Source: a bacterium
GTDB taxonomy: Bacteria > SZUA-79 > Acidulodesulfobacterales > Acidulodesulfobacteraceae
Reading direction: 5' to 3'
Assembly (NCBI GenBank): GCA_021800745.1
Contig: JAJYYS010000004.1
Coordinates: 1 to 32,140 of the forward strand
Length of the DNA: 32,140 bases
The notes below the pieces were generated by a model, which saw only the letters and a list, made by a program, of their open reading frames with translations, made no database searches and had not been told where the DNA came from. Both the position numbers and the translations under genes were made by a program. Of the stretch, positions 1 to 32,140 are shown in pieces; the stretch's first letter is position 1; every line of letters starts with the position of its first letter.

Positions 1-2
1 TG

Positions 3-347
3 CCTTTAATATTTTCGGCCGGCATGATGATGCTCGACTCTACCGACGGCGTTATAATGCAGTATGCTTATAGCTGGGCTTTTTTAAATCCGGTAAGAAA
101 AATCTTTTATAATATCTCCATTACAAGCATTTCCGTTTTTCTGGCATTCTGCATAGGAACGATAGAATGGCTTCAGGTTATAGGAATGGAATTTAAACTG
201 ACCGGAGAGCCGTGGGATTTTTTCAACAACGTTTCATTCGGAATGTTGGGCGGGGCCATCGCCATAATACTTACGTCCTCATGGCTCCTGTCATTAGCAG
301 TATATAAGTTGAGCAGGGTAGAGGAAAGGTATATCGCAGGCGAATGA
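3..347 (+). CDS. Ni/Co permease (NiCoT family), C-terminal part
   Basis: Carboxy-terminal end of a HoxN/NixA-type nickel/cobalt transporter of the inner membrane; the 5' part lies outside the window and the frame is open from base 3. The stretch LDSTDGVIMQYAYSWAF matches the family's characteristic (F)xTxDGxxMxxAYxWAF helix. It is followed by KIFYNISIT and two more hydrophobic segments (about residues 35-55 and 72-95 counted from the first ATG), as in the last helices of NiCoT proteins. The stop overlaps the start of the downstream outer-membrane protein (ATGAAAATAATG context), so the two are probably translated together. The pairing suggests an outer-membrane partner for metal uptake, which is inference. 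Family assignment is fairly sure; Ni versus Co cannot be told. Confidence 0.82.
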   Translation, partial: PLIFSAGMMMLDSTDGVIMQYAYSWAFLNPVRKIFYNISITSISVFLAFCIGTIEWLQVIGMEFKLTGEPWDFFNNVSFGMLGGAIAIILTSSWLLSLAVYKLSRVEERYIAGE

Positions 348-1705
348 AAATAATGACAAATCGTACGATTAATTTTAAAAAAAATATCTATAGGCTGTTT
401 TTAGCTCTGATTATATTTGTCTTAGCACAGTTTGTTTCTTCACCGCCGCCCGCGGATGCATCAGACTTCGGTTCAAATTATACCGCCGGTTCTAAAGGCT
501 CTTTTTTATCTCAAATAAAACTGTTCGGCACTTTTGCCTCGTCTTATACGTATAATTTTGCAAATACAGCTGCGGACGCGCAGTTTCCGAACGGCAATTA
601 TAACGGAAACTATATAGACAATTATAAAGCAAACGGTTTCACGGTCAATGAATTTGATATAACGGTTTCAAAAGATGCATTTTCTAACGGAATAAATAAT
701 TTCGGGGTAGGCTTTAAAGTATCTTTCGATACCGGGGAAAACATTCAGGCAGTAGGACCTTATACCGGAAACTATAGTTATTATACCCAGCCTGTTTATA
801 GCCGTCCGCTATACGGATTCAGGCAGTTTTATGTTTCCTTAGGAATTCCGGTCGGAAAAGGATTAAAAATTTACCTTGGCGAAAAAAATTACTTAATAGG
901 TTTTGAATCTTATAATCTATCAAGGGTATGGACTAATACCTATTCCCCTATAACGGCGATAGAACCGGGGGAACTTACTGGAGTTTTTTTCAAGTATCCC
1001 TTTACTAAAAGGCTCAATATGGTTTTCGGCGTTGCGATGACCGATAACGCCTTATCGCCGATAAACAGGTATCCGACATTTGAATATATAGCTTCATACA
1101 AGCCCGTAAGGTTTCTGAAATTTCACGAAGGTATCGTTTACGGAGCTGAAAATTTTATTATCTATAATAATAATCTTTATCAGGACAATTTAAACAGATT
1201 TTTTTATAATTTCATAGACGCAAAATATAAATTTTTAAAATACTGGACGGCGGCTCTCGATTACGAAGTCGGCTTAAACGGCGGAATAAATAAGTCCATA
1301 GTTTATGGCAACGGAATAAATCCGGCAATTTTTAACTCTTCTGACAATATTTATCCCTCTTTTTTGATTTCAACCTCAGATTCGACTTTTAACAAATCCC
1401 GTTTTTCGGGAATTGCGTTTTATCTGCATCATTACTATCTCTTAAACGCAGGCAGATTTTCTCAAACTGTAAGAGAAACTGCGGTTTCCGACCCTAACGG
1501 CATGTGGGAAGAGGAGAGCGTTCCCGGAATCGCATATCATTATTTCGATTCGACTTTCACTATAGGATACAAGCCGCCTTCAAGAATATTAAAGAATGTT
1601 CGGTTCAGGCTTGAATTTGAAAACCAAATTGCCAACCACGGGGTTTACGGCAACGGCAGTAGCGTTCAAAATACTATAAACGCAATGGCGATTTATACTT
1701 TTTAA
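344..1705 (+). CDS. outer-membrane beta-barrel protein (OmpL-like porin type)
   Basis: 453-residue predicted outer-membrane protein. It has a basic start and a hydrophobic signal core (about residues 15-33), with a likely cleavage near ADASDF. The mature part is rich in alternating aromatic/polar strands and the chain ends in Phe, the usual C-terminal signature for BAM-dependent barrels. The segments FGTFASSYTYNFAN and FGVGFKVSFDTGENIQAVG resemble the putative beta-barrel porin-2 (OmpL-like) family. It overlaps the Ni/Co permease gene by 4 nt, so it may be the outer-membrane entry route for the same substrate, though only context supports that. The start is the ATG at 344; a second in-frame ATG lies at codon 4. 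A hairpin about 100 nt past the stop may end the transcript. Confidence 0.7.
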   Translation: MKIMTNRTINFKKNIYRLFLALIIFVLAQFVSSPPPADASDFGSNYTAGSKGSFLSQIKLFGTFASSYTYNFANTAADAQFPNGNYNGNYIDNYKANGFTVNEFDITVSKDAFSNGINNFGVGFKVSFDTGENIQAVGPYTGNYSYYTQPVYSRPLYGFRQFYVSLGIPVGKGLKIYLGEKNYLIGFESYNLSRVWTNTYSPITAIEPGELTGVFFKYPFTKRLNMVFGVAMTDNALSPINRYPTFEYIASYKPVRFLKFHEGIVYGAENFIIYNNNLYQDNLNRFFYNFIDAKYKFLKYWTAALDYEVGLNGGINKSIVYGNGINPAIFNSSDNIYPSFLISTSDSTFNKSRFSGIAFYLHHYYLLNAGRFSQTVRETAVSDPNGMWEEESVPGIAYHYFDSTFTIGYKPPSRILKNVRFRLEFENQIANHGVYGNGSSVQNTINAMAIYTF

Positions 1706-1809
1706 AACACATATCGTTTTACGGCAAAGATGCAAAAGATGCAGATAAAAACGCATGCCTTTTATACAGAAAAATAATTTCTATCGGCAATTTTGGGTTG
1801 CATTAACTA

Positions 1810-1846
1810 TTAACGGGAGCTATAAAAAATAGATAGCCCCCGTTAA
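1810..1846. terminator. long hairpin between convergent genes
   Basis: Arms of 14 nt (1810-1823 and 1833-1846) pair with a single A-C mismatch around a 9-nt A-rich loop. It sits between the converging outer-membrane protein and acetate-type transporter genes. There is no long T run on either side, so it may act as a bidirectional terminator or an mRNA-stabilising hairpin. Confidence 0.5.
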
Positions 1847-1870
1847 AGTATGTCAATAAGGCGTTACTAA

Positions 1871-2443
1871 TTACGCCGGAAGAATGGTTTTTTCCGCCGC
1901 TCCGTTAATTAGTACGGCTATGGCGGTATAAGTTGCGCATAAACCTGAAACTATGCCGACTATTCCTACCACAGGCAGAAGACCGGCTAATGACCCCGTA
2001 AAAAGCCCTATGGCCTGTATTAAAAGAAAAGCGCCTGTCGTAAAAAGGGCAATTTGAAGCATTGCCCATTTTTTTAATACATTAGCTCCGAAAAACGTTG
2101 CAAATGCAAAGATAGCCCACAGCAAGTGAAACCAGCCGCCGAACATAGGCGCAGGCCCGGCTGCGGATTTCGTAAGAACCGTCGCAATAAAGAAAGTTGA
2201 AACAGTCAAAAATAACAATCCGTACCCCGTAAATGCAACTCCCCCGAAAGCGCTGCCGCGCATAAAATCGTAAACGCCGGCTAAAACTAATCCGACGCCT
2301 CCGGTAAAGATAATCGTGCCTAAAATCAGCCCGTTAAACGGACCTGCAAATCCGCCGATTACCGTAGCCAAAAGCGTAAGAGCTATGCCATAAGCAAATA
2401 AACCCAACGCTGTTGGATCGCCAACTTTTTTTTCTTCTGCCAT
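1871..2443 (-). CDS. GPR1/FUN34/YaaH-family acetate transporter
   Basis: 190-residue inner-membrane protein with six predicted hydrophobic helices; the start GDPTALGLFAYGIALTLL corresponds to the family's N-P-x-P-L-G-L motif. The family (E. coli SatP) moves acetate/succinate with protons. The start chosen is the ATG at 2443, because AAGGAGGA lies 8 nt upstream (2451-2458) and the residues before it (an in-frame extension to 2512) do not look like this family. Glycine- and alanine-rich helices such as LILGTIIFTGGVGLVLAG support membrane insertion. It is a single-gene unit, convergent with the outer-membrane protein. Substrate is inferred from the family; some members are little studied. Confidence 0.85.
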   Translation of the reverse strand: MAEEKKVGDPTALGLFAYGIALTLLATVIGGFAGPFNGLILGTIIFTGGVGLVLAGVYDFMRGSAFGGVAFTGYGLLFLTVSTFFIATVLTKSAAGPAPMFGGWFHLLWAIFAFATFFGANVLKKWAMLQIALFTTGAFLLIQAIGLFTGSLAGLLPVVGIVGIVSGLCATYTAIAVLINGAAEKTILPA

Positions 2444-2690
2444 AACGACTTCCTCCTTACTTAAAGGTTTAGTTATTAAAATACCTAATTCCTTGAACGA
2501 ATGCAAGGTCATTTAAGGTATTTAATCCCTTTTACCTAGTATTTAGATAAATAGGCCGTTACTTCTTTGCAATGCTTTATTGAATACATTATAACGTAAA
2601 GCAATATTTTATCAAAAAATTTTTATTTATTATATAATTTAAATATAACATAAAGCAATATAATGTCAAGAAAATTTTATTACTACAAGT

Positions 2691-2811
2691 GTTAATAGCT
2701 TTTACGCCATTTTTAACTGATATTTTAATCTTTTCGGCAAGTTTTGGTTATCTTTTCTATTCGTAAAAGAAGTCGTAAAAGTAATATTTTGCCGTTATCT
2801 ACGATAGACAT
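2691..2811 (-). pseudogene. relic of a tyrosine integrase 5' end (oldest copy)
   Basis: Read leftward from the ATG at 2811 this gives MSIVDNGK. After removing one extra A it continues KYYFYDFFYE, stop, KR, stop, then LAEKIKISVKNGVKA. The intact integrase at 21227 begins MSIIKNGKYYFYDFVHEGKR and later has IAKQIEISVKN. The relic is therefore a homologous N-terminus with one frameshift, two in-frame stops and a short internal deletion. No catalytic part follows: the acetate transporter lies beyond it. It marks a former integrase end of an earlier element. The alignment was made by eye. Confidence 0.7.
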
Positions 2812-2815
2812 GACA

Positions 2816-2857
2816 ATACTCCCATATTTTACAATCATTTTTAAAATATGGGAGTAT
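2816..2857. repeat. perfect 16-bp inverted repeat
   Basis: Arms 2816-2831 and 2842-2857 are exact reverse complements (left arm ATACTCCCATATTTTA) with a 10-nt loop. It starts 5 nt upstream of the integrase-relic ATG, where a promoter or arm-binding site would be. The equivalent stretches beside the copies at 5180 and 21227 are recognisably related but not palindromic. Confidence 0.75.
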
Positions 2858-3053
2858 CATATCGCATATATGAAATATACCGGCATAAAAAAGACAAAAA
2901 TGAAGTTGCGTTAGAGTATTGGAGTGAGTGGTAGAGAGAAAAATTAAGGAAAACTAAAAGTAATGGCAAGAAAAGAGCAAAAAGAAATTGTTTAATTTAA
3001 TTTTATCCATATTCATCCTCTGTTAATATTTATATTTTTATACTATTCCGTTT

Positions 3054-3546
3054 TCACATCGCCTCTTCAAGTATTTTTTGGCTTATGTCGGGAGTAAGGT
3101 CGTGCGTTTCGGAAAGTGCGGTCATGCCGTGTTCCTTGAGCTTTTCAATAACTAACGGTATCTGTTCCTTTTTAATTCCGTATTGAGATAAGCGGGTTTT
3201 TATGCCGAGGCTTTCGAAAAATTCTCTGGTTTTATCAATCGCTTTATCTATTTTATCTTCGTCTTTAACTTCTTTTATATTCCATACGCGTTCGGCATAC
3301 TGCAATAATTTCTCTTTTTTCTTATCTTTTCTTATTTTTAACATAGAAGGCAAAACTACCGCTAAAGTCTGCGCGTGGTCTATGCCGAAAGAAGCCGTAA
3401 TTTCATGTCCTATTACATGAGTAGCGAGGTCTTTTGGAACGCCGGCGCCTACAATGCCGCATAGGGCTAATGACGAACACCATATATGATTAGCCCTTGC
3501 ATCGTAATTTTCAGGTTCAGTTATTATAAAAATCAAAATTTAACAT
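3054..3546 (-). pseudogene. yqhD: yqhD-like iron alcohol dehydrogenase, internal deletion
   Basis: The last 155 or so codons are a good match to the C-terminal half of NADPH-dependent aldehyde reductase YqhD (PENYDARANHIWCSSLAL, GHEITASFGIDHAQTLAVVLP, LLQYAERVWNI, EHGMTALSETHDLT). The normal length is about 387 residues. A ribosome site (AAAGGAGG) and an ATG at 3546 give MLNFDFYN, the usual YqhD N-terminus, and then the frame hits TGA. The conserved C-terminal half begins at once in another frame. About 225 codons, including the nucleotide-binding domain, have been deleted with a junction near 3520-3523. The GHE and DHAQ metal-ligand region survives, but the enzyme cannot work. It lies downstream of an aldo/keto reductase, as in the yqhD-dkgA pairing. 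Confidence 0.88.
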
Positions 3547-3626
3547 GATAGTAAAACCTCCTTTATATCATTAACCTTATTAATCTATAAATTTAAGTCT
3601 TTTTAATTTATTTTGTTATTTATTTA

Positions 3627-4900
<1,274 letters not shown>

Positions 4901-5104
4901 TTGTTATTATTTATAAATAAATCAAGAAGACTGATGTTGGTAGAACGAATAGATGCTTCTACCGCTGCGTTCAGAGTAGGCTATGAAAGTCCGTCCCAAT
5001 TCAGCCGAGAATATACCCGTCTATTTGGGAAACCGCCTTCGCGGGATATTGAAAGTTTACATAATTTTAAAGAAAAAAATGCGAAAAGGGTCCGGCTATC
5101 ATAA
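4901..5104 (+). pseudogene. AraC-family regulator, C-terminal remnant
   Basis: Only the second helix-turn-helix of an AraC/XylS regulator remains: RRLMLVERIDASTAAFRVGY then ESPSQFSREYTRLFGKPPSRDI, which is the typical end of AraC_N-type proteins (usual length near 300). Homology begins at about 4928; the codons before it are unrelated, and no effector-binding domain is found upstream. It is divergent from the aldo/keto reductase and near the broken yqhD, so it is plausibly the relic of a YqhC-like activator of this locus. The C-terminal 15 residues look like added sequence. Confidence 0.8.
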
Positions 5105-5123
5105 CTAACCCGCACAGAAGCTT

Positions 5124-5180
5124 CTATGAGCGGATAGAATATCCATCGATGATATATTTGCCTCTTTTTACGATAGACAT
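5124..5180 (-). pseudogene. relic of a tyrosine integrase start (second copy)
   Basis: Leftward from the ATG at 5180 this reads MSIVKRGKY and runs to a stop after 18 codons. The first nine codons match the live integrase (MSIIKNGKY). The sequence upstream of it (5181-5345) is an evident diverged copy of the stretch between the live integrase and tRNA-His (21228-21396), with shared words such as CTATGTGAAAAT and AAGTGGGGTGG versus AATGGGGTGG. The rest of this integrase is gone; the AraC-type remnant lies directly beyond. Confidence 0.65.
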
Positions 5181-5345
5181 AACATTTATTTTACAAGCAT
5201 TTTAATATAAGAACTGGGCGAGGATATATCAACTATGTGAAAATATAACAATAAAAAAGACAAAAATGGGTAAAAAATGGTCTTATTTGATTAAATATGA
5301 TAAATGCTTAAAACTGGAAAACCTTATGGAATATGCGGTTTTAAG

Positions 5346-5393
5346 TGGGGTGGATGACAGGTTTTGAACCTGCGACCACCGGAGTCACAATCC
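5346..5393 (-). repeat. left attachment site: 48-nt tRNA-His 3' fragment
   Basis: Exact copy of the tRNA-His 3' portion (CCA end, acceptor 3' strand, T arm, variable loop and anticodon arm), in the same orientation as the intact gene at 21397-21473. Beyond position 5393 the match stops at once (AAAGCCC here versus GGGGCTC in the tRNA). It cannot form a tRNA. Confidence 0.9.
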
Positions 5394-5452
5394 AAAGCCC
5401 TTATCTTATAACTGATATATTTTATTGGGATAATAAGCTAACGCTAAACCTG

Positions 5453-5474
5453 CCTATGTGAAAATCTCGCCATA
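5453..5474. repeat. 22-nt direct repeat, left copy
   Basis: Identical to 21281-21302, which lies between the live integrase and tRNA-His (core word TGTGAAAATCTCGCCATA). It sits 59 nt inside the left tRNA fragment. The stretch upstream of the relic at 5180 has only a diverged form. Possible integrase arm site or remnant of a second crossover. Confidence 0.75.
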
Positions 5475-5480
5475 GCGGTT

Positions 5481-5690
5481 TCAGACGGCCATATATTCCG
5501 CAAAGGAATAAGTTTCGGGTATAGGTATATTATCTTCCCTTAATCCCTGAACATGCATGCTTATGGCATCATGCATATTCTTCTCGGCTTCTTCTCTGGT
5601 CGCGCCTGTTGCCACGCACCCCGGAAGGTCAGGGGAATATGCAGAATAATTTCCGTCGGCTTTTTCTATTACTACTAAAAAACGGTGCAT
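5481..5690 (-). CDS. hicB: HicB-type antitoxin (short form)
   Basis: 69-residue HicB partial-RNase-H-fold protein: YSAYSPDLPGCVATGATREEAEKNMHDAI is split here as SPDLPGCVATGATREEAEKN and HDAISMHVQGL, the canonical HicB core. It neutralises the HicA mRNA interferase. It starts 1 nt after the hicA stop, with GAGGT inside the hicA end as ribosome site, so the order is toxin first. There is no separate DNA-binding domain, as in many short HicB proteins; autorepression would then need the complex or another factor. It sits just inside the left island boundary, a typical place for a stabilising toxin-antitoxin pair. Confidence 0.92.
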   Translation of the reverse strand: MHRFLVVIEKADGNYSAYSPDLPGCVATGATREEAEKNMHDAISMHVQGLREDNIPIPETYSFAEYMAV

Positions 5691-5691
5691 T

Positions 5692-5886
5692 TTATTTTAC
5701 CTCTTTTATTTTTGCCTGTTTCAATATACTGTTTAGCGTTCCGGGAGCCAAATCGTCGTTGGGATGTCCGGCTATCGTTACCCTGCCGGGTTTAGAGGGA
5801 TGTTTATATTGCCTGTGACTTCCTCTTACCGCGACTTCCCGCCACCCGTCCAATTCTATTAATTTTATGACGTCCCTTATTTTCAT
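5692..5886 (-). CDS. hicA: HicA-type mRNA interferase toxin
   Basis: 64-residue double-stranded-RNA-binding-fold toxin that cleaves mRNA. The motif GSHRQYKHPSKPGRVTIAGH contains the catalytic His24 (GSH), and the C-terminus LAPGTLNSILKQAKI is canonical. Length is normal for the family, and nothing suggests inactivation. It is the first gene of the hicAB pair; a TGATATAAT extended -10 box lies 15 nt upstream (5902-5910). It may help maintain the island against loss. Confidence 0.93.
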   Translation of the reverse strand: MKIRDVIKLIELDGWREVAVRGSHRQYKHPSKPGRVTIAGHPNDDLAPGTLNSILKQAKIKEVK

Positions 5887-5901
5887 TTATTTACCGTTTT
5901 T

Positions 5902-5910
5902 ATTATATCA
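5902..5910 (-). promoter_or_regulatory. extended -10 promoter of hicAB
   Basis: Minus strand reads TGATATAAT 15 nt before the hicA ATG. No good -35 is visible, which the TGN extension can compensate. Confidence 0.45.
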
Positions 5911-5935
5911 TTAATTATAAAAAAAAATCAGGATT

Positions 5936-6541
5936 TTACCCCTTCCGCACCTCCGGTTTCTTAATCCCAAACTTCTTGGCCAGAAGGCTAAAAAATTGTT
6001 TCGTGTTTCCAGTCGCTTGGGCGGCTTTTGACATGTTATAGTCGTTTTCACTTAAAATTTCCACCACCCGTTCTTTGGTCCATTCTGTTTTCTTGCCGGG
6101 TTTTGAAGCCTTGTAAATATCATTCCAGTTTTTGACGAAAAGGTAAGGTTCCTTAGGATCGTAGTTTCTTCCGAGCAATCCTTCCTTAAAATAAATATCT
6201 ATAGCCCTGAGCGCAAATTCCCGTTCTTCTTCCACTTCTTTTGATTTATCTATCCTAACAAGAAACGCAACCGACACCGGGAAGAGATGGTTGCCGGGAT
6301 CCATCGGGTTATATTTTTTGTGTATCGCCTTGTTTGACTTTACTTGCAACTTCCCATCGTTATTAAGCTTGGCGGCAAAAAGCAATAAATTAATCCAAGA
6401 TAAAATCAACCTGTCTTTTTCGGGATAATTATCTAAAGCCTTTATTTCAGGGATTGTAAAAAAATCTAAGGGGAGTTTTATGTACCTGGGGGTGTCTATA
6501 TCTACGTCAATTTCTTCTAATTCTTTTTTTATATCATCCAT
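5936..6541 (-). CDS. phage replisome-organiser-like protein with C-terminal HTH
   Basis: 201 residues. Residues 19-65 (RYIKLPLDFFTIPEIKALDN and on to LFAAKLNNDGKL) resemble the N-terminal winged-helix domain of phage replisome organisers (YxWLKLxxDFFxxxEIKxLR...). The last 40 residues, ILSENDYNMSKAAQATGNTK and QFFSLLAKKFGI, form a Fis-like helix-turn-helix. A role in initiating replication or controlling the element is inferred. It is divergent from the excisionase-like gene at 6651, with a shared operator-like dyad between them, so the pair may form a control region. The family match is by eye and moderate. Confidence 0.5.
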   Translation of the reverse strand: MDDIKKELEEIDVDIDTPRYIKLPLDFFTIPEIKALDNYPEKDRLILSWINLLLFAAKLNNDGKLQVKSNKAIHKKYNPMDPGNHLFPVSVAFLVRIDKSKEVEEEREFALRAIDIYFKEGLLGRNYDPKEPYLFVKNWNDIYKASKPGKKTEWTKERVVEILSENDYNMSKAAQATGNTKQFFSLLAKKFGIKKPEVRKG

Positions 6542-6580
6542 GATTTATCTTAATTATATAAAAGAAAAAATAATAATTCA

Positions 6581-6602
6581 AGCTGATAATTACTTATCAG
6601 CT
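6581..6602. promoter_or_regulatory. operator-like perfect dyad
   Basis: AGCTGATAA, TTAC, TTATCAGCT: 9-bp perfect arms with a 4-nt centre. It ends on the first base of the -35 box at 6602-6607 and lies between two divergent genes, both with predicted DNA-binding domains. Well placed for repression of the rightward promoter. Confidence 0.5.
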
Positions 6603-6629
6603 TGACATTTAAAATAATTGTATTATAAT
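6602..6629 (+). promoter_or_regulatory. sigma70-type promoter
   Basis: TTGACA (6602-6607), 16-nt spacer, TATAAT (6624-6629). This is the best consensus promoter in the window. It faces the excisionase-like gene, whose TTG start is only 21 nt past the -10. Confidence 0.75.
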
Positions 6630-6650
6630 ATAGGTAAAGTATTAAAGTAA

Positions 6651-6875
6651 TTGTCTAATAAACCTATCATGCACAACGAAATCTTAATAATTCAGGAAGC
6701 CGCCGAGTATTTAAGGATTTCCGTAACCACCCTCAGACGTTACGCATACGAAAGGCGTGTAACTCACTATAAATTAAAAGGCAAAGTTGTCTTCCGGAAA
6801 GCCGACCTGGAGAAATTCTTAGATACCCGGAAGATAGAAAGCTTCGAGGAGTTTAAAGGAAGGAATGTTTTATAA
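6651..6875 (+). CDS. excisionase-like MerR-type HTH protein
   Basis: Small DNA-binding protein of the HTH_17/excisionase class: IQEAAEYLRISVTTLRRYAY then KLKGKVVFRKADLEKFLDTR. Length is 74 residues from the TTG at 6651, or 68 from the ATG at 6669. The ATG is the safer start because the six extra residues are outside the domain, and the TTG lies only 21 nt after the -10 box. Proteins of this kind act as recombination directionality factors or as transcription regulators. The position downstream of a consensus promoter and operator, in an island with two recombinases, suggests control of excision. Confidence 0.75.
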   Translation: MSNKPIMHNEILIIQEAAEYLRISVTTLRRYAYERRVTHYKLKGKVVFRKADLEKFLDTRKIESFEEFKGRNVL

Positions 6876-7104
6876 ATAAATATAATTTTTTACTGCAGAA
6901 ACCCCGATTACCTCCGGCAAAGGTAATATTACTTATTATTGGCGGTTCTATGCTATGCAGGTAGAATTAAAAGCCGCCCGGAAGCCCGCAATAATTTGTT
7001 AAACAGGCCCCTTTCCGATTAGCACCGCAACCATTATTCTAAATTTATCGCAGAAACGGTTGCAGGAAAACGGTCTAAAGTAGTTTCTCAGATTATCGCG
7101 AGTA

Positions 7105-7189
7105 GGTTCGGGGCAGGCCCCTTGCGCTTCTTATAAGCGTACAATGTAGACCGAACCGAAGCGAAATGAACCGGATACGTCCGGTTTTT
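7105..7189 (+). ncRNA. possible structured RNA (three-way junction plus terminator)
   Basis: An outer stem GGTTCGG (7105-7111) pairs with CCGAACC (7151-7157). It encloses GGGG-CAGG-CCCC (7110-7121, which competes for two G) and CGCTT-CTTAT-AAGCG (7125-7139). It is followed 12 nt later by a hairpin ACCGGA-TACG-TCCGGT and T5. The stacking of three stems with a terminator is more than expected by chance in AT-rich DNA, but there is no identified promoter and no family match. It might instead be the 3' UTR of the excisionase-like gene. Confidence 0.3.
7170..7189 (+). terminator. intrinsic terminator
   Basis: ACCGGA-TACG-TCCGGT, a perfect 6-bp stem with a tetraloop, followed by four further T. 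It lies downstream of the excisionase-like gene on the same strand. Confidence 0.6.
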
Positions 7190-7482
7190 AAAGAAAGTGT
7201 ATGGGCAGTCCGCAAGTTTAAATTGCCAGTCCGCTATGTTACGGCTGGATTTGAACCGCGTATTACTCGCCTTTCTCTATGTTTTTGAACACAGAGAAAG
7301 GCTCGTGTGAAAATCCGTTAATTGCGCACCTTGTGGCGGTATTAACGGACACGAACAAATATATAATAGTTCCGACAATCTGGAGTTGCCTTCCGTCCGA
7401 AAGGAAAACAGGTTCTTTATTTAACAACCGCTTGCGGTGTATCGGAACATTTAAGGTAACGGATAAATATTTGGAGGGAAAT

Positions 7483-7785
7483 ATGGGAGGATTAATGGAT
7501 TTTTACAAGCAGCACCGGCGGCTGTTTTTGGCTCAAAAGCACCAGAACACCCGCCAGACGGAAAGATTTAAGGATATGGTTATAGTCAAGTTCTTAGGCT
7601 ACTGCGAATCCCAAAGTATATTCCATAACGGCGGGATTAAAAAAAGAACTGCGGCAGGCTTTTTCCGTTCCCGTGACGTAATAAGCTTATCTAAGGAAAC
7701 CAAGCGAAAATATTTTCTGGTCCTGCGGGAGTTTTACTCCCGTAATAAAAAGATATACCTAAAAAAGGAGGACTGCGGGTTATGA
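7483..7785 (+). CDS. small protein upstream of recombinase, unknown
   Basis: 100 residues from the ATG at 7483, chosen because GGAGGG lies 4 nt upstream (7473-7478) and the earlier in-frame ATG (7279) is inside a stem-loop. Basic and aromatic-rich (FYKQHRRLFLAQKHQNTRQT, FFRSRDVISLSKETKRKYFL). The part VIVKFLGYCESQSIF and the spacing of helices recall an N-terminal SAM-like core-binding region of recombinases, but no motif settles it. The stop overlaps the start of the Integrase_1-type gene (TTATGAG context, 4 nt), so the two are translationally coupled. It could be an accessory subunit of that recombinase. Confidence 0.6.
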   Translation: MGGLMDFYKQHRRLFLAQKHQNTRQTERFKDMVIVKFLGYCESQSIFHNGGIKKRTAAGFFRSRDVISLSKETKRKYFLVLREFYSRNKKIYLKKEDCGL

Positions 7786-8777
7786 GCGGCAAGGCGCTTT
7801 CAATCAAGAACGACTCCAAAATAAATTTTCTGGCAATGGAAATAACCTCTTTTACCGGGCGGGGGTCATCCACTACCGAAAAACTTATCACCACACTAAA
7901 TGAGATTAAACAAACCGCGGGCATTAAGAGCCTTAAAGATTTACAGCAGGGACATATTGCTCATATAGTTGAGGAATTAAGCCGAAAAGCCCGGTCCGGC
8001 AATACCTCCCAATCCAACGCAAATTCTTATATCTCGTCAATCAACAACATCGTCAAATACATTGGAAGGGAAGATTTGTACGTTATAAAGGCCTCTGATT
8101 ACGGATTAAGCCGGAATATATCCGAAAAAGACGGAATAAACAAGGAAAACGTCAGGGAAGCCGCAAATGCCTACAAGGAATGGTTAACTAAAAAATACTT
8201 ACAAACCAACGATTTGAGGTACGAAGCCCTTAGACACGCCGTTAATATCCAGTCTGTAAACTTAAGACTTAGGGAGAGCCTACTTATTAAGCTAAGAACT
8301 AAAGATTTATCCGGCAATATTTTGAAAATATCCGAGAAAAAGGACGGGGCCAAAAACTCCAGGGCGAGGGAAATCAAATTAAACCCTGAACAGAAACGGG
8401 CGTTAATCGAAGCGCGGGATTTTATTAAGTCCAATAAGTTAGAAAATCTCAACATCGGCTTATTAAAACAGGGACGGAATTTTGCAAATAACACCCTTAC
8501 GTCTTTCCGTAAAGAAACCGGCGTTTATTTCCATTACCACGGAGAAAGACACTTTACGGCTCACGAAGCTTATAAAAACGCATGGACGGATAAGGGATAT
8601 AGCGTCGAGTGCAGGGCGAGGACCGGGGGAACGAAAGAGGAATGGCTTAAGAATTTATTAAATAATACCGGACTATCCAAACAAGACTTTACGGCAATAG
8701 ACAGGGAAATCCGCCAGGGTATAAGCCGGGACTTGGGACATGAAAGACTGGAAATCACAAACCGTTATCTGGGGTAA
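7782..8777 (+). CDS. tyrosine recombinase of the Integrase_1 type
   Basis: 331 residues. The N-terminal part (about 10-110) fits a phage-integrase SAM-like domain. The C-terminal part carries the recombinase box residues: Arg162 or Arg164 (VNLRLRESLLIK), His253/Arg256 (YHGERHFTAHEAY), His320 (SRDLGHERLEIT) and nucleophile Tyr329 (NRYLG). The ending LGHxRxxITxxYLG is typical of the Integrase_1 (PF12835-like) group, not of the XerC/D type used at tRNA-His. This is the second recombinase of the island and lies in its interior, so it may belong to an element nested in, or older than, the tRNA-His insertion. It is operonic with the small genes before and after it. Confidence 0.8.
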   Translation: MSGKALSIKNDSKINFLAMEITSFTGRGSSTTEKLITTLNEIKQTAGIKSLKDLQQGHIAHIVEELSRKARSGNTSQSNANSYISSINNIVKYIGREDLYVIKASDYGLSRNISEKDGINKENVREAANAYKEWLTKKYLQTNDLRYEALRHAVNIQSVNLRLRESLLIKLRTKDLSGNILKISEKKDGAKNSRAREIKLNPEQKRALIEARDFIKSNKLENLNIGLLKQGRNFANNTLTSFRKETGVYFHYHGERHFTAHEAYKNAWTDKGYSVECRARTGGTKEEWLKNLLNNTGLSKQDFTAIDREIRQGISRDLGHERLEITNRYLG

Positions 8778-8779
8778 CC

Positions 8780-9151
8780 ATGAAAAAGCATATCCAATGG
8801 GAAATCGAATGGCAAAGGAAATGGTTGTCCGCCAATGAAAAAGCGGGAGACAGAAATTTGAAAAAAACGTCCAAGAAATTTATCGAATATCTGCTAAGGG
8901 GCATTTTACGGAAGCCTTACAAGGTTTTAAAGAGAAACCCAGGCCATATAACCTTATGCGAGGTGAGCAGGATGCCAGACCACGATACTCAGGAAATAGC
9001 CTCAAGGCTTTGCCGCGAGAAGATAGTGTTCGTACCCAGGGATGAATTTCAGGCTATTTTAGACCAAAACGAGAAATCATGGCAAGAATGGGAGGAAGCC
9101 GAGCGGAAAAGGCTTAACAAAAAAACTAAAAAAGAAGGGAAAGGATTTTAA
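8780..9151 (+). CDS. hypothetical protein, recombinase operon
   Basis: 123 residues, starting 2 nt after the recombinase stop. Very charged, with a Glu/Lys/Trp-rich C-terminus (SWQEWEEAERKRLNKKTKKE). The middle, SRLCREKIVFVPRDEFQAIL, could be a small alpha/beta fold. No family is recognised. Tight spacing indicates co-transcription with the recombinase, so an accessory role in recombination or conjugation is possible but unsupported. The gene ends just before two strong hairpins. Confidence 0.6.
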   Translation: MKKHIQWEIEWQRKWLSANEKAGDRNLKKTSKKFIEYLLRGILRKPYKVLKRNPGHITLCEVSRMPDHDTQEIASRLCREKIVFVPRDEFQAILDQNEKSWQEWEEAERKRLNKKTKKEGKGF

Positions 9152-9162
9152 AAACAATATAT

Positions 9163-9203
9163 CGGGGCTTTGCCCCGGAACCCCACAAGCGTGCGGACGC
9201 TTG
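9163..9203. repeat. two adjacent GC-rich hairpins
   Basis: CGGGGC-TTT-GCCCCG (9163-9177) and CAAGCGT-GCGG-ACGCTTG (9186-9203), flanked and separated by CCCC blocks. They follow the end of the recombinase operon and may terminate it, although T runs are missing. GC content is far above the surroundings, so this could be a mobile-element end or REP-like unit. Confidence 0.5.
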
Positions 9204-10149
9204 ACCCCGGTTGGGTATCTAAAAAACAATAACGAATTTTTATGCCCTGCTCGTTGGCGGGTGAATACTTTTATGATAGACACGGAAAAACTTAAAACAA
9301 TCGATGCTGAAAAATCTTATGCGTTATCTGACCGCAATATAAAAAGAACCGAAAATGGAATTATAACTTCGACAGTTTGGCAGGAAGAAAATGCAACCGC
9401 ATTTTGTGATACAGGATAATGGCTACAAATACCTTTAGTTTAAGTTTGGCACGGGAAAGGGAGTATATGTCAAGCATTAGATAAAATTTTTTAATTTAAC
9501 AGCTCGTTTTTTGGCTAAAAAAATTATAAAATGTATATCAATTCTAAAAAATTTGATAGAATTGTATGATTATTAATGGCCATAAAGTGTGCATTAATAA
9601 AATGATGTCTGAAACAGCCAAAAAATGAATCTATTTTTATTTTTATAAAAAAAATTTCTATCAAAAATTTTCGGTTTATCAAGGATTTAATGATAAATAC
9701 AAATAAACTTTGTCTATAATAAGAGAATCAGATATAAAGCTGGATTATAATTTGTTTGATTTTATGGACGATGTGGGGATTAAAAAAATGGGAGGAAATT
9801 AAAGATAAATTATTATCAATAAGCTTAAAAAGGCTCCAAGTTTAAGAACTATTTGAAAAAACTATAAAAATAGTCATAAAATTGGAAAAAATTAATTCAA
9901 GGCATTTCCTAATTAACAAAGGTAAATCTTAATCGAAAGAGATGAAATACCGCCTTATGATTACAAAAAGCTAAAACTTATTACCGTTGATTTTTTATCT
10001 TAGCTTTAAGATTTATTTAAAAAATTTTCAAAACATTTTAGATTTTTCAGCATATTTTTATTTTAACGAAATAAATAAAAATTAGCATTGCGGATATATT
10101 TAAATATAAATATTATTTTTAAGACTATTAAGATTTTTAAGGGGTATAA
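9204..10149. other. 950-bp AT-rich stretch with decayed coding traces
   Basis: No intact gene. Short in-frame pieces read like coding sequence broken by shifts. Near 9790 there is WEEIKDKLLSISLKR. From about 9881 to 10003, KLEKINSRHFLINKGKS is followed one base out of frame by IERDEIPPYDYKKLKLITVD and a stop. A 72-codon frame at 9201-9419 has no recognised product. The last part (10020-10149) is the very AT-rich leader of the AAA ATPase gene. Confidence 0.4.
9231..9294 (+). repeat. imperfect direct repeat flanking the ATPase-subtilase pair, left
   Basis: Resembles 13771-13834 with mismatches and small gaps. Shared pieces are AATTTTTA, then CGTTGGCGGGTGAA versus CGTCGGCAGGCGAA, TTTTAT, and ATAGACACGGAAAAACT versus ATAGACACGAAAAAACT. 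The two copies flank the pair at 10150-13729. Confidence 0.5.
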
Positions 10150-11169
10150 ATGGCAAGGGCAGATTTACTATTAAAGCTGATTCAGTCAGGCTTTAAGGGA
10201 GACAAGGAAGTTTTCAGAAAAGCCGTTGAGGCAATCATTGCCGAGGAGCGGAATAAACAGCATAAAGTTTTGGCGGATAAATTGGAAGAAGCGTTGAGCG
10301 CTAAACCACCCGGCAATGGATTTCATGAGAAACCATTTCTTAATGGTTCATCAACGCTGGAACAGCAGGTAGGGGCTTTGGTGTATGAGATTATGCCAAA
10401 GCGAAAAATGGATGAGTTGATATTACCGAACGATGTCTTGCAAATTTGCCAAGAGTTTGTTCAGGAGCACCACAGGATAGATTTATTACGCTCTTATAAT
10501 TTAGAACCTAGGAATCGATTGCTTTTAATCGGGCCTCCAGGAAATGGAAAGACATCTTTGGCAGAAACAATTGCGGATGCGTTGATGGTACCGCTTTTAG
10601 TTGTCCGGTATGAAAGTATTGTTGGAACATATTTGGGTGAGACCGCCGTCCGTCTTAAAAAATTATTCGATTATGTGGCGACACGAAAATGTGTTTTATT
10701 TTTCGACGAGTTTGAAACTTTAGGTAAGGAACGCGGCGATATTCATGAAACTGGCGAAATTAAACGTGTGGTGAGTTCACTTTTGCTTCAAATCGATGGG
10801 CTTCCCAGTCATGTCGTTGTTATTGGAGCGACCAATCATGCTGAATTACTAGATCGAGCTGTATGGAGGCGTTTTCAGATTCGTGTTAGTTTGCCAGCTC
10901 CAACCAGAGCACGTTTAACGGAATGGTTTGAAAAATTTGAGCGAAAGATTAAGGTTCCACTTGGCTATACCCCGGGAACGCTTGCAAAATATTTGCTTGG
11001 CTCGAGTTTCGCTGAAGCCGAGGAATTCGATGCGAGCGTTTTTAGGCAATATGTTCTAAATCAACCAAATGCCGATATGAAAAATATTATTTCTCAAACA
11101 ATTAGGCAATGGAATTCCCGTTCTGTGAAAGTTAAGCAACAAGATCAAAGGGAGGTGAATAATGGCTGA
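10150..11169 (+). CDS. ietA: AAA ATPase of the IetAS type
   Basis: 339-residue AAA-family ATPase: Walker A GPPGNGKT (128-135), Walker B CVLFFDEFETLG with Asp186/Glu187, sensor-1 Asn229 (VVVIGATNHAE) and an arginine-finger region DRAVWRRF. The N-terminal 90 residues are helical and have no known domain. The start has AAGGGG 6 nt upstream. It overlaps the subtilase gene by 8 nt. ATPase plus subtilisin-like protease pairs of this kind are known as IetAS, first described as a plasmid stability toxin-antitoxin unit (ATPase as antitoxin) and later listed among phage-defence systems. The role here is inferred from that arrangement. Codon use is less A/T-ending than the flanking chromosome, suggesting transfer. 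Confidence 0.8.
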   Translation: MARADLLLKLIQSGFKGDKEVFRKAVEAIIAEERNKQHKVLADKLEEALSAKPPGNGFHEKPFLNGSSTLEQQVGALVYEIMPKRKMDELILPNDVLQICQEFVQEHHRIDLLRSYNLEPRNRLLLIGPPGNGKTSLAETIADALMVPLLVVRYESIVGTYLGETAVRLKKLFDYVATRKCVLFFDEFETLGKERGDIHETGEIKRVVSSLLLQIDGLPSHVVVIGATNHAELLDRAVWRRFQIRVSLPAPTRARLTEWFEKFERKIKVPLGYTPGTLAKYLLGSSFAEAEEFDASVFRQYVLNQPNADMKNIISQTIRQWNSRSVKVKQQDQREVNNG

Positions 11170-13729
11170 ACGTCCACTACTTCTTTTCCCTCAGCCGGAG
11201 GCAGTTTCTCGATCTAAGTTAGTTCCTATAGGTGGGCGCTTTCACTTTCCAACTATTGATCGGCAGGATACTCGATTAACCCCCATGTTTAATCAATTAC
11301 AGTCGGCATTTAATGATCGACGTGTCGAGGTACAACGGACGACCGCTGGCGTTGATCCTGAACAGGTCTTAGTTATTGAAACTATTGGCGGTATTGAAAA
11401 CTTTGCGAATGCGGTAAGGCGTATTGAAGGATTTGAATGGATGGCTGAAACTGAGGTTGAAGAGATTGCACCTGATGAAGATTTCTTTGATGAGGAGAGA
11501 CCTCAAAAAGAATTGTCCGGCAGGCTCTATCTTGTTATGTCGAATCAGCACGCTCTCGAAGAAATGCTTTCTCTTTGGCAACGCTACAAAATGAATACTT
11601 CTAGTGCGTTTCATAGAGGGTTAAATAAATTCAAAGAGGTATTTAAGGCGTTAAAAAAAGTTCGTAGATGGGATGTTGAGGATCGCCTTTTAGAGACAGG
11701 GGTCTTAGAGGAATGGCAGGAGATGCTTCAGCATGAAGGGAACCGCGTTATTCGTTTTGAGGTTGAGCTTTGGTTCCGAAATCTGCCAGCAAAAAGACAA
11801 ACGAGTCAAGCTCAAGTTATGTCATTAATAACTGAGCTTGGGGGTCAAGTACTGCGACAATGTGTTTTATCGGAAATTTCATATCATGCTCTTTTGGCAG
11901 AACTGCCTGCCAATGCTATTCAGAATATTATTAGGAATAGAAATACATCCTTGGTAAAGAGTGACAACGTTATGTTTTTTCGCCCGTCTGGCCAAGTCTC
12001 AGCTGGGGACAAGCCAGTGGAGGGTGATTTTGGACAGGCAGGGGTACAGAGTGGAGTTCTTCCTTCTGGCAATCCAGTCGTAGCTGTGCTGGATGGGATG
12101 CCTTTATCGAATCACCAATTATTGTCGCATCGGATAATTATTGATGATCCTGATGACTGGGATTCCTCTTATCGGGCGGAAGACCGTTCCCATGGTACAG
12201 CAATGGCTTCGCTTATTATACATGGTGATATTAACTCTGGTACAGTTGATCCATTGAAGAAGCCTGTATATATGCGGCCAATTATGAAACCCAATCCAAC
12301 AGATTGGAGACCGCAACGATACGAAACAATTCCGGAAGATGTTTTGGCTATTGATTTGATTCATCGCTCGGTTAAAAGGATGTTTGAGGGAGAGGACGGA
12401 CAACAACCTATAGCTCCTACAGTGAAAATTATAAATTTATCAATCGGAGATCCTTATAGGCAATTCTCACAATCAATGAGCCCCATGGCCAAATTAATCG
12501 ATTGGTTAAGTTATAAATATAATGTTCTGTTTGTGATAAGCGCGGGAAACCATGCCAAGTCGATTTCGTTAGGGATTCCTATAGCAAATTTTAATCAGAC
12601 CCCAAAAGCTGAGGTTGAATCTGCAATCATTAAGGAACTATATCAAAAAGCCCGCAATCTCGGATTACTTTCTCCTGCTGAAAGTATTAATGGTATAACA
12701 GTTGGTTCTGCGCATTTGGATCATGCAACAAATATAACCACCGGAGATCGCATTGATCCATATGATTCATTTATTTTGCCGAGTCCTATATCTGCTTTTG
12801 GAAGTGGTTATAGGCGAGCTGTTAAACCAGATATTGTTTATGGTGGGGGAAGGCTGCTATATCGGCCAAAGATAAATATTAATCCAGTCGTTATCGATCC
12901 TGCCTTTTCGCGATCTGGTCCGGGCAATAAAGTAGCCTGTCCGGGAAATTCGCCAGGAGAATTGTCTAGGACGTCGCATTGCTGTGGAACTAGTAATGCT
13001 ACGGCTCTCATTACTAGAGCAGGAGGGATTTGCTATGACCTCCTAATGGAAGTTGTTAAAGATCGGGTTGTCGGCGTTGAATATGTGCCATATGTCGCCC
13101 CTTTACTGAAAGCGATGCTTGTTCATGGTGCTGACTGGGGAGATAGTGGAGAGCATATTGCAGAAATACTGCGCACTCCAGATAATACGCGTCAGTTAAA
13201 AGGGTGGATATCGCGCTGGTTGGGTTATGGCATACCTCAAGTTGAACGGGTTTTAGGGTGTACTGAACAAAGGGTTACTCTTTTGGGTTTTGGCGGATTA
13301 AAAGATAACGAAGCACATGTGTTTAAATTACCGTTACCGCCTTCGTTATCATCGCGGACAGATAGGCGTATATTAACGGTTACGCTTGCGTGGATATCCC
13401 CTATTTCAGCAAATTCTCAGAGATATCGGACAGCCTGTTTGTGGTTTGAGGCAAATAACAACAGCATTGCTTCTAATAGGAGCAATGTAGATGGGAAAGC
13501 CGTTAAGAGAGGCACATTGCAACATGAAATTTTTAAAGGACAACAAGCCATTCCCTTTGAAGATGGCGAATATATCGGAATCAAGGTTAATTGTAAAAAC
13601 GATGCAGGAAAGATAATCGAACCTGTAAATTATGGTATAGCGGTAACTTTGGAAGTAGGTGAAGGGATCGATATTGCAGTGTATGACGAGATTCTCGCTA
13701 GACTACCGGTATCAATTCAAATTAATTAA
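11162..13729 (+). CDS. ietS: subtilisin-like serine protease of the IetAS type
   Basis: 855-residue S8-type protease with a complete catalytic set: Asp311 (VAVLDGMPL), His344 (DRSHGTAMASLI), oxyanion-hole Asn463 (VLFVISAGNHAK) and Ser611 (CCGTSNATALITRAGG). A 300-residue N-terminal region precedes the protease and a beta-rich region of about 200 residues follows it. There is no signal peptide, so it acts in the cytoplasm. AGGGAGGTG precedes the ATG, which lies inside the ietA end. In IetAS the protease is the toxic or effector subunit and the ATPase restrains or activates it; whether this pair works as a stability unit or as anti-phage defence cannot be told from sequence. All active-site residues are intact. 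Confidence 0.82.
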   Translation: MAERPLLLFPQPEAVSRSKLVPIGGRFHFPTIDRQDTRLTPMFNQLQSAFNDRRVEVQRTTAGVDPEQVLVIETIGGIENFANAVRRIEGFEWMAETEVEEIAPDEDFFDEERPQKELSGRLYLVMSNQHALEEMLSLWQRYKMNTSSAFHRGLNKFKEVFKALKKVRRWDVEDRLLETGVLEEWQEMLQHEGNRVIRFEVELWFRNLPAKRQTSQAQVMSLITELGGQVLRQCVLSEISYHALLAELPANAIQNIIRNRNTSLVKSDNVMFFRPSGQVSAGDKPVEGDFGQAGVQSGVLPSGNPVVAVLDGMPLSNHQLLSHRIIIDDPDDWDSSYRAEDRSHGTAMASLIIHGDINSGTVDPLKKPVYMRPIMKPNPTDWRPQRYETIPEDVLAIDLIHRSVKRMFEGEDGQQPIAPTVKIINLSIGDPYRQFSQSMSPMAKLIDWLSYKYNVLFVISAGNHAKSISLGIPIANFNQTPKAEVESAIIKELYQKARNLGLLSPAESINGITVGSAHLDHATNITTGDRIDPYDSFILPSPISAFGSGYRRAVKPDIVYGGGRLLYRPKININPVVIDPAFSRSGPGNKVACPGNSPGELSRTSHCCGTSNATALITRAGGICYDLLMEVVKDRVVGVEYVPYVAPLLKAMLVHGADWGDSGEHIAEILRTPDNTRQLKGWISRWLGYGIPQVERVLGCTEQRVTLLGFGGLKDNEAHVFKLPLPPSLSSRTDRRILTVTLAWISPISANSQRYRTACLWFEANNNSIASNRSNVDGKAVKRGTLQHEIFKGQQAIPFEDGEYIGIKVNCKNDAGKIIEPVNYGIAVTLEVGEGIDIAVYDEILARLPVSIQIN

Positions 13730-13770
13730 CCCTGTTAATATAATATAAGCGAATTTACAAAAGATTTACT

Positions 13771-13834
13771 TGTAATTTTTACGGTACCCGTTCGTCGGCA
13801 GGCGAAAATTTTTATACAGCAATAGACACGAAAA
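13771..13834 (+). repeat. imperfect direct repeat flanking the ATPase-subtilase pair, right
   Basis: Partner of 9231-9294. It lies between the subtilase stop (13729) and the 3' end of the AAA_13 gene (13851), in the only gap between these convergent units. Confidence 0.5.
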
Positions 13835-13850
13835 AACTAACTTGGAATGT

Positions 13851-16199
13851 TCACAGACTACTCTCCAAAATTTCAAAATGCTTTGGATCTGATTCCTTGA
13901 CGATGTTAAGCAAAATTTTTATCGCATCTTTGCTTTCACTTTTATCCTTATGTTCTATGGCACTAGTCGGGTCTGAATTGTGTGAAAATTCATTAATTAA
14001 TTTATATGCCTTGTTAGCGTCAACTTTGCTTATTTTTTCGACTGGTTTATTGATAATATTTACTAAACTATCCATTTTATATTTTTGATTGCCTGTGTTT
14101 GGTATCTTAAAATCTGCAAAAATATCAAAAAATCTTCTCGCTATATTTCCAATAGTATAAAAATCCATATAATCCATATTTTGTTTTTCCGAAAATTCTT
14201 TAAGTTTGGCAAATAAGAAATGATATTCGGATTTATATTTTCGTAACGTATTATCAAGTTTAACAATTTTGGCTTTTCGGACATCCGATTCAATAAAATT
14301 CTCTACCATAAAAAACCCGCAAGGAATTGGCTTTTCTGGCTTGTTTTCTAATTTCAGTTTTTTATTATCATCTTCTATTCTCTCATTTTTTTTAACAAAC
14401 CACTCTTTCGCTAGATTGAAAAACTGGAAATTGTGGGTGGATATAAAAAGTTGTTCTACTTCTTTGAAATGCTCTTTTATCACTGAATAACAATGGTAGA
14501 TAAAATTTGAATCAAAACTGGAAATAGGATCGTCAATAAAAATAATTCCTTTTGTTTTGTCAAAACCACTTTCGCTAACTTTTACGATAAAATATGAAAA
14601 CGCAATTGCTGTTTTTTCTCCTTCACTCAAATTTTTTGCGAGCAGCCCGTCTCTTCTTATTACATAGCCCTTTTTATTTTTGTCCAGTTCAAGTTTTATT
14701 TCTTCTCTACCAAAAAATTCTTTCAAGTGTTTGTTAATTTCTTCTATTGCTCTTGCGATATTCGAGGTTTTTCTTTCTAATTCTGAAATTTCAGATTCAT
14801 TTTTGTTAAAAGTTTCGAGCGCCATTTTTTCATTTTTGGTTGTTTCTTCAATGTCCGCTACCATTTTTTTATAATCCTGGTAAGACAATGCAACAGCGAT
14901 TAAATGCAATTCAAGCATTTCTCTTGCAGTACTTACTTCATTAGTATGGTTTCCTGCCTTCTCGTTATGAGCCAAAAAAATCTTATTTATTTCTGAAATA
15001 TGCTGATTATACGAAGACAAAAAATCTTCTGGAATTTCAGGATTCGCAATGGCTGCAAGCGGATTATTGTATTTTTCATTTAATTTTTTCACCGCCTCAT
15101 CAATCCAAGAATTTATTTTTTCAATGCAACCGTTAAGTTCTTTTGCCTTATCTGCATATTCATCCTTTAGAGTAGGGTAGAGTTCATCATTTTTTTCAGT
15201 GATTTGTATCTTTTTGATTTCTAAAACCTCGTTTTTTAGGCGAATAATCGCATTTTGTAACTCTTCGTAATCTTTGCTAAAATGTTTTGAAAGTATATCT
15301 AAAAAATCATTATCGAGCGGCTTTTGGCAAAACAGGCATTTCCCCTCATTCGCCTTTGTTTTATATAAATCAAAACCTTGTTTGACCCAGCTATTTAAAA
15401 TTTGGTCATTCTTTAACCTTTCCAGTGTTTCGGAAATGACCTCCTTGCCAAGCAATTTTTTAATTTTCTCATAAATTTTTTGGAAATCATCTATCATTTC
15501 ACCGTCAAAATAAAAAGATAATTTAAAGTCGAAGAGCGTATTTTGGGTTTTCCACGCGTCTCTTCTGATTATTGTTTCATTTTTTTTCTTGTCTTCATCG
15601 GAAAGAATTTTATCACCAAAATTATCAATGCCGATACTATTAATTCTATTTTCCGCTTTTGTTCTGTTGTATGCTTTGTTAAAAAGAGCATTTGAAATTT
15701 CTCTTCCCAAATCTGTCAAAAAAGTTTCTTTAGTTTTTTCTTTTGAGGAACAGTCTTTCTTTGCTTCCTCCCATGCCTTGTTAAGGTCGATTCTATTTTG
15801 CCTTAATTTTTCAAGTTTATTTTTGTTTTCAATGTCTTCTTCACTAACATAAACAATTGGATTACATGAATCGGAAGGATCAAAAGATATGTTTTCATCT
15901 ATAAAATCTTGATTAAAGACTTTTACCGGCAATACATTTGTATCAACATAGGTATTTTTAACACTTGTTCCATCGCTTGTTTCTAATTCAAATATTCCAT
16001 TCTCTGGATATTGCTTAAATCTATCTTTATCATAAACGCACTTTTTCTCGCAACTAGCAAAAATGCGGGAAATCGTCGTCTTTCCGCTTCTGTTCCAGCC
16101 ATAAATTAAATTGAATTTTTTACAATCGGAAAGTTCTGTTACCCAAGTAAATTTATGAAATATACCGAAATTTTCGAGTTTTGAAATTTTCTTAATCAT
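13851..16199 (-). CDS. AAA_13 family ATPase, RloC-like
   Basis: 782-residue Rad50-like ABC ATPase. Walker A is GWNRSGKT (34-41), a long central coiled coil contains Cys288-x-x-Cys291 (GKCLFCQKPLDNDF) like a zinc hook, the signature is NLSEGEKTAIAF, Walker B is GIIFIDDPISSFDS and the H-loop is FISTHNFQFF. The C-terminal 180 residues hold DNTLRKYKSEYHFLF and LINEFSHNSDP. This plan is that of RloC/PrrC-type anticodon nucleases, which watch over restriction systems, but the nuclease residues cannot be assigned by eye. It lies 65 nt downstream of the DUF262-HNH gene on the same strand, so probably in the same operon as the methyltransferase. That context fits a restriction-guarding ATPase. RloC assignment is moderate; AAA_13 is firm. 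Confidence 0.8.
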   Translation of the reverse strand: MIKKISKLENFGIFHKFTWVTELSDCKKFNLIYGWNRSGKTTISRIFASCEKKCVYDKDRFKQYPENGIFELETSDGTSVKNTYVDTNVLPVKVFNQDFIDENISFDPSDSCNPIVYVSEEDIENKNKLEKLRQNRIDLNKAWEEAKKDCSSKEKTKETFLTDLGREISNALFNKAYNRTKAENRINSIGIDNFGDKILSDEDKKKNETIIRRDAWKTQNTLFDFKLSFYFDGEMIDDFQKIYEKIKKLLGKEVISETLERLKNDQILNSWVKQGFDLYKTKANEGKCLFCQKPLDNDFLDILSKHFSKDYEELQNAIIRLKNEVLEIKKIQITEKNDELYPTLKDEYADKAKELNGCIEKINSWIDEAVKKLNEKYNNPLAAIANPEIPEDFLSSYNQHISEINKIFLAHNEKAGNHTNEVSTAREMLELHLIAVALSYQDYKKMVADIEETTKNEKMALETFNKNESEISELERKTSNIARAIEEINKHLKEFFGREEIKLELDKNKKGYVIRRDGLLAKNLSEGEKTAIAFSYFIVKVSESGFDKTKGIIFIDDPISSFDSNFIYHCYSVIKEHFKEVEQLFISTHNFQFFNLAKEWFVKKNERIEDDNKKLKLENKPEKPIPCGFFMVENFIESDVRKAKIVKLDNTLRKYKSEYHFLFAKLKEFSEKQNMDYMDFYTIGNIARRFFDIFADFKIPNTGNQKYKMDSLVNIINKPVEKISKVDANKAYKLINEFSHNSDPTSAIEHKDKSESKDAIKILLNIVKESDPKHFEILESSL

Positions 16200-16264
16200 A
16201 TTTTTATAATCAAATCTCTGAATTTATCATACAACCCATAAATTGAGTTTTGGAGTTTGTTAAT

Positions 16265-17362
16265 TTATTTTCCAGATTTAGTTCGGTTGTCTTGTTTACA
16301 CAACATTTGGCAATTTTCGGCTGTAGTCCTCCCGCCCTCATGCCAAGGAACGATATGATCGGCCTCCATTTCCTCAATTTTAAAATGTTTTTTACACATC
16401 AGGCAAATCCCTTTCTGCTTCTCGTATTGTTTAATTTTCGTCTTTTCATCAAACGTACGCAAATTTAGTGTCTTTTCGTTTCCTGTTAAGAGATATTCAT
16501 AAATACCTTTCTTGCTGTCTACTTCATCATCATCAATAAGTTCAGCAATTCGTTTTTCCAGATTTGCCGCGTTCAGTTTGTCATTCTTATGTTCGTTGTA
16601 TAATCGACCCCACTCTAAGCCTTTCATAAATTTCCGATAATTAGGAAATACACGCTCAATCCATGACACAACTTCCTGAAAATATTGCCATAATTCCTGA
16701 GCATCAGCGTCTTGCTGGTGCTTGCTCATATAATCCTCAATTTTTTCGTCGGAAATCCAATCAAGAGCTTTTTCCAAATATTCCTGGCGTATATACGACC
16801 CATTCAAATATTTTTCACCAATCTTGTACGCTGCACAATTTGTCTTACTAAACCATAGCTTTGCTTTAGCGAGCCATGGTCCGGTATAAATTGCGTTACG
16901 TAGTTCTTGATTGGTGAGTTTCATGCCGGCAATATTAATCGTCTTAAACCAATCAAGTTTTTCACTATCGGTACCTTCACATTCGTAAACCGACAACTCG
17001 TAATCAAGAATTTGTTGTTTCTGGTCAATCGTTAAATTATCAAAAGCCAACTCATACCCCTCATTAAACTTGACAGGTATAATATCGGTGATGTATTGAC
17101 AAATACTGATGGTGCGTTGCTGCCCATCCATAAGTTCAAATTCTCCTTCATTGGTTTTTGCCCAGTACATTGTATTAAGTGGAAAGCCCTGCCGAATCGT
17201 CCTGATGACAGCGTCCCGTTCTTTATTCCCATAAATAAACTCGCGCTGGTATGCTGGACGAATATTAAGTTTGCCGCCGTAACCAACCACGCCGCTTTCG
17301 CCGTTATCTTTATAGCCATCCACAACATCACACACCTTGATATTTTTAAGTTCTATTTTCAT
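16265..17362 (-). CDS. DUF262-HNH protein, candidate restriction nuclease
   Basis: 365 residues. The N-terminal DUF262 (ParB/Srx-like, related to GmrS) domain has RPAYQRE (35-41) and DGQQRT (79-84). The C-terminal HNH domain (317-365) has Cys320-x-x-Cys323, the catalytic block EADHIVPWHEGG (Asp335, His336), and Cys351/Cys355. DUF262 plus nuclease proteins such as GmrSD cut modified or foreign DNA using nucleotide-dependent control. The gene begins 13 nt after the end of the EcoRI-family methyltransferase, so it is a likely nuclease partner in an unusual restriction-modification pair. No EcoRI-type endonuclease is present. Function by pairing is inference. Confidence 0.85.
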   Translation of the reverse strand: MKIELKNIKVCDVVDGYKDNGESGVVGYGGKLNIRPAYQREFIYGNKERDAVIRTIRQGFPLNTMYWAKTNEGEFELMDGQQRTISICQYITDIIPVKFNEGYELAFDNLTIDQKQQILDYELSVYECEGTDSEKLDWFKTINIAGMKLTNQELRNAIYTGPWLAKAKLWFSKTNCAAYKIGEKYLNGSYIRQEYLEKALDWISDEKIEDYMSKHQQDADAQELWQYFQEVVSWIERVFPNYRKFMKGLEWGRLYNEHKNDKLNAANLEKRIAELIDDDEVDSKKGIYEYLLTGNEKTLNLRTFDEKTKIKQYEKQKGICLMCKKHFKIEEMEADHIVPWHEGGRTTAENCQMLCKQDNRTKSGK

Positions 17363-17375
17363 ATTTTAACCCCCA

Positions 17376-18650
17376 CTATATTTTTCGTTTAATAAATAAT
17401 CTTTTAAATGTTTCTTTGCCGTTTAATAGAGACCCTCTGCCATAAATCCTATTGGGGTCTTGGTCAACGCCACGATTTGAACCAAGAATCTCAAATTCGT
17501 TTAATGAATAATCTCGCGTACTTCCTTTGTCCCTTAATATATGGCCGTCCTGCCTTGTACTCAATGCAGATTCCATCTGGCTCAATAACTCCTGTTTGTC
17601 CGACGATAGCGAATGAGTATTCTGAAGTATGGCTGACCCCCCCCCCCCCCTCGTAAATGTCAAGTCTTTGCCGTCGTCACCCTTCCTAAACTTGACAATC
17701 TCTATGCCACTTTCAGGTACCCATTTGTCCAAGAACGTTATAGGCACGCCCATTACGCCATTGTAGTCACTCGGCATTTCTGCTATCTTTGATACCTCAA
17801 TAGCATCATAGTTATCGTATTTTGGGTATAGCCCTTTCTTGCGTCCTTGTTCGTAGGTGAGATACGGGGTGATAGGGTCTTCCGATCTGTCGACGTAAAG
17901 ATTGGTAAACCAACCAACATTGCGGAACTTCACAAGTCCCGTATTTGGGTCATACACGCCAGCTGCAAACTCGCGTGATTTTTCCGGCGGGATCTTGAAA
18001 TATGCATTGCCTTTGGCAAAGCCATATCCTAACCACAGCTTATTCTCTTTGATGAGTTTAAAAATTTCTTTATATGTAATGGCATTCTTGCTACCAATAA
18101 TAAGAAACTTTTTGTCATACTCTACTAACTGAGCTACAAATTCACGAAATAGACTGAACGGCGGATTAGTGATGACAATATCTGCTTTCTTAAGCAATCC
18201 TATGCATTCGTCACTACGAAAATCGCCCGTTCCTTTGAGTGGCATAGTGACATTTTTATTATGTCTTAACAAAATTTCAACATCGTCTAAATTTATCGCG
18301 CCATCCTCGTTAGCATCCGGCACTTCGTTGATTTCCACTACATACGGCTCTTTACCATTCGGCTTAAGTCCTTCAATATCAAACAACGGCAATTGACCGC
18401 CAACAATTGGGGATTTGAGATAGCTAGTGGCGATAAGTTTCTTGAGTCCTAAGGTATTAAAGTTGGCAGCGAAATATTTGAAAAAATTGCTCTCAAACGG
18501 ATCATCACAGTTGCAGAGAATTACTTTGCCGTGCAACTGGTCGCGGTAATGCTTAAGTTCGTTGGCAATATCACCAAGCTGAGTATAAAACTCATCAAAC
18601 TTTGCTCGGCTAGCTTTATGGAGATTTTTGTTTAAAGATTTAGTTTTCAT
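17376..18650 (-). CDS. EcoRI-family adenine-N6 DNA methyltransferase with switchable C-terminus
   Basis: 424 residues in the frame present here. The family is fixed by the catalytic NPPF at 162-165 (DIVITNPPFSLFREFVAQLV) and by NPNTGLVKFRNVGWFTNL-like mid-sequence; M.EcoRI-type enzymes make N6-methyladenine. After GKDLTFTR (to residue 334) comes a run of 14 G (17637-17650). The frame shown ends FKRLFIKRKI. With 13 G the chain would end QPYFRILIRYRRTNRSY (355 residues). With 12 or 15 G it would end KGQRKYARLFIKRI (about 385 residues). Each tail carries a family-like terminal motif, so slippage swaps C-termini. The start overlaps an upstream short frame (ATGA). The DUF262-HNH gene follows after 13 nt, and an XRE regulator lies upstream. 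The number of G should be treated as uncertain. Confidence 0.88.
   Translation of the reverse strand: MKTKSLNKNLHKASRAKFDEFYTQLGDIANELKHYRDQLHGKVILCNCDDPFESNFFKYFAANFNTLGLKKLIATSYLKSPIVGGQLPLFDIEGLKPNGKEPYVVEINEVPDANEDGAINLDDVEILLRHNKNVTMPLKGTGDFRSDECIGLLKKADIVITNPPFSLFREFVAQLVEYDKKFLIIGSKNAITYKEIFKLIKENKLWLGYGFAKGNAYFKIPPEKSREFAAGVYDPNTGLVKFRNVGWFTNLYVDRSEDPITPYLTYEQGRKKGLYPKYDNYDAIEVSKIAEMPSDYNGVMGVPITFLDKWVPESGIEIVKFRKGDDGKDLTFTRGGGGSAILQNTHSLSSDKQELLSQMESALSTRQDGHILRDKGSTRDYSLNEFEILGSNRGVDQDPNRIYGRGSLLNGKETFKRLFIKRKI
17385..17402 (-). repeat. second RLFIKR module motif
   Basis: Minus strand AGATTATTTATTAAACGA, encoding RLFIKR in the frame present. It differs by one base from 17497-17514, which encodes the same residues in another frame. 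This is evidence for tandem duplication of the methyltransferase tail. Confidence 0.75.
17491..17636 (-). other. alternative methyltransferase C-termini in the other two frames
   Basis: Immediately after the G run, frame -1 gives QPYFRILIRYRRTNRSY and stops at 17582-17584. Frame -2 gives SHTSEYSFAIVGQTGV and ends GQRKYARLFIKRI with its TGA at 17491-17493. That TGA overlaps GAATTTGAG, which in the present frame starts the EFEILGSNRG block of the longest tail. All three frames therefore hold coding-like sequence with related endings. Confidence 0.75.
17497..17514 (-). repeat. first RLFIKR module motif
   Basis: Minus strand AGATTATTCATTAAACGA, 17/18 identical to 17385-17402. It encodes RLFIKR only when the G run is 12 or 15 long. 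Confidence 0.75.
17637..17650 (-). repeat. G14 homopolymer in methyltransferase coding strand
   Basis: Fourteen consecutive C on the plus strand, that is G14 in the gene, encoding the end of Arg334 and Gly335-338. Runs of this length are classical slipped-strand mispairing sites. In AT-rich DNA such a run is very unlikely by chance. Assembly error in its length is possible. Confidence 0.95.
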
Positions 18651-18709
18651 AAATTATTTTCCACTTCAAATCGCCTTCGCCGTTCGTCAAGTGTTTCTCC
18701 TTCATACAT
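18647..18709 (-). CDS. very short frame coupled to the methyltransferase
   Basis: Twenty codons, MYEGETLDERRRRFEVENNL, whose TGA overlaps the methyltransferase ATG (TTATGA). The same frame is open upstream to the XRE stop (NGRDYLYSYYWMYEGETLDE), and that part also reads like protein, so it may be the rest of a decayed or longer gene lacking a clear start. It may only serve translational coupling. No family recognised. Confidence 0.35.
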   Translation of the reverse strand: MYEGETLDERRRRFEVENNL

Positions 18710-18742
18710 CCAATAATAAGAATATAAATAATCTCGTCCATT

Positions 18743-18952
18743 TTATTTTATTAAATCATCAAGTGATATTCCGAGTGCATCCGCTATTTTTTTAACTGTT
18801 TCGATAGTAGGGTTGAGGGTTGTGCCCGCTTCAATTTTTGCAATCGTATGAAAAGCCAAATTTGCCCTTTTTGAAAGCTGGTCCTGCGAAATACCAAGTT
18901 TATTTCGGTATTTCTTGACATTGCCCGCTATTGTGGATTTTACCTTTGACAT
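18743..18952 (-). CDS. XRE-family HTH regulator
   Basis: 69-residue single-domain lambda-repressor-like protein: YRNKLGISQDQLSKRANLAF and HTIAKIEAGTTLNPTIETVK form the HTH, ending ALGISLDDLIK. Length is normal for small XRE proteins. It lies 92 bp upstream of the methyltransferase on the same strand, where controller (C) proteins of restriction-modification systems are found, so timed expression of the methyltransferase and nuclease genes is a reasonable inference. The 275-bp region upstream is shared with the divergent TIR-like gene. Confidence 0.88.
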   Translation of the reverse strand: MSKVKSTIAGNVKKYRNKLGISQDQLSKRANLAFHTIAKIEAGTTLNPTIETVKKIADALGISLDDLIK

Positions 18953-19151
18953 ATTCGTATAGCTTTACTATGATAGTTATTTGGAATACAAAATATTTAT
19001 TATTGCTATTTAGTATATGAAATTATTAACTTCTGGTCAAACGAAAATAAGGGGGCATAAGTTCCTTTATAGAACACAAAAATATTAAAGAAATAATTTA
19101 ATATTTAAAAATAATATTGAAAATAATTAAATATTGTATTTAAATTAATCT

Positions 19152-19157
19152 TATAAT
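19152..19157 (+). promoter_or_regulatory. -10 box of the TIR-like gene
   Basis: TATAAT 70 nt before the ATG, without a convincing -35 at the right distance. A small hairpin GGCTC-GGA-GAGCC (19160-19172) would lie at the 5' end of the transcript. The rest of the intergenic stretch (18953-19227) is AT-rich with nothing else clear. Confidence 0.4.
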
Positions 19158-19227
19158 ATGGCTCGGAGAGCCTAATGTCACAAAATAATAAATGTAAGCG
19201 TCTAACTTATAAGGAGATTTTCAAGAT

Positions 19228-19644
19228 ATGAAAACATACAATATTTTTATAAGCCATTCCTGGGCTTACTCTGGATTTTATGATGGACTTATTAATTTTC
19301 TCGATAATGCAAGATATTTTTCCTACAATGACCACTCCGTTCCAATATACGACCCTATCCATACAAAAGGAACCGATAAAGAATTATACGAAGCTATTTA
19401 TAAAAAAATGCAGGGTTGCCATGTGGTATTAATTTCAACGGGAGTTTATTCAACTTATAGCAAATGGATAAATAAGGAAATAAAAATTGCTAGGGAAGGA
19501 TTTATTACAGGGTCGAAGCCTATCATCGGAATAAATCCCTGGGGTCAAAAAAATATCTCCTCTGTAGTTGAAGAACATGCAGTTAAAACAGTAGGTTGGC
19601 GTTCCGATTCTATTATTGATGCAATTAAAAATCATTCCCTATAA
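19228..19644 (+). CDS. TIR-like (ThsB/DUF1863-type) protein
   Basis: 138-residue single-domain protein. The start KTYNIFISHSWAYSGFYDGL is the first TIR strand-loop, CHVVLISTGVYSTYSKWINK ends in the position of the usual catalytic Glu (Glu84 in WINKEIKIA), and GSKPIIGINPWGQ follows. It looks like the MTH538/DUF1863 TIR-like group that includes Thoeris ThsB, whose members turn NAD into a signal. AAGGAG lies about 10 nt upstream. Its TAA is followed at once by the ATG of a small membrane protein, so the two form a unit. No ThsA, SIR2 or other Thoeris partner is present. NAD-based signalling to the membrane protein is inferred, not shown. Confidence 0.82.
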   Translation: MKTYNIFISHSWAYSGFYDGLINFLDNARYFSYNDHSVPIYDPIHTKGTDKELYEAIYKKMQGCHVVLISTGVYSTYSKWINKEIKIAREGFITGSKPIIGINPWGQKNISSVVEEHAVKTVGWRSDSIIDAIKNHSL

Positions 19645-20142
19645 ATGAATTCAGGTCTATTTAAAAAAACAGAAGAAGACTACGGCACAGAATATAAAAA
19701 TCATTTATTTGAGCAATATAAATTGTTTATAGAAAGCGCCGAGAGGGTTAGCGACAGAAGGCAAAGCGCAAATAATTATTTTTTGGCGATAAATACCGCA
19801 ATTTTTTCTTTTCTCGGATTAATTTATGAAATAAAATTAAAGGATATTTCAATTATTTGCATTTTGCTTTCAATTGTTGGAATATTTATTTGCGGGATTT
19901 TTTTCTTCCTTATAAATTCGTACAAACAATTGAACAGCGGAAAATTCAAGGTTATTCACGAGATCGAACAGAAACTGCCTTTGGCGTTATATCAACGGGA
20001 GTGGGAAATACTTGGTGAGGGAAAAAATAAATGCCAATACTGGCCTTTTTCCCATATCGAAATAAAAATACCTTTTATTTTTGGTTTAATTTATCTAATT
20101 TTATTAATTATTTATATTTTAACAATTGTCCATAAATTATGA
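19645..20142 (+). CDS. three-helix membrane protein paired with the TIR-like protein
   Basis: 165 residues with predicted transmembrane helices at about 45-62, 68-91 and 142-162. A charged N-terminus ends in DRRQSANNYFLAIN (37-50), and a cytoplasmic segment of about 50 residues lies between helices 2 and 3 (KVIHEIEQKLPLALYQREWE). The DRRQ-x-x-N-x-Y/F-L-x-x-N pattern is one I associate with widespread small membrane proteins in defence islands, but I cannot name the family with certainty; SLATT-like two-helix effectors are a relative to test. It starts directly on the TIR-like stop (TAAATG), so one protein of each is probably made per message. Likely membrane-disrupting effector of a two-gene abortive-infection module. 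Confidence 0.65.
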   Translation: MNSGLFKKTEEDYGTEYKNHLFEQYKLFIESAERVSDRRQSANNYFLAINTAIFSFLGLIYEIKLKDISIICILLSIVGIFICGIFFFLINSYKQLNSGKFKVIHEIEQKLPLALYQREWEILGEGKNKCQYWPFSHIEIKIPFIFGLIYLILLIIYILTIVHKL

Positions 20143-20151
20143 CTTAACACT

Positions 20152-20173
20152 AGCAAAAATGCCTTATTTTGCT
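20152..20173. terminator. weak hairpin between convergent genes
   Basis: AGCAAAA (20152-20158) and TTTTGCT (20167-20173) pair around an 8-nt loop, between the converging membrane-protein and integrase genes. The A and T tracts could allow termination in both directions, but the stem is only 7 bp. Confidence 0.3.
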
Positions 20174-20183
20174 TTCCGCGATA

Positions 20184-21227
20184 TTATTTTTGTCGATTTT
20201 TACCAAAAACCTCATTCACAGCCTTCCTGAGCGTATCCGGCACCAAATGGCTATACCGCTTCGTCATCTGCGTCGTCCGGTGGCCGAGAAGTTCGCCGGT
20301 TATGTAAAGCGACGTGCCGTTCATAACCATTTTGCTTGCGAAAACGTGCCTTAAGTCGTGTATCCTTAAATCTTTCAATCCGGCGTTACGGCAGGCGGTA
20401 TGGAAAGAACGCTTAAAATCGCCAACCTTAGCCCCGTTGTTATTAAAGACATACAAACTATCCTGATTTTTTTCAATTCCCTCTAAAACGTCCCTCAGGG
20501 CTTCCGATACCGGAATATGCCTGTCGTATTTCGTCTTCGTTCCTTTAATTGCGATAACGCCGTTTTTCAGGTCCACGTCGTCCCACTTTAAATTTAGCGC
20601 CTCGCCCTTCCGGCAACCTGTATATATCAAAAAGGTAATTATATCCCTGGTCAGCTTGTTCGTGGCCCCGGCGATAAGCTTTTTTATATCCTCGTCGGAA
20701 AGGGTTTTTAGGCGGGAGAGTTCGTTGAGTTTCTTAATTTTATACGCCGGGTTCTTGTCGGTATATTCCCTTTCGATGCAGAAATTGAAAAAATTGGAAA
20801 TAATTATAACTTCGTAATTAACCGACCTGAAATTTACCTCGGACTCCTTTTTACCGCTATTCTTTCCCATTGACATTATCTCGAGCTTTCTTCCAAGCTG
20901 GTAATTTTTAATATCAAGCGGCAGGATGGACGACAATGCCTTATTTTCAAAAAAGGGAAGGAAATGCTTGGCCGCTATAATCTTTCGCTCAATAGCTTTT
21001 TCAGGATTGCCGTTGTTTTTCAGGTAATTTTCCCAGGCCGTCTGAAACAAAAGGCGCTTATTTTTGTCCGTCGGAAGGCTATGGTTCCCTTTAATAATAT
21101 CGTTCTTAACGGAAATTTCTATTTGTTTGGCAATATTCCTGTCGGTAGTTTTGCAGGAACGCCTGTATCTTTTGCCTTCATGCACGAAATCGTAGAAGTA
21201 ATATTTGCCGTTTTTTATGATTGACAT
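20184..21227 (-). CDS. int: tRNA-His-targeting tyrosine integrase
   Basis: 347 residues with an N-terminal arm-binding segment (MSIIKNGKYYFYDFVHEGKR), a SAM-like core-binding domain (about 60-165) and a complete catalytic domain: Arg206 (TGCRKGEAL), Lys231 or Lys233, His290/Arg293 (HDLRH), His316 (LLGHRTTQ) and nucleophile Tyr325 (KRYSHL). It reads away from tRNA-His, its start 170 bp from the tRNA 3' end, as expected for the integrase that placed the island there. Homologous but ruined starts at 2811 and 5180 show that relatives used the neighbourhood before. The gene looks intact and may still be active. Confidence 0.95.
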   Translation of the reverse strand: MSIIKNGKYYFYDFVHEGKRYRRSCKTTDRNIAKQIEISVKNDIIKGNHSLPTDKNKRLLFQTAWENYLKNNGNPEKAIERKIIAAKHFLPFFENKALSSILPLDIKNYQLGRKLEIMSMGKNSGKKESEVNFRSVNYEVIIISNFFNFCIEREYTDKNPAYKIKKLNELSRLKTLSDEDIKKLIAGATNKLTRDIITFLIYTGCRKGEALNLKWDDVDLKNGVIAIKGTKTKYDRHIPVSEALRDVLEGIEKNQDSLYVFNNNGAKVGDFKRSFHTACRNAGLKDLRIHDLRHVFASKMVMNGTSLYITGELLGHRTTQMTKRYSHLVPDTLRKAVNEVFGKNRQK

Positions 21228-21280
21228 TACACGCCCCCTTATTTTATAAGCGTTTTAAGTGCCTTAAAGATATTATATCA

Positions 21281-21302
21281 CCTATGTGAAAATCTCGCCA
21301 TA
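21281..21302. repeat. 22-nt direct repeat, right copy
   Basis: Identical to 5453-5474. It lies 53 nt upstream of the integrase start and 94 nt from the tRNA end, in the place expected for integrase arm sites or the integrase promoter. Confidence 0.75.
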
Positions 21303-21396
21303 AAAAAGGCAAAAAAGGGTGAAAAATGGTTATGTTTTATTAAAATCGATAAAGGATTGAAACCGGGAAAGCGCTTATATAACGCGGGGTTTTTAA

Positions 21397-21444
21397 TGGG
21401 GTGGATGACAGGTTTTGAACCTGCGACCACCGGAGTCACAATCC
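21397..21444 (-). repeat. right attachment site within tRNA-His
   Basis: Exact 48-nt partner of 5346-5393. It spans the encoded CCA end through to the 5' strand of the anticodon stem. Confidence 0.9.
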
Positions 21445-21473
21445 GGGGCTCTACCAGCTGAGCTACATCCACC
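21397..21473 (-). tRNA. tRNA-His(GTG), island target
   Basis: Cloverleaf on the minus strand: acceptor GGTGGATG with CATCCACC, D arm TAGCTCAGCTGGTAGAGC, anticodon loop TTGTGAC (anticodon GTG), T arm with TTCAAAA loop, and encoded CCA. The extra 5' G of tRNA-His is included, giving 77 nt. The gene is complete, so integration restored the 3' end. The first 48 bases on the plus strand (21397-21444) are the duplicated attachment sequence. Confidence 0.97.
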
Positions 21474-21543
21474 GTAAAGAAATATATTGGTTATTATTTT
21501 ATCAGATTTTGGATTAAATTAAAATATTATTTTTAAATTTCGG

Positions 21544-21975
21544 CTAAAATAAAGCATCTATGCCCAACGTTTTTCCGGAATCGGTAAATACCACGACTAA
21601 TTCGCATACTATAAACGTAAGGTTAATGCCTAATTCAGATGGACCAATCCAATACATGGCAAGCAGATAGTTTAAGTTTAAAAATATAGCAACAAATGCG
21701 GCTATTCTAGTAATAAAGCCTGCCGTTAAAAAAACGCCGGCAAACAATTCTCCCATAACTATTAAAATAGCAAACAAAAATGCGTTCGGAACTCCGACGC
21801 GGCTTAGGAATATACCGTAAAACCACAAAGGGTCATGGCTGGCGTAATATGCAAGTTTATTATGAAGTCCTGCAAAAAAGGCGGGATTTAACTTAAAATA
21901 CGCCGCATAAAGAAAAAACAATCCTATGTATATCCTTAGAAAAGCGTTCCAGATATTAGAATTTTTAGCCGCCAT
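21544..21975 (-). CDS. DoxX-family membrane protein
   Basis: 143 residues with four predicted helices. The start AFLRIYIGLFFLYAAYFKLN and the motif MGELFAGVFLTAGFITRIAA are typical of DoxX/DoxD-like proteins. Members range from thiosulfate:quinone oxidoreductase subunits to general redox membrane proteins, and the exact role is not deducible. It is upstream of tRNA-His on the same strand with 70 bp between them, so this is likely the original chromosomal neighbour of the tRNA. No strong ribosome site is seen before the ATG. Confidence 0.82.
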   Translation of the reverse strand: MAAKNSNIWNAFLRIYIGLFFLYAAYFKLNPAFFAGLHNKLAYYASHDPLWFYGIFLSRVGVPNAFLFAILIVMGELFAGVFLTAGFITRIAAFVAIFLNLNYLLAMYWIGPSELGINLTFIVCELVVVFTDSGKTLGIDALF

Positions 21976-22115
21976 TTTTAATCTTCGACTTTTCGTCTGT
22001 TTTAGATATTTTTATTTTTTTATTATCAATTAATGCCATTATATTATAAAATAATAAAAATAACATTACTAAAATTTATTAAGCCTGTTATCTTAATAAA
22101 TTATAAATTATTTTA

Positions 22116-22124
22116 TGATATAAT
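22116..22124 (+). promoter_or_regulatory. extended -10 promoter giving a near-leaderless message
   Basis: TGATATAAT ends 6 nt before the GTG at 22131, so transcription should begin at or next to the start codon. No -35 and no ribosome site are visible. Confidence 0.5.
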
Positions 22125-22130
22125 TTTTAA

Positions 22131-22502
22131 GTGGATAAAATATTTGCGGTTCACGAACATCACGCAAGCCATCTTCACTGGGATTTAAGAATAGAAGAAA
22201 ACGGTATCTTAAGTTCTTTTGCCCTGCCCAAGGAGCCTCCGTTGGAGCACGGGAAAAAGAATCTTGCGATAAAAGTCGAAGACCATCCTCTTTCTTATGC
22301 GGGCTTTGAAGGAACTATACCGGAAGGACATTACGGAGCCGGAGAAGTAAAAATTTGGGACAGCGGAAAATACAGCCTTATAAAAAAAGATAAATCAAAA
22401 TATATACTGGATTTCAAGGGTAAAAAATTGACCGGGGAATACACCCTGTTAAAATTTTCCAAAGCCGGAGAAAACGACTGGCTGTTTTTTAAAAATAATT
22501 AA
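22131..22502 (+). CDS. stand-alone LigD-type 3'-phosphoesterase domain
   Basis: 123 residues from a GTG start, covering exactly the phosphoesterase (PE) domain of LigD: FAVHEHHASHLHWDLRIEEN with the metal-binding His cluster, then SSFALPKEPPLEHGKK, and EGTIPEGHYGAGEVKIWDSG. In bacterial non-homologous end joining this domain trims 3' phosphates and ribonucleotides. No Ku, ligase or polymerase domain is nearby, so it works alone or with partners elsewhere. The frame is followed 41 nt later by transaldolase with its own ribosome site. The start is supported by the promoter just upstream and by the conserved FAVxEHHA start of the domain. Confidence 0.87.
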   Translation: MDKIFAVHEHHASHLHWDLRIEENGILSSFALPKEPPLEHGKKNLAIKVEDHPLSYAGFEGTIPEGHYGAGEVKIWDSGKYSLIKKDKSKYILDFKGKKLTGEYTLLKFSKAGENDWLFFKNN

Positions 22503-22543
22503 AATAATAAGGAATAGCTGAAATAAACAGGGGGATTAACGTT

Positions 22544-23698
22544 ATGAATATCGATTTTGTCGTATCTAAAAGCGCCGAATTTAAAAAAATGCAGTCCTAC
22601 GGCCAAAGTCCATGGTTAGATAATATATCGAGGTGCATGCTCGATTCCGGCGACCTTTCAAAGTTAGTTCAAAACGGAATTATAACCGGAATAACTTCGA
22701 ATCCTTCCATATTTGAAAAAGCTATTAATTCCGGAAAATGCGGATATCCGGAAAAAATTAAAAAACTTTCCGCGAAAAAATTAACTCCTTTTGAAATATA
22801 CGACGCTATTACAATAGAGGATATAAAATCTGCCGCTCAGATTCTTAAGCCCGTTTACGAAAAATCGGCAGGCAACGACGGTTTTGTGAGCATCGAGGTC
22901 TCCCCGGATATAGCTACGGATGCCGAAACATCTACTAATGAAGCTCTCAGAATTTTTTCCCTTATAAACGAGAAAAACGTGCTGATTAAAATACCCGCCA
23001 CTAAAGAAGGTTTAGAAGTCATTCCTATACTTATCTCGAAAGGTATAAACCTTAATATAACTTTAATGTTTTCTTTGAATCATTACGTTGCGGTTGCCGA
23101 TGCGTATATTAAAGGAATAAAATCGGCCCTTGCAAACGGATTCAATTTATCTGGGATACATTCGGTCGCAAGTATTTTTATAAGCCGCGTCGATACCCTA
23201 GTCGATAAATTATTGAACGATTTAATAGCTGCCTCGGCAGACCATCCCGCAAAAAAAGAAAGGCTGACGAATTTACTGGGCAAGGCAGGCGTAGCGAATT
23301 CCAAAATAATTTTCAATAAATTTAACGAAATTTTCGGCGGAGCGGAATTTAACGCCTTAAAATCTAAAGGAGCAAATATACAGCGTCTTTTATTCGCCAG
23401 CACCAGCACAAAAAATCCTGCATATTACGATTTAAAATACGTAGCGCCGTTTATAGGAAAAAACACTATAAACACCCTCCCGGACGAAACTATCGAGCAT
23501 ATTGCCGACCACGGAAAAATACTCCCCGAAACTGCGGCTGAAGAATTTGACGAATCTCTTAGAATAATAAAAGAACTGTCTGGATTCGGAATAGATTTAA
23601 ACGGCGTCGGAGAAAAACTCCAGATTGACGGAGTTAAATCTTTTGAAGACGCTTACGAAAAACTTTTAAAATCTATAAAAAATACGGCTGGAATTTAA
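22544..23698 (+). CDS. tal: transaldolase
   Basis: 384 residues, the longer transaldolase subfamily. N-terminal SPWLDNISRCMLDSGDLSKL and GIITGITSNPSIFEKAI are diagnostic, and the Schiff-base lysine lies in NVLIKIPATKEGLEVIP. The enzyme exchanges dihydroxyacetone units between sedoheptulose-7-phosphate and glyceraldehyde-3-phosphate in the cytoplasm. AGGGGGATT precedes the ATG by about 10 nt. Transketolase follows 89 bp downstream on the same strand, and glucose-6-phosphate and 6-phosphogluconate dehydrogenases are encoded just beyond, so the pentose-phosphate pathway is clustered here. No fusion to phosphoglucose isomerase is present. Confidence 0.94.
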   Translation: MNIDFVVSKSAEFKKMQSYGQSPWLDNISRCMLDSGDLSKLVQNGIITGITSNPSIFEKAINSGKCGYPEKIKKLSAKKLTPFEIYDAITIEDIKSAAQILKPVYEKSAGNDGFVSIEVSPDIATDAETSTNEALRIFSLINEKNVLIKIPATKEGLEVIPILISKGINLNITLMFSLNHYVAVADAYIKGIKSALANGFNLSGIHSVASIFISRVDTLVDKLLNDLIAASADHPAKKERLTNLLGKAGVANSKIIFNKFNEIFGGAEFNALKSKGANIQRLLFASTSTKNPAYYDLKYVAPFIGKNTINTLPDETIEHIADHGKILPETAAEEFDESLRIIKELSGFGIDLNGVGEKLQIDGVKSFEDAYEKLLKSIKNTAGI

Positions 23699-23787
23699 CT
23701 TGTTGGGCAGTTTTAAACTATAAATTTAATACTAATACTAATAAAAGGTTAATAAATCAAAATTTAATCCACAAGAGGAATACACAA

Positions 23788-25731
23788 ATGGAATTAAAAA
23801 GAAATTTCGAGGCAGATGAACTCGGCGAAAATGAATTAAAATTTTTAAAAGATATCACTAAAAAATGCCGTGCAGATATTTTAAAAATGACGACTGTTGC
23901 GGCTTCGGGACACCCGGGCGGCTCAATGTCGTCTATCGATATTTATGCCGTATTGTATGGTTTTTGCAATTTAGACCCTAAAAATCCATTCAAACCTGAA
24001 AGAGACCGTATCGTAGTAAGCCATGGACATACTTCGCCGGGGGTTTATTCGGCTCTTGGAAATTATGGATTCTTCGATGTTAACGATGCAATTATATCTT
24101 TTAGAACTGCGGGCTATCCATTTGAAGGGCATATTGAAAAAACAGTTCCTGGGGTAGAATGGGATACGGGCAACCTTGGACAAGGCCTTTCGGCGGCCTG
24201 CGGTTTTGCGTTAAGTTCAAGGCTGCATGGTTACAACAACCAGATATATTGCGTAATGGGAGACGGTGAGCAGGCGAAGGGTCAAATAGGCGAAGCGAGA
24301 AGATTTGCCGTTAAATATAAATTAAATAATCTTACCGTTATCGTCGATAAAAACGGTCTTCAAATAGGAGGTAAAACAATTGACGTTATGCCTGATAATA
24401 TTGAAGACAATTTTAAAGCAGACGGATTTCATGTTATAACGATAAACGGGCATGATTTTAACGAAATTTACTTAGCTATAAAACAGGCTCATTCAATTTC
24501 TTCTCCTGTAGCTATAATAGCGCATACTGTTATGGGAAAGGGTGTTTCTTTTATGGAAAATCAGGAAAAATTTCACGGCGCAACGCTCAATGTCGAAGAT
24601 TGCAGGAAAGCTCTTGCAGAGATAGGAGAAAAAGACGATTTGGACGAAATTATAAATAAAAAGAAAGCCGGTTTTAACATAAAACCACTTCCGAAAAGAA
24701 ACATCAACTTTTTAATATTAAAAGACAACGGGGGGGGAATAATTTACACCCGCGAAAAAAATACGGACAATCGTTCGGCTTTTGGAAATGCGCTTGTAGA
24801 TATCGCAAATACCTTTAAGAAAAAAAACGGCGGACAAAAAAATATTCCTTTCGCGGTGTTCGACTGCGACCTTGAAGGCTCGGTTAAAACGGGTGCTTTC
24901 AGAAAAGATTTTCCCGATAACTTTTTTGAATCCGGCATTCAGGAACATAACACTGCGGTTATATCCGGCGCATTATCTACCGAAAATATACTAACCTTTT
25001 TCGCCGATTTCGGAGTTTTCGGAGTAGATGAAGTTTATAACCAGCAAAGATTAAACGACATAAACGATTCTAATCTTAAAGTAGTATGCACTCATTGCGG
25101 TATAGACGTAGGGGAAGACGGCAAGACCCACCAGTGCATAGATTACTTCGGGCTTCTTAACTCCGCTTTCGGATTTAAGGTTATACTGCCCGCCGACCCT
25201 AACCAGACCGACAGGGCAACGCGTTACATAGCATCGCATGAAGGAAATTTCGGACTTATAATGGGCAGGTCTATTATCCCGGTTATACTTGACGAAAACG
25301 GAAATCCGTTCTTCGGAGAAGGCTATGAGTTCAAATACGGCAAAATGGACGCAATAAGAAACGGAAGAGACGTTGCGGTGATATCTACCGGCAATATGCT
25401 TGCGCATGCGCTGAAAGGATGCGAGATGTTGAAAAAAGACGGTATAAACCCGATGCTTTTAAACGTTTCCTGTCCCAGCGACATAGATGCGGAAGACCTG
25501 CTTCTCGCGGCAAAAACCGGCTTTATAGTTACTATCGAAGACCACAACGTCAAAACCGGCGTAGGAACGGCAATAGGTTCTTTGCTTGCCGAAAACGGCA
25601 TCTCCGTTAAATTCAGAAAAATGGGAGCCAGATTTTACAGTTCGTCAGGCAAGCCGGAAGACCTATACAGGCTGGCTGGTTTGTCCCCCGAAGATTTGTA
25701 CGGATTCATAAAAAAAGAATTAAATAAATAA
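23788..25731 (+). CDS. tkt: transketolase
   Basis: 647-residue thiamine-diphosphate enzyme of one chain. Features: AASGHPGGSMSSIDIYAVLY, RIVVSHGHTSPGVYSAL, the cofactor motif GDGEQAKGQIGEARR reaching to DKNGLQ, the pyrimidine-binding Glu in FFESGIQEHNTAVISGAL, and a complete C-terminal domain (GMTSIED-like TIEDHNVKTGVG). It moves two-carbon units between pentose and other sugar phosphates. GAGGA precedes the ATG. A G8 run at 24730-24737 lies in frame within the linker (DNGGGIIY) between the two halves. The stop is 8 bp from the convergent zwf stop, so the two transcripts probably overlap. Confidence 0.95.
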   Translation: MELKRNFEADELGENELKFLKDITKKCRADILKMTTVAASGHPGGSMSSIDIYAVLYGFCNLDPKNPFKPERDRIVVSHGHTSPGVYSALGNYGFFDVNDAIISFRTAGYPFEGHIEKTVPGVEWDTGNLGQGLSAACGFALSSRLHGYNNQIYCVMGDGEQAKGQIGEARRFAVKYKLNNLTVIVDKNGLQIGGKTIDVMPDNIEDNFKADGFHVITINGHDFNEIYLAIKQAHSISSPVAIIAHTVMGKGVSFMENQEKFHGATLNVEDCRKALAEIGEKDDLDEIINKKKAGFNIKPLPKRNINFLILKDNGGGIIYTREKNTDNRSAFGNALVDIANTFKKKNGGQKNIPFAVFDCDLEGSVKTGAFRKDFPDNFFESGIQEHNTAVISGALSTENILTFFADFGVFGVDEVYNQQRLNDINDSNLKVVCTHCGIDVGEDGKTHQCIDYFGLLNSAFGFKVILPADPNQTDRATRYIASHEGNFGLIMGRSIIPVILDENGNPFFGEGYEFKYGKMDAIRNGRDVAVISTGNMLAHALKGCEMLKKDGINPMLLNVSCPSDIDAEDLLLAAKTGFIVTIEDHNVKTGVGTAIGSLLAENGISVKFRKMGARFYSSSGKPEDLYRLAGLSPEDLYGFIKKELNK

Positions 25732-25739
25732 TACGAACA

Positions 25740-27236
25740 TTAATTATTCCAGCTTCTGCCGTCGGAATTAATAAGGGCGTCGGCCTCTTTAGGGCCGAAC
25801 GACCCGGCTTCATAATTGGGAAAGACGGGGGTTCCGGTTTTGGACCAGCCGTTAATTACAGATGTAATCAACTGCCATGCAATGAGCATATCGTCGTATC
25901 TAGCAAAAAGAGTCTGGTCGCCTACTATTACATCGTATATAAGCCTCTCGTATGCTTCGGGCGGCGAAAGTTTAAACGACGATTTATAATTAAACACCAT
26001 ATTGACCGGTTCTATATCGAGTTTAAACCCTGGGGTTTTGGCTCCGAAATTTATCGCTATCCCTTCGTTAGGCTGAATAGTTATAATTATAGAGTTTTGT
26101 TTTATATTTTCTATTCCGATTTTCGCAAACAAGCTGTAGGGCAATTTTTTAAAGAAAATAGCTATCTCGGTTTTATGCATTTTAAGCCTTTTGCCCGACC
26201 TTAAATAAAAAGGCACTCCCGCCCACCTGTAATTATCTATAAAAAGCTTCATGGCGGCATAAGTTTCGGTAAGCGTATCGGAAGGCACTCCTTCTTCTTC
26301 CTTATAGCTTAAAACCTGTTTCGCAGCTATTATTCCCCTGTCGTACTGCCCCCTGACCGTATAATTTTTTATATCGTTCAAACTGAGCGGCCTGACGCTT
26401 TTTAAAAGTTTCACTTTCTCGTTTCTTAAATCGTCCGCATCCGGAAGCGGAGGAGGTTCTATTGCAACGAGCGACAGCAACTGCATCATATGGTTCTGCA
26501 TCATATCTCTGATAATGCCGGCTTTATCGAAGTAGCCCGCCCTGAAACCCACGCCTATAGACTCTAAGGCAGATATCTGAATATGGTCTATAAACCTATT
26601 ATTCCATATAGGCTCAAAAATAGCGTTTGCAAATCTGAACGCAAGTATATTCTGTACTGTCTCTTTCCCAAGATAATGGTCTATCCTGTAAACCTCTTCC
26701 TCCTTAAAAACCGAAAGAATTTTGCCGTTTAAATTTTTTGCGCTTTCATAATCGTAACCGAAAGGTTTTTCTATGACTATTCTCGAAAAGCCGTCTCCTT
26801 TATATTCGGCGGAAGTAAGTTTTGCGTTGTCGATTCCGTTTATTACGTCGATATAAACGCTAGGCGGGGTGGAAAGATAATAAACCACGTTTTTAGGCAT
26901 ATTATATTCTTTTGCTTTAGACGCTATAAAAACGCCTAATTCATGATAGCTTGAATCGCCTCCGTATTCGGAAGTTAAATAAAATACATGTTTGGAAAAG
27001 TTTGAAAATTCGTCTTCGTCTATAGGTTTCTTTCTGCAATTTACGTTTAAGGAATCAAAGATAGTTTTTCTAAAAGCGGTATCGTCCTGCTTAGTCCTTG
27101 CAAAACCGACTATAAAGAAATTATCGGGAAAAAACCCGTCTTCCCATAAGCTGTATAATGCGGGAAATATTTTTATGTGCGCTAAATCGCCGCTTGCTCC
27201 GAATATTACCATTACTGAAGGTTTCATCTCAGCCAT
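25740..27236 (-). CDS. zwf: glucose-6-phosphate 1-dehydrogenase
   Basis: 498 residues, normal length. The NADP-binding start VMVIFGASGDLAHIKIFPAL, the substrate/active-site motif RIDHYLGKETVQNILAFRFA and NRFIDHIQISALESIGVGFR are all canonical. It makes 6-phosphogluconolactone and NADPH, the entry to the oxidative pentose-phosphate pathway. A second in-frame ATG at codon 4 is possible; GAGGCGG precedes the first. It is the last gene of a leftward run with the cyclase-like hydrolase and gnd. No separate lactonase (pgl) gene is seen in the window; whether the cyclase-like neighbour does that step is open. Confidence 0.96.
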   Translation of the reverse strand: MAEMKPSVMVIFGASGDLAHIKIFPALYSLWEDGFFPDNFFIVGFARTKQDDTAFRKTIFDSLNVNCRKKPIDEDEFSNFSKHVFYLTSEYGGDSSYHELGVFIASKAKEYNMPKNVVYYLSTPPSVYIDVINGIDNAKLTSAEYKGDGFSRIVIEKPFGYDYESAKNLNGKILSVFKEEEVYRIDHYLGKETVQNILAFRFANAIFEPIWNNRFIDHIQISALESIGVGFRAGYFDKAGIIRDMMQNHMMQLLSLVAIEPPPLPDADDLRNEKVKLLKSVRPLSLNDIKNYTVRGQYDRGIIAAKQVLSYKEEEGVPSDTLTETYAAMKLFIDNYRWAGVPFYLRSGKRLKMHKTEIAIFFKKLPYSLFAKIGIENIKQNSIIITIQPNEGIAINFGAKTPGFKLDIEPVNMVFNYKSSFKLSPPEAYERLIYDVIVGDQTLFARYDDMLIAWQLITSVINGWSKTGTPVFPNYEAGSFGPKEADALINSDGRSWNN

Positions 27237-27289
27237 TTATCCGCCTCTAATTTTATATTATTAAATAAATTTATTACGATAAAGGTAAT

Positions 27290-27916
27290 CTATTTTTCCA
27301 GTATCACTCTTGCCGGAGCGCCGTTAGAATCTTTTATCTTGAGGGGAAGAGCTATAAGTTTATAATCGCCCGCCGCCGCATTAAAAAGATTAAGTCCCTC
27401 AATTACGATAATGCCTGCACCCAATAAAGTTTTGTGGGTATCGTGGCCGACATGGTAACCCTCTACGGAAAGATAATCGACGCCGACAAGAACTACTCCT
27501 TTTTCTACCATATATTTCGATGCTTCCGGATTAACGCAAACATAATCAGTGCGGAAATTTTTATCGGCGTTATTTATCCACTCGGAATTTTTTGTTTTAA
27601 AAAGAAGCCTGTCTCCTTTATTTATATTTAAAGGCTCTAAAAATTCCTTCGATATGGGCGAAACATCGGGGGGTACCTCTATTACCCTGCACTGCCCGAT
27701 AAGTTTATTTATATCAAGTCTGTCTATTCCTATTCCTTCGTCGATAAAATGGCGCGGAGCATCTATATGGGTTCCTGTATGCACTCCGCAGGTAATTTTG
27801 CTGTTATTTGAGGCTGACCCTTTTTTTATTTCCGAATAGTTGTCTATTTTAACCTCGGGATCGCTCGGCCAGTGAAGCATTCCATCCGTTATTTCCATAC
27901 TGACGTCTATAAACAT
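27290..27916 (-). CDS. cyclase/kynurenine-formamidase-family hydrolase
   Basis: 208-residue metal-dependent hydrolase with the family motif H-x-G-T-H-x-D-x-P-x-H at 46-56 (GVHTGTHIDAPRHF). Further conserved blocks are LLFKTKNSEW and VLVGVDYLSVEGYHVGHDTH. Members hydrolyse amides and lactone-like bonds (kynurenine formamidase, isatin hydrolase). It lies between gnd and zwf, 17 nt after gnd, with GAGGATA before its ATG. In that place the missing pathway step is hydrolysis of 6-phosphogluconolactone, which is speculation worth testing. Family assignment is firm, substrate unknown. Confidence 0.88.
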   Translation of the reverse strand: MFIDVSMEITDGMLHWPSDPEVKIDNYSEIKKGSASNNSKITCGVHTGTHIDAPRHFIDEGIGIDRLDINKLIGQCRVIEVPPDVSPISKEFLEPLNINKGDRLLFKTKNSEWINNADKNFRTDYVCVNPEASKYMVEKGVVLVGVDYLSVEGYHVGHDTHKTLLGAGIIVIEGLNLFNAAAGDYKLIALPLKIKDSNGAPARVILEK

Positions 27917-27933
27917 AATAAATATCCTCTTTT

Positions 27934-28827
27934 TTATTTATGTATAGGATGTCCGCCGAATTGATGCCTTAACGCCGCCAGCATTCTTGCCGCAAAAGAA
28001 TTTTCCTGTCTAGACCTGAACCGCATAAATACGGAATCCGCCAAAACGGGCGCGGGAACTGCTTTGTCTATAGCTTCATGGAGAGTCCACCGTCCTTCTC
28101 CCGAATCGTCGACGACAGGTTTAAGATTGGCCAGCTCCGGGTCTTCTTTCAGTGCGTTATTCGCTAGTTCTAACAGCCATGAACGCACTACCGATGCGTG
28201 ATTCCATAAATCGGAAACCCTCTCTAAGTTTATATCGAAATCGCTGGCTTTCATAATTTCGAAACCTTCCGCATACGCTTCCATCATACCGTATTCTATA
28301 GCGTTATGAACCATTTTTACGAAATGTCCAGAACCATGGGGGCCGGTATGCAGATAGCCGTTTTCAGGCGCAAGAGTTTTAAAAACAGGCTCGCAGTGCT
28401 TAAAAGTTTCATCTTCTCCGCCTATCATAGAACAGTAGCCGTTCTTTAATCCCCAAATGCCGCCGCTTGTACCGCAGTCCATAAATTTAATATCTTTTTC
28501 GCTGCAAATTTTTGCCCTTCTGATAGAGTCTTTGTAATATGAATTGCCGCCGTCTATTATTATGTCCCCTTTTTGAGAGTATTGCAGAACTTCGCTTAGC
28601 ATATCGTCGGTAGGCTGTCCTGCCGGAACCATAAGCCATACAACCCTAGGAGCAGAGAGTTTTCCCATAAATTCTTCAACCGAGTTAGAACCTATAGCTC
28701 CTTTGTTTACAACCATCTCTTCTTTGGAAACGGTTCTGTTGAAAACCGCTACCCTGTGCCCGCCTTCCAGCAGCCTTAGCACCATATTCATTCCCATTCT
28801 GCCTAGGCCTATCATTCCAATTTCCAT
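27934..28827 (-). CDS. gnd: 6-phosphogluconate dehydrogenase, decarboxylating (short type)
   Basis: 297 residues, the shorter YqeC/GndA-type enzyme, not the 470-residue form. The nucleotide-binding start MIGLGRMGMNMVLRL, the substrate motif DCGTSGGIWGLKNGYCSMIG and the catalytic lysine in HFVKMVHNAIEYGMM are present. The end is MRFRSRQENSFAARMLAALR then HQFGGHPIHK, as in this subfamily. It makes ribulose-5-phosphate and reduced cofactor; short forms often prefer NAD, not tested here. It is followed by the cyclase-like gene and zwf, with slipin upstream at 36 nt, so probably one transcript. Confidence 0.95.
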   Translation of the reverse strand: MEIGMIGLGRMGMNMVLRLLEGGHRVAVFNRTVSKEEMVVNKGAIGSNSVEEFMGKLSAPRVVWLMVPAGQPTDDMLSEVLQYSQKGDIIIDGGNSYYKDSIRRAKICSEKDIKFMDCGTSGGIWGLKNGYCSMIGGEDETFKHCEPVFKTLAPENGYLHTGPHGSGHFVKMVHNAIEYGMMEAYAEGFEIMKASDFDINLERVSDLWNHASVVRSWLLELANNALKEDPELANLKPVVDDSGEGRWTLHEAIDKAVPAPVLADSVFMRFRSRQENSFAARMLAALRHQFGGHPIHK

Positions 28828-28863
28828 TTTGCAATCTCCTGTTTTAAAATCCGCATTATTATA

Positions 28864-29634
28864 TTATTTGGAAACGCCGTTACCAAAGCTTTTTCCTACT
28901 TCCCTGATAATATCGAGCGGTATAGGCATAATCATAGTCGTATTATTGGTCGATGAAATTTCGTTAAGCGTTTGTAAATAGCGCAACTGAAGGGCCATGG
29001 GATTTTCGGCTATAATTTTAGCCGCATCGCTCAATCTCTGCGCCGCCTGAAATTCGCCGTCGGCGTTGATTATTTTAGCTCTTCTGTCCCTTTCCGCCTC
29101 TGCCTGCCTTGCCATCGCCCTCTGCATATCCTGCGGCAGGTCTATCTGCTTAAGCTCTACTACCGTAACTTTAATACCCCAGGAGCCGGTATGCTTATCC
29201 AATATATCCTGAATCTCCATATTTATTTTTTCCCTTTCCGATAAAAGTTTATCGAGTTCTCCCTCGCCGCATACGCTTCTTAAGGTTGTCTGGGCTAACT
29301 GGGATACCGCATAATTATAATCGTAAACCTGGACTATGGCGTTTAAAGGATCTACCACTTTATAATATACTACCGCGCTGATTTTTAGAGTTACGTTATC
29401 CTTTGTAATAACGTCCTGAGGCGGAACGTCAAGCGTTATTATCCTTAAGGTTACCCTGACCATTCTATCTATCACCGGCCATAAAAGTATCAAACCCGGA
29501 CCCTTAACCCTGATTGCCCTGCCCAGCCTGAAAATAACCGCCCTGTCGTATTCGTTTATAATTCTTACCGCATTTAAAATTATAATAACCGCGACGATTA
29601 TTATAACCGCAAAGAAAATCGAACCCGTATCCAT
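28864..29634 (-). CDS. slipin / stomatin-like SPFH protein
   Basis: 256 residues from the ATG at 29634, chosen because GGAGGA lies 5 nt upstream and the next residues [20 protein letters not shown] give the expected single N-terminal helix. The extension to 29721 lacks a ribosome site. The SPFH domain follows: [40 protein letters not shown] and [20 protein letters not shown]. Slipins form membrane rings and microdomains. The NfeD-type protein is encoded 104 bp upstream, the usual partner. A role in membrane quality control is family knowledge. Confidence 0.92.
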
Positions 29635-29738
29635 ATATCCTCCAGAATCTTTGAAACACTTCACATACAGGTTTACACCTACCGCTTTCGCATGCCGAAG
29701 ACAGGCGGATAAGCAAAACATTCAATGAAGCGATTAAT

Positions 29739-30194
29739 TTATTTTGTATTTCCTATAGGTTTGACTTTAAGCCTGAGTTTGCTATCTACTTCCGTTATGA
29801 CCACTTTAGAGCCTTTAACTATTTCGTTATCGGAAAAAGCCGTCCATAGTTCGCCGTTTATAAAAATTTTGCCTTCCCCTCCTTCTTTAATATCTTTGGC
29901 AACTTCTCCTTCCTGGTTTATTAAAGCAGCTCCGCCTGTTTTTACTTTTGCCCTATAAGCTTTATATCCTAAGTAAACAAAAATGGAAACGAACACGGTT
30001 AAAGTAATATAGGTAGGCAGGACAATCCTTATGAAAAAGGCGGGGACGGCATGCATAACGGAAAACAGAATAACGGTTCCAACTACAAAAAGAATCGCTC
30101 CGGCGGCCGTAAAAACGCCGTAGCTCATTGCAAAGAAATCTGTAACGACTAATACAAAAGCAAAAAATATTAAGGAGTCCGCTAAATAAGCCAT
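29739..30194 (-). CDS. short NfeD-family membrane protein
   Basis: 151 residues: three hydrophobic segments (about 5-24, 27-47, 54-75) and a C-terminal OB-fold part (about 85-148) with ALINQEGEVAKDIKEGGEGK and IFINGELWTAFSDNEIVKGS, typical of NfeD. The ClpP-like protease part of long NfeD proteins is absent, so this is the short NfeD1b-type form that partners slipin, which is the next gene. No good ribosome site precedes the ATG at 30194, but upstream in-frame alternatives are worse. Confidence 0.88.
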   Translation of the reverse strand: MAYLADSLIFFAFVLVVTDFFAMSYGVFTAAGAILFVVGTVILFSVMHAVPAFFIRIVLPTYITLTVFVSIFVYLGYKAYRAKVKTGGAALINQEGEVAKDIKEGGEGKIFINGELWTAFSDNEIVKGSKVVITEVDSKLRLKVKPIGNTK

Positions 30195-30269
30195 ATTAAA
30201 ATTCTTGATGATTTAAATAAGAATATTTTATTTTTAACCGATATGGATATTATATACCAATTTTTTAAA

Positions 30270-30995
30270 TTAATTTTTAAAATATAATCCTCTTATTTTT
30301 TTCATATCTTCCCATGTTTCTCTTTTAGCGCTCGGATTTCTTAGTAAATACGAAGGGTGATACGTCGGTATTACCGTTATACCTTCATAATTAAACTCCC
30401 TGCCTCTTACCGAAGATATGGCACCTTTATCGTTTCCGATAATAAATTCGGTAGCGAATTTTCCCAGCGTGCAAATTATTTCGGGTTTAATTATTGAAAT
30501 CTGCTCCTTAAGAAACGGGACGCACAAGCTTATTTCGTCATTCATAGGATTTCTGTTATCGGGAGGTCTGCATTTTATTATATTTGCGATATAAACGTCT
30601 TCTCTTTTCAAATTTATAGATTCTATTATTTTAGTCAGAAGCTGTCCCGCCCTTCCAACAAAAGGCCTTCCCGTATTGTCTTCTTCGGCGCCGGGAGCTT
30701 CTCCTATAAACATAAGTTTGCTTTCGGGACTGCCTTCTCCGAAAACTATCCGCTTGCGCTCAATGCTTAACCTGCACTTTACGCATTCGTTTACCTTAAC
30801 GTCCTTTAAAAATTTTAACATATCGGATTTCGAAGCTTTGGAATCCTTTCCGGTTTTATTTTCGGTTTTGATTTGCAATCCGGCTTTGACTTTCATATTA
30901 TTTTTTAATGCGGACATTATTGTAAAACTTTCTTTATTGTCTGTAATAAAAGATTTTATATCTTCAAAAAATTGTTTTAATTCGATTTCTTTCAC
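30270..30995 (-). CDS. family-4 uracil-DNA glycosylase (Fe-S)
   Basis: 241 residues. The motif GEAPGAEEDNTGRPFVGRAG (98-117) and the late YHPSYLLRNPSAKRETW are those of family-4 UDG. Four cysteines (71, 74, 142, 158) in the CxxC, KCRPP and LCVPFL contexts bind a [4Fe-4S] cluster. It removes uracil from DNA. The first 60 residues are a charged extension not needed for the fold. Its ATG overlaps the iorB stop (ATGA), so it is co-translated with the ferredoxin-dependent oxidoreductase genes, an odd functional mix. Confidence 0.94.
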   Translation of the reverse strand: MKEIELKQFFEDIKSFITDNKESFTIMSALKNNMKVKAGLQIKTENKTGKDSKASKSDMLKFLKDVKVNECVKCRLSIERKRIVFGEGSPESKLMFIGEAPGAEEDNTGRPFVGRAGQLLTKIIESINLKREDVYIANIIKCRPPDNRNPMNDEISLCVPFLKEQISIIKPEIICTLGKFATEFIIGNDKGAISSVRGREFNYEGITVIPTYHPSYLLRNPSAKRETWEDMKKIRGLYFKN

Positions 30996-31609
30996 AGTTT
31001 TAAGCCTAATTTGAAAGCTTTCAAATTATTTTCGGAGCCTTTTCCTATCTTCAGGATATTTTCTATAGCGGTAATTTCTATAGGAATAACGGCCTTTGCA
31101 AAGAGAGCGCCTAACGCTATTATATTTTTTTGCGTAAGCGAATTAAAATTTTCCATGGAAATCCCGTCGAAATCATAATAAAATATATTTTCGGTTATTT
31201 TCATTAACTCGGAAACGATAAAAGATATTTCGGGATACGAGGTTTGTCCCATTCTGACGCTTATGGGAATATGGGGGGTTTCATTGAAGATTACTATCGA
31301 ATTTTTATTGAGATAGCACGCACCCCTTAAAGTTTCTAAAGGCTCTAACGATATAAGGGCGTCTGCGCCTCCCGATTCTATCATAGGGGAATGCATACTT
31401 TTTCTCGGGTCTTTCATTTCGGATTCGTTTTCGTAAAATATATATTTTACGAAAGTTTCGACATAGCCTTCCCTCTGGGCGCCGCCTCTTCTTTCGGAAC
31501 CGGACACGTCCTGCAAATCAGAACTTAATGCGGCATTTTTCATTACGGTTCCCATTGTTATAATTCCCTGTCCGCCGAGACCGACTATTGCAATATTGAA
31601 TTTTTTCAT
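30992..31609 (-). CDS. iorB: indolepyruvate:ferredoxin oxidoreductase, beta subunit
   Basis: 205 residues with the gamma-domain start NIAIVGLGGQGIITMGTVM and the conserved DVSGSERRGGAQREGYV and LISLEPLETLRG. With IorA it oxidatively decarboxylates arylpyruvates from aromatic amino acids to aryl-acetyl-CoA, reducing ferredoxin, in anaerobic or microaerobic cells. It lies 19 bp downstream of iorA and overlaps the uracil-DNA glycosylase gene by 4 nt. Normal length and complete. Confidence 0.93.
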   Translation of the reverse strand: MKKFNIAIVGLGGQGIITMGTVMKNAALSSDLQDVSGSERRGGAQREGYVETFVKYIFYENESEMKDPRKSMHSPMIESGGADALISLEPLETLRGACYLNKNSIVIFNETPHIPISVRMGQTSYPEISFIVSELMKITENIFYYDFDGISMENFNSLTQKNIIALGALFAKAVIPIEITAIENILKIGKGSENNLKAFKLGLKL

Positions 31610-31628
31610 ATATTATTTTTTATCATAT

Positions 31629-32138
31629 TCATAAATTAATCCGGACTTCGTTAGAATCTTCTTCCGCAGATTTAATTTCGGCTCTTTGCCGTAATTTAAA
31701 TTCGGTTTTTAAATCGAATTCGACTTTGCGTATAGCGCTGTTAGGACATATTTCATAGCAGACGCCGCATTTTACGCAGGAAGCAGGGTCTATATAGTAA
31801 TAATCGCTACCCGTTTCTTCGTCTTTCATTAAAATAATAGCCGGACATGCAAGTTCGACGAAACATTCGTTGCATTTTACGCATCTCGCCTTTTGAATCT
31901 CGTATAAAGATTCTCCGGTTTCCGGAAATCCGTACACTTTTTTATTTAAAATCTTATTTCTTCTGGCTTCCTGCAGAATACATTCCCTTTTAGCGATTAT
32001 CACTTTCACGCCTGGTTCTTTCAATGCGCTTTTAATCTGGGACGCAAATCTTTTTACGCTGTTTGGGTCAAGGCTTTTTACGTAAGAAACGCCGAGGGAT
32101 TTTACTAAATCTTTTAAATTTAAAACATTTGCGGAAGG
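31629..32138 (-). CDS. iorA: indolepyruvate:ferredoxin oxidoreductase, alpha subunit, C-terminal part
   Basis: About 169 C-terminal residues; the frame is open to the window edge, so the start lies outside. An internal TTG at 32024 is not the start, because upstream residues (DLVKSLGVSYVKSLDPNSVK) match IorA. Two [4Fe-4S] motifs follow: CVKCNECFVELACP (first cluster, with five residues before the last Cys) and CVKCGVCYEICP (standard). The conserved KVIIAKRECIL segment precedes them. It forms the catalytic subunit with the IorB encoded next. Confidence 0.93.
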   Translation of the reverse strand, partial: PSANVLNLKDLVKSLGVSYVKSLDPNSVKRFASQIKSALKEPGVKVIIAKRECILQEARRNKILNKKVYGFPETGESLYEIQKARCVKCNECFVELACPAIILMKDEETGSDYYYIDPASCVKCGVCYEICPNSAIRKVEFDLKTEFKLRQRAEIKSAEEDSNEVRINL

Positions 32139-32140
32139 TT

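What the first reader, a model, noticed from the sequence alone, without database searches (positions are those of the whole stretch)
17376..17660. Three-position phase switch: G14 tract selecting three different C-termini of an EcoRI-family methyltransferase
The coding-strand G14 (17637-17650) follows codon 333. The three frames beyond it are not random: 14 G gives an 86-residue tail ending FKRLFIKRKI, 13 G gives QPYFRILIRYRRTNRSY, and 12 or 15 G gives a tail ending GQRKYARLFIKRI. All share the pattern aromatic-x-R-[IL]-[LF]-I-[RK], and two share an almost identical 18-nt block (17385-17402, 17497-17514) that codes RLFIKR in different frames. The TGA of one tail overlaps the start of the EFEILG block of the next. 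Known phase-variable methyltransferases mostly switch on and off or shuffle modules by recombination; exchange of tails by slippage among three open frames would be a compact new way to change target choice or partner contact. The function of the tails is inference.
Basis: partly seen in the sequence, partly recalled or inferred. Interest (0 to 1): 0.94.

Follow-up and report, generated by a model that had tools for sequence, protein, structure and literature searches.

The report
Slippage tract choosing three methyltransferase tails
A run of 14 G's inside the gene for a predicted DNA-methylating enzyme stands in front of three different endings, one in each reading frame and each recognisable as an ending of this enzyme family, so slips in the run are predicted to switch the enzyme between three tails and likely change which DNA sites it marks.

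Summary
The G14 tract (17637-17650, minus-strand gene) lies in an EcoRI-type methyltransferase gene (PF13651, E 2.7e-122). All three frames behind it end in a module that matches a profile of relatives' tails; even the short 13-G tail is the normal end of an FRKG...KDL...PYFRILI module. A 5.4-kb locus in another genome differs only by one G (15, another tail). The layout recurs elsewhere with other repeats at the same spot: (GA)n, (CAGA)n/(ACAG)n, (GAACA)n. Of 10 family regions with an in-gene repeat (one is this locus in G001), 8 have tails in all three frames, against 1 of 161 others and 0 of 1,710 shuffles. In one relative group all three tails occur behind identical catalytic parts. The neighbouring DUF262-HNH nuclease follows the catalytic body far more than the tail. 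Best reading: a three-state switch of a C-terminal, probably target-recognition, module. Target change, and a nuclease led by the methyltransferase, are inferred. C-terminal phase variation and the NgoAV switch are known; three homologous modules, one per frame, were not found in print in my searches.

The parts
17651..18650 (-). Common part of the EcoRI-type adenine methyltransferase gene (residues 1-333 plus the first base of codon 334): catalytic body and first half of C-terminal cassette 1 (IEIVKFRKGDDGKDL)
   Evidence: PF13651 E 2.7e-122 over 9-422; PADLOC MTase_II; AlphaFold2 of P0001 plus VIA-align: methyltransferase fold over about residues 6-252
17637..17650 (-). G14 slippage tract
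   Evidence: 15 G in the otherwise identical locus L001
17582..17635 (-). Tail 1 (13/16 G): QPYFRILIRYRRTNRSY*, completing cassette 1 (FRKG...KDL...PYFRILI)
   Evidence: profile match 19.5 bits with its first half, 12.6 alone; same module in repeat-free relatives such as P0030, P0036, P0077
17491..17637 (-). Tail 2 (12/15/18 G): ...SEYSFAIVGQTG...GRPYIKGQRKYARLFIKRI*
   Evidence: profile match 20.4 bits; found in frame in L001 (15 G) and P0001
17376..17636 (-). Tail 3 (14/17 G, the state in the window): open linker through tail 2's DNA, then cassette 3
17376..17495 (-). Cassette 3 proper: FEILGSNRGVDQDPNRIYGRGSLLNGKETFKRLFIKRKI*; its start overlaps tail 2's stop
   Evidence: 70 bits to the tail profile; the same cassette type is the only tail of relatives such as P0063 and cassette 2 of L002
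16265..17362 (-). Partner nuclease gene: GmrSD_N (DUF262) plus HNH; its ATG is 13 nt after tail 3's stop, 128 nt after tail 2's and 219 nt after tail 1's
   Evidence: Pfam PF03235 and PF01844; PADLOC REase_II E 8.7e-137; distances measured on L001
18743..18952 (-). Small helix-turn-helix-like (XRE type) ORF of 69 aa upstream, possibly a controller of the pair
   Evidence: ORF; its type is recalled from the sequence, no profile search was run on it

Best explanation
The G14 tract sits inside the C-terminal module of a predicted EcoRI-type DNA methyltransferase gene, each of the three frames behind it ends in a different module of the family's C-terminal type, and slippage of the tract is therefore predicted to switch the enzyme among three tails that likely set its DNA target. 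Shown: three open frames, each ending in a family tail; different tract lengths and tails on otherwise identical DNA from two assemblies; the same layout with other frame-shifting repeats in other bacteria; all three tails behind identical catalytic parts in one relative group. Inferred: (a) the change comes from replication slippage; (b) each tail is a target-recognition module, a hypervariable loop between two framework strands outside the methyltransferase core; (c) the DUF262-HNH nuclease takes its site from the methyltransferase or senses its marks, because the nuclease stays alike while tails differ, and a nuclease with a fixed site of its own would be expected to kill switched cells; (d) the longest-tail state may couple translation to the nuclease best, since only that stop abuts the nuclease start.
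For: Three family tails in three frames. Length change on identical DNA: L001 equals window 14765-20150 except for one extra G, 5,386 identical bases and 1 gap; P0001 is identical over residues 1-338 and has one glycine more than the 15-G form, which fits 18 G. Recurrence: of 171 family regions, 10 have an in-gene repeat; 8 of these 10 have tails in three frames, 1 in two (L186), 1 in one by score (L176, two by eye); of the other 161, 1 has three (L050, with an interrupted G7AG3 run), 155 have one, 5 none; Fisher p 2.6e-11, 4e-10 without L001, which is this same locus, and 1e-7 without L001-L003. Units seen in DNA: G or A, GA/AG, CAGA/ACAG, GAACA; none of 3 or 6 bases in the roughly 150 nt scanned behind the catalytic part. 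Peptide repeats behind the catalytic part in 214 of 353 family proteins, periods 2 (155, of them ER 150), 5 (26), 4 (21), 1 (8), 7 (2), 8 (2); none of 3, 6 or 9. In all 9 three-tail loci every frame is open from repeat to tail stop, 27 of 27; the chance of that, from shuffles, is 0.08 to below 0.0005 for each of the 8 loci computed. Natural states: at 99% catalytic identity (single linkage) a 57-protein group has tails 35/10/9 plus 3 others; in a motif-defined group of 60 the tails are 9/38/11 plus 2 unclassified, and pairs with fully identical catalytic parts (290 or more residues, best 304/304) exist for every tail combination (8 of 342, 3 of 99, 27 of 418 pairs). L039's own DNA reads P0121's tail (20 of the last 20 residues) and, by eye with a few differences, P0122's tail in its other two frames. 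Modularity: tail identity is almost independent of catalytic identity (rho 0.08), nuclease identity follows the catalytic part (rho 0.42) and only weakly the tail (0.12; 4,560 pairs of 96 loci); pairs with 86-91% alike nucleases carry unrelated tails. Three relatives carry an HsdS specificity domain (PF01420), behind the repeat in the two read in full. All 9 full three-tail loci are followed by the nuclease gene.
Against: No reads, methylomes or binding data were available; tract lengths in assemblies can be wrong for a G14 run. The 13/16-G state was not seen for this exact gene, only in relatives 89-96% alike with another repeat (P0003, P0005, P0009, P0010). AlphaFold2 leaves the linkers and loops at low confidence (residues 332-367 in P0001, 332-414 in the 14-G form), and no solved relative of the C-terminal part was found, so the recognition role is not shown. 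In states 2 and 3 the half cassette 1 stays in the protein; whether that is tolerated is not known. 38 of 141 assessable single-tail loci lack the nuclease (19 more were on contigs too short), and so do the two-tail loci L176 and L186, so coupling is not obligatory in the family. The weak link between nuclease and tail identity is not zero (partial 0.09). Overlap-region conservation is only modestly raised (window-L002 90% against 76% in the catalytic part, window-L003 77% against 72%). DNA was not seen for the P entries; their frames are inferred from proteins.
Confidence: 0.72

Rival explanations
1. The tails switch something other than the DNA target: contact with the nuclease, activity level, or translational coupling to the nuclease gene, whose start abuts only the longest tail's stop.
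For: The last tail's stop lies -20 to +22 nt from the nuclease start in 9 of 9 three-tail loci, the other stops 65-327 nt upstream. Nuclease identity hardly falls when tails differ.
Against: Tails are hypervariable in a fixed framework and are exchanged across the family almost independently of the nuclease, as recognition modules are and partner-contact surfaces usually are not (general knowledge); 38 of 141 assessable single-tail loci lack a detected nuclease gene; an HsdS specificity domain occurs at the same place in relatives.
Confidence: 0.14
2. Transcriptional or ribosomal slippage on the tract makes all three proteins at once from one DNA, so the cell has a mixture rather than a heritable switch.
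For: Long G runs and short repeats can slip in RNA synthesis or translation (general knowledge); all frames are open.
Against: The DNA itself differs in length between near-identical loci (by inference P0001), and a (ACAG)n relative, L056, has more units than P0241/P0242, which match it 100% over 97% of the searched N-terminal part; RNA slippage does not need that. Units of 4 and 5 bases are poor slippage sites for ribosomes (general knowledge).
Confidence: 0.08
3. Only one tail works; the others are remains of cassette duplications and the tract is an ordinary on/off switch.
For: Tandem cassettes occur in the family also in one frame (P0053 has four); repeated end blocks could drive recombination. 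Tail 2's type was seen only in P0025 and in repeat-bearing relatives, not as a sole tail of a clearly repeat-free one.
Against: Remains would collect stops; 27 of 27 frames in 9 loci are open to their tail. All three tails occur in frame behind identical catalytic parts in one relative group. Tail types 1 and 3 are the sole tails of repeat-free relatives (P0030, P0063).
Confidence: 0.05
4. The run length is an assembly artefact in a single-frame gene.
For: Homopolymers of 14 are error-prone in sequencing (general knowledge).
Against: Family tails in all three frames cannot come from run-length errors; the same layout exists with 2-, 4- and 5-base repeats.
Confidence: 0.01

Closest known systems
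C-terminal phase variation in Helicobacter canadensis and Neisseria gonorrhoeae (PMC2823697, PMC5320596; passages seen)
   Same: A repeat tract late in a gene switches the C-terminus among three frames.
   Different: In the passages seen the alternative ends mostly differ by a few residues, some are longer, some fuse with the next gene; no set of homologous, family-type modules, one per frame, is described there, and this methyltransferase family is not named.
NgoAV Type I system of Neisseria gonorrhoeae (PMC9577141, PMC7394358; passages seen)
   Same: Change of a poly-G tract changes the specificity of a restriction-modification system.
   Different: There one tract chooses between a truncated and a fused HsdS subunit (two specificities). 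Here the tract is in the methyltransferase itself, with three complete alternative ends; no HsdM, HsdS or HsdR domain was found in the 8 window proteins scanned.
Type III mod phasevarions (PMC7394358, PMC13076061; passages seen)
   Same: Repeat tract in an N6-adenine methyltransferase gene; variable recognition region (the latter recalled and listings).
   Different: Described as ON/OFF switching; recognition regions differ between alleles, not between frames of one allele.
Inverting Type I hsdS loci (PMC7394358; passages seen)
   Same: Several recognition modules stored at one locus, one in use at a time.
   Different: Switching by recombination between inverted repeats, not by frame choice.
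EcoRI-type methyltransferase with DUF262-HNH nuclease (PADLOC MTase_II/REase_II)
   Same: Same two proteins.
   Different: Most of the relatives examined have one tail and no repeat by the scan's cut-offs: 153 of 171 regions.

Membership tests
EcoRI-type adenine methyltransferase (PF13651) | Full-length match to the family profile | tested here: met
   PF13651 408.8 bits, profile 1-344 of 345, cut-off 26.4
EcoRI-type adenine methyltransferase (PF13651) | Conserved NPPF motif | tested here: met
   N162-P163-P164-F165 invariant among 58 aligned sequences, P0001 first; same residues in the window protein
EcoRI-type adenine methyltransferase (PF13651) | N6-adenine methylation activity and its target | not testable with these tools
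   needs expression and methylome sequencing
C-terminal phase variation | Repeat tract late in the gene, ends differing by frame | tested here: met
C-terminal phase variation | Tract length varies within a population | tested here: inconclusive
   14, 15 and inferred 18 G between assemblies/entries; no reads from one population
Type I restriction-modification with phase-variable HsdS (NgoAV kind) | HsdS specificity subunit (PF01420) carries the tract | tested here: not met
   only PF13651 in the window gene; PF01420 is listed for 3 relatives, P0332, P0333, P0337
Type III Mod/Res | Mod (N6_N4_Mtase) and Res helicase-nuclease pair | tested here: not met
   the pair is PF13651 plus PF03235/HNH; no Mod or Res domain in the 8 window proteins scanned
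Type II restriction-modification (PADLOC MTase_II + REase_II) | Both proteins match the system's models side by side | tested here: met
   E 4.1e-107 and 8.7e-137
Type II restriction-modification (PADLOC MTase_II + REase_II) | Nuclease recognises its site by itself | tested here: inconclusive
   nuclease identity only weakly follows the tail, which speaks against it only if the tail sets the target
Phasevarion | Switching changes expression of many genes | not testable with these tools
   needs methylomes and transcriptomes of locked forms

The most novel reading that the evidence does not exclude
A widespread, undescribed class of three-state restriction-modification switch: a slippage tract of any frame-shifting unit, placed in the hairpin of the first recognition cassette, selects one of three overlapping recognition cassettes, and a DUF262-HNH nuclease that borrows its site from the methyltransferase changes target in step, giving one small locus three immune specificities.
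Probability: 0.5. Interest if true: 0.93.

Novelty: new variant of a known kind. Interest (0 to 1): 0.86.

Why it matters
If true, bacteria hold three recognition modules in about 260 bases, overlapped in three frames, and reach any of them by a slip of a few bases, without a recombinase. It would explain how a nuclease gene can stay constant while its methyltransferase changes target, give phages a moving target, and make a direct test possible: three locked tract lengths, three methylomes. An assembly shows only one tail in frame, so such systems can hide in databases as allelic variants or frameshifts.

Tried and rejected
Search for a solved relative: the two matches at E <= 1 are not methyltransferases; the Foldseek and VIA-align matches span mainly the methyltransferase core, about residues 6-252, so the tail's fold was not identified. 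AlphaFold2 of the 14-G form gave low confidence (mean pLDDT 65.7). Overlap-region conservation as proof of three-frame selection: too weak to use. Plasmid and phage collections hold family members (98 records, 30 listed, and 12 records), the best listed plasmid row at 60% identity; two were opened for annotation and none was scanned for tails. The owner genus rarely carries the gene: 3 of 99 genomes searched matched; of the 16 of its genus (G001 included) only G001 has the full gene and G015 pieces.

Choices that affect counts: tail profile built from 88 of the 92 proteins P0029-P0120 (P0035 and 3 repeat-bearing ones left out); a tail match needs 8 bits, reach to model position 34 and end within 25 residues of a stop; L155 and L173 have T8/A8 runs behind the stop and are counted as without in-gene repeat. 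8 of 361 proteins without a recognisable catalytic end were dropped. Period 2 there includes LP (4) and AD (1), and period 1 includes R, S and K runs, which are probably not DNA repeats; 2 are G. L001 is the window's own locus in another assembly, and L001-L003 are related to each other, so their chances are not independent. For L050 the end of the run was set by hand. Loci came from searches with this protein family or its motif, so no prevalence in nature can be read from them.

Literature: no description of three homologous tails in three frames of a methyltransferase was seen in the listings (open-access library only) or in the passages seen; this is not proof of absence.

Full report
1. 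The observation. The coding strand of the gene at 17376-18650 (minus strand) holds G14 at 17637-17650; the next longest G/C run in the window is 8. The gene is a full-length match to the EcoRI-type adenine methyltransferases (PF13651, 408.8 bits). The 18-nt blocks are 17/18 identical and tail 2's stop overlaps cassette 3's start.

2. What the tails are. Relatives without a repeat mostly end in a module F-E-I-[IL]-G, a hypervariable loop..NGK..[FY]-x-R-[IL]-x-I-K-R. A profile of 88 such tails matches all three tails of the window: 70.0 bits (14 G), 20.4 bits (15 G) and, for the 13-G tail with its first half, 19.5 bits (12.6 alone). The short 13-G tail is therefore no fragment: relatives such as P0030, P0036 and P0077 end in FRKGxDxKDL-xxxGK-xPYFRILI-like sequence, and the G tract stands where they have the NGK hairpin. 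The tract thus sits inside cassette 1; one frame completes it, the two others leave it for a whole cassette 2 or, through an open linker read out of frame across cassette 2, for a whole cassette 3.

3. Tract length differs. The nearest held genome, G001, carries the locus with 5,386 identical bases and one extra G: 15 G, tail 2 in frame. Protein entry P0001 is identical over residues 1-338 and has a glycine count that fits 18 G, again tail 2. The window shows tail 3. Tail 1 was seen in frame only in relatives with another repeat (P0003, P0005, P0009, P0010, 89-96% alike). Run lengths from assemblies carry homopolymer error, so the next point matters more.

4. The same layout elsewhere, with other repeats. 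Among 171 family regions from public genomes and viral contigs (one search gives their sources), 10 have a frame-shifting repeat inside the gene. Eight of the 10 have family tails in all three frames: L001 G15 (this locus in G001), L002 and L003 (GA)4.5, L023 (GA)6.5, L039 (AG)9, L026 (CAGA)6, L056 (ACAG)19, L178 (GAACA)7.4; L186 (A9) has two; L176 ((AG)10) one by score, two by eye. Of the other 161, one (L050, with an interrupted G run at the same hairpin) has three, 155 one, 5 none. Of 1,710 dinucleotide shuffles 6 had one frame with a match and none two. Fisher's test for three tails with against without in-gene repeat gives p = 2.6e-11, 4e-10 without L001 and 1e-7 without L001-L003. Record titles of these loci name a Moranbacteria, an Acidimicrobiales, an Abditibacteriota, a Eubacterium, a Porphyromonadaceae and two Clostridia MAGs; L176, L178 and L186 are viral contigs. 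No unit of 3 or 6 bases was found in the stretch scanned, and in 353 relatives the peptide repeats behind the catalytic part have periods 2 (155, of them ER 150), 5 (26), 4 (21), 1 (8), 7 (2), 8 (2), never 3, 6 or 9, with 139 showing none. In all 9 three-tail loci each frame is open from the repeat to its tail's stop; for 8 of them the chance of this was estimated and lies between 0.08 and under 0.0005.

5. All three states exist. Among relatives of L039 a group whose catalytic parts are linked at 99% identity (57 proteins) has tails 35, 10 and 9, with 3 others. In a motif-defined group of 60 they are 38, 11 and 9, 2 unclassified; for every pair of tails there are proteins with fully identical catalytic parts, best 304/304 residues (8 of 342, 3 of 99 and 27 of 418 pairs). 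The DNA of L039 reads all three kinds: its own frame ends in PYFRILIRRR, another gives P0121's tail (20 of the last 20 residues), the third, by eye and with a few differences, P0122's. L056 has more (ACAG) units than entries P0241 and P0242, which match it 100% over 97% of the N-terminal part searched.

6. Modules and partner. Over 4,560 pairs of 96 single-tail loci with the nuclease, tail identity hardly follows catalytic identity (rho 0.08), nuclease identity follows the catalytic part (0.42) and only weakly the tail (0.12; partial 0.09). In bins of like catalytic identity with at least 9 same-tail pairs the nuclease medians of same-tail and different-tail pairs differ by at most about 4 points and in both directions (53.6 against 57.5, 59.6 against 58.9, 62.0 against 62.6, 81.0 against 78.8). 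Nucleases 86-91% alike accompany unrelated tails. All 9 three-tail loci have the DUF262-HNH gene downstream; L176 and L186 do not; of 141 single-tail loci with enough sequence 103 do. In the 9 loci the last tail's stop lies -20 to +22 nt from the nuclease start, the earlier stops 65-327 nt before it.

7. How it most likely works. Shown: an enzyme body with three alternative family-type ends, chosen by repeat length. Inferred: slippage during replication moves cells between states. AlphaFold2 of P0001 places the first framework strand (316-321) and the last (382-386) with fair confidence and leaves what lies between them largely open; the methyltransferase core covers about 6-252. C-terminal position outside the core, hypervariability in a fixed framework, free exchange, and three relatives listed with an HsdS specificity domain (P0332, P0333, P0337), behind the repeat in the two read in full, make a target-recognition role the best reading. 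If so, a nuclease with a site of its own would be expected to destroy switched cells; since the nuclease hardly varies with the tail, it likely takes its site from the methyltransferase or reads its marks. The DUF262 proteins SspE and GmrSD act in dependence on DNA modification (PMC8713573 passages; PMC4619093 abstract start and passages), which makes either plausible. None of this has been tested.

8. Known or new. C-terminal phase variation was named in H. canadensis (PMC2823697, passages) and found in gonococci (PMC5320596, passages). NgoAV changes specificity when a poly-G tract in hsdS changes (PMC9577141 and PMC7394358, passages). A 2026 review (PMC13076061, passages) gives ON/OFF expression and hsdS recombination as the ways in which phase-variable methylation arises. 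A tract that chooses among three homologous modules, one per frame, in the methyltransferase itself was not seen in the searches made. I rate it a new variant of a known kind: the principle has precedents; the three-module design, its spread and its use of many repeat types do not, as far as searched.

Noticed in passing
window 5346-5393 and 21397-21444: A 48-bp direct repeat of part of tRNA-His, next to a tyrosine integrase (20184-21227), bounds a stretch of about 16 kb that holds the methyltransferase pair and other defence genes: probably an integrative defence island.
   Followed up: partly
window 10150-13729: IetA/IetS-like ATPase and S8 peptidase defence pair (PADLOC IetA 500.6 bits, IetS 1096.4 bits).
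   Followed up: no
window 13851-16199: AAA_13 protein of the PDC-S06 candidate defence type with a weaker PrrC match, directly downstream of the nuclease on the same strand.
   Followed up: no
window 19228-20142: TIR-like ThsB protein followed by an 8xMP membrane protein (PF08937, PF24838); a possible two-gene defence unit.
   Followed up: no
P0332, P0333, P0337 (relatives): Methyltransferase body and an HsdS specificity domain (PF01420); in P0332 and P0337, read in full, it follows a (TDRQ)n repeat, and the two share the body but have different HsdS parts.
   Followed up: partly
P0053 (relative): Four C-terminal cassettes in tandem in one frame, 537 aa.
   Followed up: no
P0140 (relative): Tail 1 and tail 2 of its group fused in one frame, perhaps by a deletion between them.
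   Followed up: no
L176 and L186 (viral contigs): Two-tail versions with a repeat and without a detected nuclease gene nearby.
   Followed up: partly
G015 contig C2, about 118885-119592 (L195, L197, L198): Pieces of a related methyltransferase in a genome of the same genus, apparently a broken copy.
   Followed up: no
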